Shown here piece by piece: positions 1 through 64,000 of a DNA stretch of 64,000 nt. The stretch comes from Leptothrix discophora. Lineage in GTDB: Bacteria; Pseudomonadota; Gammaproteobacteria; Burkholderiales; Burkholderiaceae_C. The notes beneath the pieces are model-generated. The model searched no databases, was not told the origin of the DNA, and was given only the letters and a program-made list of their open reading frames with translations. Position 1 is the first letter of the stretch, and each line of letters opens with the position of its first letter. A program made the position numbers and the translations under genes. The stretch covers positions 62,001 through 126,000 of the forward strand of contig NZ_JAUZEE010000004.1 of the NCBI RefSeq assembly GCF_030705305.1, given 5' to 3'.

Positions 1-1
1 C

Positions 2-316
2 CGCGCGACCCGCTGGCAGACGCTGGTGCGGCTGCGCATCCCGAGCGCACTGCCGTATTTCTTCGCCGGCCTGCGCATCAGCGCCGGGCTGGCGCTGATC
101 GGCGCGGTGGTGGCCGAGTTCGTCGCCGGCACCGGCGGCACCGGCACCGGCCTGGCCTACCAGATCCTGCAATCGGGCTACCAGCTCGCCATCCCGCGCA
201 TGTTCGCGGCGCTGTTCCTGATCAGCGTGACCGGCGTGCTGCTGTTCGTCGCGCTGGCGCTGCTGACGCGCGCGGTGCTGGGCGGCTGGCACGAGAGCGA
301 GCAGGGGCAGGCATGA
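2..316 (+). CDS. ABC transporter permease, C-terminal part (NitT/TauT type)
   Basis: The reading frame is open from the window edge, so the start lies upstream. About 104 residues are visible, with hydrophobic segments and the stretch RIPSALPYFFAGLRIS, which resembles the EAA-type coupling loop of SsuC/TauC-class permeases (binding-protein-dependent transport inner membrane component). Its stop overlaps the ATG of the next gene by four bases (ATGA), so the two are translationally coupled. Coupling to an 8-oxoguanine deaminase suggests import of a purine-like or other N-heterocyclic substrate; that is inference. The ATPase and binding protein would be upstream of the window. Confidence 0.85.
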   Translation, partial: RATRWQTLVRLRIPSALPYFFAGLRISAGLALIGAVVAEFVAGTGGTGTGLAYQILQSGYQLAIPRMFAALFLISVTGVLLFVALALLTRAVLGGWHESEQGQA

Positions 317-1698
317 ATGCGGCCAACGACCTGTTGATCACCGGCGCGGCGGCGGTCTGGACCGGCCTGCGCGGGGCGGGCGCCCGGCTCGAAGGCGGGC
401 TGGACATCCGGATCCGCGACGGCCGCATCGCCGCCACCGGGCAGCTCGCGCCCGAGCCCGGCGAGACGGTGCTGGATGCACGCGGCGGCGTCGTCATGCC
501 GGGCTGGGTCAACACGCATCACCACCTGTTCCAGAGCCTGCTCAAGGGCATCCCCGCCGGCCTGGACCTGGACCTGATGGGCTGGCTCAGCGCGGTGCCG
601 GTGCGCTGGCGGCGCGGCTTCGATCAGGAGCGCACGCTGCGACTGGCGGCCCGCATCGGCCTGGTCGAGCTGCTGCTGTCGGGCTGCACCACCGTGTCGG
701 ACCACCAGTACCACCTGTGGCCCGGCATGCCCTGGGACCCGAGCGCGGCGGTGTTCGACGAAGCCGAGCGGCTGGGCATGCGCCTGGTGCTGGCGCGTGG
801 TGGCCAGACCGTCAGCCGCCTGGTCGACACCACGCCGTCGCCGCAGGTGCAGCCCGAGACGCTGGACCAGCTGCTGGACGGCCTGGCGCGCGACGTGCAA
901 CGCTTCCATGACCCGGCGCCGGACGCGATGCGGCGCGTGGTCTGCGCGCCGACCACGCCGACCTGGTCGGTGCTGCCCGACGAGCTGGACGTCATCGCCC
1001 GCGCGGCCCGCGAGCTGGGCGTGCGGCTGCACAGCCACCTCTCGGAGACGGTCGACTACGTGCGCTACTGCCGCGAGGTGCACGGCTGCACGCCGCTCGA
1101 ATTCGTCGAGCGCCACGGCTGGGTCGGGCCGGACGTCTGGTACGCGCACATGGTCCACCTCAGCCCGGCCGAGGTGCGGCGCTGCGCCGAGACCGGCACC
1201 GGCATCGCCCATTGCCCGCAGAGCAACGGCCGGCTCGGCTCCGGCGTCGCGCCGCTGGTGGCCGCGCTGGCCGCTGGCGTGCCGGTCTCGCTGGCGGTCG
1301 ACGGCGCGGCCTCCAACGAGGCGGCCGACATGCTCAGCGAGGCCCATGCCTGCTGGCTGATCCACCGCGCGCTGCACGGCGCGGCGGCGATGCCGGTGGC
1401 CGACGTCATCCACGTCGGGACGGCCGGCGGCGCGCGCGTGCTGGGGCTGGACGCGGTCGGCACGCTGCAGCCCGGACAGGCCGCCGACCTGGTCATCTAC
1501 GACCTCGACGAGCCGGCCCACTTCGGCCTGCACGACCCGGCGGTCGCGCCGGTCGTCAGCGGCCGCGGCCGGGCCCGCGCGGTGCTGGTCGGCGGCCGGC
1601 GGGTGGTCGAGGACGGCGCCATCCCCGGCCTGGACCTGGCCGAGCTGCGCGCGGACGCGGCCGCCGAGGTCGCGGCGCTGAAGGCCCGGCTGGCCTGA
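313..1698 (+). CDS. 8-oxoguanine deaminase, amidohydrolase family
   Basis: A 461-residue metal-dependent amidohydrolase of the ATZ/TRZ/8-oxoguanine deaminase group. Metal and catalytic residues can be read: HxH at H69/H71 in NTHHHLFQ, HSHLSE at H240/H242, H300 in AHCPQSNGRLGSG, and D330 in AVDGAASNEA. The HSHLSETV and HCPQSNGRLGSG motifs are those I associate with 8-oxoguanine deaminases (8-oxoguanine to uric acid plus ammonia) rather than guanine or cytosine deaminases. No signal peptide, so cytoplasmic. The start overlaps the permease stop. An FAD-linked oxidase follows 60 bp downstream. Substrate assignment is good but not certain, because hydroxyatrazine-type hydrolases share the fold. 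Confidence 0.82.
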   Translation: MNAANDLLITGAAAVWTGLRGAGARLEGGLDIRIRDGRIAATGQLAPEPGETVLDARGGVVMPGWVNTHHHLFQSLLKGIPAGLDLDLMGWLSAVPVRWRRGFDQERTLRLAARIGLVELLLSGCTTVSDHQYHLWPGMPWDPSAAVFDEAERLGMRLVLARGGQTVSRLVDTTPSPQVQPETLDQLLDGLARDVQRFHDPAPDAMRRVVCAPTTPTWSVLPDELDVIARAARELGVRLHSHLSETVDYVRYCREVHGCTPLEFVERHGWVGPDVWYAHMVHLSPAEVRRCAETGTGIAHCPQSNGRLGSGVAPLVAALAAGVPVSLAVDGAASNEAADMLSEAHACWLIHRALHGAAAMPVADVIHVGTAGGARVLGLDAVGTLQPGQAADLVIYDLDEPAHFGLHDPAVAPVVSGRGRARAVLVGGRRVVEDGAIPGLDLAELRADAAAEVAALKARLA

Positions 1699-1758
1699 CG
1701 TCCAGCCGCTGCAGCACACCCTGCCCCACACCCGAGCCACCTCCTGAGGCATCCCCCG

Positions 1759-3201
1759 ATGAACGAGCTTTCCTCCCCGCTGCCGGCCGCGCTGGCCCAG
1801 GTCATCGCCGAGACCCCTGGCATCGACTGGGTCACCGACCCCGGCCGGCGCGAGCGCCTGTCGCGCGACTTCGCCTGGTTCAGCCCAGTGCTGGCGCGCG
1901 AGCTGGCCGGCAAGTCCGCCGAGGCGGTCGCGCGGCCGACCGACGAGGCCGGCGTGGTCGCGGTCGTCGCCGCCTGCGCCCGCCACGGCGTGGCGCTGAC
2001 GCCGCGCGGCAGCGCCACCGGCAACTACGGCCAGTGCACGCCGGTCCAGGGCGGTGTGCTGCTGGACCTGTCGGGCTACAACGCCCTTCTGTGGCAGCGC
2101 GGCGGCGTCGCGCGGGCCCAGGCCGGCATCCGCATGGGCGCGATGGACGATCAGCTGCGGCCGTCCGGCTGGGAGCTGCGCTGCGTGCCCAGCACCTTCC
2201 GCTCGGCCACGCTGGGCGGGCTCTACGGCGGCGGCTTCGGCGGCGTCGGCTCGATCAACCACGGCCCGCTGGCGGCCACCGGCAACGTGCTGGGTGTGCG
2301 CACGCTCACCATCGAGCCCGAGCCGCGCCTGGTCGAGCTGCGTGCGCCCGAGGCCCTGCTGCTGCACCACGTCTACGGCACCAACGGCATCGTGCTGGAG
2401 CTGGAGGTCGCGCTGGCGCCGGCCCACCCGTGGCTGGAGGCCATCGTCGCCTTCGACGACTTCGACGCCGCACTGGTCTTCGCCGACACCTTCGCGGCCC
2501 AGCCGGGCATCGTGAAGAAGAGCGTGACGCTGTTCGACAGCGCCGTCTGCGCCCTGCTGGCCCAGGCCCTGCCCTACCTGGCCGATGGCCTGCCGGCCGG
2601 CCACCACGCGGTGCCGGTGCTGGTCGCCGAATGGGGTGAACAGGCCCTGCGCGAACTCGCCGCCGCCCACGACGGGCAGATCACCTGGCGCCAGACCGCC
2701 GCCGAGGTGAGCGCCAGCAAGCGCACCCTGGTCGAGACGACCTGGAACCACACCACGCTGCATGCGCTGAAGGTGGACAAGTCCATCACCTACATCCAGA
2801 GCGGCTTCCCGGCCGGCCCGCACCTGGAACAGGTCCGCGCCTTGCGCCGCCACTTCGGCGACGCGCTGCTGGTGCACCTGGAATTCATCCGCAACCGGGA
2901 CGGCCTGCCGACCTGCTCGGGCCTGCAGATGCTGCGCTTCCGCGACGACGCCCACCTCGACGACGTCATGCAGACCCACCGCGCGCACGGCGTGGGCATC
3001 GCCAACCCGCACGTCTGGCGGGTCGAGGACGGCAAGCAGGGCGCGATCAACGCCGAGATCGTCGCGACCAAGGCCCGCTTCGATCCACAGGGCCTGCTCA
3101 ACCCCGGCAAGCTGCGCGGCTGGGATGAACGTGAGCGCCTGCTCACCGCCGGTCTGCCCGACACCCGGTCGCCTGCGCTGGCGACCTTGCCAACCTTTTG
3201 A
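1759..3201 (+). CDS. FAD-binding oxidoreductase (GlcD/PCMH type)
   Basis: A 480-residue flavoprotein with an N-terminal PCMH-type FAD-binding domain (roughly residues 50-230; ALTPRGSATGNYGQ and the Gly-rich LGGLYGGGFGGVGSINHG are the FAD-contact stretches) and a C-terminal substrate cap ending in FDPQGLLNPGKLRGW, typical of GlcD/D-lactate dehydrogenase-like oxidases. The substrate cannot be read from the sequence. Its place 60 bp after the 8-oxoguanine deaminase suggests a role in the same purine or N-heterocycle route. The ATG at 1759 follows CTCCTGAGGCATCCCCCG. No signal peptide or membrane segment. Confidence 0.82.
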   Translation: MNELSSPLPAALAQVIAETPGIDWVTDPGRRERLSRDFAWFSPVLARELAGKSAEAVARPTDEAGVVAVVAACARHGVALTPRGSATGNYGQCTPVQGGVLLDLSGYNALLWQRGGVARAQAGIRMGAMDDQLRPSGWELRCVPSTFRSATLGGLYGGGFGGVGSINHGPLAATGNVLGVRTLTIEPEPRLVELRAPEALLLHHVYGTNGIVLELEVALAPAHPWLEAIVAFDDFDAALVFADTFAAQPGIVKKSVTLFDSAVCALLAQALPYLADGLPAGHHAVPVLVAEWGEQALRELAAAHDGQITWRQTAAEVSASKRTLVETTWNHTTLHALKVDKSITYIQSGFPAGPHLEQVRALRRHFGDALLVHLEFIRNRDGLPTCSGLQMLRFRDDAHLDDVMQTHRAHGVGIANPHVWRVEDGKQGAINAEIVATKARFDPQGLLNPGKLRGWDERERLLTAGLPDTRSPALATLPTF

Positions 3202-3233
3202 CGGCGCGGCCCGGCGTCCTTGACTTTTGCCGG

Positions 3234-3647
3234 TTTTCCACATCTGGACGTCTGGCCGCCGCGACTGCCTCATTCCCGGGCAACCCAGGGAAAACCCAGC
3301 CCCGACAGCCACTTGCGAGCGCCGCCCTGCGCTTGTCCCCAGGCTTGTCCCTGCCCGGTGTGGAGGGCCAGCGGCGGCGTCCGGACGGCCGGCACTGTCC
3401 ACAGGCGCAGGGGTTTCAATCGCGCCAGATGACCGCTGCAAGTCATTGACAAATGGACGCATACCGTTTTTCGCGGCCGCTTCCGGCAGCCTGCTCAAAA
3501 CGGAGGCAATCCGTTGGATGCCCCGTGGCGATCGGCCTTCCCGCATGCTGTCCCGGGCGCTATCCACATGCTTGTCCCTGTCCGATGGGGATACCTGCCG
3601 GCTGTGGACAAGTTCCGTCCACAGGCCGGGAACGGGGCTTGTCCACA
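3234..3647. other. Cluster of DnaA-box-like 9-mers in a 579-bp non-coding gap
   Basis: The gap 3202-3780 holds no convincing gene. Six 9-mers match or nearly match TTATCCACA/TTGTCCACA: TTTTCCACA 3234-3242, CTGTCCACA 3394-3402, CTATCCACA 3560-3568, TTGTCCACA on the minus strand 3603-3611, CCGTCCACA 3615-3623 and TTGTCCACA 3639-3647. Truncated relatives (CTTGTCCCCAGG, CTTGTCCCTG) lie at about 3331-3352. TTGTCCACA is the DnaA box of high-GC actinobacteria and a one-base variant of the E. coli box. No dnaA, rep or parB gene adjoins. It could be an origin remnant, a DnaA-titration or regulatory site, or a lineage repeat. Confidence 0.5.
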
Positions 3648-3675
3648 GGCCGCCGTCACCGGATCGCCGGGCAGG

Positions 3676-3692
3676 CTGTAACCCGGTTACAG
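3676..3692. promoter_or_regulatory. 17-bp palindrome CTGTAACC-C-GGTTACAG upstream of ureD
   Basis: Perfect 8-bp arms around one central base, 88 bp before the ureD start. A TAAACT hexamer at 3716-3721 is a possible -10 element, but there is no matching -35, which fits an activator-dependent or repressor-controlled promoter. The symmetry (TGTAACC/GGTTACA) resembles LacI/GntR-class operators. The cognate regulator is unknown. Confidence 0.4.
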
Positions 3693-3780
3693 GACCGCCG
3701 CTGCGCCGTCGCTCCCTAAACTGCCGGCCCGCGCGGCCATCCGGCCGACGCACCTCCTGCGATCCCGAGAAAGCCCCCCG

Positions 3781-4638
3781 ATGAGCTGGCACGGCCACCT
3801 GAGCCTCGACTACCACCTCGATCCCCACACGAACGCCCCGCGCACCATCGCCCACGACCGCCACGACGGCCCGCTGCGGGTGCTGCAGCGCCTCTATCCG
3901 GAAGGCGACGCGGTCTGCCACCACGTGCTGGTGCATCCGCCCGGCGGCCTGGTCGGCGGCGACACGCTGGACGTGACCGTCCACCTGGCCGAGGGCAGCC
4001 ATGCGCTCGTCACCACGCCCGGCGCGACGCGCTACTACCGCAGCGAGGGCCAGCCCGCGACCCAGCGCGTGCAGGCCCGCCTGGACGACGGCGCGCGGCT
4101 GGAATGGCTGCCGCTGGAGACCATCGCCTACGACGGCTGCATCGCCCGCAACCAGCTGCGCTTCGAGCTGGCACCCGGCGCGCAGATGATGGGCTGGGAC
4201 CTGCTGGCGCTGGGCCTGCCGGCCGCCGACCTCGCCTGGCGGCGCGGCAGCTACGAGCAGCGCATCGAGTTGCCCGGCTGCTGGCTGGAACAGGCCCGGC
4301 TGTCGGCCGACGACCACGCGCTGCTGGACAGCCCGCTGGGCTGGGCCGGCCAGCGCGTGCTGGGCACCTTCTGGCTGGCGGCCGGATCGGCCCTGCCGCG
4401 CCCGGTGGTCGAACAGGCGCTGGACGCCGCCCGGGCGCTGCTGGTGGCGGACGCGACGTGCATGGCCGGCACGGGGCTGCAGGCGGGCGTCAGCGCGGCC
4501 CAGCCGTCCTGCCTGGTGCTGCGGGTGCTGGCCCCACGGGTCGAACCGGCCATGAAGTTGATGACCGCCGTGTGGTCACGGTGGCGCGAGATCGCCTGGG
4601 ACCGCGTCGCCTGCCCACCACGCGTGTGGTCCACCTGA
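3781..4638 (+). CDS. ureD: Urease accessory protein UreD
   Basis: A 285-residue UreD/UreH, full length for the family. UreD forms the UreDFG scaffold on apo-urease through which nickel and CO2 reach the active site. Recognisable stretches are VHPPGGLVGGDTL near residue 55, the TTPGATRYYRS block near residue 80, LEWLPLETIAYDG near 110, and the C-terminal WSRWREIAWDRVACPPRVWST ending. It is normally the first gene of ureDABCEFG, but here it stands alone, about 17 kb from ureA, with an oxidase before it and a PEP-CTERM gene after it. It probably has its own promoter in the preceding 579-bp gap. Confidence 0.95.
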   Translation: MSWHGHLSLDYHLDPHTNAPRTIAHDRHDGPLRVLQRLYPEGDAVCHHVLVHPPGGLVGGDTLDVTVHLAEGSHALVTTPGATRYYRSEGQPATQRVQARLDDGARLEWLPLETIAYDGCIARNQLRFELAPGAQMMGWDLLALGLPAADLAWRRGSYEQRIELPGCWLEQARLSADDHALLDSPLGWAGQRVLGTFWLAAGSALPRPVVEQALDAARALLVADATCMAGTGLQAGVSAAQPSCLVLRVLAPRVEPAMKLMTAVWSRWREIAWDRVACPPRVWST

Positions 4639-4658
4639 ATCCGCGTCGCTCATCACGT

Positions 4659-4676
4659 GTGGGTGACCTCACCCAC
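4659..4676 (+). terminator. Inverted repeat after ureD, possible weak terminator
   Basis: GTGGGTGA (4659-4666), CC, TCACCCAC (4669-4676): a perfect 8-bp stem 20 bp after the ureD stop. There is no following T-run, so it may be a stability hairpin or an operator instead. The rest of the 316-bp gap 4639-4954 is relatively AT-rich around 4730-4800 and probably holds the promoter of the next gene. Confidence 0.3.
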
Positions 4677-4766
4677 GTCACCGGGGCGATTTCCCCACCC
4701 CCCCGATCTCCACGGGTCAGCAGCCCCATAGTGATTTCTGGATTCACTCAGCATTCATTAAGCAGG

Positions 4767-4794
4767 TTGAACACCCCTTAAAAATGGGAAATAC
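4767..4794 (+). promoter_or_regulatory. Candidate promoter for PEP-CTERM gene 1
   Basis: TTGAAC (4767-4772) and, 16 bases later, AAATAC (4789-4794), inside the only AT-rich stretch of the ureD-downstream gap. This is a weak sigma-70 match. It would leave a leader of about 150 nt before the ATG at 4955. Confidence 0.25.
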
Positions 4795-4954
4795 CCCCCG
4801 CATTCAGGTGTATCGTTGCTTCACGGTGGCAGGCAATCTCGGGGTTCAGGAAGTGTTCCGACAGCCCGACCAGCCACCCGCCCCATCCCCACGAACGTGG
4901 TTCCAGCGACCGGACAGGTCTGCGGGAACGGCGCTTCAGAAGCACGAGAACACC

Positions 4955-5710
4955 ATGAACAAGACCTTCAGCGCCACCCCCCGCTCATCACCGAACCGCC
5001 TGACGCGGGCCGCCCGGGCCTGGACGTTCGCGACGATCGGTGCACTCACCGGCCTGTTCGCCGGCCTGGCCCAGGCGGCGGTCACCATCGACATCGCCAG
5101 CCCGCGTTTCGCGGCCGATGCGCCGGTCAGCGACCTTGGCAACGGCCTGAGCTTTGCGCAGGGCTGGTGGGCGTCCAGCCCCAGCACCGGCTTCCGGACC
5201 TTCCAGCTCAGCACCACCGAAACCGCCAGCGCGAACTACGGCTTCCTGACGAGTACCGAGGCTTTCCGCCTGACGAACATCACCGTGTCCTTCATCGGCG
5301 GCAACGACACGGTCGACGGGTGGATCGAGTTCTACAACGGGAACCAGCTGGTGGCGTCCGGCAGCGACAAGCTGGACAGCAGGCTCCGCGCACTGGAGAA
5401 CCCCTCGCTGTCCTTCAAGGTCGGCGTGACGGGACCGGGCGTCATCACCCGCAGCGTGACGCTCGCGCCGCAGCTGGCGACGGACCTGTACTACGACCGC
5501 GTCACGTTCGCCTATGCCAATGCCGGGCACCCGACGAACTACGCCGGCATCGCGTCCTTCACGCTGCAGGCCAAGAACCCGAACAGCAACCTCGGCCTGG
5601 TGGCCGTCAGCCCGCCGCCGGTCCCCGAGCCCAGCACCTACGCCATGATGCTGGCCGGCATCGGCGCGATCGGCTTCATGACCCGGCGCCGCCGCAAGCA
5701 GCAGGACTGA
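4955..5710 (+). CDS. PEP-CTERM sorting domain-containing protein 1
   Basis: A 251-residue exported protein of unknown function. The start is placed at MNKTFSATPRSS because the upstream in-frame part looks like translated leader. A long basic N-region and hydrophobic core end near AGLAQA, giving a signal peptide of roughly 45 residues. The mature part is Ser/Thr- and Asn-rich beta-type sequence. The C-terminus is a textbook PEP-CTERM tail: VPEPSTYAMMLAGIGAIGFM followed by RRRRK. Such tails are recognised by exosortase/EpsH in bacteria that make extracellular polysaccharide. No exosortase gene lies in this window. A strong hairpin follows at 5764. Confidence 0.88.
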   Translation: MNKTFSATPRSSPNRLTRAARAWTFATIGALTGLFAGLAQAAVTIDIASPRFAADAPVSDLGNGLSFAQGWWASSPSTGFRTFQLSTTETASANYGFLTSTEAFRLTNITVSFIGGNDTVDGWIEFYNGNQLVASGSDKLDSRLRALENPSLSFKVGVTGPGVITRSVTLAPQLATDLYYDRVTFAYANAGHPTNYAGIASFTLQAKNPNSNLGLVAVSPPPVPEPSTYAMMLAGIGAIGFMTRRRRKQQD

Positions 5711-5763
5711 GCCGGCCGCCGCGCACCCGGGACGAACCCGGCGCGCACCGCAGCCCCCGAACC

Positions 5764-5786
5764 GAACGGCGCCTCAGGCGCCGTTC
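5764..5786 (+). terminator. Strong hairpin between the two PEP-CTERM genes
   Basis: GAACGGCGCC (5764-5773), loop TCA, GGCGCCGTTC (5777-5786): a 10-bp perfect GC-rich stem 53 bp after the stop of the first PEP-CTERM gene. It lacks a clear T-tract, so it may terminate inefficiently or protect the transcript. The second gene starts at 5994 after a further 207 bp in which I see no firm promoter. Confidence 0.5.
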
Positions 5787-5993
5787 GCGCTTCCAGGCCC
5801 GCACGCCACGCCCCCTGGCGTGTGCACAAGTACCGGCTGAGCCTGAACGCCCGCCCCGATGCACCCGATTCGGGTGGTGGTGCATCGCAGCACCGCTCCA
5901 TACGATGACCTTCAGTTTCTTCAGGAACCTGCCGAAGACGAGACACACCGTCCTCGGCGGTCCGGTTCCACGAACACTTCAAGGATCATCCAC

Positions 5994-6680
5994 ATGGCAT
6001 CACTTTTCACGCACCGCGCCCTGGCGCTGGCGGTCGCCCTGATCGGCCTGGCCTCGAGCGCTTCCGCTCAGACGCTGGTCCAGCGGGAAGAACTCGCCAA
6101 CCGCGGCTTCACGGAAACCCCGACGAATACCGATCCGCTGCGGGTCTGGAACGACATCAACGTGGCCGCCTACGACCGCCCCGGCGCGGGCGTCAACATC
6201 GCCGCCCGTTTCGACGTCGGCACCGGCGGCGGGGTCAGCTTCCTGTCCCAGACCCTCGGCACCTTCGCGCTGGGCACGCTGCTGGACCTGGACTTCGTCT
6301 ACGGCATCGACCGGACGCTGCGCACCGGCGTGGCCGGCAACGACCAGCTGCTGCGCTTCGGCTTCCAGACCTTCACCCAAGGCACGGGCTGGTCCTGGGC
6401 CCAGGAAGACACGCTGTGGTCGAACTCGCCCACCGGGCTGCTGAGCGGCACCGGCGGCCAGGCCATCTTCGGCTTTAACCCGAACGGCGCCCGCGTGCGG
6501 GTCGCCTTCGAGGGCATGGGCGGCATCGAGGCCAAGGGCTTCAATCCCTGGGTCGACAACGTGAGCGTGGTGTCCAACACCGTCACCGCGGTCCCGGAAC
6601 CCGAGACCTACGCGATGATGCTGGCCGGCCTGGGCGCGATCGGCTTCATGTCGCGTCGCCGCAAGGCCCGCACCGCCTGA
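5994..6680 (+). CDS. PEP-CTERM sorting domain-containing protein 2
   Basis: A 228-residue exported protein. The start MASLFTHRALALAVAL gives a compact signal peptide ending near SSASAQ. In-frame sequence upstream of it is not protein-like. The mature part contains an NXF-type stretch (NDINVAAYDRPGAGVNIAARFD) and ends in VPEPETYAMMLAGLGAIGFM plus RRRK, the PEP-CTERM tripartite tail. The tail is nearly identical to that of the preceding gene, although the bodies differ, so they look like two cargo proteins of the same exosortase system rather than recent duplicates. Function unknown. A rho-independent terminator follows. Confidence 0.88.
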   Translation: MASLFTHRALALAVALIGLASSASAQTLVQREELANRGFTETPTNTDPLRVWNDINVAAYDRPGAGVNIAARFDVGTGGGVSFLSQTLGTFALGTLLDLDFVYGIDRTLRTGVAGNDQLLRFGFQTFTQGTGWSWAQEDTLWSNSPTGLLSGTGGQAIFGFNPNGARVRVAFEGMGGIEAKGFNPWVDNVSVVSNTVTAVPEPETYAMMLAGLGAIGFMSRRRKARTA

Positions 6681-6711
6681 TCACCGGGCTGCCCGCCCGC
6701 CCCGATCGCGA

Positions 6712-6733
6712 GCCTCCTGCGGGAGGCTTTTTT
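6712..6733 (+). terminator. Rho-independent terminator after PEP-CTERM gene 2
   Basis: GCCTCC (6712-6717), loop TGCG, GGAGGC (6722-6727), then six T. It lies 31 bp after the stop at 6680, between convergent genes. Confidence 0.85.
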
Positions 6734-6788
6734 CTTGCGGCCGTGCAAGCGTCGGTCGGCCGCCCCACAGCGGCCCCACAGCGGCCCC

Positions 6789-8147
6789 TCAGCCGCCCCT
6801 CAGCCGACGGGCCAGGTGCGTGGCAGCCCAGCGGCCACTGGCCAGGCAGGCGCTGAGCAGGTAGCCGCCGGTCGGGGCCTCCCAGTCCAGCATCTCGCCG
6901 GCCACGAAGACGCCGGGCCGCGCCCGCAGCATCAGCGCCTCGTCGGCACCGTCCGCGCCCAGGCGCACGCCGCCGGCGGTGCTGATGGCCTCGTCGATCG
7001 GCCGTGTCGCGCGCGCCCGCAGCGGCAGGCGCTTGATGCGCTGCGCGACCGCCGCCGGATCGGCCGTCAACGCGGACCAGCCGGCCGCGTCCAGCCCCTC
7101 GCGCAGCAGCGCGGCGGGCGCACCGCTCAGGCCCGTCTGTTCCTTCAGGTGGTTGGGCCAGGAGCGGCTGCCTCGGCCCTTGGCCAGCGCCTGCGCCAGA
7201 TCGGCCTCGCGGCGGTGCGGCAGCAGGTCGAGCGTGAAGTCGGCCTGCCCGTCGGCGGCGATGCGCTCGCGCAGCAGGCTGCTGGCGGCATAGACCAGCG
7301 AGCCTTCCAGGCCGGTGGCCGAGATGACGGCCTCGCCCAGGCGCTCGAAGGCCGGCGTCGCGTCGTCCGGACCGGGCACGCGCAGCAGCACGTTCTTCAG
7401 CGGCGTGCCGGCATGGCGTTCGGTCAGGTGGGCGCTCCAGCCGATGTCGAAGCCGCAGTTGGACGGCCGCAGCGGCGCGCAAGCGACGCCCGCGGCGGCC
7501 AGCCACGGCAGCCAGGCGCCGTCGCTGCCCAGCCGGGCCCAGCTCGCGCCACCGAGCGCCAGCACGACCGCATCGGCCTCGGCCGTGACGAGGCCGGACG
7601 GCGTGTCGAAGGCCAGTTGCCAGCCGCCGCCGGCCTGACCGTCCCGCGCGAGCAGCGTGCCGTTCCAGCGTCGGCGCATGTGAAAGCGCACGCCCGCCAC
7701 GCGCAGGCGGTGCAGCCAGGCGCGCAGCAGCGGCGCGGCCTTCATTTCGGCGGGGAAGACCTTGCCGGAGCTGCCGACGAAGGTCTTGATGCCCAGGCCG
7801 GCGGCCCAGGCGCGGATCGCATCGGCGTCGAAGGCCCGCAGCCAGGGCTCGACCTGGTCGGCATGGTCGCCGTAGCGGGCGACGAAGTGCGCGGCCGGTT
7901 CGGCGTGCGTGAGGTTCAGCCCGCCCTTGCCGGCCAGCAGGAACTTGCGGCCGACCGAGGGCATGGCATCGAAGACATCGACCTGCAGGCCGGCGGCGGC
8001 GAGCACCTCGGCGGCCATCAGGCCGGCCGGGCCGGCACCGACGATGCAGACACGCGCGGCCGTCGTGGAGGGCGCGGTGGCCAGGAAGGGCGTGAGGGGC
8101 GCAGCGTTCGCTGCGGCGACAGGGGCTTGTTCGGAGGGACTGGACAT
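6789..8147 (-). CDS. BaiN/HI0933-family FAD-dependent oxidoreductase
   Basis: A flavoprotein of about 452 residues. An N-terminal Rossmann dinucleotide motif (VCIVGAGPAGLMAAEVLAAAG, from about residue 36) is followed by the VGRKFLLAGKGGLNLTH signature of the HI0933/BaiN/TIGR03862 family, and near the C-terminus by PGVFVAGEMLDWEAPTGGY, the second FAD-binding stretch. Family members are annotated only as putative NAD(P)/FAD-dependent oxidoreductases; the natural substrate is unknown. I chose the start MSSPSEQAP at 8147. An alternative in-frame ATG nine codons upstream (8174) cannot be excluded. It lies 69 bp downstream of urtE on the same strand, so it may be read through from the urt operon. 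Confidence 0.85.
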   Translation of the reverse strand: MSSPSEQAPVAAANAAPLTPFLATAPSTTAARVCIVGAGPAGLMAAEVLAAAGLQVDVFDAMPSVGRKFLLAGKGGLNLTHAEPAAHFVARYGDHADQVEPWLRAFDADAIRAWAAGLGIKTFVGSSGKVFPAEMKAAPLLRAWLHRLRVAGVRFHMRRRWNGTLLARDGQAGGGWQLAFDTPSGLVTAEADAVVLALGGASWARLGSDGAWLPWLAAAGVACAPLRPSNCGFDIGWSAHLTERHAGTPLKNVLLRVPGPDDATPAFERLGEAVISATGLEGSLVYAASSLLRERIAADGQADFTLDLLPHRREADLAQALAKGRGSRSWPNHLKEQTGLSGAPAALLREGLDAAGWSALTADPAAVAQRIKRLPLRARATRPIDEAISTAGGVRLGADGADEALMLRARPGVFVAGEMLDWEAPTGGYLLSACLASGRWAATHLARRLRGG

Positions 8148-8216
8148 GTGGCGCGGGAGTCTACGCGCCGCCATCGCCCGGAGGGCGGTCGGCCGGAAGG
8201 GTCGATGGGATCGGCC

Positions 8217-8909
8217 TCAGATCGACATCAGCTGTCGCACGCCGTGTGCTTCCATCTCGTGGCCACGGCCACGCGCGATGATCTCGCCGCGCTCCATCAC
8301 CAGGTACTGGTCGGCCAGCTCGGCGGCGAAGTCGTAGAACTGCTCGACCAGCACGATGGCCATGGTCTTGCGGTCGGCCAGCATGCGGATGACGCGGCCG
8401 ATGTCCTTGATGATGCTGGGCTGGATGCCCTCGGTCGGCTCGTCCAGGATCAGCAGCTTCGGCCCGGCCGCCAGCGCCCGCGCGATCGCCAGCTGCTGCT
8501 GCTGGCCACCGGACAGGTCGCCGCCCCGGCGCTGGATCATCTGGCGCAGCACCGGGAACAGCTCGAACAGCTCGTCCGGGATCGGCGTGCTGCCGCTCTT
8601 GTAGGCCAGGCCCATGCGCAGGTTGTCCTCGACCGTCAGCCGGCCGAAGATCTCGCGGCCCTGCGGCACGTAGCCGACGCCCTTGCGCACGCGTTCATAG
8701 GGCGTGTCGCGCGAGATGTCGCCGCCGTCGAGCGCGATCGAGCCGGCCTTGATCGGCACCACGCCCATCAGGCTCTTGAGCAGCGTGGTCTTGCCCACGC
8801 CGTTGCGGCCGAGCACGACGGTGACCTCGCCGAGCTTCGCCTCAAAGTCCAGCCCGCGCAGGATGTGCGAGCCGCCGTAATACTGGTTCAGACCTTCAAC
8901 CTTGAGCAT
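8217..8909 (-). CDS. urtE: Urea ABC transporter ATP-binding protein UrtE
   Basis: A 230-residue ABC ATPase of the LivF/branched-chain class. Visible motifs are Walker A GRNGVGKTT, the Q-loop region VGYVPQGREIF, signature LSGGQQQQLAIARAL and Walker B LLILDEPTEGIQ. The sequence MLKVEGLNQYYGGSHILRG at the N-terminus is characteristic of UrtE. With UrtD it powers the UrtBC urea channel. It is the last gene of urtABCDE and is separated from urtD by an 87-bp gap holding two hairpins, unlike the overlapping urtC-urtD junction. Confidence 0.95.
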   Translation of the reverse strand: MLKVEGLNQYYGGSHILRGLDFEAKLGEVTVVLGRNGVGKTTLLKSLMGVVPIKAGSIALDGGDISRDTPYERVRKGVGYVPQGREIFGRLTVEDNLRMGLAYKSGSTPIPDELFELFPVLRQMIQRRGGDLSGGQQQQLAIARALAAGPKLLILDEPTEGIQPSIIKDIGRVIRMLADRKTMAIVLVEQFYDFAAELADQYLVMERGEIIARGRGHEMEAHGVRQLMSI

Positions 8910-8936
8910 CGCCGTTTTACCTGTCCAAACATGCTG

Positions 8937-8959
8937 GAGCCCCCGCTTGGAGGGGGCTC
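8937..8959 (-). repeat. Intercistronic hairpin upstream of urtE
   Basis: GAGCCCCC (8937-8944), 7-nt loop, GGGGGCTC (8952-8959): an 8-bp perfect stem in the urtD-urtE gap, about 28 bp before the urtE start on the transcript. It might modulate urtE translation or mRNA decay; there is no T-tract for termination. Confidence 0.55.
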
Positions 8960-8982
8960 GGGGGAGCGGTGCGTGCCACCGA

Positions 8983-9016
8983 AGGTGTACCTGGGGCTAA
9001 CGCCCCAGGTACACCT
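8983..9016 (-). repeat. Perfect 15-bp inverted repeat across the urtD stop codon
   Basis: AGGTGTACCTGGGGC (8983-8997), loop TAAC, GCCCCAGGTACACCT (9002-9016). The right arm encodes the last codons of urtD (Val-Tyr-Leu-Gly) and the arms enclose the TAG stop. A 15-bp perfect stem with a 4-nt loop would be very stable in the urt mRNA. No U-run follows, so I read it as a 3'-end protection or attenuation element between urtD and urtE. Confidence 0.75.
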
Positions 9017-9887
9017 CGACCACTTTCTCGTTGGCCTGCACGTCGGCCAGCTTGCCCTCGGCCAGCACGCTGCCCTCATGCAGCACGGTGACCGTCTTGC
9101 GGCCTTCGGTCAGCTGGTCGACGAACTTCATGTCGTGTTCGACCACCACCAGCGAGTGCTGTCCTTCGAGCGAGAGGAACAGCTCGGCGGTGCGCTCGGT
9201 CTCCTCGTCGGTCATGCCGGCGACCGGCTCGTCGAGCAGCAGCAGTTTCGGGTCCTGCATCAGCAGCATGCCGATCTCCAGCCACTGCTTCTGGCCGTGG
9301 CTGAGCAGGCCGGCGGTGCGCTGGGCCTCGGTCTTCAGGTGGATCAGCGTGATGACCTCGCCGATGCGGTCGAGCTGCTCGCCGCTCAGGCGGTGGAACA
9401 GGCTGGCGCGTGCGCGCCGGTCGGCCGCCAGCGCCAGCTCGAGGTTCTCGAACACGCTGAGTTCCTCGTAGACGGTGGGCTTCTGGAACTTGCGGCCGAT
9501 GCCGATCTGGGCGATCTCGTTCTCGCGCAGGCGCAGCAGGTCGATGGTCGAGCCGAACGATGCGCGGCCGGCATCGGGCCGGGTCTTGCCGGTGATGACG
9601 TCCATCATGGTCGTCTTGCCCGCACCGTTCGGGCCGATGATGCAGCGCAGTTCGCCGACGTTGATGCTCAGGCTCAGGCTGTTGAGCGCCTTGAAGCCGT
9701 CGAAGCTGACCGTGATGTCGTCCAGGTAGAGCGCCACGCCGTGCGTGAAGTCCACCGAGCCGGCGCGGTGCAAGCGGCCGTAGGAGGCGCTGCGGCCGCC
9801 CGACTCGGTCTTGCCGACGCCCGACGCGAGCCTGGCGTCGTGCTCGACGCGCGCCAGGGCGCGGTCCTCCATCAGGTCCGGCGTCAT
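8997..9887 (-). CDS. urtD: Urea ABC transporter ATP-binding protein UrtD
   Basis: A 296-residue ABC ATPase of the LivG class, with Walker A GPNGAGKTT, Q-loop IGRKFQKPTVYEELSV, signature LSHGQKQWLEIGMLL and Walker B LLLLDEPVAGMTDEE. The altered signature (SHGQ instead of SGGQ) is usual for UrtD. The start MTPDLMEDRAL was chosen because the ATG overlaps the urtC stop as ATGA; upstream in-frame sequence is only the urtC shadow. There is an N-terminal extension of about 50 residues before the ATPase domain. The last codons take part in a perfect hairpin over the stop codon. Confidence 0.94.
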   Translation of the reverse strand: MTPDLMEDRALARVEHDARLASGVGKTESGGRSASYGRLHRAGSVDFTHGVALYLDDITVSFDGFKALNSLSLSINVGELRCIIGPNGAGKTTMMDVITGKTRPDAGRASFGSTIDLLRLRENEIAQIGIGRKFQKPTVYEELSVFENLELALAADRRARASLFHRLSGEQLDRIGEVITLIHLKTEAQRTAGLLSHGQKQWLEIGMLLMQDPKLLLLDEPVAGMTDEETERTAELFLSLEGQHSLVVVEHDMKFVDQLTEGRKTVTVLHEGSVLAEGKLADVQANEKVVEVYLGR

Positions 9888-11023
9888 GCGCGGCGCTCCT
9901 TGATCTTGTTGAACAGGCCGACGATGCCCTGCGGCAGGAACAGCGTCACCGCGATGAACAGCGCACCCAGGAAGTAGAGCCAGAACTCGGGGAAGACCTG
10001 CGTGAACCAGCTCTTCGCGCCGTTGACGAAGAAGGCTCCGACGATCGGGCCGATCAGCGTCGCGCGACCGCCGACCGCCGCCCAGATCGCGATCTCGATC
10101 GATGCGGCCGGGCTCATCTCGCCGGGGTTGATGATGCCGACCTGCGGCACGTACAGCGCCCCGGCCACCGCGCACATCACCGCGCTCAGCGTCCAGATGC
10201 CGAGCTTGTAGGCCAGCGGGTCATAGCCGGTGAACATCACCCGCGACTCGGCATCCCGGATGGCCTGCAGCACGCGGCCGTACTTGCTGTTGACGATGGC
10301 GCGCGCCATCAGGAAGAAGCCGATCAGCGTCAATCCCGTCAGCACGAACAGGAAGACCCGCGTGCCCGGCTGCGCGATCGGCACGCCCAGGATGCGCTTG
10401 AAGTCGGTGAAGCCGTTGTTGCCGCCGAAGCCGGTCTCGTTGCGGAAGAACAGCAGCATCGCGGCGAAGGTCATCGCCTGCGTGATGATCGAGAAGTACA
10501 CGCCCTTGATGCGCGAGCGGAAGGCGAAGAAGCCGAACACGAAGGCCAGCAGGCCCGGCACCAGCAGCAGCAGGATCAGCTGGGCCAGGAAGCTGTCGCT
10601 GAAGGTCCAGTGCCAGGGCAGCGACTTCCAGTCGAGGAAGACCATGAAGTCCGGCAGGTCGCTCTGGTAGTTGCCGTCGCGGCCGATCTGGCGCATCAGG
10701 TACATGCCCATGCCATAGCCACCCAGCGCGAAGAACAGGCCGTGGCCGAGCGACAGGATGCCGGTGTAGCCCCAGATCAGGTCCATCGCCAGCGCGCAGA
10801 TCGCGTAGCACATGATCTTGCCGACCAGCTGGACATGGAACTCGCTGAGGTGGAACAGGCTGCCCTCGGGCACCACCAGGTTCAGCAGCGGCACCAGCAC
10901 GACCACGGTGATCAGCGCGGCGGCCACCGCGATCCAGCCGCGCGTGCCGAGCAGCAGGCCGCGGCGCGGGCTGGGCAGGCCCAGCGCCGGAGCGGCATCG
11001 GAAGGGGTCATCAGGGCGGACAT
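9884..11023 (-). CDS. urtC: Urea ABC transporter permease UrtC
   Basis: A 379-residue LivM-type inner-membrane permease. Multiple hydrophobic helices are visible, with the family stretch YTGILSLGHGLFFALGGYGMGMYL near residue 90 and the C-terminal GATLIGPIVGAFFVNGAKSWFT-like loop region. It pairs with UrtB to form the urea channel. I preferred the ATG at 11023 (MSALMTPSDAA) over a TTG two codons upstream. The stop overlaps the urtD start by four bases. A 60-bp gap separates it from urtB. Confidence 0.94.
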   Translation of the reverse strand: MSALMTPSDAAPALGLPSPRRGLLLGTRGWIAVAAALITVVVLVPLLNLVVPEGSLFHLSEFHVQLVGKIMCYAICALAMDLIWGYTGILSLGHGLFFALGGYGMGMYLMRQIGRDGNYQSDLPDFMVFLDWKSLPWHWTFSDSFLAQLILLLLVPGLLAFVFGFFAFRSRIKGVYFSIITQAMTFAAMLLFFRNETGFGGNNGFTDFKRILGVPIAQPGTRVFLFVLTGLTLIGFFLMARAIVNSKYGRVLQAIRDAESRVMFTGYDPLAYKLGIWTLSAVMCAVAGALYVPQVGIINPGEMSPAASIEIAIWAAVGGRATLIGPIVGAFFVNGAKSWFTQVFPEFWLYFLGALFIAVTLFLPQGIVGLFNKIKERRA

Positions 11024-11083
11024 CGTCAAGGTCTCGGGTTCAGGATTTGCGCGTGTTCATCGGTGTCGTCGAGGATCAGCCGG

Positions 11084-12682
11084 TCAGGCTTCAGCCGATC
11101 GGCCCTTCATGGCGAACAGGCCCTGCGGTCGTTTCTGGATGAACACCACGATGCACACCAGCACCATGATCTTGGCCAGCACGGCACCGGAGAATCCCTC
11201 CAGGAACTTGTTGAGCACGCCCAGTCCGAGCGCTGCGTAGACCGTGCCGGCCAGCTGGCCGACGCCACCGGTGACGACCACCATGAAGGCGTCGACGATG
11301 TAGCCCTGGCCGAGGTCCGGGCCGACGTTGCCGACCTGGCTCAGTGCGCAGCCGGCCAGCCCGGCAATGCCCGCGCCGAGCGAGAACGCGTAGGTGTCGA
11401 TGCGGGCGGTGTTCACGCCCATGCAGGCGGCCATGCGGCGGTTCTGCGTCACGCCGCGCACGAACAGGCCCAGCCGGGTGCGCGAGATCATCAGCGCGAC
11501 GCCGCCCAGCACCAGGAAGGCGAAGGCCACGATGGCCAGCCGGTTGAAGGGCAGGATCAGGTTGGACGCCACCTGCACGCCACCCGACAGCCAGGACGGG
11601 TTCTCGACCGCGACGTTCTGTGCGCCGAACAGCGAGCGCACCGCCTGCATCAGCATCAGGCTGATGCCCCAGGTCGCCAGCAGCGTCTCCAGCGGCCGGC
11701 CGTAGAGCCAGCGGATGACGCTGCGCTCCAGCACCGCGCCGACCAGCGCCGCGCTGAGGAAGGACACCGGGATGGCCACCAGCACGTAGGCATCGAACAT
11801 CCCGGGCAGCCAGGCGCGGAAGGCGTTCTGGACCACATAGGTCGCATAGGCGCCGATCATCATCAGCTCGCCGTGGGCCATGTTGATGACGCCCATCAGG
11901 CCGTAGGTGATGGCCAGGCCGAGGGCCACCAGCAGCAGGATCGAGCCCAGGCTGATGCCGGTGAAGACCACGCCCAGGCGCTCGCCCCAGGCCAGCCGCG
12001 ACTCGACCGCCGCGAGCGACTTCAGCAGCGCGGCGCGCACGGCCGGATCGGTCTCGACCCCAGCGGCCAGGCGTTCCTGCAGCAGGCTCTTGACGCCGGC
12101 CTCGGCGCTCGCGCCCAGCGCGGTCGCGGCCTCCAGCCGGCGGGCCGGGTCGGACACGCTGACCAGCAACGTCGCACGGAGGTTCTCCAGGCGGGCCTTC
12201 AGCGCCGCATCGGTCTCGGCCGCATAGGCCTTCTCGATCATCGGCAGCTGGGCCTCGTCCAGCGGGTTGCGGGCCAGCTCGGTCAGCGCGGCGGCGCGCA
12301 CCGCACGGTCCGGCGAGACCAGCTTGAGCACGCCCATGGCCGCTTCCAGCGCGCCACGCATGCGGTTGTTGTTGACGACATCCTCGGCCTCGGCCGGCGG
12401 CGTCGCCTCGCTGTCGGTGCCCGCGACGTAGGACTTGCCGTCCCGCGTCACATAGGCCTGCTTCTCGTCGAACTTGACGCCATCGTCGAGCATGGCCTGC
12501 ACGAACGCCGCCAGCGCCGGATCCCCCTCGGCGGCCGCCGCATTCAGCGCCGCGATCCGCTCATCGGTCTCCCCCGCCGCCATCGCCAGCGCCTGCTGCG
12601 CCGTCAACGCATGCGACGCCCCCGCGAGGACCAGCCACAAGCTCACCACCTGAGCCACCGACAACAGCGTGCGCAGCACCAT
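11084..12682 (-). CDS. urtB: Urea ABC transporter permease UrtB
   Basis: A 532-residue LivH-type permease with the long N-terminal extension that marks UrtB. A signal peptide (MVLRTLLSVAQVVSLWLVLAGASHA) precedes about 200 residues of predicted periplasmic alpha-helical sequence with HEAT-like AALTELARNP and RAALLKSLAAVESR stretches. About eight membrane helices follow from residue 225, including ITYGLMGVINMAHGELMMIGAYATYVV. It is the second gene of the urt operon, after a 161-bp gap from urtA with two hairpins that may lower downstream expression relative to the binding protein. Confidence 0.95.
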   Translation of the reverse strand: MVLRTLLSVAQVVSLWLVLAGASHALTAQQALAMAAGETDERIAALNAAAAEGDPALAAFVQAMLDDGVKFDEKQAYVTRDGKSYVAGTDSEATPPAEAEDVVNNNRMRGALEAAMGVLKLVSPDRAVRAAALTELARNPLDEAQLPMIEKAYAAETDAALKARLENLRATLLVSVSDPARRLEAATALGASAEAGVKSLLQERLAAGVETDPAVRAALLKSLAAVESRLAWGERLGVVFTGISLGSILLLVALGLAITYGLMGVINMAHGELMMIGAYATYVVQNAFRAWLPGMFDAYVLVAIPVSFLSAALVGAVLERSVIRWLYGRPLETLLATWGISLMLMQAVRSLFGAQNVAVENPSWLSGGVQVASNLILPFNRLAIVAFAFLVLGGVALMISRTRLGLFVRGVTQNRRMAACMGVNTARIDTYAFSLGAGIAGLAGCALSQVGNVGPDLGQGYIVDAFMVVVTGGVGQLAGTVYAALGLGVLNKFLEGFSGAVLAKIMVLVCIVVFIQKRPQGLFAMKGRSAEA

Positions 12683-12804
12683 GAATCAACCCTGAGCGTC
12701 AACACCCGACGCGAACGAACATCCAGAAAGGGGCGCCGGGCCCAAAGGCCCTGGCGCAACACCAGCAGAGACGGTGGATCCGGCTTGGCCGGTCCACCCG
12801 TCTC

Positions 12805-12836
12805 GCCCCCCTTGGGGGGCCGCAGCTGTGCTGCGG
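12805..12836 (-). repeat. Double hairpin in the urtA-urtB gap
   Basis: GCCCCCC-TT-GGGGGGC (12805-12820) immediately followed by CCGCAGC-TGT-GCTGCGG (12820-12836), 8 bp after the urtA stop on the minus-strand transcript. Tandem GC palindromes of this sort are a common intergenic repeat type in Burkholderiales. In this position they could stabilise urtA mRNA or partly terminate, giving more binding protein than permease. Confidence 0.6.
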
Positions 12837-12843
12837 TAGGGGG

Positions 12844-14121
12844 TTACTTCTTTTCCGGCATGTTCTTCTTGCCCTTGTTCTCGGCGATGTAGTCGCTCCA
12901 CGGGTCGGCCTGGACCGGGCCCTTGGTCTTCCACACCACGTTGAACTGGCCGTCCGCCTTCACTTCGCCGATGAACACCGGCTTGTGGAGGTGGTGGTTC
13001 TCCTTGTCCATCGTGGACATGAAGCCGCCCGGTGCCTGGAAGGTCTGGCCGGCCATCGCGGCGATGACCTTGTCGGTGTCGGTGGTCTTGGCCTTGGTGA
13101 CGGCCTGGGCCCACATGTGCAGGCCGATGTAGGTGGCCTCCATCGGGTCATTGGTCAGCGGCTTGTCCTTGTGGCCGGCGATGCCCTTGGCCTTGGCGTA
13201 CTCGCTCCACTTCTTGACGAACTCGGTGTTGGCCGGGCTCTTGATGCTCATGAAGTAGTTCCAGGCGGCCAGGTGGCCGACCAGCGGCTTGGTGTCGACG
13301 CCGCGCAGCTCTTCCTCGCCGACCGAGAAGGCCACCACCGGCACGTCGGTCGCCTTCAGGCCCTGGTTGCCCAGTTCCTTGTAGAAGGGCACGTTCGAGT
13401 CGCCGTTGATGGTCGAGACGACGGCGGTCTTCTTGCCCTCGGACGCGAACTTCTTGATCTTGGCGATGATCGACTGGTAGTCGGCATGACCGAAGGGGGT
13501 GTACTCCTCGATGATGTCCGACTCGGGGATGCCCTTGGCCTTCAGGAAGGCGCGCAGGATCTTGTTGGTGGTGCGCGGGTAGACGTAGTCGGTGCCCAGC
13601 AGCACGAAGCGCTTGGCCGAGCCGCCGTCCTTGCTCATCAGGTACTCGACCGCCGGGATGGCCTGCTGGTTGGGCGCGGCACCGGTGTAGAACACGTTCT
13701 TGGACAGCTCCTCGCCCTCGTACTGGACGGGGTAGAACAGCAGCGAGTTCTTTTCCTCGAACACCGGCAGCACCGACTTGCGCGAGACCGAGGTCCAGCA
13801 GCCGAACACGGCGGCGACCTTGTCCTGGTCGATCAGCTGCTTGGCCTTCTCGGCGAACAGCGGCCAGTTGGAGGCCGGGTCGACGATCACGGGCTCGAGC
13901 TTCTTGCCGAGCACGCCGCCCTTGGCGTTGATCTCGTCGATGGTCATCAGCGCGACGTCCTTCAGGACCGTCTCGGAAATGGCCATGGTGCCCGACAGCG
14001 AATGCAGGATGCCGACCTTGATGGTGTCGGCAGCCTGCGCGAACAGCGGCAGGCTCAGGGCAGCGACGCCGAGCGACACAGCGCTGAGCGTCTTGGCGAA
14101 CGTGCGACGGGTGGTTTGCAT
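12844..14121 (-). CDS. urtA: Urea ABC transporter substrate-binding protein UrtA
   Basis: A 425-residue periplasmic binding protein of the FmdD/LivK class that captures urea for UrtBCDE. The N-terminus MQTTRRTFAKTLSAVSLGVAALSLPLFAQAA is a signal peptide with a TTRRTF twin-arginine-like motif. The mature body shows TIKVGILHSLSGTMAISE, AVFGCWTSVSRKSVLPVFEE, LLFYPVQYEGEE and TNDPMEATYIGLHMWAQAV, all typical of UrtA. The start at 14121 follows GAGCCTCTCCC; upstream in-frame sequence is not protein-like. First gene of urtABCDE, with the promoter in the divergent gap 14122-14366. Confidence 0.95.
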   Translation of the reverse strand: MQTTRRTFAKTLSAVSLGVAALSLPLFAQAADTIKVGILHSLSGTMAISETVLKDVALMTIDEINAKGGVLGKKLEPVIVDPASNWPLFAEKAKQLIDQDKVAAVFGCWTSVSRKSVLPVFEEKNSLLFYPVQYEGEELSKNVFYTGAAPNQQAIPAVEYLMSKDGGSAKRFVLLGTDYVYPRTTNKILRAFLKAKGIPESDIIEEYTPFGHADYQSIIAKIKKFASEGKKTAVVSTINGDSNVPFYKELGNQGLKATDVPVVAFSVGEEELRGVDTKPLVGHLAAWNYFMSIKSPANTEFVKKWSEYAKAKGIAGHKDKPLTNDPMEATYIGLHMWAQAVTKAKTTDTDKVIAAMAGQTFQAPGGFMSTMDKENHHLHKPVFIGEVKADGQFNVVWKTKGPVQADPWSDYIAENKGKKNMPEKK

Positions 14122-14235
14122 GGGAGAGGCTCCGGGTCGTTGAGTGGCGTTGGGAAACGTGGGGCTGAGGTTCAATCCGCGCACCGAGGTCATCGGCGAC
14201 TGGGATGAAGTGTGTCGGGCGTCACGCTGGCGGCC

Positions 14236-14279
14236 CATACGCCGGATGGCGTATGCCGGCATCGCGCCGTGATGCCGGC
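14236..14279. promoter_or_regulatory. Two adjacent inverted repeats in the urtA/DUF2339 divergent gap
   Basis: CATACGCC-GGAT-GGCGTATG (14236-14255) and GCCGGCATC-GCGCCGT-GATGCCGGC (14255-14279) abut each other about 115 bp upstream of urtA. Both have perfect arms (8 and 9 bp). Their placement in the only promoter-bearing gap of the urt operon makes them candidate regulator sites. I found no sigma-54 element for urtA in this gap. Confidence 0.45.
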
Positions 14280-14366
14280 AGGCGCACGGCACGCCACCGG
14301 CCGGGTCTGGCCCGACGACGCCGCGGCCCTTTGCTAGATTGGGCCGATCAGGACAGGGAGCGCGTG

Positions 14367-17180
14367 ATGAAACCGATCTGGATGGTGCTGCTGGGCGGCC
14401 TGCTCGGCGCGATCGTGGCGGGCGACGGCACGCCGGCCGGCGGGGCAGCATTCGGCGCGGCCATCGCCTGGCTGCTGGCGCGGCAGCTGGCTCAAGGCCG
14501 CGAGATCCAGACCTTGCGTGCGGCCTTGCGCGAGGTGCAGGACGCGCCACGGGCCCCGGCTCCCGCGCAGCCCGCGGACATGCCGCAGCCCGCAGCGCTG
14601 GCGCAGCCGGTCGTCGCGAAGGCCGATGGCGACGCGCTTCCTGCGCCCGCCTACACGCCCACCATCTCGCCCTCCATCACGCCCTCCAGCGCGCGCCCAC
14701 CTGCTCCAAGCCCCGCACGGCCGCCACGCGAACCGCTGGACCTGCTGCCCGCGCCGCTGCGTGCCTGGCTGGTCGGCGGCAACCCCATCCTCAAGCTCGG
14801 CATCGGCGTGCTTTTCCTGGGCCTGGCCTTCCTCGCCAAGTACGCCAGCGAGCACGTCAGCCTGCCGATCGAGCTGAGGCTCGGCGGCATCGCGGCGGCG
14901 GCGCTGGCGCTGCTGGCCTTCGGCTGGCGGTTGCGCACGAGCCGGCCGGTGCATGCGCAGGTGCTGCAGGGCGGCGCGGTCGCCACGCTCTACCTGACGC
15001 TCTACGCGGCCACGCGCTACTTTGGCCTGATGCCGGCGGGCACGGCGTTTGCCGCGATGGTCGGCGTCGCCGCGCTGGCCGCCGGTCTGGCGCTGCGGCA
15101 GCGGGCGTCGGCGCTGGCCATCGTCGGCGCACTGGGCGGCTTCGCCACGCCGCTGCTGCTGCAGACCGGCTCGGGCGATGCGCGGCTGCTGTTCGGCTAC
15201 TTCCTGGTGCTGGACCTGGGCATCGCGGCGGTGGCCTGGCGGCTGCGGTCACGGGCGCTGAACCTGATCGGGTTCCTGGCCACCTTCGTGATCGCGACGG
15301 CCTGGGGCCTGCTGTCCTACACGCCCGCCGACCGACCCTGGGCGCAGGCCTTCCTGATCGCCTACTTCCTGCTGTTCGACGCGGTCGTGCGCGTGACTGC
15401 GCTGGCTCGGACGGCCCGACCTGCCGACTTGGAAGGCGCGGCCACGGCGGCCGGCCACCACCGCCTCGATGCGCCGCTGGTCTTCGGCCTGCCGGCCATC
15501 ACCTTCGTGCTGCAGGCCGGGCTGGTGAGCGACCTGGCGCACGGCGCGGCCTGGGGCGCGCTGGTGCTGGGCCTGTTCCACCTCGCGCAGTCGGCCGCGA
15601 TGCGTCGCCTGGCGGCCAGCCCGGCCAGCCGGCTGCTGGTGCAGGCCGATGCGGCGGTCGGCGTGCTGGCGCTGACGCTGGCCATCCCGCTGGCCTTCGA
15701 CGCCAGCCAGACCGCCGGCATCTGGGCGCTCGAAGGGGCCGGCGCCTTCTGGCTGGGCCTGCGCCAGCAGGGCCGGCTGAGCCGGGCCTTCGGCCTGCTG
15801 CTGGTCACGCTGGCGGGCGCGGCGCTGGTCCATGCCGGCCTCGACGCCACGGCACCGCCCCCCGTGCTGGACGCCTGGTTCCTGAACGCGCTGCTGGTCG
15901 CGGCCGGCGCCGGCCTGGCGGCCTGGCTGGCCTTCCGGGCCGGTCCGGATGCGCTGGCCGCCGCGCCGGTCGGCCGCTGGATCGAGCCGGCGCTGATCGG
16001 CTGGTCGACGCTGTGGCTGGCCGGGGCAGCCGGCTGGCAGCTGGTCTGGCAGGTGCCACGCGCCGCGACGATGGGCGGGTTGCTGGTGGGCGCCGGCCTG
16101 ATCGCCACGCTGTCGGTGCTGGCCGGCCGGCGCTGGGATTGGCCGGGCGCGGCGCGGGTCGCGTTGGGCCTGGCACCGCTGCTGGCCCTGCTGGCGCTGG
16201 CGAGCTGGCTGGACGGCCATGACCCGCGCCGCAGCGGTGGCGGCTGGGGCTGGCCGGTCGCGCTGGGGGTCCACGGCCTGGTGCTGCAGGCCGGCCTGCG
16301 ACAGCTCGACCCGGACCGGGCCGCCGGCTCACCCTGGGCCTGGCTGAGCCGCGTCACGCGCCTCGCGGGCGTCGCCACCGTCGTGCTGCTGGGCTCGGCG
16401 CTCGGCCATGCGCTGGCCGCGCCCCTGGGCACCGCCGACGGCGCCTGGCCGTGGCTGGGCTGGGGACTGTTTCCGGCGCTGCTGCTGGCCTGGCAGGTCC
16501 GCCTCGATGCACGGCCCGCCGCCGCAGGCGTGGCCGCCTGGCCGCAGCGCCTGGACCCGCCGACCTACCGCGACGCGGCCGGCGCGCTGGCCTTCGCGCT
16601 GCTGGCCTGGGCGCTGGGAGCCCAGGCGCTGTCCGATGGCGGCCTGTCGCCCACCCTGCCCCCGACCGCCTCGGCCCTGCCGCTGCTGAACCCGCTGGAT
16701 GGCCTGGTCGCCCTGGCACTGTGGACCGTCTGGCGGACCCTCCCGACGCTGGATGCGACCGCCTGGCCGGCCTGGAGCCGCCAGCGCGAGGTCTGGCTGG
16801 GCGCCAGCGTGTTCCTCTGGCTCAACGCCATGCTGCTGCGCGCCTTCCACCACCATGCCGGCGTGGCCTACCGGCCGCAGGCCTGGATGGAGACCGCCGC
16901 CGTACAGACCGGCCTGACGCTGCTGTGGACCAGCACCGCACTGGCGCTGACCTGGTGGGCCTCGCGGCGCGCGGCGCGCACGCCCTGGCTGGTCGGCGCG
17001 GCGCTGCTGGGCGGCGTGATGCTCAAGCTGCTGCTGGTGGACCTGTCGGGCAGCGGCACGGTCACCCGCATCGTGTCCTTCATCGGCGTGGGCGTCCTGA
17101 TGCTGGTGATGGGCTTCGTCGCGCCGCTGCCGGCTGCACCGCGCACGCCCGCCGCGCGCGACGAGCAGCCTGCCGCCTGA
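14367..17180 (+). CDS. DUF2339 domain-containing large integral membrane protein
   Basis: A 937-residue polytopic membrane protein. After one N-terminal hydrophobic segment there is a Pro/Ala-rich linker (about residues 70-125), then the conserved start of the DUF2339 domain (LPAPLRAWLVGGNPILKLGIGVLFLGLAFLAKYASE). More than twenty further hydrophobic segments extend to near the C-terminus, where ALLGGVMLKLLLVDLSGSGTVTRIVSFIGVGVLML is the other conserved block. Function is unknown for the family. The ATG at 14367 follows ACAGGGAGCGCG; the preceding in-frame GTG is an alternative. It diverges from urtA and converges 11 bp from the response regulator. Confidence 0.88.
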   Translation: MKPIWMVLLGGLLGAIVAGDGTPAGGAAFGAAIAWLLARQLAQGREIQTLRAALREVQDAPRAPAPAQPADMPQPAALAQPVVAKADGDALPAPAYTPTISPSITPSSARPPAPSPARPPREPLDLLPAPLRAWLVGGNPILKLGIGVLFLGLAFLAKYASEHVSLPIELRLGGIAAAALALLAFGWRLRTSRPVHAQVLQGGAVATLYLTLYAATRYFGLMPAGTAFAAMVGVAALAAGLALRQRASALAIVGALGGFATPLLLQTGSGDARLLFGYFLVLDLGIAAVAWRLRSRALNLIGFLATFVIATAWGLLSYTPADRPWAQAFLIAYFLLFDAVVRVTALARTARPADLEGAATAAGHHRLDAPLVFGLPAITFVLQAGLVSDLAHGAAWGALVLGLFHLAQSAAMRRLAASPASRLLVQADAAVGVLALTLAIPLAFDASQTAGIWALEGAGAFWLGLRQQGRLSRAFGLLLVTLAGAALVHAGLDATAPPPVLDAWFLNALLVAAGAGLAAWLAFRAGPDALAAAPVGRWIEPALIGWSTLWLAGAAGWQLVWQVPRAATMGGLLVGAGLIATLSVLAGRRWDWPGAARVALGLAPLLALLALASWLDGHDPRRSGGGWGWPVALGVHGLVLQAGLRQLDPDRAAGSPWAWLSRVTRLAGVATVVLLGSALGHALAAPLGTADGAWPWLGWGLFPALLLAWQVRLDARPAAAGVAAWPQRLDPPTYRDAAGALAFALLAWALGAQALSDGGLSPTLPPTASALPLLNPLDGLVALALWTVWRTLPTLDATAWPAWSRQREVWLGASVFLWLNAMLLRAFHHHAGVAYRPQAWMETAAVQTGLTLLWTSTALALTWWASRRAARTPWLVGAALLGGVMLKLLLVDLSGSGTVTRIVSFIGVGVLMLVMGFVAPLPAAPRTPAARDEQPAA

Positions 17181-17191
17181 GCCGGTGCCGC

Positions 17192-18145
17192 TCAGCGCCC
17201 GAGCTGCGGCACCTTGCCGATGGCCACGGCCGCGGCCGCATTGCGGGTCTCGACGCCCAGCTTCTCGTAGACGTGTTCGAGGTGCTTCTTCACCGTCGCC
17301 GCGCTGGCGCCGAGGATGTCGGCAATGTCGCGGTTGGTCTTGCCCCGGCACAGCCACAGCAGCACCTCGGCCTCGCGCCGGGTGACGCGCAAGGCCAGCA
17401 CCAGCGCCTCCAGCGTGGCGGCGTCGTCGGACTCGCGCAGGACGACCAGCCACTCGCCGTCGCCGGTGGCCTCCTGCAGGCTGCAGCGCAGCCGGCGCGT
17501 GCCGACCTCCAGGTCCAGCGGCAGAGCCTGCCGTTCCAGGCCGGCGGCATCGGGCTGGCTCACGCGTCGAGCCTCCCGCTGCAACCAGGCCAACAGCTCG
17601 ACCGGGGCACGGCGCAGGTCGGTGCTGTCGGGTTCGGCCGGATCGGCGAGCATCTGGCGGGCCAGCGCGGTCTGCCACAACACGCGGCCGTCGACCAGGC
17701 GCACCACCAGGCTGGCATGGCCGAAGGCATCGAGCGCGTTGCGCGCCAGGCGCTGCTCGCGCGCGGTGTGCAGGTGGGCGGCGATGCGGGCCAGCACCTC
17801 GCGGGCGCGGATCGGCTTGGTGACGTAGTCGCAGCCACCGGCGGCGAAGGCGGCGACGACATGCTCGGTCTCGGTCAGGCCGGTCATGAAGACGATCGGG
17901 ATGTGGGCGGTCTGCGCATCGGCCTTGAGCCGGCGCGCGACCTCGAAGCCGTCCATGCCGGGCATGACCGCATCCAGCAGCACGACATGCGGCCGCGCCT
18001 GCAACGCCCGGGCGATGGCGTCGACGCCGTTGGTGGCCACCAGCACGGTGTAGCCGGACTCGTCGAGCGCGTCGTGCAGCACGGCGAGGTTGTCGGGCAC
18101 GTCGTCGACGATCAGCACGATGTCGCTGGCGTTGCGGTCAAGCAC
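17192..18145 (-). CDS. LuxR-type response regulator paired with the NCS1-kinase
   Basis: A 317-residue two-component regulator. An N-terminal receiver (residues about 8-125; acidic pocket LIVDD, phospho-acceptor Asp in VVLLDAVMPGMDG, conserved Lys in YVTKPI) is followed by a middle region of about 120 residues resembling a PAS-like linker, and a C-terminal LuxR/GerE helix-turn-helix (VTRREAEVLLWLCRGKTNRDIADILGASAATVKKHLEHVYEKLGV). The start is a GTG at 18145, inside the 3' end of the histidine kinase gene (8-bp overlap), so the two are co-translated and form a pair. Divergence of the kinase gene from ureA suggests control of nitrogen or urea functions; that is inference. Confidence 0.88.
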   Translation of the reverse strand: MLDRNASDIVLIVDDVPDNLAVLHDALDESGYTVLVATNGVDAIARALQARPHVVLLDAVMPGMDGFEVARRLKADAQTAHIPIVFMTGLTETEHVVAAFAAGGCDYVTKPIRAREVLARIAAHLHTAREQRLARNALDAFGHASLVVRLVDGRVLWQTALARQMLADPAEPDSTDLRRAPVELLAWLQREARRVSQPDAAGLERQALPLDLEVGTRRLRCSLQEATGDGEWLVVLRESDDAATLEALVLALRVTRREAEVLLWLCRGKTNRDIADILGASAATVKKHLEHVYEKLGVETRNAAAAVAIGKVPQLGR

Positions 18146-21100
18146 GGCGGTCGTCTTCCTGGGTGAGGGGTGCGGGTGGCAGCTCGCGCAGCAGCGCGTC
18201 GAGCTGGAAGCCGCGGGCCAGGCCGCGCCAGCGCTCGATCGACGCGGCCGACCGGGCATGCCGTTGTTGCAGGCCGTCGAGCGCGCGCATCACGCCGCGC
18301 AGATAACCCAGCGACAAGGCCTCGCGCAGCGCGGACAGGTCGGCATCGGGCGGCAGGGATGTCGCATCGACCCGCCCGGCTGGCTCATGGCCTGAGCCTG
18401 TCGGAACGCCGATACGGGGCGCGTCGATCCAGTCGATCGACAGCTGGCGGCCGAGCCAGTCGAGCAACTCGTGCAGGCGCACCGGCTTGACGAAGAAGTC
18501 GGCCGGCGTGATGCCGACGTCGTTGTCCAGCGCCTGGTCGAAGGCATTGGCCGAGACGATGGCGCGGACCGGTGGCGGCGCATCGGCCGGCCAGTCGCGC
18601 TGCAACCGTCGCAGCGTCTCCCAGCCGTCGATGCCGGGCATGGCGAGGTCCATGAAGACGGCCTCCGGGCGCTGCGACGGCGCCAGGGTGGCCAGCAGCG
18701 CCAGCGCCTCCTCGCCGCTGGCGGCCTGGCGCAGGTCGAAGCCCAGCGGCGCCAGCATGGACAGCAGCAGGCCGCGGTCGGCCTCCTCGTTGTCGACCAC
18801 CAGGATGCGGCGCGGCCGGCCACGCTGGCCGATGCGCACGGGCACCTGCTCGCGCGGCAGCGCGGCATCGTCGGCCAGCGCCGGCAGGAAGAGCTTGAGC
18901 CGGAAGGTGGTGCCCACGCCGGGCGTGCTGTCGACCGTCATCTCGCCGCCCATCAGCGCGGTCAGCATGCGGCTGATGGTCAGGCCGAGGCCGGTGCCGC
19001 TGCCCGAGGCCGCACCGGCCGCCGAGCCGCGCTCGAAGGGCTCGAAGACCCGCTCCAGCTCGGCCGCGTCCATGCCGGGGCCGGAGTCGACGATCTCGAA
19101 GCGGGCGATCTCGCGGGCATGCTGGACCCGCAGCACGACCTGGCCCTGCTGGGTGAACTTGACGGCGTTGCCGACCAGGTTGATCAGGATCTGGCGCAGC
19201 CGCCGCTCGTCGGCCCGCACGACCGCCGGCAGGTGCGCATCCAGCTCGCTGCGGAAGGCGATGCCCTTGGAGGCGGCCTGCAGCTCGAACAGCCGGGCGA
19301 TCTCGGCGAGCGTGTCGGCAAAGCGCATCGGCCGGGTCTGCAGTGCGAGCTTGCCGCCCTCGATGCGGGCCAGGTCCAGCGTGCCCTCGATCAGCGACAG
19401 CAGGTGGTCGCCACCGCGCCGGATCACGCCGACGGCCTGGCGCCGGTGCGCCGGCATGGCCTCGTCCTCCTCCAGCAGCTGGGCATAGCCGAGGATGGAG
19501 TTCAGCGGCGTGCGCAGCTCATGGCTGATGGCGGTGATGTAGCGCGTCTTGGCGCCGTTGGCCGCCTCGGCCTGGGCCCGCGCGGCATCGGCCACCGCCT
19601 TGGCGTCCTGCAGCGCCAGGTCGGTCTGGCGGTGCGAGGCGATCTCGCGCTGCAGTGCCACGGTCTGCTGGTGCAGCGCCTCGGTCTGGCGGTTCGACTC
19701 CTCCTGCGCCACGACCCGGCTCTGATGCGCCAGCACCAGCCACCACGCCACCACGCCGGCGGCCAGCAGCAAGGCCGCGTAGGCCTTGACGTAGCCCGCC
19801 CGCAGGCCCTCGGTCAGGCCGGACCAGAGGTCGGGCGACAGGCTCAGTCCCTGAGCCTCCAGCGTGCGCAGTTCCTGGTGATAGAGCACGCCGAACATCA
19901 GCCCCAGCAGCGGAACGACCACCAGCATCAGCAGCACGAAATGGCCCAGGCCCTTGTCCAGATAGGGCCAGACGCGGCGCGGCAGCAGCCGCCGCAAGGC
20001 CGCGCTCCACTGCACCGACAGGCGCGCCTGCGGCTTGCACAGGTCGTTGCAGCGGGCGTCCAGCGTGCAGCACAGCGAGCAGATCGGACCGCCGTAGGCC
20101 GGGCAGGCGGCCATGTCGTCGGACTCGTAGTCGCGCTCGCAGATGCTGCAGCGGGCCAGCGACAGCGGCGCGCCCTCGGTCGGCCGGCCCAGCCGGCGGT
20201 AGGTGCCCGAGGACGGGCAGGCGGCGCAGGCACCGCCCGGGGCGCCGTCGCAGCCAGCGGGCTGCGTCCGCGCCAGGTAGTAGCGCCCGCCGGTCGCCCA
20301 GGCGATCAGCGGCGAGGCGATGCAGGCCGTCACCAGCGCGATGGCCGCCGACCAGGCCTGCGTCCAGGGCCCGAACAGGCCCAGGTAGGCGGCCACCGAC
20401 AGCAGCGAGGCCAGCACCATCGCGCCGACCCCGACCGGGTTGATGTCCCACAGGTAGGCGCGGCGGAACTCGATGCCCGGCGGCGACAGGCCCAGCGGCT
20501 TGTTGATGACGAGGTCGGCCACCACCGCCATCAGCCAGCTGATCGCGAGGTTGCTGTAGAGGCCCAGCACGCCGCCCAGCGCCTGGAACACGTCCAGCTC
20601 CATCAGCACCAGCGCGATGAGGATGTTGAACAGCATCCAGACCACCCGGCCGGGGTGGCTGTGGGCCACGCGCGAGAAGAAGTTGCTCCAGGCCAGCGAG
20701 CCGGCATAGGCGTTGGTGACGTTGATCTTGAGCTGCGAGACGACCACGAACAGCGCGGTGGCGGCCACCGCCCAGCCGTAGTTCGGGAACACGTACTCGT
20801 AGGCCGCCAGGTACATCTGGTTCGGGTCGACCGCCCGTTCGGTCGGCACCGAATGGCCGATCGCCAGGCTGGCCAGCAGCGCGCCGCCGAGCATCTTGAG
20901 CACGCCCGGCACGATCCAGCCGATGCCGCCGACCAGCGTGCCGGCCCACCAGCGCAGCCGGTTGCGCGGCGTGCGCTCGGGCATGAAGCGCAGGTAGTCG
21001 GCCTGCTCGCCCATCTGCGTGATCAGCGCGATGCCCACCGTCATCGCCGCGCCGAAGGCCAGGCCGTCGAAGCCGTGCAGGTCGCGTTCGCCACCGTAGG

Positions 21101-21776
21101 CCCGCAGCTCGTCGAGCAGGCCGGGGTTACGCGCGAACACGTAGGCATAGGGCAGCAGCAGCATCGCCAGCCACAGTGGCTGGCTCCAGACCTGCAGCCT
21201 GCTGATCAGCGTCACGCCATGCGTGACCAGCGGGATCACCACCAGCGCGCAGACCAGGTAGCCCCAGGCCGGCGGGATGTCGAAGGCAAGCTCGAGGGCG
21301 TAGGCCATGACCGCCGCCTCCAGCGCGAAGAAGATGAAGGTGAAGCTCGCGTAGATCAGCGAGGTCAGCGTCGAGCCGATGTAGCCAAAGCCGGCGCCGC
21401 GCGTCAGCAGGTCCATGTCCAGGCCATGGCGGGCGGCGTAGACGCTGATCGGGATGCCCGCCAGCGCGATCACCAGCGCGGTTGCCAGGATGGCCAGCGC
21501 CGCGTTGACGAAGCCGTGCTGGACCAGCAGCGTCGCGCCGACCGCCTCCAGCACCAGGAAGGACGAGGCGCCGCCGAAGGCGGTGTTGGCCACCCGGCCG
21601 ATGCCCCAGCGGCGCGCCGCGCGCGGCGTGAAGCGCAGCGCGTAGTCCTCGATCGTCTCGTGCGCGACCCAGCTGTTGTAGTCGCGCCGGACCTTGATGA
21701 CCCGCTGCGGCGGCGCCTCCTCCGCCCAGGCGGAGGCCGCAGAGGCAGGGACATCGACGGGCGGCAGGGCGGACAT
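18138..21776 (-). CDS. NCS1-type permease fused to hybrid histidine kinase/response regulator
   Basis: A 1212-residue fusion. Residues about 20-510 are a twelve-helix nucleobase-cation-symport-1 (cytosine/uracil/allantoin permease-like) domain. Residues about 510-580 are Cys-rich (CDGAPGGACAACP, CSICERDYESDDMAACP, CSLCCTLDARCNDLCKP), suggesting a metal site. Two more helices and a coiled coil lead to HisKA with H752 in SHELRTPLN. HATPase_c follows, with N-box LINLVGNAVKFT and G-boxes VDSGPGMD and GTGLGL. A C-terminal receiver has its Asp near 1043 (AVFMDLAMPG), with a short tail. Start chosen as MSALPPVDVP; an upstream ATG at 21845 is possible. It diverges from ureA by 222 bp. A transporter-like sensor comparable in design to CbrA; the ligand is unknown. 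Confidence 0.88.
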   Translation of the reverse strand: MSALPPVDVPASAASAWAEEAPPQRVIKVRRDYNSWVAHETIEDYALRFTPRAARRWGIGRVANTAFGGASSFLVLEAVGATLLVQHGFVNAALAILATALVIALAGIPISVYAARHGLDMDLLTRGAGFGYIGSTLTSLIYASFTFIFFALEAAVMAYALELAFDIPPAWGYLVCALVVIPLVTHGVTLISRLQVWSQPLWLAMLLLPYAYVFARNPGLLDELRAYGGERDLHGFDGLAFGAAMTVGIALITQMGEQADYLRFMPERTPRNRLRWWAGTLVGGIGWIVPGVLKMLGGALLASLAIGHSVPTERAVDPNQMYLAAYEYVFPNYGWAVAATALFVVVSQLKINVTNAYAGSLAWSNFFSRVAHSHPGRVVWMLFNILIALVLMELDVFQALGGVLGLYSNLAISWLMAVVADLVINKPLGLSPPGIEFRRAYLWDINPVGVGAMVLASLLSVAAYLGLFGPWTQAWSAAIALVTACIASPLIAWATGGRYYLARTQPAGCDGAPGGACAACPSSGTYRRLGRPTEGAPLSLARCSICERDYESDDMAACPAYGGPICSLCCTLDARCNDLCKPQARLSVQWSAALRRLLPRRVWPYLDKGLGHFVLLMLVVVPLLGLMFGVLYHQELRTLEAQGLSLSPDLWSGLTEGLRAGYVKAYAALLLAAGVVAWWLVLAHQSRVVAQEESNRQTEALHQQTVALQREIASHRQTDLALQDAKAVADAARAQAEAANGAKTRYITAISHELRTPLNSILGYAQLLEEDEAMPAHRRQAVGVIRRGGDHLLSLIEGTLDLARIEGGKLALQTRPMRFADTLAEIARLFELQAASKGIAFRSELDAHLPAVVRADERRLRQILINLVGNAVKFTQQGQVVLRVQHAREIARFEIVDSGPGMDAAELERVFEPFERGSAAGAASGSGTGLGLTISRMLTALMGGEMTVDSTPGVGTTFRLKLFLPALADDAALPREQVPVRIGQRGRPRRILVVDNEEADRGLLLSMLAPLGFDLRQAASGEEALALLATLAPSQRPEAVFMDLAMPGIDGWETLRRLQRDWPADAPPPVRAIVSANAFDQALDNDVGITPADFFVKPVRLHELLDWLGRQLSIDWIDAPRIGVPTGSGHEPAGRVDATSLPPDADLSALREALSLGYLRGVMRALDGLQQRHARSAASIERWRGLARGFQLDALLRELPPAPLTQEDDRRA

Positions 21777-21934
21777 CTTGGCGACAGGGATCGGCGGCAG
21801 GGATCGGCGTGAACGGACCGCACGGGAGTGCAAGTTCCACACCATCGAACCGGGTTCGGCGGATGGATGCGGCGGGCGGGTCAGCGCATCGTTGGCGGCG
21901 CGCTGGCGGGCCCCGGCTCCCGGTGCATCGAAGG

Positions 21935-21950
21935 TGGCACGCGCCTTGCG
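21935..21950 (+). promoter_or_regulatory. Sigma-54 (-24/-12) promoter upstream of ureA
   Basis: TGGCAC-GCGCC-TTGCG matches the RpoN consensus TGGCAC-N5-TTGCW in all but the last base, with the correct GG/GC spacing. Transcription would begin near 21961, leaving a leader of about 38 nt before ureA. RpoN promoters need an enhancer-binding activator, classically NtrC under nitrogen limitation. I did not find a clear NtrC dyad in the remaining gap; GCAC-GGGA-GTGC near 21818 has the wrong spacing. Confidence 0.7.
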
Positions 21951-21998
21951 CCAGCGTGGCCCTGGCCATCCAGCCGGCCCACCCGACCCGAGCACGAC

Positions 21999-22301
21999 AT
22001 GGAACTGACCCCGCGCGAGAAGGACAAGCTCCTGATCTTCACCGCCGCCCTGCTGGCCGAACGGCGCAAGGCGCGTGGCCTGAAGCTCAACTACCCCGAG
22101 TCGGTCGCGCTGATCAGCGCGGCCATCATGGAAGGGGCCCGCGACGGCAAGAGCGTCGCCGAGCTGATGAGCGACGGCAAGCTGGTGCTGTCGCGCCACG
22201 AGGTCATGGACGGCGTCGCCGAGATGATCCCGGAGATCCAGGTCGAGGCCACCTTCCCGGACGGCACCAAGCTGGTGACCGTGCACCAACCCATTGCATG
22301 A
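21999..22301 (+). CDS. ureA: Urease gamma subunit UreA
   Basis: A 100-residue small structural subunit, the standard length. It begins [34 protein letters not shown] and ends [19 protein letters not shown], the canonical UreA ends. The ATG at 21999 was chosen because homologues start there; the frame is open further upstream only as leader. UreA, UreB and UreC form the (alpha-beta-gamma)3 urease that hydrolyses urea to ammonia and carbamate in the cytoplasm. First gene of ureA-small ORF-ureB-ureC, 38 nt or so downstream of the predicted sigma-54 start site. Confidence 0.97.
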
Positions 22302-22394
22302 ACGACGTCGGGCAACCCATCCCGGTGCGTCACGCACCGGCGTCTGCCTGATCTCTGACCCATCGATCGCACCCCCACATCACCGGAGCCGCGC

Positions 22395-22562
22395 ATGAAC
22401 CTGCTCATCCCTGCCCTCATCGGCCTGACCGCCTTCAACGCCCAGGCCCACGAAGGCCACGGCATGCCCGGCCTGAGCCACTGGCATGCGGGCGACAGCG
22501 CCCTGTGGCTGGTTGGCGCCGCCCTGGCCGCCGGCCTGTGGCTGGCCCGCCGTGGCCGCTGA
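22395..22562 (+). CDS. 55-residue His-rich small membrane protein between ureA and ureB
   Basis: A short open frame fills the otherwise unexplained gap between ureA and ureB. ATG 22395 is preceded at a good distance by CCGGAG. The product has a short hydrophobic N-terminal segment with a signal-like end ([15 protein letters not shown]), then a His-rich stretch [15 protein letters not shown], a second hydrophobic segment ([16 protein letters not shown]) and a basic end RRGR. The [14 protein letters not shown] part recalls the metal-binding N-terminus of HupE/UreJ nickel permeases, but the rest of such a permease is missing. It may be a reduced UreJ-like or nickel-handling peptide. Co-transcribed with the urease structural genes; function not known to me. 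Confidence 0.72.
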
Positions 22563-22586
22563 AGCCATCAGCCGACGAGCGCAGCC

Positions 22587-22892
22587 ATGATCCCCGGCGA
22601 ACTCTTCACCGACGGTCCCGACCACCCGATCAACACCGGCCGGCGCACGGTCACGCTGGTGGTCGAGAACGCGAGCGACCGACCGATCCAGGTCGGCTCG
22701 CACTACCACTTCGCCGAGACCAATGCCGGCCTGCGCTTCGACCGCGCCGCCGCGCACGGCATGCGGCTGAACATCGCCAGCGGCACCGCCGTGCGCTTCG
22801 AGCCCGGCCAGCAGCGCACCGTCGAACTGGTCGACTACGCCGGCGACCGGCAGGTCTGGGGCTTTCGCGGCCTCGTACAAGGAGCCCTGTGA
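22587..22892 (+). CDS. ureB: Urease beta subunit UreB
   Basis: A 101-residue UreB. It starts [19 protein letters not shown], carries [22 protein letters not shown] and [29 protein letters not shown], and ends [12 protein letters not shown], all conserved family stretches. In many bacteria the beta subunit has this length and is separate from gamma. The stop overlaps the first base of the ureC start (TGATG), so ureB and ureC are translationally coupled. Confidence 0.97.
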
Positions 22893-24619
22893 TGGCATTT
22901 GTCCCGCGACGCGCCTATGCCGAGATGTTCGGCCCCACCGTCGGCGATCGCCTGCGCCTGGCCGACACCGATCTGATCCTGGAGGTCGAGCAGGACCTGA
23001 CGCTGCGCGCCGGTCACTACGGCGAGGAAGTGAAGTTCGGCGGCGGCAAGACCATCCGCGACGGCATGGGCCAGAGCCAGCGGTGCAACGGCCCCGGCCC
23101 CGGCGACGCGGTCGATTGCGTCATCACCAACGCGGTGATCCTGGACCACTGGGGCATCGTCAAGGCCGACATCGGCCTGAAGGGCAACCGCATCGCGGCG
23201 ATCGGCAAGGCCGGCAACCCGGACGTGCAGCCGGGCGTGGACATCGTCATCGGCCCGGGCACCGAGGTCATCGCGGCCGAAGGGCTGATCGTCACCGCCG
23301 GTGCGATCGACAGCCACATCCACTGGATCTGCCCGCAGCAGATCGACGAGGCGCTGGCCTCGGGCGTCACCACCATGCTCGGCGGCGGCACCGGTCCGGC
23401 CACCGGCACCTTCGCCACCACCTGCACGCCCGGCCCGGAGAACATCCAGCGCATGCTGCAGGCGGCCGACGCCTTCCCGATGAACATCGGCTTCCTGGGC
23501 AAGGGCAACGCCAGCCGTCCGGAAGCGCTGCGCCAGCAGGTCGAGGCCGGCGCGATCGGCCTGAAGCTGCACGAGGACTGGGGCACCACGCCGGCGGCGA
23601 TCGACAACTGCCTGAGCGTGGCCGAGGAAAGCGACGTCCAGGTCGCCATCCACACCGACACGCTCAACGAATCGGGCTTCGTCGAGGACACCGTCGCCGC
23701 CTTCAAGGGCCGCACCATCCACAGCTTCCACACCGAAGGTGCGGGTGGCGGCCATGCGCCCGACATCATGAAGGTGGTCGGCGAGGCCAACGTGCTGCCC
23801 AGCTCGACCAACCCGACGCGGCCCTACACGGTCAACACGCTCGACGAGCACCTGGACATGCTGATGGTCTGCCATCACCTGGACGCGGGCATCGCCGAGG
23901 ACCTGGCCTTTGCCGAGAGCCGGATCCGGCGCGAGACCATTGCGGCCGAGGACATCCTGCACGACCTCGGCGCGATCAGCATGTTCTCGTCGGACTCACA
24001 GGCCATGGGCCGGGTCGGCGAGGTGGTGATCCGCTGCTGGCAGACGGCGCACAAGATGAAGGTGCAGCGCGGCAAGCTGCCGGGCGACAGCGAGCGCCAC
24101 GACAACGAACGCATCAAGCGCTACCTGGCCAAGATGACCATCAACCCGGCGCTGGCTCACGGCGTGAGCCATGAGGTCGGCTCGATCGAGGTCGGCAAGT
24201 GGGCCGACCTGGTGTTCTGGAAGCCGGCCTTCTTCGGCGTCAAGCCCAGCCTGGTGCTCAAGGGCGGCTTCATCGCGCTGGCCGCCATGGGCGACCCGAA
24301 CGCCAGCATCCCGACGCCGCAGCCGGTCCACTACCGGCCGATGTTCGGCAGCTTCGGCGGCGCGATCGCGAAGACCTCGCTGACCTTCCTGTCGCAGTCG
24401 GCCCTGGCCGACGACGTGGCGACCCGCTACGGCCTGCACAAGCACCTGTCGGCGGTGCGCGGCTGCCGCACGATCAGGAAGGCTGGCATGGTCCACAACA
24501 GCTACACGCCGGTGATGGAGATCGACGCCCAAACCTACACCGTGCGCGCCGACGGCCAGCTGCTGACCTGCGAACCGGCCAAGGTGCTGCCGATGGCGCA
24601 GAGGTATTTCCTGTTTTGA
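22892..24619 (+). CDS. ureC: Urease alpha (catalytic) subunit UreC
   Basis: A 575-residue catalytic subunit. All nickel-site residues are present: H142 and H144 (SHIHW), carbamylated K225 (GLKLHEDWG), the following H227, His in [12 protein letters not shown], His in HTEGAGGGH, and D368 in [13 protein letters not shown]; the flap MVCHHLD is also intact. It should be enzymatically competent once UreDEFG have loaded nickel. Start [14 protein letters not shown] at 22892 overlaps the ureB stop. After ureC one expects ureE, but the neighbour is a sialidase on the opposite strand; ureE lies 14 kb further on. Confidence 0.97.
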
Positions 24620-24647
24620 GGGGCGACGGCTCGCGTCTGATCGGTCC

Positions 24648-26609
24648 TCAGTACGGCGCCTTCCAGAAGCCGCTGTGGTCCTGCTTGAACTTGGACTGGT
24701 GATTGAAAACGCGGGTCGCGGATCGGGCATGCAGCGCGATGGTGTCCGTACTCAGCGCCAGCGCGTGCACACGGACGTCAAACACCAAGCCTGACAGCGA
24801 CGCCACACCGTCCGAGCCGGCGAGCACCAGCGGATCACTCGTTTGGATGCGATAGCCGGGCGGTACGGTCGACGTGTACAAGGCTGATGAATCGAGGCGT
24901 ACACCGTCCAGGTGGATGGACATCACGCCGGAAACGCGATCGATCTGGGCTGTTACCGTGTGCTTGACCGAGCGGTCACTCAGTCGATCGCCGATGGCAG
25001 CCTTGATGCCGAGACGGGCCGCGCCGGCTTCGGAGCCCAGGGCGCGGAACTTGATGTAGCCGTCCTCGATGAACAGCCCCCAGCCGGGCACGGTCGAAAT
25101 CCGGTTGCCCTTGCGGGCCAGGAAGGAAGGGCCGGCAAGAGTGGCGGTCGAGCGCAGGGCGAAGCTCACCGAAACGCTGAAGTCACCCTGGTCGGGATCC
25201 ATCGTCGATTCGCTGGCGATCTTCCCCATCGACGCGTTCAGCACCCCGGTGGCGAACTGCCTTCCGAAGGCGGGAACACGCCAGCTGTCCTTGCCGGCGG
25301 TCATCGCCTCCAGGTTTACCTTGGTGAACAGCAGGCCCGATTCCATGTTCCCGCCGGTGTAGGCACCGGACTTGACCGCTTCATGCAGGATGCCGACCTG
25401 GTGATCGGTCGTGGCCACGAGGTCGCTGTACGCAGCGCTGCCGGCTTGATAGACGTACTCGGTCGACCAGGTCACGCCTTCGTCGTAGCTGACCCTCAAG
25501 GTCCCCTTGATGCGGCTCGAGTCATTGGCGGGGTTCGAGAAGACCAGCCGGGACACCATGCTGGCCTCGGTTGAACGCGAGAAGGACAGCACGCTCGATT
25601 CGACCAGTGGGGAGATCAACTGAGGGTCATAGCCGAGGTTCTTCCAGTAGTTGCTGCCGTCGTTGGGCCGGTAGTCGTGGACTCCCCCCATCCATGAGAC
25701 ACCCCCGTCCTCGCTGAAGGACACCGCGTTGACCTTGCCGACCGATCGGTGATAGTTGCGCATGGTCATGTAGATCTGACCGCCGTCGAGTTGGGCCGCG
25801 CTCGACTCGTTGGTGTCGGCACCGACGGTCCCTCCCAGCGTGAAGGTCTGGCTCGCAGGGTCCAGGATCACCGCGTGCGTGAACATTCGATAGGCGCTGC
25901 CACCCATGCCCAGGCTGCTTTCCGAGTGATTGGCGGGAAACAGCAGCTTGCCGTCGGCCAGCTCGATCGCATGCCCGGGCGTCATGGCATACCAGCCCCA
26001 CAGGCCAGACGAGTAGTTCTTGTTGCCAGCATAGGGATGCACCTGAGCATCGATGTTCAGAGCCTGCGCGCCTGCGTCGGTCCACGTGAGACCGCCATCC
26101 GCGCTGCGGCGGTAGTACACAGCCGCACGGTAGTCACTCTGGCCCGCACTGAGCGGACCCTTGCGGTCCGCAAGGATGCTGCTTTCGGAGACCGCTGCCT
26201 CGCTGCTGGTGTCATTGGCGTTGTAGTTGACGTTGTAGACCAGGTGGACCTTGCCATGGCGGTCCACCACGGGCGCGGGATTTCGGGTGACACGGCCGCC
26301 GTGATCGGCCACGATCTGCACGGGGCCCCAGACGCCATCGGGGGTGCGGCGACGCATCACCACGTCGATGTTGGCGTCGTGGTCGCCGCAGCCGTATTGC
26401 CGACCTTCGGCGAAGGCGAGCAACGTGCCATCGGACAAGGTCACGACGGCGGGGATCCGGTAGCACGCATAGCGTGGCACGCCGGTGGTCGTGGCCATGC
26501 CGTTGCGAAAGACCCATTCCTCTGTGGCCTGCGCGGCACCGATTCCGTTGGCGGCGGCGCACATGCCGGATGCGGTTGTCAGGGCCAAGGCCCAGTACTT
26601 CGGATTCAT
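24648..26609 (-). CDS. Secreted sialidase (exo-alpha-sialidase, GH33-like)
   Basis: A 653-residue sialidase that would release terminal sialic acids from glycoconjugates. A signal-like N-terminus ends near GIGAAQA. The RIP motif is at R51-P53 in ACYRIPAVV, followed by LLAFAEGR. Asp boxes (SxDxGxxW) are SADGGLTW 169-176, SEDGGVSW 299-306 and SYDEGVTW 374-381. TNESSAAQ with E268, the TMRN arginine at 284 and Y394 in AAYSDL fit the catalytic Glu, the Arg triad and the Tyr nucleophile. About 200 C-terminal residues look like a LamG/concanavalin-type domain. GC is visibly lower than in the urease genes. It is the last gene of the minus-strand sialic-acid transcript, 46 bp after the lyase, and convergent with ureC. 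Confidence 0.9.
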   Translation of the reverse strand: MNPKYWALALTTASGMCAAANGIGAAQATEEWVFRNGMATTTGVPRYACYRIPAVVTLSDGTLLAFAEGRQYGCGDHDANIDVVMRRRTPDGVWGPVQIVADHGGRVTRNPAPVVDRHGKVHLVYNVNYNANDTSSEAAVSESSILADRKGPLSAGQSDYRAAVYYRRSADGGLTWTDAGAQALNIDAQVHPYAGNKNYSSGLWGWYAMTPGHAIELADGKLLFPANHSESSLGMGGSAYRMFTHAVILDPASQTFTLGGTVGADTNESSAAQLDGGQIYMTMRNYHRSVGKVNAVSFSEDGGVSWMGGVHDYRPNDGSNYWKNLGYDPQLISPLVESSVLSFSRSTEASMVSRLVFSNPANDSSRIKGTLRVSYDEGVTWSTEYVYQAGSAAYSDLVATTDHQVGILHEAVKSGAYTGGNMESGLLFTKVNLEAMTAGKDSWRVPAFGRQFATGVLNASMGKIASESTMDPDQGDFSVSVSFALRSTATLAGPSFLARKGNRISTVPGWGLFIEDGYIKFRALGSEAGAARLGIKAAIGDRLSDRSVKHTVTAQIDRVSGVMSIHLDGVRLDSSALYTSTVPPGYRIQTSDPLVLAGSDGVASLSGLVFDVRVHALALSTDTIALHARSATRVFNHQSKFKQDHSGFWKAPY

Positions 26610-26655
26610 GTCGTCTCCTGGCGTTGTTCGAAACTCGCTATTGCTGACGCGCCAA

Positions 26656-27570
26656 TCAGGCCATCCATTCGAGGAAGCCGATGTCGTCCAGTTCGCGGTG
26701 CAGGGCCAGTTTCTCAGTCGCGGACATGGCCTGCAGCGGCAGGCGGGTCGGGCCGCAGTCGTGGCCGATGAAGGCCATCATGGCCTTCAGGGCCGGCAGG
26801 GGCCGGTAGCGCTTGACCGCCTCGACCATGTGGGCCGAGAGCAATTGCAGGCGGCGGGCCTCGGCCAGGTTGCCGGCCAACGCATGGGTCATGACCGCCT
26901 GGTACAGGCGCGGCGCCAGGTTGTAGGTGCTGCCCACGGCACCTTGCGCGCCGGTGGCGAGGCCGGCCAGCAGCATCTCGTCGACGCCGAAGACCAGGTC
27001 GAAACGACCATCCAGCACGGCCGCGCAGCTCTGGAACTCGTACAGCGTCGGGGCCGTGTACTTCACGCCAGCCAGGTTGGGGATGCGGTCGGCGGCCTGC
27101 CGCAGGAACTCGACCAGGTCAAGGCTCACGCCGGTGAAACCGGGGATGTGGTAGTAGTAGAAGGGCAACTCCGGCGCCGCCGAAGCGATCTCGGCCATGC
27201 TGGCAACGAGTTGCTCCAGCGTTGCGGGCTTGAAGTAGAACGGCGGCAAGGCCGAGATCGCCGCCGCGCCGGCACGCTGCGCATGCGCGGCCAGCTCGCG
27301 CGCCTCGACCAGCGAGGTGTGCGCGACGTGCGCGATGACCGGCAGGCGCCGATCGGCCGCACCGACGTGGGCTTCCAGCGTCAGCATGCGTTCGGCCATG
27401 CTCAGCGAAGCGCCCTCGCCGGTGGTGCCGCAGACGAACAGGCCGCCAGCGCCGTGACCCTGCAGGCGGTCGACGATGGCGGGGATCTTCGTCAGGTCGA
27501 TCTGGCCGTCCTCCTTCATCGGCGTGAAGGTCGCGGGCACGAGCCCCTTGAGTCGAAAGCCGTTGGGCAT
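26656..27570 (-). CDS. nanA: N-acetylneuraminate lyase (DHDPS/NAL family)
   Basis: A 304-residue class I aldolase of the DHDPS/NAL superfamily. The substrate-recognition loop GTTGEGASLS is at residues 48-56, the catalytic tyrosine in YYYHIPG is at 138-140, and the Schiff-base lysine is K170 in GVKYTAPTLYEF. The YYYHIP motif distinguishes sialic acid lyases from true dihydrodipicolinate synthases (usually YNVP). The predicted reaction is N-acetylneuraminate to N-acetylmannosamine plus pyruvate in the cytoplasm. Downstream ManNAc kinase and epimerase (NanK, NanE) are not in the window. It sits between a sialidase and an ABC transporter, which supports the assignment. Confidence 0.87.
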   Translation of the reverse strand: MPNGFRLKGLVPATFTPMKEDGQIDLTKIPAIVDRLQGHGAGGLFVCGTTGEGASLSMAERMLTLEAHVGAADRRLPVIAHVAHTSLVEARELAAHAQRAGAAAISALPPFYFKPATLEQLVASMAEIASAAPELPFYYYHIPGFTGVSLDLVEFLRQAADRIPNLAGVKYTAPTLYEFQSCAAVLDGRFDLVFGVDEMLLAGLATGAQGAVGSTYNLAPRLYQAVMTHALAGNLAEARRLQLLSAHMVEAVKRYRPLPALKAMMAFIGHDCGPTRLPLQAMSATEKLALHRELDDIGFLEWMA

Positions 27571-27613
27571 GGATGCTCCGTGGATGGCGAGGAAACGAGG
27601 GCTGGTCGGCCAC

Positions 27614-28513
27614 TCAGAGGATCGAGCGCGGATCGAGCGCGTCGCGCAGTCCGTCGCCGACGAAGTTGATGGCCAGCACGGCCATGGCGATCATCAGACC
27701 GGGCACCAGCCAGAGCCAAGGCATGGTCTCGAGGATGGTCAACGTCTGCGCGTCGCGCAGCATGTTCCCCCAGCTCGGAATGGGCGCCTGCACGCCCAGG
27801 CCGAGGAAGGACAGCGCCGCCTCCTGAAGGATCGCGCTGGCCACGCCGAACGTGGCGGCAACGGTCACCGTGCCCACGACGTTGGGAAAGAGGTGGAACA
27901 GCATGATCCGGTGCGGCGGCACGCCGACCGAGCGGGCCGCCAGCACGAAGGGCTGTTCGCGCAGCGACAGAAACTGGCCGCGCACCAGCCGGGCAATGCC
28001 CGGCCAGGTGAGGATGCCGATCACCAGCATGGTGTTGTAGATGCTGGGGCCGAGCACCGCCGCCACCGTGATGATGAGCACCAGCGACGGGAAGGCCATG
28101 AACATGTCGGTCAGCCGCATCAGCAGCATGTCCACCTTGCCGCTGGCGTAGCCGGCGATGCCGCCGATGACGATGCCGATCACGGTCGAGATCGAGACTG
28201 CGACCAGGCCGACCGACAGCGACACGCGACCGGCATGCAGCACGCGCGACCAGACGTCGCGTCCGGTCGTGTCGGTGCCCAGCCAATGCGCCAGGCTGGG
28301 CGGCTGGCCCATCGCGTCGAGGTTGATCTCGATCGGCGAATGGCGTTCGATCCATGGCGCCAGCAGCGCCAGAAGGATCATCAGGCACAGGATCACCAGA
28401 CCACCCATGGCGAGCCGATGGCGGATGAAGCGCCGACTGGCCTTGGCCCAGGGACTGATGCCACGCACGCGGGCGGACGTGGTCGGGACGATGGAAGGGA
28501 TGGGACTCGTCAT
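27614..28513 (-). CDS. ABC transporter permease, OppC/DppC family (sialic-acid block)
   Basis: A 299-residue inner-membrane permease of the peptide/opine/nickel class. One N-terminal helix (MGGLVILCLMILLALLAPWIE) is followed by an N-terminal periplasmic loop with LGTDTTGRDVWSRVLHAGRVSLSVG, the standard OppC_N stretch, then five more helices and an EAA-type loop (ILTWPGIARLVRGQFLSLRE). Start taken at MTSPIPSIVPTT, a few bases after the stop of the partner permease. Pairing with NanA and a sialidase points to sialic acid or sialoglycan transport, as in the SatABCD system of Haemophilus ducreyi, which belongs to the same ABC class. The substrate is inferred from context. Confidence 0.86.
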   Translation of the reverse strand: MTSPIPSIVPTTSARVRGISPWAKASRRFIRHRLAMGGLVILCLMILLALLAPWIERHSPIEINLDAMGQPPSLAHWLGTDTTGRDVWSRVLHAGRVSLSVGLVAVSISTVIGIVIGGIAGYASGKVDMLLMRLTDMFMAFPSLVLIITVAAVLGPSIYNTMLVIGILTWPGIARLVRGQFLSLREQPFVLAARSVGVPPHRIMLFHLFPNVVGTVTVAATFGVASAILQEAALSFLGLGVQAPIPSWGNMLRDAQTLTILETMPWLWLVPGLMIAMAVLAINFVGDGLRDALDPRSIL

Positions 28514-28517
28514 GGCT

Positions 28518-29474
28518 TCAGTCGAATCGGATGCGCGGATCCAGGCTGGCATAGGCCACGTCAGTCAGCAGGTTGCTGACCAGGACCATCACGGCTGACA
28601 GCAGGACGTAGCCCATGATCACGGGCGAATCTCGACCGGTAACCGCGTTGATGAACATCAGGCCAATGCCGGCCCACTGGAAGATCGTCTCGATGATCAC
28701 GGCCCCGCCGAACAGCACCGGCAGCGACAGGCCGATCACCGTGACCACCGGTACCAGCGCGTTGCGCAGCACGTGTCGGGCAATCACACGCCATTCCCGA
28801 AGACCCTTGGCACGGGCGGTGCGCACGTGGTCGTTGTTCATCACCTCCAGCACGCTGGCCCGTGTGTAGCGCATGAACACCGCCGTGCGCGCCAGGCCCA
28901 GCGCCAGCGCCGGCAGGAGCAGGTGGCGCAGGTTGTCGGTCAACGAATAGGCTTCGCCGGCCGTGCCGAAGCCCGAGGTTGGCAGCAGGTGCAGCTCGAT
29001 GGCGAAGACGTAGACCAGCACCATGCCGAGGAAAAAGTCGGGGATCGACACCCCGGCGAAGCCGAACAGCGTGAAGCTGTAGTCGACCCAGCTGTATTGC
29101 CGCAGCGCCGACACCACGCCCAGCGTCACGCCGACGACGATGGCGAACAGCAGCGCCACGCCCATGAGCTGCACGGTGGCCGGCAGGCGGGCGGCGATCA
29201 CTGCGCTGACCGGCTCGCCGCTCTGGAAGGAATAGCCGAGATGACCGTGCAGCAGCTGCCACAGCCAGCGTCCGTACTGCTGCCAGACCGGCAGGTCGAG
29301 GCCCAGCTGGCCACGGCGAAGCTTGATGAGGTCTTCGGCCTGCGGGGTCTCGTTGGAGATCATCGCCAGCACCGCATCGCCCGGCATCTTCGAGGCGATG
29401 AGGAAGACGATCAGCGTGATGCCCAGCAGGATCGGGATGCTGACCAGCAGGCGACGGACGAGGTAATGGAACAT
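28518..29474 (-). CDS. ABC transporter permease, OppB/DppB family (sialic-acid block)
   Basis: A 318-residue permease with the OppB N-terminal signature (MFHYLVRRLLVSIPILLGITLIVFLI), a periplasmic stretch with LDLPVWQQYGRWLWQLLHGHLGYSFQSGEPV, and six membrane helices. The EAA loop is in YTRASVLEVMNNDHVRTARAKGLREW, and the family ending TDVAYASLDPRIRF is present. It forms the heterodimeric channel with the downstream OppC-type permease, whose start lies 5 bp past this stop. Preceded by the binding-protein gene after a 70-bp gap. Confidence 0.88.
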   Translation of the reverse strand: MFHYLVRRLLVSIPILLGITLIVFLIASKMPGDAVLAMISNETPQAEDLIKLRRGQLGLDLPVWQQYGRWLWQLLHGHLGYSFQSGEPVSAVIAARLPATVQLMGVALLFAIVVGVTLGVVSALRQYSWVDYSFTLFGFAGVSIPDFFLGMVLVYVFAIELHLLPTSGFGTAGEAYSLTDNLRHLLLPALALGLARTAVFMRYTRASVLEVMNNDHVRTARAKGLREWRVIARHVLRNALVPVVTVIGLSLPVLFGGAVIIETIFQWAGIGLMFINAVTGRDSPVIMGYVLLSAVMVLVSNLLTDVAYASLDPRIRFD

Positions 29475-29544
29475 GGAGTACCCAGGCAGAAGGGAAGAAC
29501 CCGTGCGGCGGCGCGGCCCGCGCCGCCGCGGCAGGTGGCTGGGC

Positions 29545-31170
29545 TCAGTTCTTCACGTCCCACTTCTCGACCTCGTTGTAGACGGGCAGGTCGAAGATCA
29601 GGTTGGGCATCTCGGCGTAGTGCTCGGCCGGACCGCTGACGCGCTTGCTGAACGCCATCGGACGGACCTCGTACCAGAGCCAGCCGCGGAACATCTCGGT
29701 GTTGAGGATCTTCGAGATCTCCTGGTAGGCCGGTGCCCGCTTCGCACGGGCTGATTCGCTCAGGGCCTGGTCGTACAGCTCGTCGACACGCTTGTTGCAC
29801 CAGCCGAAGGCCAGCTGCGCACCGCAACGGCTCGTCAACGCGCCCAGCGAAGGATCCAGGCCCTGGCCGTTGGCGAAGTAGCCCATCTCGAAGGTGCCGT
29901 CCTTGTAGACGGTCTGGATCTCGGCCGGGTTCAGCAGGCGCGGCACGATGTTCACGCCGACCGCCGACAGGTAGGACTGGATCGCGGTGACGGTGTCCTT
30001 GTTGACCTGGTCGGCGTAGTAATAGATGAAGTCGATCTTGCGGCTGGTGTCCCAGCCCGCATCGGCCAGCAGCGCGCGCGCCTTGGCCGGGTCGTACTTG
30101 TAGGGATTGAGGTCGGCGGCCTGGGCCCATGCGGCCGGGAACATGGTGTTCGAGATCTTGCCGGTGCCCTTCTTGATCGACGCGATGATCTTGTCGCGGT
30201 CGATCGCGTGGACCATGGCCTGGCGTACCCGCACGTCCTTCAGGTAAGGCTGCGACAGGTTGAACTGAAGATAGGACGGCAGCCCGGCATCGAGGTTGGG
30301 CAGCACGGTCAGGCCGGGCTGCTTCTGCATGCGCTCGACATCGCTGATGGGCACGCCGCCACCCTCGTAGGACATGACGTCGATCTCGCCGGCCGACAGC
30401 GCGTTCAGGATCGACGGGATGTCCGCGAAGATGCGGTAGATCATGCGCGACGCCCTGGGCTTGCCCAGGAAGTAGTCGTCGTTGCGGGCCAGCTCGATGT
30501 ACTGGTCCGGCACATGGCGCACCCACTTGAAAGGTCCGGTGCCGACGCGGTTCTCGGTCCAGTACGGTGCCTGTTGCAGCTCGGACGCCTTGATGCCGCC
30601 AAGCAGGTGACGCGGCAGCATCGTGATCGAGATCTGCTGCAGGTCCACCCACAGCGGCCGGGTGCCGACCAGCTCGATGTGCACGGTGTGGCTGTCGACC
30701 TTGCTGACGCCACGCAGGCTGCTGGCCTTGCCGTCGCGGAAGTCCTGGTAGCCGGCCACGTCGACCAGCTTGGGCGCGTAGATCGAGGCCACGGCCGGAT
30801 CGGCATAGGTGTTGAACGAGAACACCACGTCATCGGCGGTGAAGGGCTTGCCGTCGTGCCACTTCACGCCCTTGCGCAGCTTGAAGACCCAGGACTTGCC
30901 GTTGTCGGGCGTGCTCCAGGACTCGGCCAGCATCGCGGCCACGCCGTTGCCGGTCCACTTCACGTGGGCCAGGCCCTGCAGCACGGTCTCGTCGAGCCGG
31001 CGCCCGCAGGTGGTCCACAGCGGGCCTCCCATGCAGCCGGTGCGGAAGGCCTGTCGGATCGTGCCTGCCGGTGCGGCGGCGGCCTGGGCCGACACCGCCG
31101 TCGGCGTGCCGAGCGCGAAGGCCAGCAGCAGGCTGCCCGCGGCAGCGAGGGTGGAGGTTCGAAGTCGCAT
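29545..31170 (-). CDS. ABC transporter substrate-binding protein, family 5 (sialic-acid block)
   Basis: A 541-residue periplasmic binding protein (SBP_bac_5, peptide/opine/nickel class). The signal peptide is MRLRTSTLAAAGSLLLAFALGTPTAVSAQ. The mature part shows family blocks such as VFKLRKGVKWHDGKPFTADDVVFSFNTYADP, FKWVRHVPDQYIELARNDDYFLGKPRASRMIYRIF and VRQAMVHAIDRDKIIASIKKG. ATG 31170 is preceded by CCAGGAGCATCCCC, a good ribosome site. By analogy with SatA of Haemophilus ducreyi, a sialic-acid binder in the same family, it may bind N-acetylneuraminate; a sialylated oligosaccharide is an alternative. Context-based. Confidence 0.87.
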   Translation of the reverse strand: MRLRTSTLAAAGSLLLAFALGTPTAVSAQAAAAPAGTIRQAFRTGCMGGPLWTTCGRRLDETVLQGLAHVKWTGNGVAAMLAESWSTPDNGKSWVFKLRKGVKWHDGKPFTADDVVFSFNTYADPAVASIYAPKLVDVAGYQDFRDGKASSLRGVSKVDSHTVHIELVGTRPLWVDLQQISITMLPRHLLGGIKASELQQAPYWTENRVGTGPFKWVRHVPDQYIELARNDDYFLGKPRASRMIYRIFADIPSILNALSAGEIDVMSYEGGGVPISDVERMQKQPGLTVLPNLDAGLPSYLQFNLSQPYLKDVRVRQAMVHAIDRDKIIASIKKGTGKISNTMFPAAWAQAADLNPYKYDPAKARALLADAGWDTSRKIDFIYYYADQVNKDTVTAIQSYLSAVGVNIVPRLLNPAEIQTVYKDGTFEMGYFANGQGLDPSLGALTSRCGAQLAFGWCNKRVDELYDQALSESARAKRAPAYQEISKILNTEMFRGWLWYEVRPMAFSKRVSGPAEHYAEMPNLIFDLPVYNEVEKWDVKN

Positions 31171-31234
31171 GGGGATGCTCCTGGGGTAAGGCTGGCGGGT
31201 CTGCGCCGGGCGGGTTGAACGACAGGGTGGGAGA

Positions 31235-32235
<1,001 letters not shown>

Positions 32236-32239
<4 letters not shown>

Positions 32240-33255
32240 GCCAGCTCCTGTGTGCGGACGGCATCCATCTCGTCGGCACGCCAGCAGCGCGCGACCTGGG
32301 AGGCCGTCGGGCCGGACAGTGGCGGGAGCGCCTCGCGGCAGCGCTCGACCGCATGGACGCAACGTGGCGCGAACGCGCAAGTCACCGGGTGCTCGCGCAG
32401 GTCGGGCGGCGAACCGTCGATCGGGACCAGGCGGGCAGCGTCGCGCCCTTCGAGCCTCGGCATCGCCTGCAGCAGGCCGCGCGTATAGGGGTGACGGGGG
32501 CGCTCGAACAGCGCATCGACCGGCGCCTGTTCGACGATGTGCCCGCCGTACATCACGGCGACCTTGTCGACCACACCGGCGACGAGGCCGAGGTTGTGGC
32601 TGATCCAGATGACGGCCATGCCCAGCTCGCGCTGCAGGCCCTGGATCAGGTCGACGATCTGGGCCTGGATGGTCACGTCCAGCGCGGTGGTCGGCTCGTC
32701 GGCGATCAGCAGGTTGGGGCCGCACGACAGCGCCATCGCGATCATGATGCGCTGGCGCTGGCCACCCGAGAACTGGAACGGGAAGTCGCCCAGGCGCTCG
32801 CGGGCACGCGGCAGGCCGACCCGCTCGAACATCTCGATGGCATGGGCCTTCGCGGCCTTCGGGCCGAGGCGCAGGTGCAGGCCGATCATCTCGGTCATCT
32901 GCAGGCCCACCGGCAGCACCGGGTTGAGCGAGGTCATCGGGTCCTGGAAGATCATCGCGATCTCCTTGCCGCGGACCTGGCGCAGTTCGGCGGCCGACAG
33001 CCGCAGGAGGTCGCGGCCACGGTACAGCGCCTGGCCGGATTCGATGCGCCCGGGCGGATCGCCGATCAGGCCCATCAGCGACATCATCGAGACCGACTTG
33101 CCGGAGCCGCTCTCGCCGACGATGCCCATCGATTCGCCCTCGTCGAGCGTGAAGGAAATGCCGTTGACCGCGTGCACGGTCGCACCGTCGGTCCGGAAGC
33201 GCGTCACGAGGTCGCGCACGTCGAGCAGCAAGGGCACGTCAGATCCCGGATTCAA
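32236..33255 (-). CDS. ABC transporter ATP-binding protein, OppD/DppD type
   Basis: A 339-residue ATPase, with Walker [21 protein letters not shown], signature [15 protein letters not shown], Walker [15 protein letters not shown] and the C-terminal extension [18 protein letters not shown]. The most upstream start is a TTG at 33255 (Met-Asn-Pro-Gly-Ser). A GTG at 33237 is an alternative, and neither has a strong Shine-Dalgarno. Unlike SatD of H. ducreyi, where I recall the two ATPases being fused, here they are separate overlapping genes. 72 bp downstream of the porin. Confidence 0.88.
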
Positions 33256-33327
33256 GAGGCGGACGGCGGACGGCCCGTGCGCAGCAGGCTGGCACCACGG
33301 GCCGTCCGGTGGGACGACTGACCAGCG

Positions 33328-34338
33328 TCAGAACTTGGAGGCGATGCCCAGATCCATCGCGGTCGTGTTGGTGCGGCTGAGCAGCCCGTTGCTGCGCGCG
33401 ATGTCGGAATAGACGGAGGTGCGGGGGCTCAAGTTGTAGAGACCGCCCAGGCCCATCTTCTTGGCCGAGACCGTGCCCGCACCGTTGGACTTGGCCTGAG
33501 CCAGGCCAGCACGGATCAGGAAGTCGCCAACGGGCACGTGCAGGCCGGCGCCCATGCCGGTGATCTTGAGAGCACCGACCGGGTCGTTGACCGCCCAGGA
33601 GCCCATCACCTTGACCGGCCCGAAGTTGTGCAGGCCGGCGATCTGGATGTTGCGGGTGCCGCGGTTGTTGCGCTCGACGCCGACCATGGCCGAGGTCGGG
33701 CCCTGGTCGTAGGTCAGCGACGCGCTGACGGGCTGGGAAGGCTCGTCGCGGTCGGACTTCTGGATGGCGCCACGCACGGCAAGACCACTCCAGTTCGGCG
33801 TTTCGTAGAACACGGCGCCATCCCAGCGGCCTTCACCGCCGACAAAGGCATCAGATACCCCGGCTGCATTGAGTGCCTTCGTCGTGTCATCCACCGCCTT
33901 GTAGTACGCCGTCAGGTAATCCTGCGTGTGGGCCACGGTGGCCACGCCGAAAGGCTCGAACTTGCCATTCGGTTCCTGTACCGGGGTCAGACCGCGGCCG
34001 ATCCGCAGCCAGCCCCAATCGTTGCTGCGCAGGCCGACGCGCGATTCGCCCTGCCAGAACGGTCGGGCACCCGCCTTTTCCAGCATGCCGCTGTTGGGCT
34101 CGAAGCGGTGCTGCAGGCCGAAGGTGGCGGTGTTGCCGCCACCGAGATCTTCGACGCCCGAGAAGATCAGGCGGTTGTTGTTGCCGGCCGCCACCTTCCA
34201 GGCCTGGGCGGGGGCTGGCGTCGTCGACGTGTGGATCAGCGACACGTCCAGCAGGCCGGAGATCGTCATGCTGCTCTGGGCGGCCACACCGCCGGCAAAC
34301 GTGCCAAGCACGGCCAGCGCGATCAGGGATTTCTTCAT
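33328..34338 (-). CDS. Outer-membrane porin, betaproteobacterial trimeric type
   Basis: A 336-residue porin of the Gram-negative porin_4/OmpC-like class common in Burkholderiales. The signal peptide is MKKSLIALAVLGTFAGGVAAQSS. It begins with the typical SMTISGLLDVSL strand and LIFSGVEDLGGGNTATFGLQHRF, followed by alternating beta strands, and ends with a C-terminal Phe (LGIASKF), the BAM-recognition residue. As first gene of the minus-strand sialic-acid transcript it is a candidate outer-membrane route for sialic acid, functionally like NanC although a different family. Its promoter region has repeated palindromes (see 34393-34613). Confidence 0.9.
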   Translation of the reverse strand: MKKSLIALAVLGTFAGGVAAQSSMTISGLLDVSLIHTSTTPAPAQAWKVAAGNNNRLIFSGVEDLGGGNTATFGLQHRFEPNSGMLEKAGARPFWQGESRVGLRSNDWGWLRIGRGLTPVQEPNGKFEPFGVATVAHTQDYLTAYYKAVDDTTKALNAAGVSDAFVGGEGRWDGAVFYETPNWSGLAVRGAIQKSDRDEPSQPVSASLTYDQGPTSAMVGVERNNRGTRNIQIAGLHNFGPVKVMGSWAVNDPVGALKITGMGAGLHVPVGDFLIRAGLAQAKSNGAGTVSAKKMGLGGLYNLSPRTSVYSDIARSNGLLSRTNTTAMDLGIASKF

Positions 34339-34392
34339 GTCGGGCTACTCCTCAGGTCCTGGGTCTGTGGGTTGAAAGTCACTTATGTACCG

Positions 34393-34411
34393 CAAGTCAT
34401 CTGATGACTTG
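34393..34411. promoter_or_regulatory. Palindromic operator candidate A (CAAGTCATC-T-GATGACTTG)
   Basis: A perfect 19-bp palindrome (9-bp arms, one central base) in the divergent gap between the porin and nanM. It lies just downstream of a TATAGA -10-like hexamer for the porin, a typical repressor road-block position. The core GTCATC-W-GATGAC suits a dimeric GntR/FadR-type protein, and a GntR-FCD gene is encoded at 35839. Confidence 0.65.
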
Positions 34412-34428
34412 TGAAGCGCATGACGTAG

Positions 34429-34453
34429 TCTATAAAAACTCATCAGATGACAA
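34429..34453 (-). promoter_or_regulatory. Candidate porin/sialic-acid operon promoter
   Basis: On the minus strand TTGTCA (plus-strand 34448-34453) lies upstream of TTTTTATAGACT. The possible -10 is TATAGA (34429-34434) or TAGACT two bases further, giving a 13- to 15-bp spacer, shorter than ideal. The -35 part overlaps operator candidate B. Confidence 0.35.
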
Positions 34454-34454
34454 G
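34440..34454. promoter_or_regulatory. Palindromic operator candidate B (TCATC-A-GATGACAAG)
   Basis: Shares the TCATC-W-GATGA core and the GATGACAAG half-site of site A (GATGACTTG), with a degenerate left flank. It overlaps the presumed -35 region of the porin promoter. Confidence 0.55.
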
Positions 34455-34578
34455 GCTACGGTTTACCCGGTGTTTGCGTCATACTTACAACTAAACAAGG
34501 GTAAGTGTCGACATTTATCGCCTTAAACCCAAGCAATTTGAACATTTCCCAAGCGATTATTCGCTGACACGCCAGGTT

Positions 34579-34613
34579 GTCATCAGTTGATGGATCAATA
34601 ATTCATCTGATGT
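34579..34613. promoter_or_regulatory. Operator candidates C and D near nanM
   Basis: GTCATCAGTTGATG (34579-34592, degenerate) and TCATCTGATGT (34603-34613) flank an AATAAT -10-like hexamer (34597-34602) about 60 bp before the nanM start. Together with sites A and B this gives four related elements in a 322-bp gap, covering both divergent promoters. The rest of the gap is AT-rich and holds no gene. Confidence 0.5.
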
Positions 34614-34660
34614 CATGATGCAGGCAACGACGGTCTACACGAGACGATCCGAGGAGCCCC

Positions 34661-35785
34661 ATGTCCCCTTCCACCCCCAACGACCCGGTCTGGCCAGCCT
34701 TCCCTGAAGCTGCGAAGTTCATCTGCGCCGCACGCCTCGGCGACGCCGTGCTGGCGGGCCTGGGCACGGCCGGCGCACGCTGGTGGCGCCTGGACCTGCG
34801 CCGGCCTGACGCCGGCTGGACCCGGCTGGCCGACTACCCCGGCGGCTGGCGCGAGTCGGCCAGCGCCGTCGCGGTCGGGGGCCAGGTGCTGGTGTTCGGC
34901 GGCCAGGGACGGACCCGGCCGGAGGACGCCTTCCACCGCGTCGACGACAGCGTGTTCCGATACGAACCGGCGACCGACACCTGGTCGCGGCTGACGATCC
35001 AGCCACCGATGGGCTTGCTGGCGAGTGCCGTCCATGTGCCCGACGAGCGCACGGTGCTGTTCTTCGGCGGCGTCAACCCGGCCGTGTTCGACGGCCACAA
35101 CCGGGCCTGCCACGAGGCGACGAGCCGGGGCGACACCGAGGCGCTGCCGCAGTTGCAGGCGGCCTACTTCAACCGGCGCCCGCAGGACTACTTCTTCTCG
35201 CGCGAGGTGGTCGCCTGCGATGTCCCGACCGGCTCCTGGCAGCGTGTCGGCAGCCTCCCCGGCACACCCTTCATCGGCGCAGGTGTGGCGGCATGCGGGC
35301 GCGAGCTGGCCCTGGCGGGCGGCGAGATCAAGCCGGGGCTGCGCACGCCGCTGGTCACGACGGCGACGATCCACGGCGGCGCGTCTTCCGGCTGGCAGAT
35401 CGAGTGGTCCGCCGAACCTCTTCCGCCACCGCCGTGGGCCGAGGTACAGGACGGCCTGGCGGGCGCCCATGCCGGCCACAGCCTGGGCGTGTGGATGGTG
35501 GCGGGCGGGGCCAGCTTCCCGGGGTCACGACAGCAGTTCGCGCAGGGCATGTTGTGGGCGCATCGGGGCCTGCGCAAGGTCTGGCATGCGGACATCTACG
35601 CACGCGTCGACGGCCGCTGGCGGGTCGCCGGCACGCTGCCCGAAGGACGCGGCTACGGCGCAGAGGTCCAGCTCGACGACAGCCTGCTGCTGATCGGCGG
35701 CGAGACCCAGGACGGCCACGCCACCGCCGCGCTGACCGAACTGCGCTGGTCGGTCGACGAGCAGGTCGTGCAGGTGCTGGGGTAG
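34661..35785 (+). CDS. nanM: N-acetylneuraminate epimerase (NanM-like kelch protein)
   Basis: A 374-residue six-bladed kelch beta-propeller. It matches NanM in order and wording: LVFGGQGRT, VLFFGGVNPAVFDGHNRA, YFNRRPQDYFFSREVVACD, GEIKPGLRTPLV, DGLAGAHAG, VAGGASFPGSRQQF, HRGLRKVWHADIYARVDGRW, and GRGYGAEV with LLIGGE. NanM interconverts alpha and beta anomers of released N-acetylneuraminate. No signal peptide is visible, whereas E. coli NanM is periplasmic. The start has a good site (CGAGGAG) and only non-coding sequence lies upstream, so a cytoplasmic location is likely. It diverges from the porin, and the GntR regulator follows. Confidence 0.88.
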   Translation: MSPSTPNDPVWPAFPEAAKFICAARLGDAVLAGLGTAGARWWRLDLRRPDAGWTRLADYPGGWRESASAVAVGGQVLVFGGQGRTRPEDAFHRVDDSVFRYEPATDTWSRLTIQPPMGLLASAVHVPDERTVLFFGGVNPAVFDGHNRACHEATSRGDTEALPQLQAAYFNRRPQDYFFSREVVACDVPTGSWQRVGSLPGTPFIGAGVAACGRELALAGGEIKPGLRTPLVTTATIHGGASSGWQIEWSAEPLPPPPWAEVQDGLAGAHAGHSLGVWMVAGGASFPGSRQQFAQGMLWAHRGLRKVWHADIYARVDGRWRVAGTLPEGRGYGAEVQLDDSLLLIGGETQDGHATAALTELRWSVDEQVVQVLG

Positions 35786-35838
35786 CGACAATCCAAACGG
35801 AACATGCCCCCCTCTCCCGGACAGGACCCTGATCTGCC

Positions 35839-36549
35839 ATGGCCACGCGCATTCCCACCTACCGCCAAGCCCAGCTGGACATCAAGCAGTACATCGAGAA
35901 GAACGGCCTGAGGCCGGGCGACGCGCTGCCGACCGAGGACCGGCTGGCCGAGCTGATCGGGGTCAGCCGGCTGTCGCTGCGCGAGGCGATCAAGGCGATG
36001 GACTCGCTGGGCATCGTCGAGTCGAGGCATGGCGACGGGGTCTACGTCAAGGCCTTCACCTTCGACGCCATCCTGGAGAACCTGCCCTACGCGATGGCGA
36101 TGACGGACATGCAGGTGCGCAACCTGCTTTACACCCGCGCCTACCTGGAGCTCGGGGCGATCCCGGACGTGGTGCGCTTCATCCAGCCCGCGAACCTGGC
36201 GCGCCTGCGCGAGCTGACCGACGCCATGCTGGCGCACGCTCGGCTGGGCGAGGACTTCCTGGAAGCCGATCGCGCCTTCCACGTCGAGATGTACAGCTGC
36301 CTCGGCAACGACTTCCTGAATTCGATGATCGACCTGTTCTGGAAGACCTTCCACCAGATGATCCGCAACGACCGGCCGCGCCCGGCCGACCCGCTGGCGC
36401 TCGAGGACATCGCCCGCAGCCACCTGCTGATCGTCGAGATGCTGGCGCAGCGCGACACCTTCGGCCTGATGTCGGCCCACCGCCGCCACTTCCAGCAGCT
36501 GTTCAACAAGCACCCGATCCAGGAAGCCGGAGCACAACCGGTCGGCTGA
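35839..36549 (+). CDS. GntR-family regulator with FCD domain, probable sialic-acid regulator
   Basis: A 236-residue FadR-subfamily regulator. The N-terminal winged helix is at about residues 8-70 (LRPGDALPTEDRLAELIGVSRLSLREAIKAMDSLGIVESRHGDGVYV). The C-terminal FCD ligand domain (about 85-220) has the likely metal ligands in EADRAFHVEMY, IARSHLLIVEML and MSAHRRHF. Immediately downstream of nanM on the same strand, so probably co-transcribed. I infer that it binds the TCATC-W-GATGA palindromes in the porin/nanM gap and responds to a sialic-acid metabolite. E. coli NanR is also FCD-type GntR but recognises GGTATA repeats, so the site differs. Confidence 0.85.
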   Translation: MATRIPTYRQAQLDIKQYIEKNGLRPGDALPTEDRLAELIGVSRLSLREAIKAMDSLGIVESRHGDGVYVKAFTFDAILENLPYAMAMTDMQVRNLLYTRAYLELGAIPDVVRFIQPANLARLRELTDAMLAHARLGEDFLEADRAFHVEMYSCLGNDFLNSMIDLFWKTFHQMIRNDRPRPADPLALEDIARSHLLIVEMLAQRDTFGLMSAHRRHFQQLFNKHPIQEAGAQPVG

Positions 36550-36632
36550 GGGCGGCCCGGGACCTGTCCGAGGTCCTGCCACGCCACCGTGGTACACCCC
36601 GCCGTTCGACATCGCCCAGAGAGGACCCCCCG

Positions 36633-37244
36633 ATGCTGCGCCGACTGCTCTCCGCCCTGATCGCCACCTTCGCCCTGCTGGCCCTGACCGGCTGCGGCTA
36701 CAACGACTTCCAGCGCCTGGACGAACAGGTCAAGGCCTCCTGGGCCGAGGTGCTGAGCCAGTACCAGCGCCGCGCCGACCTGATCCCCAACATCGTCAAC
36801 ACGGTCAAGGGCGAGGCCAACTTCGAGCAGGAGACGCTGACCAGGGTGATCGAGGCCCGTTCGCGCGCCACCGCCATCCAGGTCACGCCCGAGCTGCTCA
36901 ACAACCCCGAGGCGCTGCAGAAGTTCCAGGCCGCCCAGGGCGAGCTGTCGGGCGCGCTGAGCCGGCTGCTGGTCGTGACCGAGAACTACCCCAACCTCAA
37001 GGCCAACCAGGGCTTCCAGGACCTGCGCGTGCAGCTCGAAGGCACCGAGAACCGCATCACGGTGGCGCGCAACCGCTACATCAAGGCCGTGACCGACTAC
37101 AACGTGCTGGCCCGCAGCTTCCCGAGCAACCTGACCGCGATGGTCATGGGCTACGCGGTCAAGCCGAGCTTCACCGTCGCCAACGAGGCCGCGATCTCGA
37201 CCGCGCCGGTGGTCGACTTCGGCGGCAAGGCCGCGTCGAAGTGA
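36633..37244 (+). CDS. LemA family lipoprotein
   Basis: A 203-residue LemA-family protein. The N-terminus MLRRLLSALIATFALLALTGCGYN has a lipobox (LTGC). The body matches the LemA core: YNDFQRLDEQVKASWAEVLSQYQRRADLIPNIVNTVKGEANFEQETLTRVIEARSRA and ENRITVARNRYIKAVTDYN. Long helices are expected. Exact function unknown; LemA genes commonly sit next to TPM-domain genes as here, where the stop overlaps the GTG start of the next gene. Confidence 0.92.
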   Translation: MLRRLLSALIATFALLALTGCGYNDFQRLDEQVKASWAEVLSQYQRRADLIPNIVNTVKGEANFEQETLTRVIEARSRATAIQVTPELLNNPEALQKFQAAQGELSGALSRLLVVTENYPNLKANQGFQDLRVQLEGTENRITVARNRYIKAVTDYNVLARSFPSNLTAMVMGYAVKPSFTVANEAAISTAPVVDFGGKAASK

Positions 37245-38221
37245 GCCTCGGCCGGCTGCGCACCTGGCTGCGCGTCTGGCTGCGCGCCACGCTGGTGGCG
37301 CTGGTGGCCGTTCTGCCGCTGCTGTGCGCCGTCGCACCGGCACAGGCCCAGCAGGCCGTGCCGGTGCTGAGCGACCGCGTCATCGACGCCGCCGGCTGGC
37401 TGCCGCCGGACCGGCACGACGCGCTGGTGGCGCAGCTGGCCGGGCTGGAGCAGCGGCTGGGCACGCAGATGGTCATCCTGATCGTGCCGAGCACCGCACC
37501 CGAGGACATCGCCGCCTATGCGCAGCGGGTCGGCGAGCAGTGGAAGATCGGCCGCCGCGACGTCGGCGACGGCCTGCTGCTGGTGGTCGCCACGCAGGAC
37601 CGCAAGCTGCGCATCGAGGTGGCCAAGACGCTCGAAGGCGCCATCCCCGACCTGGCCGCCAAGCGGATCATCGACGAAGCCCTGACGCCCGCCTTCCGGC
37701 GCGGCGACCCAGCCGCCGGCCTGGTCGACGCCATCACGCGGGTCGAGACGCTGGTCAAGGGCGAAGGCCTGCCGGCGCCCGCCGCAGACCCCGGTGGCGC
37801 TGGCGACACCGGCACCGGCACCGACACCGACTGGACCGCGCTGGGCATGATCGCGCTGGTCGGCGTGCCCATCATCGCCCGCGTGCTGACGCAGATCGCC
37901 GGACGTGGCCTGGGCACGCTGGCGACGGCTGCGGCGGCCGGCTGGATCGTCTGGGACTTCAGCGCCAGCCTCGTGCTGGCCGGCATCGCCGCCGGCCTCG
38001 GCCTGGTGGTGGCGCTGGTGATCGGTGCGCTCAGCGCGGCCGGCCTGCTGGACCAGGCGGTGTCGGCCAGCCGGGGGCGCAACCGCCACGGCTGGGGCTC
38101 GGACGGCGGCTTCGGCGGGGGCGGCTTCGGCGGGGGTGGAGGCCTGGGCGGAGGGGGCGGCGGCTTCAGTTCCGGCGGTGGTGGCGACTTCGGCGGCGGT
38201 GGCGCGTCGGGAGGCTGGTGA
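37241..38221 (+). CDS. TPM-domain membrane protein (YgcG family)
   Basis: A 326-residue protein. Signal peptide, then a TPM (TLP18.3/Psb32/MOLO-1) domain at about residues 40-170 (LSDRVIDAAGWLPPDRHDALVAQLAGLEQRLGTQMVILIVPSTAPEDIAAYAQRVGEQWKIGRRDVGDGLLLVV). Two or three membrane helices lie near residues 200-270, and the low-complexity Gly-rich tail (GGGGFGG repeats) is typical of the family. GTG start overlapping the lemA stop (GTGA). Probably acts with LemA in the envelope; biochemical role unknown. Confidence 0.88.
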   Translation: MSLGRLRTWLRVWLRATLVALVAVLPLLCAVAPAQAQQAVPVLSDRVIDAAGWLPPDRHDALVAQLAGLEQRLGTQMVILIVPSTAPEDIAAYAQRVGEQWKIGRRDVGDGLLLVVATQDRKLRIEVAKTLEGAIPDLAAKRIIDEALTPAFRRGDPAAGLVDAITRVETLVKGEGLPAPAADPGGAGDTGTGTDTDWTALGMIALVGVPIIARVLTQIAGRGLGTLATAAAAGWIVWDFSASLVLAGIAAGLGLVVALVIGALSAAGLLDQAVSASRGRNRHGWGSDGGFGGGGFGGGGGLGGGGGGFSSGGGGDFGGGGASGGW

Positions 38222-38222
38222 G

Positions 38223-38756
38223 ATGAGCGCGAACGTCCTGAACCGCACCGTGAAGAGCGCCCTGCGCCTGCTGCGACACCTGCTGGCCGACCCGCGCCGC
38301 ATCGAACGCACGCTCGGCCCCGGCGTGCTGGACCGGCTGACCGCCCGCGTCCAGGCCAGCGAGGCCGACCATGCCGGCGAGCTGCGCCTGTGCATCGAGG
38401 CCGGCCTGCCGCTGTCCTACCTGCGGCGCGGCGCCAGCGCCCGCGAACGCGCGCTGATGATGTTCAGCAAGCTGCGGGTCTGGGACACCGAGGCCAACAC
38501 CGGCGTGCTGATCTACCTGCTGCTGGCCGACCACGCGATCGAGGTCGTGGCCGACCGCGGCCTGAACCCGCACGTCACGCCAGCGCAGTGGCAGGCCATC
38601 GTCGACGCGATGCGGCCGGCGCTCGCGGCCGGTCGGTTCGAGGACGGCCTGGGCGCCGCCATCGACGCGGTCGACGCCCTGCTGCGCAAGCACTGTCCAC
38701 GGGTGGCCGGCCAGACCGATCGCAACGAGCTGAGCGACCGGCCGGACCTGCGCTGA
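38223..38756 (+). CDS. Second TPM-domain protein (soluble)
   Basis: A 177-residue protein whose ATG lies one base after the preceding stop. It contains a TPM-like domain (ARERALMMFSKLRVWDTEANTGVLIYLLLADHAIEVVADRGLNPHVTPAQWQAIVDAMRPALAAGRFEDGL), but no signal peptide and no Gly-rich tail. This third member of a lemA-TPM-TPM set is seen in many proteobacteria. Function unknown. It separates lemA/TPM from ureE by 109 bp. Confidence 0.85.
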   Translation: MSANVLNRTVKSALRLLRHLLADPRRIERTLGPGVLDRLTARVQASEADHAGELRLCIEAGLPLSYLRRGASARERALMMFSKLRVWDTEANTGVLIYLLLADHAIEVVADRGLNPHVTPAQWQAIVDAMRPALAAGRFEDGLGAAIDAVDALLRKHCPRVAGQTDRNELSDRPDLR

Positions 38757-38865
38757 GCGACAGCGCAAGCCCGCGACCGCCGGCACCGGCCGGGCGCAGG
38801 CATGCATCCTGCGGGAGAATTTCGGTTTCCCCGAACTGCGGCGCCTTGCCCCGCCGCCTGCCGTC

Positions 38866-39540
38866 ATGCTCACCGTCAACAAGCTGATTCCCCAGGGCCG
38901 CGGCCTTGCCAACGTGCTGCTCAAGCGCGCCGCCAGCGTCGAGCTGGACTGGGACACGCGCCAGAAGAGCCGTTTCGACGCCCATGACAGCGGCGGCCGC
39001 CACATCGGCGTCTTCCTGCCGCGCGGCCAGGTGGTGCGCGGTGGCGACGTGCTGGTGGTCGAGGACGGCAGCCTGGTGCGCGTGATCGCCGCACCGCAGG
39101 ACGTGCTGGTCGTGCGTGCCTGCGCCCAGCACGGCAGCCCCTTCGACCTGCTGCGCGCGGCCTACCACCTGGGCAACCGGCACGTGCAGCTGGCGCTGCA
39201 GCCCGATCACCTCAAGCTCGAACCCGACCACGTGCTGGCCGACATGCTGCGGCAGATGCACCTGATCGTCACGAGCGAGGCCAGCGCCTTCGAGCCCGAG
39301 GGCGGTGCCTATGCGGCGGGGGGGCACGGTCATGCACACGGTCAGGCACACGGCCATTCACACAGTGATGCACACGACCACGATCACGGCCATGACCACG
39401 CCCCGGCTGCCGCGCCGGCCCGTGGCAAGCCGCTGGGCATCCCGGTGCAGGCTGCTGCCACGCCGCACGTGCACGGTCCCGGTTGCGGTCATGACCACGG
39501 GCACGACCACGGTCATGACCACGGACACAAGCACGCATGA
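38866..39540 (+). CDS. ureE: Urease accessory protein UreE (nickel metallochaperone)
   Basis: A 224-residue UreE. The N-terminal domain has [34 protein letters not shown], and the central metal-binding domain has [32 protein letters not shown], including the conserved interface His in GNRHV. From about residue 150 there is a long His/Asp/Gly tail in two blocks ([15 protein letters not shown]... and [17 protein letters not shown]) separated by an Ala/Pro linker, giving high nickel-storage capacity. The stop overlaps the ureF ATG. Fourteen kb from ureC, which is unusual. Confidence 0.96.
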
Positions 39541-40292
39541 GCCCGACGCCCGATGCGCTGCTCAAGCTGATCTGGCTGGCCTCGCCGGTGCTGCCGGTCG
39601 GCGGCTTCAGCTACTCGGAGGGTCTGGAGGCGGCCGTCGACGGCGGCCAGGTGCGTGACGAGGCCGGCGCGCGGCGCTGGCTGGTCGACCAGCTGCGGCT
39701 CGCGCTGGCCCGCTCGGACCTGCCGGTCGTGGCCGAGGCGATCCGGGCCTGGCGCGGTGGCGTCGACGATGTCGAGCCCGGCAACGATCGCCGCGCTGAC
39801 CTCGCCCGCATCGAGGCCCTGAACACCTGGGTGCGGACCACCCGCGAGACCCTGGAACTGCGCCAGCAGACCGAGCAGATGGGCCGCTCGCTGCACGAGT
39901 GGCTGCGCATCCAGCAGGCCGGCAAGGCCGATGAACACGGGGCGGTCGTGGATGCCGACGCGCGCATCGCGCAGCTCGGTGCGCTCAAGCCGGCACCGAC
40001 CTGGCCGGTCGCCCACGCGCTGGCGCTGGCCCGCAGCGGCGCGCCCTTGCAGCAGGCGCTGCTGGCGCACGGCTTCGGCTGGGCCGAGAACATGGTGCAG
40101 GCCGCACTGAAGGCGGTGCCGCTGGGCCAGAGCGCCGGCCAGCGCATCCTGGCCGCGCTGGTCGAGGCCCTGCCCGCCGCCGTCGAACAGGCGATGACGC
40201 TGGACGACACGACCCGCCAGGCGCACACACCGATGCTGGCCATCCTGTCGGCGCGGCACGAGGCACAGTACTCGCGCCTGTTCCGCTCGTGA
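39537..40292 (+). CDS. ureF: Urease accessory protein UreF
   Basis: A 251-residue UreF that, with UreD, docks the GTPase UreG on apo-urease. The N-terminus [30 protein letters not shown] is diagnostic, and [38 protein letters not shown] is the conserved C-terminal helix region. It overlaps ureE by 4 bp (ATGA), and its stop overlaps the GTG of an MFS gene. In most relatives ureG follows ureF directly; here it does not. Confidence 0.95.
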
Positions 40293-41548
40293 ACGACGCG
40301 GCACCTGGCGGCCTCGCCGCGCTGTGGGCGATCCGGCCCTACCGCCGCTTCTGGCTGACGCGCGTCACGACCCAGACCGCCAGCCAGATGGCCATGGTTG
40401 CGCTGGGCTGGCAGATGTACGAGCTGACCGGCAGCGCCTGGGACCTCGGCCTGGTCGGCCTGGCCCAGTTCGCGCCGGCACTGGTCTTCACGCTGCCGGC
40501 CGGCGCCATGGCCGACCGGCACCGGCGCTCGCGCATCCTGCAGGCGACCACGGTGATGCAGGCGCTGATCGCGCTGGCGCTGGTGATGGGCAGCCTGGCC
40601 GGCGGCCAGCTCGGTGCCTTCGGCGGCTGGCTGGGGCGCGATGCGGTGCTGGCCCTGTCGGTGCTGCTGGGCGTCGCCCGCGCCTTCCAGACCCCCGCCA
40701 CGCAGGCGCTGCCGGCCCTGCTGGTGCCAGGCGACATGCTGGCCCGCGCGGTGGCGCTGAGTTCCAGCGGCATGCAGATCGCGGTGATCGGCGGTCCGGC
40801 ACTCGGCGGGCTGCTCTATGCCTTCGGGCCGGCCGTCGTGCACGGCGTCTGCGCGGGCCTGCTGGTGATCGCCTTCGGCTGCGCGCTGGGCGTCGTGCAT
40901 GCCCGGCCACGGCCCGATCCCGACAACAAGGGCTGGTCGGCCGTCTGGGCCGGTGTGCACTACCTGCGCGGCCAGCCGGTGCTGCTGGGCGCCATCTCGC
41001 TGGACCTGTTCGCGGTGCTGCTGGGCGGCGCGACCGCGCTGCTGCCGATCTACGCCAAGGACATCCTGCACGTCGGCCCCTGGGGCCTGGGCCTGCTGCG
41101 CGCCGCCCCGGCGGTCGGCGCGCTGTCGATGTCGATCTGGCTGGCCCGCCGCCCCAGCCTGCAGCATGCCGGCCCGGTGCTGTTCGGCGCGGTGGCCTTC
41201 TATGGCCTGTGCATGGTCGGCTTCGCGCTGTCGACGGTGTTCTGGCTGTCGCTGGCGGTGCTGGCCTTGTCCGGCGCGGCCGACATGATCAGCGTCGTGG
41301 TGCGCCAGACGCTGGTGCAGCTGGAGACCCCCGACGCGATGCGCGGCCGGGTCAGCGCGGTCAACTCGGTCTTCATCGGCGCAAGCAACCAGCTCGGCGA
41401 GTTCGAGTCCGGCGCCACCGCCGCCGCCCTCGGCCCGGTCGGCTCGGTGCTGCTGGGCGGCTTCGGCGTGCTGGCGGTGGCGGGGCTGTGGACGCGGCTG
41501 TTCCCGGAACTGTGGCGGCGCGGGGCGCTGGAGCGGCGGGGCGGGTAG
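40289..41548 (+). CDS. MFS transporter (EntS/MFS_3-like)
   Basis: A 419-residue major-facilitator protein with about 12 hydrophobic helices. The A-motif region [15 protein letters not shown] after helix 2 and the extended second-half motif [30 protein letters not shown] are typical of the EntS-like MFS_3 exporters. GTG start inside the ureF stop (GTGA), so it is translationally coupled to urease maturation genes at the place where ureG is expected. The substrate is not readable; a link to nickel or urea is speculative. Confidence 0.85.
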
Positions 41549-41694
41549 CTCTGGATCGACTTCGGCCCGAGGTTCACCCTTGGCACCCCTGCACGCGCGG
41601 ACAGTCCCGCAGATGCAACGCTTTCAAGTCGAAGTTCTACCTGTATAAGTAATTACCCTATGTTTGATGTTTGACTAAGCTTGAACAACTCTCG

Positions 41695-41708
41695 TGCCTC
41701 ATGAGGCA
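41695..41708. promoter_or_regulatory. 14-bp palindrome TGCCTCATGAGGCA upstream of the oxygenase gene
   Basis: A perfect palindrome 45 bp before the ATG at 41754, within an AT-rich 205-bp gap (41549-41753). A TATAAG hexamer at 41644-41649, 16 bp after TTTCAA (41622-41627), is a possible promoter. The palindrome is a plausible operator. Confidence 0.35.
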
Positions 41709-41753
41709 ATGAGGGAACTATCAATCGAGCGCATTCAAACCAGGGATAAGCAA

Positions 41754-42494
41754 ATGAACACAATCAGCAGCATCGACAATCAAATCAATCATGCCGCCAA
41801 TCAATATAAACCTCCCAGCAATACTGAAAAGCTCAAGTATTCACTCAAGGAGCGTGGATTTGCGCACCTACCCGGATTAATCGAAAAAGAACTGCTGCAG
41901 GCCCTACGCGAAGAATGCCACAGGCTTTTGGGATCACATGGGATTGAACGAGACTTCCTGATGAAGCAAACGGCAAACACGCCGAGACGCATGGTGAATG
42001 TCAGACAACAAGACATCTCAACCAATGGCAAGATTATTCCCGCACTCTACAAGTCAGAAGCAATGAAGCACTTGTTCGAGGAGATCGCGGGATGCCAATT
42101 CATGCCATGCCCCTACAAACCTGAAGAATTCATCATCAACGCCCTGTTCAAATCCGGGAACACCCATGGCTGGCACTGGGATGACTACAAGTACGGAATC
42201 GTTTTCGCAGTCGAAGTCCCGGAAAAGGAAAACGGCGGCTACGTGCAAGTCGTCCCCAATTCCCGCTGGAACCGCCAACGTCCAAGCGTCGAAGACGTGC
42301 TTTTCGATTCGGTCATACATTCGTTCCGGCTTGAGCCCGGCGACGCATACATCATCAGGACAGATACAAGCATGCATCGCGTCAGCGAAATCAACGACGG
42401 TGCGAAGCGAGTCGTCGTCAACATGGTTTGGGCCGCAGCAGATGAAGTCGATCGTGTGGTCGATCACTCGACGATGGAGGAACTGTTCTCATGA
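41754..42494 (+). CDS. BesD/HalD-like Fe(II)/2-oxoglutarate-dependent enzyme
   Basis: A 246-residue cupin-fold oxygenase. The metal triad reads H141-x-D143 (HGWHWDDYKYG) and H208 (RTDTSMHRV), with R219 (KRVVVN) as the likely 2-oxoglutarate anchor. The 67-residue spacing of the two His equals that of H137/H204 as I recall them for the lysine halogenase BesD. In BesD the carboxylate ligand is replaced by Gly to admit chloride; here it is Asp, which favours hydroxylation. Start MNTISSIDN chosen over an upstream ATG at 41694 because AGGGATAAG precedes it. Much lower GC than neighbours, suggesting transfer. Overlaps the LysE gene. A free amino acid is a likely substrate. Confidence 0.75.
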   Translation: MNTISSIDNQINHAANQYKPPSNTEKLKYSLKERGFAHLPGLIEKELLQALREECHRLLGSHGIERDFLMKQTANTPRRMVNVRQQDISTNGKIIPALYKSEAMKHLFEEIAGCQFMPCPYKPEEFIINALFKSGNTHGWHWDDYKYGIVFAVEVPEKENGGYVQVVPNSRWNRQRPSVEDVLFDSVIHSFRLEPGDAYIIRTDTSMHRVSEINDGAKRVVVNMVWAAADEVDRVVDHSTMEELFS

Positions 42495-43111
42495 TGACCT
42501 TGTTCATCTCTGCCTTCCTTCTTGGCTTGATCTTCAATGCGTCGCCGGGTGCCGTGTTTGCCGAGTCCCTCAAGCGCGGCCTTTCGGGCGGTTACGACGC
42601 GGCCCTGAAGGTCCAATTCGGATCGCTGGTGGGTGACGCAACCTGGGCGGTACTCGGGTTGGCGGGTGCAGGCGTACTGTTTCAGTGGCCAACCATACGG
42701 ATGCCGCTCACGATCTGCGGTGCAGCCTATCTGGCGTGGCTGGGTGCAACCACACTGATGAGCACCCCGAACCGCACTGAGACGATGGACGGCACGGGCG
42801 AGCCTGCAGGAAACCAAGGCGCCCTCTTTGCCGGCGCCAGTCTCTCGCTGACGAATCCCGCAAACGTCTTCTATTGGGCTGCCCTTGGTGGTGTACTCGG
42901 CACACTGGGTGTCAATCAACCGACCACAGCGCACTACAGCGTATTCTTTGCAGGTTTCATGACGTCGTCGCTGCTGTGGTGTTTCGTTTGTGCGGGATTG
43001 ATCCATGCGATGCACAGGACTTTGCCGACCGCCGTGGCCCACTGGCTCAACCTTTTGTGTGGATGGACACTGATCGGGTTGGCCGTCAGTACCGTTTACG
43101 AACAGTTCTAG
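42491..43111 (+). CDS. LysE family amino-acid exporter
   Basis: A 206-residue membrane protein with about six helices and the LysE/RhtB signature at the N-terminus (LGLIFNASPGAVFAESLKRGLSGGYDAALKVQFGSLVGD) plus LSLTNPANVFYWAALGGVLG. Members export lysine, homoserine, threonine or other amino acids. It overlaps the 2-oxoglutarate enzyme by four bases (ATGA), so the two probably make and export one modified amino acid. GC is intermediate. The following 285 bp (43112-43396) hold nothing I can identify. Confidence 0.88.
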   Translation: MMTLFISAFLLGLIFNASPGAVFAESLKRGLSGGYDAALKVQFGSLVGDATWAVLGLAGAGVLFQWPTIRMPLTICGAAYLAWLGATTLMSTPNRTETMDGTGEPAGNQGALFAGASLSLTNPANVFYWAALGGVLGTLGVNQPTTAHYSVFFAGFMTSSLLWCFVCAGLIHAMHRTLPTAVAHWLNLLCGWTLIGLAVSTVYEQF

Positions 43112-43396
43112 CCTGATTCAGCATCATCGGGATCACGCTGACGCGTGAGGCGCTCAATCCTTCACCTGCGGAGGTTGGGCGCGTCGGCGACACGGCGGTC
43201 ACGCTCGAGGTTCACGTCGACCCGCATCGTCCACAGGGAACACGGGAAAGCGGTTCCTGCCGAAACGTCGGCACGGCGAAGCCAGTGTTGATGTTGCAGC
43301 GCAGCAGACACGGCACAATCCCAGCCGGCCCCGCCGGTTCGTGAGCTGTCGCGAGCGGAGGGCCCTCCCGATCTCCTCCCGACCGAAAGACCTCCG

Positions 43397-44164
43397 ATGC
43401 GCCGTGTCGTGTTCAACCAGAAGGGTGGCGTGGGCAAGTCCACGATCACCAGCAACCTGGCCGCCATCAGCGCCAGCCAGGGCCTGCGCACCCTCGTGCT
43501 CGATCTCGATGCGCAGGGCAACACCACGCGCTATCTGCTGGGCGACGGGGCGGATGCGCTGGAGACCTCGGTGGCCGAGTTCTTCACCCAGACGCTGAGC
43601 TTCGCCTTCGACCCGAAGAAGTCGGCCGAGTACATCTACGAGACGCCCTTCGAGCACCTGCACCTGATGCCGTCCAGCCCGGCGCTGGAGGAACTGCACG
43701 GCAAGCTGGAGTCGCGCTACAAGATCTACAAGCTGCGCGATGCACTCGATGCGCTGGCGGCCGACTACGACCGCATCTACATCGACACGCCGCCGGCGCT
43801 GAACTTCTACACGCGCAGTGCGCTGATCGCCGCGCAGCGCTGCCTGATCCCGTTCGACTGCGACGACTTCTCGCGCCGCGCGCTCTATGCGCTGCTGGAC
43901 AACGTCAAGGAGATCCAGGCCGACCACAACCCCGGCCTGCAGGTCGAGGGCATCGTGGTCAACCAGTTCCAGCCGCGCGCCAGCCTGCCGCAGAAGGTCG
44001 TGCAGGAGCTGATCGACGAGGGCCTGCCGGTCCTGCAGCCCTACCTGTCGGCCTCCGTCAAGATCAAGGAATCGCACGAGCTGTCGCGGCCCATGATCCA
44101 CCTCGACGCGCGCCACAAGCTCACGCAGGAATACGTCGCGCTGCACGACGGCCTGAAGGGCTGA
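43397..44164 (+). CDS. ParA/Soj family ATPase, orphan
   Basis: A 255-residue deviant-Walker-A ATPase. KGGVGKST is at residues 9-16, DLDAQGN (Walker A') near 36, and IYIDTPPALNFYTRSAL (Walker B/switch) near 128. Close to chromosomal and plasmid ParA/Soj and to orphan ParAs that position cellular cargo. No parB or parS-like repeats adjoin; the neighbours are metabolic. Function is therefore open: cargo positioning is as likely as DNA segregation. ATG 43397 has no strong ribosome site. Confidence 0.88.
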   Translation: MRRVVFNQKGGVGKSTITSNLAAISASQGLRTLVLDLDAQGNTTRYLLGDGADALETSVAEFFTQTLSFAFDPKKSAEYIYETPFEHLHLMPSSPALEELHGKLESRYKIYKLRDALDALAADYDRIYIDTPPALNFYTRSALIAAQRCLIPFDCDDFSRRALYALLDNVKEIQADHNPGLQVEGIVVNQFQPRASLPQKVVQELIDEGLPVLQPYLSASVKIKESHELSRPMIHLDARHKLTQEYVALHDGLKG

Positions 44165-44204
44165 CCCGTCACGGACGACGCGCGGGCATCAGGCCCCGCG
44201 GCCA

Positions 44205-45161
44205 TCAAGCCCTGCGGTGATAGCCCTTCTGGCCGATGACGCGGGCCAGCGGGCTGCGCAGGTCGCCGGTGGCGTCGAGCCGGGCCAGCGCGGCGGCGAA
44301 GTCGACCCGGGGCTGCCAGCCCAGTGCCTCGCGCGCGGCGCGGTTGTCGTACACGCGGTCCAGCGTGTCGGGCGGCGTCCAGCCCTGGCGGGCATAGACC
44401 GCCTGCCAGCCCGGCACGCGCTGGCGCAGCACGGCGGCGGCGTCGCGGCCGAGCGCGGCACAGTCCTCGCGCGTGAACGGCGTGGTCGCACTGACGATGT
44501 AGCGGCCAAAGCCGATGCGGCCGGCCTCGCGCAGCGCGACGCGGTGGGCTTCCACCACGTCCTCGATGTCGACGCGGCGGTACAGCAGCTCGTTGGCCTG
44601 CAGGTTGTCGCGCGAGCGCCGTTCGCGTGCGGCCGGGTCGTCGTCGTCCTCGGGGAAGAAGCGGCTGGTGCGCAGCACGATCACCGGCAGGCGGGTCAGC
44701 TGGTGCATCAGCTCGCACAGGTCCTCGGCCGCCGTCTTGGTGAGGCCGTAGATGTTGCGCACGACCGGCGTCAGCGTCTCGTCCACCCAGACCGCCGGCG
44801 CGCCAGCCGGCGGCCGCAGCGCGGCACCGAAGGCGCTGGTGGTGCTGGTGAAGACGAAGCCGGTGACACCGCACGCGGCCGCCGCCTCCAGCAGGTTCAG
44901 CGTGCCGGTGACGTTGGTGTCGATGAAGGCCTGGCGCGCATGGGTCTCGACATGCGGCTTGTGCAGCGTGGCGGTGTGCAGCACCTGGCCGACGCCGGCC
45001 ATCGCCTCGCGCACGAAGGCCGGATCGGCGATGTCGCCGACCCGGTCGGTCCAGGGCGAGGGCAGGCGGTCGATGCCGACGACCGCGACGCCTTCGGCCC
45101 GCAAGGTCCGCATCAGCGCTTCACCCAGGTGTCCGGCGCTGCCGGTGACGAGGATCTTCAT
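44205..45161 (-). CDS. NAD-dependent epimerase/dehydratase (extended SDR)
   Basis: A 318-residue extended short-chain dehydrogenase, with Rossmann GxxGxxG as GSAGHLG at residues 7-13, IDRL NAD-specific acidic residue region near 30, catalytic Ser/Thr in FTSTTSAFG near 105, and YxxxK as YGLTK near 138. The rest resembles UDP-sugar 4-epimerase/dehydratase relatives, but the substrate is not determinable. Same strand as the next oxidoreductase, 31 bp apart, so possibly one operon for sugar metabolism. Confidence 0.85.
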   Translation of the reverse strand: MKILVTGSAGHLGEALMRTLRAEGVAVVGIDRLPSPWTDRVGDIADPAFVREAMAGVGQVLHTATLHKPHVETHARQAFIDTNVTGTLNLLEAAAACGVTGFVFTSTTSAFGAALRPPAGAPAVWVDETLTPVVRNIYGLTKTAAEDLCELMHQLTRLPVIVLRTSRFFPEDDDDPAARERRSRDNLQANELLYRRVDIEDVVEAHRVALREAGRIGFGRYIVSATTPFTREDCAALGRDAAAVLRQRVPGWQAVYARQGWTPPDTLDRVYDNRAAREALGWQPRVDFAAALARLDATGDLRSPLARVIGQKGYHRRA

Positions 45162-45192
45162 GGTTCAGGCGGTCAGGCGATGCCGGGGTGGC

Positions 45193-46191
45193 TCACAGGC
45201 TGATCCAGCCGCCCTGCCGCTCGCTGGCGTAGAGCGCGTCGATGATGCGCATGTTCTGCACCGCGTCCTCGACGCCGTAGGGCAGCGGGATGTCGCCGCG
45301 CACCGCCGCCGAGAAGGCCTCGCCCTGCAGCTGGTACTGGTCGCTCTCGGCGACGGTCTGGGTGTTGATGCCGGCGCCGTCGAGCGCGCGGCCGTCGTCC
45401 AGCCGGACCTGCGTGGTCGCGCCCTGCGGGGCATTGAACGGGATGACGATCTCGATGCGGCCGTGCTCGCCGATCAGCTGGATGCGCTGGTAGGGCACCG
45501 TCTGCATCGCGACGCTGAAGTTCAGCTGGCGGCCGGCGCCGAAGTCCAGCAGCGCGCTGAACAGGCGGTCGGTGCCGAAGGCCGGATCGCGGTCGGCCAG
45601 CGAGACCACGCGCAGCGGTTCGCCCTCGAAGAACCAGCGGCCGGCGACCACCGGGTAGCAGCCGATGTCGTAGAGCGCACCGCCGCCGATGCCGGCCATG
45701 TTGCGGATGTTGGCCGGGTCGTTGTTGAAGTAGGAGAACCAGACCTGGATGCCGACCAGCCGGCCGATGCGGCCGCTGCGCACCAGCTCGCGGGCGCGGA
45801 TCCACTGCGGGTGGAAGCGCACCATGAAGGCTTCCATGATGTGGACCTGGCCGGCGACCTCGCGCAGCTGCGCGGCCTCGTCGGCGTTCAGCGCGATCGG
45901 CTTCTCGCACAGCACGTGCTTGCCGGCCCGCGCGGCGGCCAGCGTCAGCGGCACGTGCAGGTGGTTGGGCAGCGGGTTGTAGACCGCCTCGATGGCCGGA
46001 TCGGCCAGCAGTTCCTCGTAGCTGCCGTAGGCCACCGGGATGCCCAGCGGCGCGGCGGCGGCCTGTGCCGCGGCCAGGTTGCGCGACGCGAGCGCGCGGA
46101 TCTCCAGCTGGCTGCTCTTGAGCATGCCGGGCAGGACCTTGGTCAGGCCGATCTTGGCGGTGCTGAGCACGCCCCAGACGACGGGTTTCAT
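45193..46191 (-). CDS. Gfo/Idh/MocA family oxidoreductase
   Basis: A 332-residue NAD(P)-dependent dehydrogenase. The N-terminal Rossmann fold (WGVLSTAKIGLTKVLPGM, then the family motif AGKHVLCEKPIALN near residue 92, where the EKP Lys is catalytic) is followed by a C-terminal alpha/beta domain (GGALYDIGCYPV near residue 170). Start at MKPVVWGVLS; the longer frame upstream is shadow. Substrate unknown, probably a sugar or inositol derivative. Confidence 0.87.
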   Translation of the reverse strand: MKPVVWGVLSTAKIGLTKVLPGMLKSSQLEIRALASRNLAAAQAAAAPLGIPVAYGSYEELLADPAIEAVYNPLPNHLHVPLTLAAARAGKHVLCEKPIALNADEAAQLREVAGQVHIMEAFMVRFHPQWIRARELVRSGRIGRLVGIQVWFSYFNNDPANIRNMAGIGGGALYDIGCYPVVAGRWFFEGEPLRVVSLADRDPAFGTDRLFSALLDFGAGRQLNFSVAMQTVPYQRIQLIGEHGRIEIVIPFNAPQGATTQVRLDDGRALDGAGINTQTVAESDQYQLQGEAFSAAVRGDIPLPYGVEDAVQNMRIIDALYASERQGGWISL

Positions 46192-46250
46192 GGCGGTCTC
46201 CTCGCGGGTGATGGTGGGTCTTGGCCGGTTTCGGCGCTGCGCAGTGTGGC

Positions 46251-46802
46251 TCAGTCGGCCCTGGGCGTGTCGGCGGCCGGCACACCGACCGGCCGCACCG
46301 CAACGGCGGCCAGCAGACCGGCAAACACGGCCGGGTCCACCGACCGCGCGGCCCCGAAGCCGGCGATGTGGCGCACCGCGGTCGGGCGCAGGCGGACGAA
46401 GGCGAAATCGGGCAGCTGCGTCATCAGCTCGGCGGCCGGGTGCCGTGCCAGGTAGAGCGCCTGGCAACGCGCGGCCGCTTCGCTGCCGGCTGCCTCGAAG
46501 CGGGCCCGGGCCTGCACGGTGACGCGCGGCAGGGCCTGCGGCAGATCGGCCGCATCGTCGGCGGCGGTCACCAGCAGGCTGACGCGGTCGTCTTGCTGCA
46601 TCTGGCGGGTGTGGGCCGACAGGGCGCTGACGTGCAGGATCAGCTCGCCGGCCGCGCCATCGACCGCGAAGGGCACCATCGACACGGCCGGTGAGCCGTC
46701 GTCTTCCAGCGTGCCGAGCGCGCCGACCGCACGCTCGGCCAGCAGCAGCAGCACCTGCTGGTCCAGGCGCGACAGGTGGGACGGCGGGGTGGGTTCGGAC
46801 AT
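46251..46802 (-). CDS. HugZ/pyridoxamine-5'-phosphate-oxidase-like protein
   Basis: A 183-residue split-barrel flavin-type protein. LGTLEDDGSPAVSMVPFAVDGAAGELILHVSALSAHTRQMQQDDRVSLLV is the typical PNPOx-like N-half, and FAFVRLRPTAVRHIAGFGAARSVD is the HugZ-type C-terminal stretch. HugZ proteins degrade heme in other bacteria; this one lacks the extra C-terminal domain of longer HugZ. Start MSEPTPPSHLS with AGGGAG eight bases upstream. Divergent from a catalase-like heme protein across a 237-bp gap. Confidence 0.82.
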   Translation of the reverse strand: MSEPTPPSHLSRLDQQVLLLLAERAVGALGTLEDDGSPAVSMVPFAVDGAAGELILHVSALSAHTRQMQQDDRVSLLVTAADDAADLPQALPRVTVQARARFEAAGSEAAARCQALYLARHPAAELMTQLPDFAFVRLRPTAVRHIAGFGAARSVDPAVFAGLLAAVAVRPVGVPAADTPRAD

Positions 46803-47039
46803 GGGCAACTCCCTGGGTGAAACACGCTGCGCCGGCAGGGGCATGACGGCTGCATCCGATCCGGCCGCGCCTGCGTAGGTAGCGTCGCGGGCGGCGAGGT
46901 GCGGTCGTAAGAACGCCTGCCCGAGCCCGACACAGCCTTGTCGGCGCGACGACGCCATCCGCGCACGGCGCTGCGTGCCGATTCTCCAGCCCCCGCCATC
47001 CCTGGCCACCGTGGCCTTGACCCTCCGAGGACTTCCGAC

Positions 47040-48035
47040 ATGCGACACATCGCCCTTTCCGCCCTGGCCGCTGCCGCCAGCCTGATCAGCCTCGGCGCCG
47101 CCGCCCAGGTCAGCCCCGTGCAGCTGGTGGATGCCTTCGAGGCCACCAACGGCAAGTTCGAGGGCTACCGCCGCTCGGGCGCCAAGGGCATCTGCGCGAC
47201 CGGCGAGTTCGTCGGCAGCGCCGACGGCCGCGCGCTGTCGAGCAGCTCGGCCTTCAGCGGCCAGCCGGTGCCGGTGATCGTGCGCTTCTCGGTCGGCGGG
47301 GCTAACCCGAAGGCGGCCGACAACGGCAAGGGCCAGCGCAACCTGGCGCTGCAGTTCAACCTGCCGGGCGGCGAGACCTGGCAGATGGGCAACATCAACG
47401 CGCCGATCTTCGGTGCGTCGTCGCCCGAGCAGATGCTCGGCCGCGTCGAGTCGCTGCGTCCGGACCCGGCCACCAAGGCGGCCGATCCGGCCAAGGTCAA
47501 GGCCTTTGCCGACGCCAACCCCGAGGTGCTGCTGCAAGGCCGCTACTTCGCCAGCCAGCCGGTGCCGGCCAGCTACGCGAGCATCAACTACTGGGGCGTG
47601 CATGCCTTCGGCTTCGTCAACGCCAAGGGCGAGCGGCAGTTCGGCAAGTGGGTCTTCGAGCCGGTCGGCGGCGTGCAGGGCCTGAGCGACGACGAGGCCA
47701 AGGCCAAGGGCGCGAGCTTCCTGTTCGACGACCTGCGCGCGCGGGTCGCCGCCGGCCAGGTCGCCTTCCGGTTCAACCTGGAACTGGCCCAGCCCGGCGA
47801 CCGTCTGGACAGCGCCACCGTGCCGCTGCCGGAGGGCCGCCGCAAGGTCACGCTGGGCCAGCTGAAGGTGACCTCGGTGGCCGCCGACGCGGGCGGCGAC
47901 TGCCTGGCCATCACCTTCAACCCAATGGTGCTGCCCAAGGGCGTCGAGCCTTCGGCCGACCCGATGCTGGCGGCGCGGGCGGCGCCTTATGCGGTCTCGC
48001 TGGGCCGCCGCCTGGGCGAAGGCGCCAAGCAGTGA
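47040..48035 (+). CDS. Periplasmic catalase-family (SrpA-like) protein lacking the expected His
   Basis: A 331-residue member of the small catalase-related peroxidase family. Signal peptide MRHIALSALAAAASLISLGAAAQ. Recognisable stretches are VPVIVRFSVGGANPKAADN, NLALQFNLPGGETWQMGNINAPIF, YWGVHAFGFVNAKGERQFGKWVFEP and the end DPMLAARAAPYAVSLGRRL, where the Tyr may be the heme ligand. At residues 44-50 the sequence is RRSGAKG; relatives as I recall them read RR-x-HAKG with the catalytic distal His. Here that position is Gly47, so classical catalase activity is doubtful. A terminator follows. Confidence 0.83.
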   Translation: MRHIALSALAAAASLISLGAAAQVSPVQLVDAFEATNGKFEGYRRSGAKGICATGEFVGSADGRALSSSSAFSGQPVPVIVRFSVGGANPKAADNGKGQRNLALQFNLPGGETWQMGNINAPIFGASSPEQMLGRVESLRPDPATKAADPAKVKAFADANPEVLLQGRYFASQPVPASYASINYWGVHAFGFVNAKGERQFGKWVFEPVGGVQGLSDDEAKAKGASFLFDDLRARVAAGQVAFRFNLELAQPGDRLDSATVPLPEGRRKVTLGQLKVTSVAADAGGDCLAITFNPMVLPKGVEPSADPMLAARAAPYAVSLGRRLGEGAKQ

Positions 48036-48073
48036 GCGCCGGCTGACGCCCACACGGGTCAGCGAACCACGAC

Positions 48074-48096
48074 AAAGGGCCCTGCGGGGCCCTTTT
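48074..48096 (+). terminator. Rho-independent terminator after the catalase-like gene
   Basis: AAAGGGCCC (48074-48082), loop TGCG, GGGCCCTTT (48087-48095), then T. 38 bp after the stop at 48035. The A/T flanks make it usable in both directions, serving polA as well. Confidence 0.85.
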
Positions 48097-48113
48097 GTCA
48101 TGCTGGACGCCGA

Positions 48114-48153
48114 CCGGACGACCGGACGACTGGACGACTGGACGACCGGGCGA
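48114..48153. repeat. 8-bp tandem repeat, five units, at the 3' end of polA
   Basis: CCGGACGA, CCGGACGA, CTGGACGA, CTGGACGA, CCGGGCGA in direct succession, ending 4 bp before the polA stop codon. The gap is non-coding. A short tandem array like this can change copy number by slippage. Confidence 0.8.
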
Positions 48154-48157
48154 GGGC

Positions 48158-50983
<2,826 letters not shown>

Positions 50984-51015
50984 CCGGACATTGTGCTTCG
51001 GGACTTCGCGGGGTC

Positions 51016-51057
51016 GGCCCGGTGGACAGGCCCGGTGACAGGCCCGGTGACAGGCCC
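51016..51057. repeat. 12-bp tandem repeat upstream of polA
   Basis: GGCCCGGTGGACA, GGCCCGGTGACA, GGCCCGGTGACA, GGCCC: about 3.5 units in the 91-bp gap between the divergent polA and thrB-side genes, where both promoters should lie. The unit differs from the 8-bp repeat at the other end of polA. Confidence 0.8.
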
Positions 51058-51074
51058 CGCCTAGAATCCCGCGC

Positions 51075-51413
51075 ATGTCATCCCGCCCTGCCTCCGCCCT
51101 CGCTGCCCTGGCGCTCTGCGCCGTGCTGCAGCCGGTCGCGGCCCAGAACGCCGCACTGCGTTCCGACGCCGCCGACGCGCCTGCCGCACGCCCCGAACCC
51201 CGCGTCGAACGGGTCGTCATCGACGAGGGCGGCAACGCCACGCGGATCGAGGAAGAGCACGTGCGCGGCGAGGTCCGCAGCATCCATGTGCAGCCGCGCG
51301 GCCTGGTCCGCAAGGGCTACGAGATCATGTCCGCCAGCGGTGGCCGCGACCCCTCCGACACGCTCACGCGTGGCGTGGTCGGCCAGCGCATGTGGTCGGT
51401 CATGTCCTTCTGA
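51075..51413 (+). CDS. Small exported protein between polA and thrB (DUF2782-like)
   Basis: A 112-residue protein. Signal peptide [24 protein letters not shown], then a charged segment [34 protein letters not shown]. The position between polA and thrB, and the pattern of an acidic strand followed by a basic VRxIxVxP strand, fit the DUF2782 family found beside polA in many proteobacteria. That assignment rests on position and pattern. Function unknown. ATG 51075; thrB starts 7 bp after its stop. Confidence 0.78.
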
Positions 51414-51420
51414 GGCGGCG

Positions 51421-52425
51421 ATGGCAGTCTTCACCGACGTGACGGCCGGCGACGCCGGCCAGCTGAGTGCCCGCCTGGGCCTGGGCGAGGTGATCGAACT
51501 TCGCGGGATCACCTCCGGCATCGAGAACACCAACTACTTCCTGACCACCGACCGCGGCGACGGACGCGGGCCGCAGCAGTGGGTGCTGACGCTGTTCGAG
51601 CGCCTGACCGCCGATCAGCTGCCCTTCTACCTGCACCTGATGAAGCATCTGGCGCAGCACGGCATCCCCGTGCCGGACCCGCAGGCCGATGCGGCCGGCG
51701 AGATCCTGCACACGCTGTGCGGCAAGCCGGCGGCGGTGGTCGACAAGCTTTCCGGCGGCCACCAGCTCGCGCCCTCGGTCTGGCATTGCCAGCAGGTCGG
51801 GCAGATGCTGGCGCGCATGCACCTGGCCGGGCGCGACTTCCCGATGCACCAGCCCAACCTGCGCGGCCTGCCCTGGTGGCAGGAAACGGTGCCGGTGGTG
51901 CTGCCCTTCATGACCGCGCCGCAGCGCGCGCTGATCGAGCAGGAACTGGCCTTCCAGACCGACCTGGCGCACAGCCCCGCCCATGCCGCGCTGCCGCGCG
52001 GGCCGGTGCATGCCGACCTGTTCCGCGACAACGTCATGTTCGACGGCCTGCCCGGCCACGAGAAGCTCACCGGTTTCTTCGACTTCTACTTCGCCGGCGT
52101 CGACACCTGGCTGTTCGACCTGGCGGTGTGCCTCAACGACTGGTGCATCGCACTGGACACCGGCCGCCTCGACGAGGTCCGCGCCGACGCCTTCGTCAGC
52201 GCCTACGACCGCGAACGCGCGCTGTCGCACGACGAGATCCGCCTGCTGCCCGCGATGCTGCGGGCCGGCGCGCTGCGCTTCTGGACCTCCCGGCTGTGGG
52301 ACTTCCACCTGCCGCGCGAGGCCTCGATGCTGAAGGCGCACGACCCGAGCCACTTCGAGCGCGTGCTGCGTGAACGGGTCGACAACCCGTGGCACTGGCT
52401 GCGCAGCGACGGCCGCCCCGACTGA
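51421..52425 (+). CDS. thrB: Homoserine kinase, ThrB type II (APH fold)
   Basis: A 334-residue kinase of the aminoglycoside-phosphotransferase fold, the form of homoserine kinase used by pseudomonads and betaproteobacteria. It begins [41 protein letters not shown] (family N-terminus). The catalytic loop is [11 protein letters not shown] near residue 198, and the metal motif FFDFYFAG is near 220. It phosphorylates L-homoserine on the way to threonine. The long in-frame extension upstream is not coding; the ATG at 51421 follows GAGGCGGCG. Confidence 0.95.
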
Positions 52426-52450
52426 GACGGCCTTCGCGCCACCCCATCCC

Positions 52451-53248
52451 ATGAAACTGCGCAATGCCCGCGCCCGCGACGGGCTGGCCTGGACCCTGGA
52501 CGGCCTGCGCTGGCTCAAGCGCCAGCCGCTGCACCTGACGGGCCTGTTCGGCGTGATGCTGTTCAGCCTGGCCCTGATCTCGCGCCTGCCGGTGATCGGC
52601 GCGGTGCTGGTCACGACCCTGCTGCCGGCCATGACCGCCGGCTGGGTCCATGCCGTCGAGCAGATGCGCCGCCACGACGCCAAGGCCACGCCCGGCCTGC
52701 TGTTCGCGCCGCTGCTGCAGGCCGGCCCGAACCGCATCACGCTGCTCAAGGTCGGCCTGGCCCACGGCCTGTGCATCCTGCTGCTGCTGGCGCTGGTCGA
52801 CCTGCTGGACCCGTCCTTCGGCCAGGCCTGGCAGGACCTCAGCGATGCCTCGTCCGAAGAGGCCCAGGGCCGCGCGATGGAAGCGCTGCAGCTGGGCATG
52901 CTGTGGCGTCAGGTGATCGTGGTGCCGATCGCGCTGGTCTTCTGGCACGCGCCGGTGCTGGTGCACCGCGACGGCATGGGCCTGGGCAAGGCGATCTTCG
53001 GCAGCGCGCTGGCGACGCTGCGCAACGCCGGTGCCTTCGCGGTCTACGGTGCGTCGTGGCTGGCCATCTCGGCGCTGATGGTCGGCGTGCTCGCCCTGCT
53101 CGGCAACCCGCAGCTGGTGCTGCTGATCGCGGTGCCGCTGGCGATGGTCATGTCGGCGGGCTTCTACGCCTCGTTGCATGCCTCGGTGCATGGGTGCATC
53201 GATCTCGGCGACGACGAGGCGACCCCCACCGACACGACCCCCCGGTAG
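52451..53248 (+). CDS. BPSS1780-like integral membrane protein
   Basis: A 265-residue protein with about six hydrophobic segments, starting MKLRNARARDGLAWTLDGLRWLKRQPLHLTGLFGVML. The conserved opening (basic, then WLKRQPL before helix 1) and the LVTTLLPAMTAGWVHAVEQMRR stretch are the features of the BPSS1780 family of uncharacterised membrane proteins in betaproteobacteria. It lies 25 bp after thrB. Function unknown. Confidence 0.82.
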   Translation: MKLRNARARDGLAWTLDGLRWLKRQPLHLTGLFGVMLFSLALISRLPVIGAVLVTTLLPAMTAGWVHAVEQMRRHDAKATPGLLFAPLLQAGPNRITLLKVGLAHGLCILLLLALVDLLDPSFGQAWQDLSDASSEEAQGRAMEALQLGMLWRQVIVVPIALVFWHAPVLVHRDGMGLGKAIFGSALATLRNAGAFAVYGASWLAISALMVGVLALLGNPQLVLLIAVPLAMVMSAGFYASLHASVHGCIDLGDDEATPTDTTPR

Positions 53249-53338
53249 GTCGGACACCCTGTGTCCGACGGGGTGGTGCCCACGCGCGCCGACCCCGATC
53301 CGCGTTCAGCGCACCCGGCGGTCCTTCTCAGGGCCGCC

Positions 53339-54022
53339 TCAGAACGTCAGCGTCTTCACGCCCTCGGCCGTCCCCAGCAGGCAGACCGCCGCCTTGTGGC
53401 GCGCGAAGATGCCCACGCAGACGACGCCGGGCCACTGGTTGACCTCGGTCTCCATCGCCAGCGGGTCGGTGATCTTCAGGCCGCGCACGTCCAGGATCGG
53501 GTTGCCGTTGTCGGTCGTCACGCCCACACGGATCGTGGCCTGCACGCCGGGCATGGCGTTGAAGCGGCGGGCAATCTGGGCGGCCGCCATCGGGATGACC
53601 TCGACCGGCAGCGGGAAGGCGCCCATCACCTCGACCCGCTTGCTGGCGTCGGCGATGCAGATGAAGCGCTCGGCCAGGTCGGCGACGATCTTCTCGCGCG
53701 TCAGCGCGGCGCCGCCGCCCTTGATCATGTTTCCGGCGTGGTCGATCTCGTCGGCGCCGTCGATGTAGACGGGGATGCGGTCGACCTCGGAGGCCTCGAA
53801 GACCCGGATGCCGAGCGCCTGCAGCCGCTCGGTGCTGCGCATCGAGCTGGAGACCGCGCCGCGGATGCGATCGCGGATGGCGCCGAGCGCGTCGATGAAG
53901 CAGTTGACGGTCGAGCCGGTGCCCACGCCGACGATCGCGCCCTCGGGCACGTAGGCCAGGGCGGCCTGGCCGACGAGGGCCTTGAGTTGGTCTTGCGTCA
54001 TCGGGGCGGCGGGAGTCGTCAT
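53339..54022 (-). CDS. rpiA: Ribose-5-phosphate isomerase A
   Basis: A 227-residue RpiA. Conserved stretches present: [16 protein letters not shown] near residue 30, [21 protein letters not shown] near 88 (catalytic Asp), [14 protein letters not shown] near 102 and a C-terminal [22 protein letters not shown]. It interconverts ribose-5-phosphate and ribulose-5-phosphate in the non-oxidative pentose phosphate pathway. Divergent from pyrD across a 38-bp gap that must hold both promoters or share sequence with the coding ends. Confidence 0.96.
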
Positions 54023-54060
54023 GGCGAAGGTCGGGAAGGCTTCAGGGAGAATCCGAAATT

Positions 54061-55098
54061 ATGGCCCTGGTCCCCTACGCACTCACCCGCCCCTTCCTGT
54101 TCGGACTCGATCCGGAAGCGGCCCACGAACTCACGCTGGACGCGCTGGCGAAGCTCCAGAACACGCCGCTGCAATGCCTCTGGGCGCAGCCGCGCGTCGC
54201 CGATCCGGTGACGATCGCCGGCCTGCGCTTCCCCAACCGCATCGGCCTGGCCGCCGGCCTGGACAAGAACGGCCGCTGCATCGACGGCCTCGGCGCGATG
54301 GGCTTCGGCTTCATCGAGGTCGGCACCGTGACCCCGCTGGGCCAGCCCGGCAACCCGAAGCCGCGCATGTTCCGCCTGCCGGCGAAGAACGCGCTGATCA
54401 ACCGCCTGGGCTTCAACAACGAGGGCCTGGCCAGCTTCCTGGCCAACGTGCAGCGTGCCACCTCCTTCCGCCGCGCCGGCGGCCTGGTCGGCCTGAACAT
54501 CGGCAAGAACGCCGCCACGCCGATCGAGCGCGCGGCCGACGACTACCTGGCCGCGCTGGCCGGCGTCTACCCGCATGCCGACTACGTGACGGTCAACATC
54601 TCCAGCCCGAACACCAAGAACCTGCGTGCGCTGCAGAGCGACGAGGCGCTCGACGCGCTGCTCGGCGCCCTGCAGGCGCGCCGCCAGCAGCTGGCCACCG
54701 AACATGGCCGCCACGTGCCGATGTTCGTGAAGATCGCGCCCGACCTCGATGAGGCCCAGGTCGGCGTGATCGCCGCGACGCTGCGCGCCAACGGCATCGA
54801 CGGCGTCATCGCCACCAACACCACGCTGGCGCGCGAGGCCGTCGCCGGCCTGCCGCATGCCGACGAGGCCGGCGGCCTGTCGGGCGCGCCGGTCTTCGAG
54901 GCCAGCAACCGCGTCATCGCCCAGCTGCGCGCCGCGCTCGGCAGCGCCTACCCGATCATCGGCGTGGGCGGCGTGCTCTGCGGTGCCGACGCCCGCGCCA
55001 AGCGCGCCGCCGGTGCCGACCTCGTGCAGGTCTACACCGGCCTGATCTACCGCGGCCCGGCACTGGTGCCGGCCTGTGCGCGGGCGATGAAGGGCTGA
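54061..55098 (+). CDS. pyrD: Dihydroorotate dehydrogenase (quinone), class 2
   Basis: A 345-residue class 2 PyrD. The N-terminal membrane-associating helix region ([25 protein letters not shown]) is followed by [58 protein letters not shown] and [15 protein letters not shown]. It is an FMN enzyme of pyrimidine biosynthesis that passes electrons to ubiquinone at the inner membrane. All flavin and substrate motifs are intact. Confidence 0.97.
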
Positions 55099-55205
55099 CC
55101 TCCTCAGACCCGCTCAGGCTTTCCTGGGCAAGCCGGCGGACTGGGCCGGCTTCGGCCCGCTATTCCGGACCTTGCCGCGCGGCGCAGTTCCCAGAATCGG
55201 GCGCC

Positions 55206-56984
55206 ATGAGTGCCCTCGCCGCCCCGTCGCCTGATCCCGTCGAGCCGACCGATGCCGTTCCTGTGGCGGTCGACGGGCTGCCGGCTGCGCCGCCGGTCGA
55301 TCCGGCCGCCGAGGCCGCCGCGCTGGAGGCAGCCGAGCGCGAGGCGCAGCTCGCGCGGCTGATGCAGCGCATGCAGAAGACCGCCGACTTCCCGGCGCTG
55401 AAGGACTCGATCCGCGGCATCCAGAAGATCTCGCGCTCCGACACCGCGCACCTGCGCGCCCTCAGCGACGAGGTGCTGGGCGACGTCGGCCTGACCAACA
55501 AGCTGCTGCGGCTGATCAACACGGCGTTCTACAGCTCCGTCGGCGGCGGCAGCATCACCAGCATCAAGCGGGCGATCGCGCTGATGGGCTTCCAGTCGAT
55601 CGGCATGCTGGCGGCCTCGCTGGCCCTGTTCGAGAAGCTGCCCAAGGGCCCCGATGGCGCGCGTGTGCAGGCCGAGTTCCGGCGTGCGCTGCTGGCGGGC
55701 ATGCTGGCCAGCGAGATGTGCCCCGGCTTCAAGCACCAGGAGCTGGCCTACCTGAGCGCGCTGTTCCAGAACCTCGGCACGATGCTGGGCTGGATGCACT
55801 TCAAGGACGAGGCGACCGAGATCGAGGCCAAGCTGGTCGAGCTGCGCGCGGCCGCCGCCGCCGAGGAAGCCGAGGCCGGCGCGACCGGCGCTGCGCTGGA
55901 CGCCCATCCGGACCCGCTGCACGCCACCGTGCAGCAGACCGCCCGGGAGGTGCTGGGCATCGGCTACGAGGACCTGGGCGTGGAGGTCGCCCGCCAGTGG
56001 GGCTGGCCGGAAGACCTGCAGCTGGCGCTGCGCCGGCTGCATCCGCGCGACCCGGAACTGCCGGCTGGCAGCGACGAGCGCCTGCGCGTGGCCTGCACCG
56101 CCGCCAACCTGCTGGCCGCGAAGCTGGAAGCGCTGCACGACCCCGACGAGATCGCCGCCTGCCTGGCCGGCTTCCTGCCTGCCTGGGGCGTGCCGCTCGG
56201 GCTGGACGAGGCGATGCTCGGCGGCATGGTCGAACGCGCCCGCAGCGAATGGATCGAGATGGCCACGTTGCTGGGCCTGCAGCTGCCGAATGCGGCACCC
56301 GCCAAGGGCGGCAAGGGCCCGGCCATGAAGACGACGGCCAAGCCCGGCAGCACCGGCAACGGGCCGGAACTGATCAAGCCCAGGGCCACGGCCAGTGCCG
56401 CGGCCGGTGCGGCCGGTGCCCCGGCGCCACGACCGGCACCGCCCAAGGTGGCCGTGCCCGCTGCGGTCGGCCAGGCCCTCGGCCGGGCACTGGAGGCGGT
56501 CAGCGAGCTGGCCATGTCGGATGCGCCGCTGGCCGCTGTGCTGCAGGCGCTGATGACGCAGGTCCAGCAGGCGCTGCAGCTCCAGCGCATCGTGGTCTGC
56601 CTGCGCGAGCCGGCCAGTGGCGACCTGGTCGGGCGCATCGGCCTGGGCGACCGGGCGAGCGCGCTGGCGCCGCAGTTCCGCATCGCGCTGAACCCGCCGA
56701 ACTGCCTGTTCGGCCTGCTCTGCGCGAAGAACGCCGACACGCTGATCTCCGACGCCGGCGACCCGGTGATCGCACAGCGCCTGCCGGCCTGGTTCGCCCG
56801 CCAGGTGCAGGCACCGACCTTCCTGCTGCTGCCGCTCAAGCTGGGCGACAAGCCGCTGGGCCTGATCTACGGCGACCGCGCCCGGCCGCACACCCTGCAG
56901 GTCGGCGATGCCGAACTGACCCAGCTCAAGGCGATGCGCAACCAGCTGATCATGGCCATGCGCATGCGCGGCGCGGCGGCTTGA
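55206..56984 (+). CDS. HDOD-domain signalling protein
   Basis: A 592-residue protein. An Ala/Pro-rich N-terminus precedes an HDOD domain at about residues 55-280 (LQRMQ-type opening, PALKDSIRGIQKISRS, EVLGDVGLTNKLLRLINTAFYSSVGGGSITSIKRAIALMGFQSI). A low-complexity Ala/Pro/Lys linker follows (about 365-425), then a C-terminal GAF-like region (about 430-590). HDOD domains lack the HD catalytic pair and act in regulatory networks, often with c-di-GMP or chemotaxis. The output is unknown here. Confidence 0.86.
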   Translation: MSALAAPSPDPVEPTDAVPVAVDGLPAAPPVDPAAEAAALEAAEREAQLARLMQRMQKTADFPALKDSIRGIQKISRSDTAHLRALSDEVLGDVGLTNKLLRLINTAFYSSVGGGSITSIKRAIALMGFQSIGMLAASLALFEKLPKGPDGARVQAEFRRALLAGMLASEMCPGFKHQELAYLSALFQNLGTMLGWMHFKDEATEIEAKLVELRAAAAAEEAEAGATGAALDAHPDPLHATVQQTAREVLGIGYEDLGVEVARQWGWPEDLQLALRRLHPRDPELPAGSDERLRVACTAANLLAAKLEALHDPDEIAACLAGFLPAWGVPLGLDEAMLGGMVERARSEWIEMATLLGLQLPNAAPAKGGKGPAMKTTAKPGSTGNGPELIKPRATASAAAGAAGAPAPRPAPPKVAVPAAVGQALGRALEAVSELAMSDAPLAAVLQALMTQVQQALQLQRIVVCLREPASGDLVGRIGLGDRASALAPQFRIALNPPNCLFGLLCAKNADTLISDAGDPVIAQRLPAWFARQVQAPTFLLLPLKLGDKPLGLIYGDRARPHTLQVGDAELTQLKAMRNQLIMAMRMRGAAA

Positions 56985-57049
56985 CCCAGGTCGGCCACAA
57001 GCGATGAACGAAGGTTCACACTGTCACAGCGATGAGTCACCTGCATGAC

Positions 57050-57076
57050 TTGAAGCTGCTGGTTTTGCGCTAATCT
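57050..57076 (+). promoter_or_regulatory. Candidate promoter for the Gly-rich membrane protein
   Basis: TTGAAG (57050-57055) and TAATCT (57071-57076) with a 15-bp spacer. Transcription would start close to 57083, which argues against the first ATG (57080) and for the one at 57098. Confidence 0.35.
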
Positions 57077-57097
57077 GGAATGACTCCCGGACCCACC

Positions 57098-57436
57098 ATG
57101 CCCACCCTGATGCGCTTCCTGTTCCGACTCGTCCTGGTCCTGGCGGCCACGGTCTTCATGGCCAGCCTGGCCCTTGCCGGCGTGATGCTGGCGCTGGGTT
57201 ACGCGCTGTGGTGCCTGGTGCGCGGCCGTCGCCCGCAGTGGCCGACCATCTTCATGGGGCCGCTGCGTCACATGCGTCGTCACGGTGGTGGCTTCGGTGG
57301 TGGTGGCTTCGGTGGTGGCGGTTTTTCGGGCAACCGCACCGGCCCGTCCGGTCCGTCCGGCCCGATGCCGGGCTGGCGACGCAGCGGTCACGGCGCCGAT
57401 GCCGGCGTCATCGAGGGCAACGCCCGCGAGCTGTGA
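57098..57436 (+). CDS. Small membrane protein with Gly-rich tail
   Basis: A protein of about 112 residues: MPTLMRFLFRLVLVLAATVFMASLALAG and a second hydrophobic stretch (VMLALGYALWCLVRGRR), then a His/Arg linker and low-complexity GGGFGGGGFGGGGF encoded by a near-exact DNA repeat (about 57285-57330). An in-frame ATG at 57080 would add six residues; I prefer 57098 because of the promoter position. I do not recognise a family. Confidence 0.68.
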   Translation: MPTLMRFLFRLVLVLAATVFMASLALAGVMLALGYALWCLVRGRRPQWPTIFMGPLRHMRRHGGGFGGGGFGGGGFSGNRTGPSGPSGPMPGWRRSGHGADAGVIEGNAREL

Positions 57437-57574
57437 CCCGGCCGGACGCTTGTTCCGCCGAGCTGACCCCGCACTGACTTTCCCTCGCGGGCGCGACGCC
57501 GTCACACAGGCGTCTGCAGCCGGGCGGCGGGGCCCGTAGCATCGTTGCTCCGACGACCCGAGGAGACACCCACG

Positions 57575-58560
57575 ATGTTCCGCGCCATCCTGCTGCAACG
57601 AGCCGAAGACAAGTCCACGCTGGCCCAGCTGCAAGAGCTGGACGAGAGCCAGCTGCCCGACCGCGACGTGACGATTGCCGTCGAGTGGTCCACCCTCAAC
57701 TTCAAGGACGGCCTGGCGCTGACCGGGCGCGGTGCCGTCGTGCGCCAGTGGCCGCTGGTGCCCGGCATCGACCTGGCCGGCACCGTCACCGCCAGCCGCA
57801 GCCCGCAGTGGCGCGCCGGACAGCGCGTCGTCGTGACCGGCTGGGGCCTGGGCGAGTCCTACTGGGGCGGCCTGGCCGAACAGGCCCGCGTCGACGCCGG
57901 CTGGGCGCTGGAACTGCCCGCCTCGATGAGCACACGCGAAGCGATGTCGCTGGGCACGGCCGGCTTCACCGCCGCGCTGTGCGTGATGGCGCTGCGCGAC
58001 AAGCACGGCCTGAAGCCGGGCGACGGCGAGGTGCTGGTGACCGGCTCGGCCGGCGGCGTCGGCTCGATCGCCATCGCGCTGCTGGGCAGCCTGGGCTACC
58101 GCGTCATCGCCTCGACCGGCCGGCCGCAGGAACGCGACTACCTGGTCGAGCTGGGCGCGGCCGACATCCTTGACCGCCACAGCCTGAGCGCCGCCGGCAA
58201 GCCGCTGCAGACCGAACGCTGGGCCGGCGTGGTCGACACGGTCGGCAGCCACACGCTGGCCAACGCCTGCGCGCAGACTCGCTTCCACGGCGCGGTCGCG
58301 GCCTGCGGCCTGGCCCAGGGCGGCGACTTCCCGTCGACCGTGATGCCCTTCATCCTGCGCGGCGTGACGCTCTACGGCATCAACAGCGTGCTGACGCCCA
58401 ACGACGAGCGCGCCCGCGCCTGGCAGCTGCTGGCCGACCATGTCTCGCGCGAGAAGCTCGAGCGCATGACCCAGGAGATCGCGTTGAGCGAGGCCATCGC
58501 CTTCGCGCCCAACGTGATCGACGGCAAGGTGCGCGGCCGGACCGTCGTCGACGTGAAGCG

Positions 58561-58564
<4 letters not shown>
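57575..58564 (+). CDS. Acrylyl-CoA reductase (AcuI/YhdH)-like oxidoreductase
   Basis: A 329-residue zinc-independent MDR (quinone-oxidoreductase class) of the YhdH/AcuI group. It begins MFRAILLQRAEDKSTLAQLQEL, with the family VEWSTLNFKDGLALTGRG near residue 40, VVVTGWGLGESYWGGLAEQARV, and the NADP-binding VTGSAGGVGSIAI near 155. AcuI reduces acryloyl-CoA to propionyl-CoA; the assignment to that reaction is by family resemblance. ATG 57575 follows GAGGAGACACC. The stop overlaps the GTG of the oxoprolinase gene. Confidence 0.85.
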
Positions 58565-62247
<3,683 letters not shown>

Positions 62248-62248
62248 C

Positions 62249-64000
62249 TCAGCGCGGTCCGAAGGCGCCCTTGACCTGCTGCGCCGGGGGCCGCGACCAG
62301 CCGCCACGGCCGTTGCCCGTGGAAGGCATGGAGGACTTGGGGTTGGTGGCATCCGCACCGGCCGACTGGATCGCGATGCCCGACAGCGGCGCCACCTGCA
62401 GGTCCAGGTCGCTGCGGTTGCCGCGCACGTCGATCACGTCCAGCGCCGCATTGGCCGACAGCAGCGGGTAGGCCCCGCAGGCCTCGCCGCGCTGGCAGAT
62501 GAAGTCGTCGTTGTCGAGGTCGCTGCCGGCCACGATCGACACCCGGCCGCCGCTGAAGCCGGGGTACTGCCAGCGCAGCAGGCCGTCCGCGCCACGATCG
62601 GCCCGCACGGCATCGAGGGTGGTGCCGGTGTCGGGGTTGATCAGCAGGACGTAGATCGGGCCGAGGTCCCCGGCTGCGCTGTCACCGGCGGCGAACTTGC
62701 GCCAGGTCACCGGCACCGTCAGCGTGCGGGCGGTCGACATCGTGAAGGTCAGGCTGGCGTACCGGGTGCCGACCCCCAGCTGCACGCTGCGGTTCACCTG
62801 CACCGTGTAGCGGCCCAGGCCGGTGCCCGACGACACCGGGGCCTGCACCGTGACGGCGGCGTTGTCGCTGGTGACGGAGACGACCCGTTCGGACGTCGCG
62901 GACGTCACGCCGAGGTCGATCGTCGCGCTCACGGACAGCCCACCCAGGTCGACCTGCGACGGCGAGGCGACCACGATGCCTTCCGGCGCGGCCGCGCCAC
63001 CGGCCAGCGCGAGCGCGGCATCGACCGCCTTGCGGGCATTGATCAGCCCGTGGCCATAGATCGGATCGCGGAAGGCGACGCCCAGGTCATCGCTGATCGA
63101 GCCGGCGGTCAGCAGCGCGTCGATCTGCCCGACCGTCAATCCCGGGTGGACGTAGCGCATCAGCGCCAGCACCCCGGCCACATGCGGTGCGGCCATCGAG
63201 GTGCCCTGCATGCCGCCGAAGGTCGCCAGGCGGTTGCCAGCGGCATCGAAGGTCGCCACGTCGCTGTAGACCGCATCGGCCACGCCGGTGCCGGTGGTCG
63301 AACGGCGCGTGTCGCCGCCGGGCGCGGCCAGGGCGACCGTCTCGCCGAAGTTGGAATAGGGCGCGCGCTGCGCCGCTGCATCGAGCGCGCTGACCGCGAT
63401 CGCGCCGGGGCAGTTGGCCGGCGAGCCGACCGGACCGGCCGAGTTGCCGGCCGCCACGACCACGGCGACGCCGGCCGCGCGCACCGCCGCGATGGCATCG
63501 CCAAAGGCCGGCTCGCAGGCGCCGTCGCTGCCCAGGCTCATGTTGATCACGTCGGCCCGGCGCGCCGGCAGCACGCCGGCGTTGTTGCCCAGGCCGGCGG
63601 CGTAGCGCATGGCGTTGACGATGTCGACCGTCGTGGCGCCGCCAGAGGGAGGAAACACCCGCAGCGGCAGGATCTGCGCCATCGGCGCGACGCCCGCGCC
63701 GCCGATGGCGTTGAAGGTCGCAGCCGCCACCGTGCCGGCGACGTGGGTGCCGTGGAAGACCGGCTGGTCGGCCTGCGTCGCGGTGTTGTCGCCACTGGGC
63801 AGGTTGCCGTCGCCGGGCGTCACGTTCGAGATGAAGGCCCGGCCGCTGGACACCAGCTGCGGCGCGAGGTCCGGGTGGTTCAGCACCACGCCGTCGTCGA
63901 TCACCGCGACGATGGGCCGCGCCGTCGGCTGGGTCGCGAGGCCCGCGATGCGCGCCATGGCCGCCGGCAGGTTGATCTGCTCGTAGTGCCAGCGCTGGTA
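62249..64000 (-). CDS. Subtilisin-like serine protease (S8), N-terminus outside the window
   Basis: The frame is open to the window edge; 583 residues are visible. The segment YQRWHYEQINLPAA at the edge is the usual start of the S8 catalytic domain after the propeptide. Catalytic residues: Asp in VAVIDDGV, His in FHGTHVAGTVA and Ser in GTSMAAPHVAG. An oxyanion Asn region (VVVAAGNSAGPVG) is present. After the protease domain (about 340 visible residues) comes a C-terminal region of about 240 residues with a beta-sandwich look, as in secreted extracellular subtilases. Convergent with the oxoprolinase with a 1-bp gap. Confidence 0.92.
   Translation of the reverse strand, partial: YQRWHYEQINLPAAMARIAGLATQPTARPIVAVIDDGVVLNHPDLAPQLVSSGRAFISNVTPGDGNLPSGDNTATQADQPVFHGTHVAGTVAAATFNAIGGAGVAPMAQILPLRVFPPSGGATTVDIVNAMRYAAGLGNNAGVLPARRADVINMSLGSDGACEPAFGDAIAAVRAAGVAVVVAAGNSAGPVGSPANCPGAIAVSALDAAAQRAPYSNFGETVALAAPGGDTRRSTTGTGVADAVYSDVATFDAAGNRLATFGGMQGTSMAAPHVAGVLALMRYVHPGLTVGQIDALLTAGSISDDLGVAFRDPIYGHGLINARKAVDAALALAGGAAAPEGIVVASPSQVDLGGLSVSATIDLGVTSATSERVVSVTSDNAAVTVQAPVSSGTGLGRYTVQVNRSVQLGVGTRYASLTFTMSTARTLTVPVTWRKFAAGDSAAGDLGPIYVLLINPDTGTTLDAVRADRGADGLLRWQYPGFSGGRVSIVAGSDLDNDDFICQRGEACGAYPLLSANAALDVIDVRGNRSDLDLQVAPLSGIAIQSAGADATNPKSSMPSTGNGRGGWSRPPAQQVKGAFGPR

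Follow-up and report, generated by a model that had tools for sequence, protein, structure and literature searches.

A two-gene cassette of low GC content, probably foreign DNA, lies in the 64,000-nucleotide stretch of Leptothrix discophora DNA analysed here (hereafter the window) and joins a HalD/BesD-family Fe(II)/2-oxoglutarate enzyme, predicted to be an amino-acid hydroxylase, to a LysE-type protein of a cassette-specific subfamily. The reading that we favour, with some reservation, is that of a horizontally moved module whose enzyme would hydroxylate a free cationic amino acid and whose LysE protein would secrete the product. What appears to be new is the HalD-LysE pairing; the operon logic of a hydroxylase with an exporter and a hydroxylase of the BesD family are already in print.

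Coordinates and composition of the locus

The hydroxylase gene (41754..42494, plus strand) encodes 246 amino acids and is followed by the gene for the predicted LysE-type exporter of 206 amino acids (42491..43111, plus strand), the stop of the former and the start of the latter sharing the four bases ATGA (42491..42494, plus strand). This overlap with a LysE gene, which the initial annotation had pointed out and which we find to be 4 bp long with an exporter that matches PF01810 at 118.6 bits (E 3.1e-34), suggests translational coupling of the two genes. The hydroxylase reading frame could also begin farther upstream, at a GTG at 41694; the ATG at 41754 is the likelier start, because AGGGA, the likely ribosome-binding site of the gene (41742..41746, plus strand), sits 8-12 bases 5' of it. 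A GC content well under that of the surroundings had also been remarked upon, and it is indeed 50.7% in the hydroxylase gene and 59.3% in the LysE gene as compared with 70.3% in the window, while GC3 is 61.5% and 70%, respectively, as against 95.5% and 94.1% in the flanking MFS and ParA-like genes. A promoter and terminator scan returned one minus-strand promoter-like site and four terminator-like sites, all inside the two genes and none usable.

Family assignment of the enzyme

The enzyme had been described as a BesD-like Fe/2OG protein, and both profile and PDB searches agree with this. It matches the Pfam HalD family (PF23169) at 284.4 bits (E 7.3e-85, profile positions 4-227 of 228, cut-off 26 bits), and its best PDB match is HalB (E 2.6e-52, 181 bits). 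Eight distinct PDB sequences were retrieved at E 7.3e-36 or better, namely HalB, HalD, three of HalA (9oer, 9oev and 9oew, the last two being mutants by title), BesD and two of Hydrox; the ligands or names given for these eight are lysine or ornithine, HalB being listed with glycine as well. The remaining four PDB matches were LexA, at E 0.33 or worse. Against NCBIfam NF042920 (L-lysine 4-chlorinase BesD, an equivalog model) the protein scored 170.6 bits, far below the 450-bit cut-off, and it is therefore not BesD itself. Membership in an unrelated family, for example a PhyH-type one, had been named as the outcome that would overturn the assignment; it did not occur, PhyH (PF05721) being out at 15.1 bits with a cut-off of 22, next to 284 bits for HalD and the PDB matches. 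The 2OG-FeII_Oxy_3 profile (PF13640) also gave 15.1 bits, under its cut-off of 27, and PF10014 was not among the Pfam matches at E up to 1, which places the window enzyme outside the IDO/Hil-type hydroxylases, recognised by either of these two profiles at cut-off. Structural modelling adds little beyond sequence: AlphaFold, run on the four cassette proteins (three of them from other genera, see below), gave a mean pLDDT of 53 and a pTM of 0.59, with the iron-site region mostly under 50, and the 40 chains that Foldseek returned for this low-pLDDT model at E up to 0.001 were all of the BesD family, at TM 0.39-0.47 and an rmsd of about 15 A.

Iron ligands and substrate pocket

By alignment, the iron triad of the window enzyme is H141, D143 and H208, the HxD...H arrangement of a Hydrox-like hydroxylase. 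The codons of H141-W142-D143, which hold the first two predicted ligands, occupy 42174..42182 and that of H208, the third, 42375..42377 (both plus strand); the 67-residue spacing first reported for the His pair is thus present in the ORF, which reads H141-W-D143-D144 ... H208. The initial annotation had further seen Asp in place of the halogenase-defining Gly and had predicted a hydroxylase, and the alignment upholds this, D143 standing where the BesD reference (L100) has the Gly of HWG. The halogenase signature, that is Gly instead of the carboxylate ligand, is absent from the window enzyme, and a halogenase reading is ruled out by D143. In Fe/2OG aliphatic halogenases, Ala is another replacement of the carboxylate iron ligand.

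The Asp ligand is not in itself a novelty. In an alignment of the window enzyme and 25 family rows, which were picked from strong to weak matches and include two near-copies, 24 of the 26 rows show HxD as the first pair of ligands, and by this sample Asp is the usual state of the family at the halogenase Gly position. Moreover, Hydrox, a lysine hydroxylase of the BesD family, has already been crystallised (7jsd/9oet; PMC13244439). The two rows without HxD are the BesD reference from Streptantibioticus cattleyicolor, which has a BesC gene adjoining (552.9 bits, cut-off 500), and a HalD-family protein of genome G864 (L109, 5925-6767, minus strand) that has seemingly lost both ligand His, with Arg and Pro at the iron-His columns and the Asp kept, in an alignment-dependent reading; the latter is possibly a relative that lacks catalytic activity. 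A tree of 25 rows, midpoint-rooted for drawing only and with Hydrox not among the rows, unites the Gly enzymes BesD, HalA, HalB and HalD in one group (support 99/96) and the four cassette enzymes, that of the window included, in a separate one (100/100).

According to a BesD simulation in PMC13244439, whose numbering we keep (iron His 140 and 207), E123, D143 and D239 pair with the amino group of lysine, R77, H137 and W241 pair with the lysine carboxylate, and R218 and N222 hold succinate. The matching alignment columns of the window enzyme carry E124, D144, R78, H138, R219 and N223, and the lid contacts D239 and W241 have no clear counterpart in its alignment, the C-terminal lid of the window enzyme being HalB-like (HxTM) and not BesD-like. 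These pocket residues would fit a cationic amino acid; lysine, ornithine and arginine cannot be separated by them, because the same contacts are kept in most strong family rows. The Hydrox-3R substitutions D142G, N149I and V223N, which turn Hydrox towards halogenation (PMC13244439), fall on D143, V150 and N223 of the window enzyme if the positions are mapped via the BesD alignment, and N223 would then be a halogenase-type residue beside an Asp ligand.

The LysE partner

The exporter ORF covers positions 2-192 of 193 of the PF01810 profile and passes its cut-off of 25.6 bits. Among the NCBIfam models, no specific exporter model was reached at cut-off, with 37.5 bits for the L-lysine exporter equivalog TIGR00948 (cut-off 213.65) and 57.6 bits for the RhtB-type homoserine/threonine efflux model TIGR00949 (cut-off 183.95). 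The window LysE shares 64, 53 and 62% identity (210-267 bits) with the LysE proteins of the three further cassettes described below (L002, L003 and L004, respectively). When it was used as a query at E up to 0.001, the other LysE proteins detected in the four genomes amounted to seven matches of at most 32% identity and 36.6 bits; Pfam LysE matches in the three other holders number 9, 12 and 13 per genome, the cassette copy included. Because this LysE is cassette-specific and keeps the same place in unrelated flanks, it is seemingly a dedicated partner that moves together with the enzyme. LysE is the next gene at 5 of the 21 HalD loci examined (20 genomes or records and the window), these being the four cassettes and a Phyllobacterium plasmid (L040); elsewhere it lies 1.9 kb away in genome G1033 and is at least 9 kb away, on another contig or absent in 15.

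Recurrence of the cassette in other genera

A contig scan with the window enzyme, which relied on short peptide patterns that diverged copies may escape, found three loci, in Azohydromonas caseinilytica (L002), Allorhizobium sonneratiae (L003) and Noviherbaspirillum malthae (L004). All three have an HWDD enzyme, 58, 56 and 53% identical to that of the window, respectively, and a LysE gene that overlaps it by 4 bp, so that this overlap is present in four of four cassettes, as ATGA in the window, L003 and L004 and as GTGA in L002. Since the enzyme matches PF23169 at E 7.3e-85 and the pair recurs in three genera that were found via the enzyme alone, the pairing is more than chance.

The neighbourhoods were compared using 180 ORFs of at least 120 amino acids that flank the four cassettes and the L040 locus of Phyllobacterium, within up to 6 kb on either side (about 4 kb in the case of the window). 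No homologous pair of flank ORFs was detected among the four cassettes at E 1e-6, and the only two cross-locus pairs at this threshold were one ORF pair between L004 and L040 and the AraC gene preceding the Allorhizobium cassette with the AraC of L040 (45% identical over the full length). At the Azohydromonas cassette, LysE faces a convergent ArgP/LysG regulator gene (378.5 bits, cut-off 297), and upstream lies a gene of the desaturase fold that matches the arginine hydroxylase GntB below cut-off (118.5 bits, cut-off 380); these neighbours, at one locus, are consistent with basic amino acids. An ArgP gene stands beside only one of the four cassettes, and that of the window has no regulator of its own. 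Adjoining the Noviherbaspirillum cassette is a gene (L004, 11504-14749, minus strand) with leucine-rich repeats and a NEL E3-ligase domain (144 bits), the product of which we take to resemble an injected effector.

A fifth cassette was not seen in the genome sets searched, which comprised 399 genomes of the order, 398 of the phylum, 385 of alphaproteobacteria and 369 of the class (overlapping sets), together with 145, 131 and 125 genomes from the families to which the other three holders belong. Apart from the genome of the window, the test for an adjacent LysE covered all 12 genomes of the order, phylum, alphaproteobacterial and class sets in which a match exceeded 130 bits; it did not extend to those weaker than about 75 bits. 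Genome G1793 has a 178.8-bit match with HWDD and no LysE match within the 11.5 kb examined; a very long ORF resembling an NRPS precedes the gene (L152, 5276-6010, minus strand).

The insertion site

The cassette is flanked by an MFS gene (40289-41548) and a ParA-like gene (43397-44164). The probable extent of the foreign insert, 41541..43285 (no strand assigned), is the part without a listed match in 12 sister genomes, its outer limits being set by the flank matches in sister G1465, and among 13 genomes of the genus PF23169 was detected only in the one from which the window comes. The slot was assessed over nine of the 12 sister genomes, with G1469, G1470 and G1471 left out. Three of the nine (G1462, G1463 and G1464) have an empty slot, with 126-133 bp between the ends of the MFS and ParA-like genes in the alignment, as compared with about 1.87 kb in the window; five have 0.8-2.0 kb of other DNA in it, and in G1465 the flanks lie about 23 kb apart and inverted. 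The low GC content had been read as a sign of foreign DNA, and this gains support from the absence of the cassette from the 12 sister genomes, three of which have the empty slot. On this comparison the cassette is probably a horizontally moved two-gene module of foreign origin, with a route of transfer that we infer.

No mobility gene is found among the ORFs of the insert, and three further ORFs in it (two antisense, one in another frame) have no Pfam match at E up to 1. A 13-bp direct repeat with one mismatch (41565 and 43203) flanks the two genes; it may be due to chance, because at least one such match between the flanks also appeared in 3 of 40 first-order resamplings. A clear boundary repeat was not found, and each of four inverted-repeat pairs has an arm inside a cassette gene. 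A phage or virus origin was rejected, as there was no match in a phage collection of 50,697 records and none in IMG/VR using peptide patterns. The occupation of the MFS-ParA interval (41522-43397 in the window) by other DNA in five sister species (L129-L133) raises the possibility that the interval may be an insertion hotspot.

The wider HalD family

Matches to PF23169 occur in 9 of 399 order, 29 of 398 phylum, 52 of 385 alphaproteobacterial and 22 of 369 class genomes, in overlapping sets and mostly under about 75 bits, and 36 plasmid records, 27 of them from Burkholderia, match the window enzyme. HalD-family genes are found by an NRPS (L038), near ATP-grasp genes (L039, L096 and L107), near an amino acid permease (L041) and near MFS genes (L101 and L103). 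The last two loci, on plasmids of Robbsia andropogonis and Burkholderia glumae, belong to a distant HalD group with THGWHLDD and share a row with DUF3050, SDR, CoF-synthetase-like and MFS genes. In genome G1093 (L107, 3709-9213), the HalD-family gene adjoins an EctB-type diaminobutyrate aminotransferase, with the ATP-grasp gene, GARS-like, and an EamA transporter nearby, possibly for the hydroxylation of diaminobutyrate and its export. The gene in G1033 (L106, 5286-9168) adjoins a phosphopantetheinyl transferase, with a class-III aminotransferase and with LysE on the opposite strand. On the Yersinia frederiksenii plasmid NZ_MT039225.1 (L039, 6007-11726), an HWDD HalD-family gene stands in a row with methyltransferase, ATP-grasp and diaminopimelate decarboxylase genes, which may form an amino-acid or dipeptide pathway. 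An unexpected neighbour was seen in genome G1135 (L111, 4404-6735, plus strand), where the HalD-family gene is directly 3' of an aromatic amino acid lyase gene (588 bits).

Comparison with known systems

Among the characterised proteins, HalB, HalD, HalA and BesD (7u6i, 7u6h, 9oer and 6nie) have the same iron-His spacing as the window enzyme, and HalB shares its HxTM C-terminal end, but they carry the HxG halogenase signature and fall into the separate group of the tree. Hydrox (7jsd, 9oet; E 7.3e-36), which was crystallised with lysine, has the Asp ligand in common with the window enzyme (D142 and D143, respectively), whereas it has V223 where the window enzyme, by the putative mapping, has N223; it is also more distant than HalB (127 as against 181 bits), and a LysE partner is not mentioned in the accessible text of PMC13244439. 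A similar arrangement of genes is on the Phyllobacterium sp. T1293 plasmid (L040), where AraC, HalD and LysE follow each other with an HxD enzyme as in the window; however, this enzyme is only 29% identical and belongs to another group (99/99), its LysE gives only 19 bits to that of the window by BLASTP, and its two genes show no overlap. LysE would have been recruited on two occasions, or else an old link between the two loci has decayed.

As to the claim that a make-and-export cassette for a modified amino acid had not been described, it holds for the HalD/BesD-LysE pair, which was not found in the literature as judged by titles and the beginnings of abstracts, most subscription journals being outside the search. 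It does not hold for hydroxylase-exporter operons in general: PMC3684760 describes the Bacillus thuringiensis IDO operon, in which a hydroxylase acting on isoleucine is combined with a reductase and RhtA. This operon and the Hil operons of Pantoea and others resemble the window locus in having a free-amino-acid Fe/2OG hydroxylase in an operon, and the former has an exporter, of the RhtA family where the window has LysE, and an antimicrobial product, AMKP. They differ in that their enzymes are of the PF10014/PF13640 type, act on isoleucine and come with an extra reductase, while the window has HalD and LysE only (PMC3684760).

Discussion

In the mechanism that we propose for the window cassette, 2OG and O2 would give rise to a ferryl species at H141, D143 and H208, the amino acid being held by R78 and H138 at its carboxylate and by E124 and D144 at its amino group, and the enzyme would then hydroxylate a C-H bond. 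Hydroxylation is expected rather than halogenation, because Asp fills the site where halogenases bind chloride. The substrate would most likely be L-lysine or a close analogue (ornithine, arginine), and LysE, started on the overlapping ATGA, would export the hydroxylated amino acid. What the sequences show is the family, the ligand residues, the joint inheritance of the two genes, a LysE peculiar to the cassette and its absence from the sister genomes; the reaction, the class of substrate and the export are inferred from these.

The two genes might instead serve detoxification, the hydroxylase and LysE together disarming and expelling a toxic amino acid from plants or neighbours, or an excess of a basic amino acid. 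We regard this as unlikely, yet it has facts on its side: LysE under ArgP/LysG regulation classically relieves lysine or arginine excess and such a gene lies by the Azohydromonas cassette, and what is conserved is two genes only, with no shared tailoring enzyme or ligase. Several relatives of the enzyme, however, are in biosynthetic settings, with BesC by BesD, an NRPS in L038 and ATP-grasp in L039, L096 and L107. It is less plausible still that the linkage is regulatory only, with the hydroxylase product used in the cell or by another pathway and LysE exporting the unmodified amino acid. The cargo of LysE cannot be read from its sequence, and no characterised exporter model is reached at cut-off, which leaves room for such a division; against it, the partner is cassette-specific in four genomes that have other LysE genes and stays beside the enzyme in unrelated neighbourhoods.

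We consider quite improbable another Fe/2OG outcome despite the Asp (desaturation, cyclisation or cleavage), or a basic amino acid within a dipeptide as the substrate. V150 and the halogenase-type N223, at the positions of N149I and V223N in Hydrox, would speak for it, but a carboxylate iron ligand is present, the halogenase engineering of Hydrox included D142G (PMC13244439), and the characterised relatives act on free amino acids.

Enzymes of the BesD family are investigated as tools with which C-H bonds of free amino acids can be functionalised. Hydrox is the only family hydroxylase with a stated activity in the literature consulted, where an exporter partner goes unmentioned. The window enzyme is a useful case for the hydroxylase-to-halogenase question because it has the halogenase-type N223 beside the Asp ligand, and the self-contained pair makes the question of make-and-export testable in a single strain. 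A product-specific LysE, if true, would also be of use in the production of hydroxylated basic amino acids. An ecological role as antimetabolite or signal is our guess. In its boldest form, which we put forward only tentatively, the cassette would be a minimal mobile antimetabolite island, two translationally coupled genes common to alpha- and betaproteobacteria, by which a free basic amino acid would be converted to a hydroxylated antimetabolite or signal and secreted by a dedicated exporter, export being self-protection; if this is true, the island would represent a stripped-down form of the larger HalD-family clusters with ligases or NRPS.
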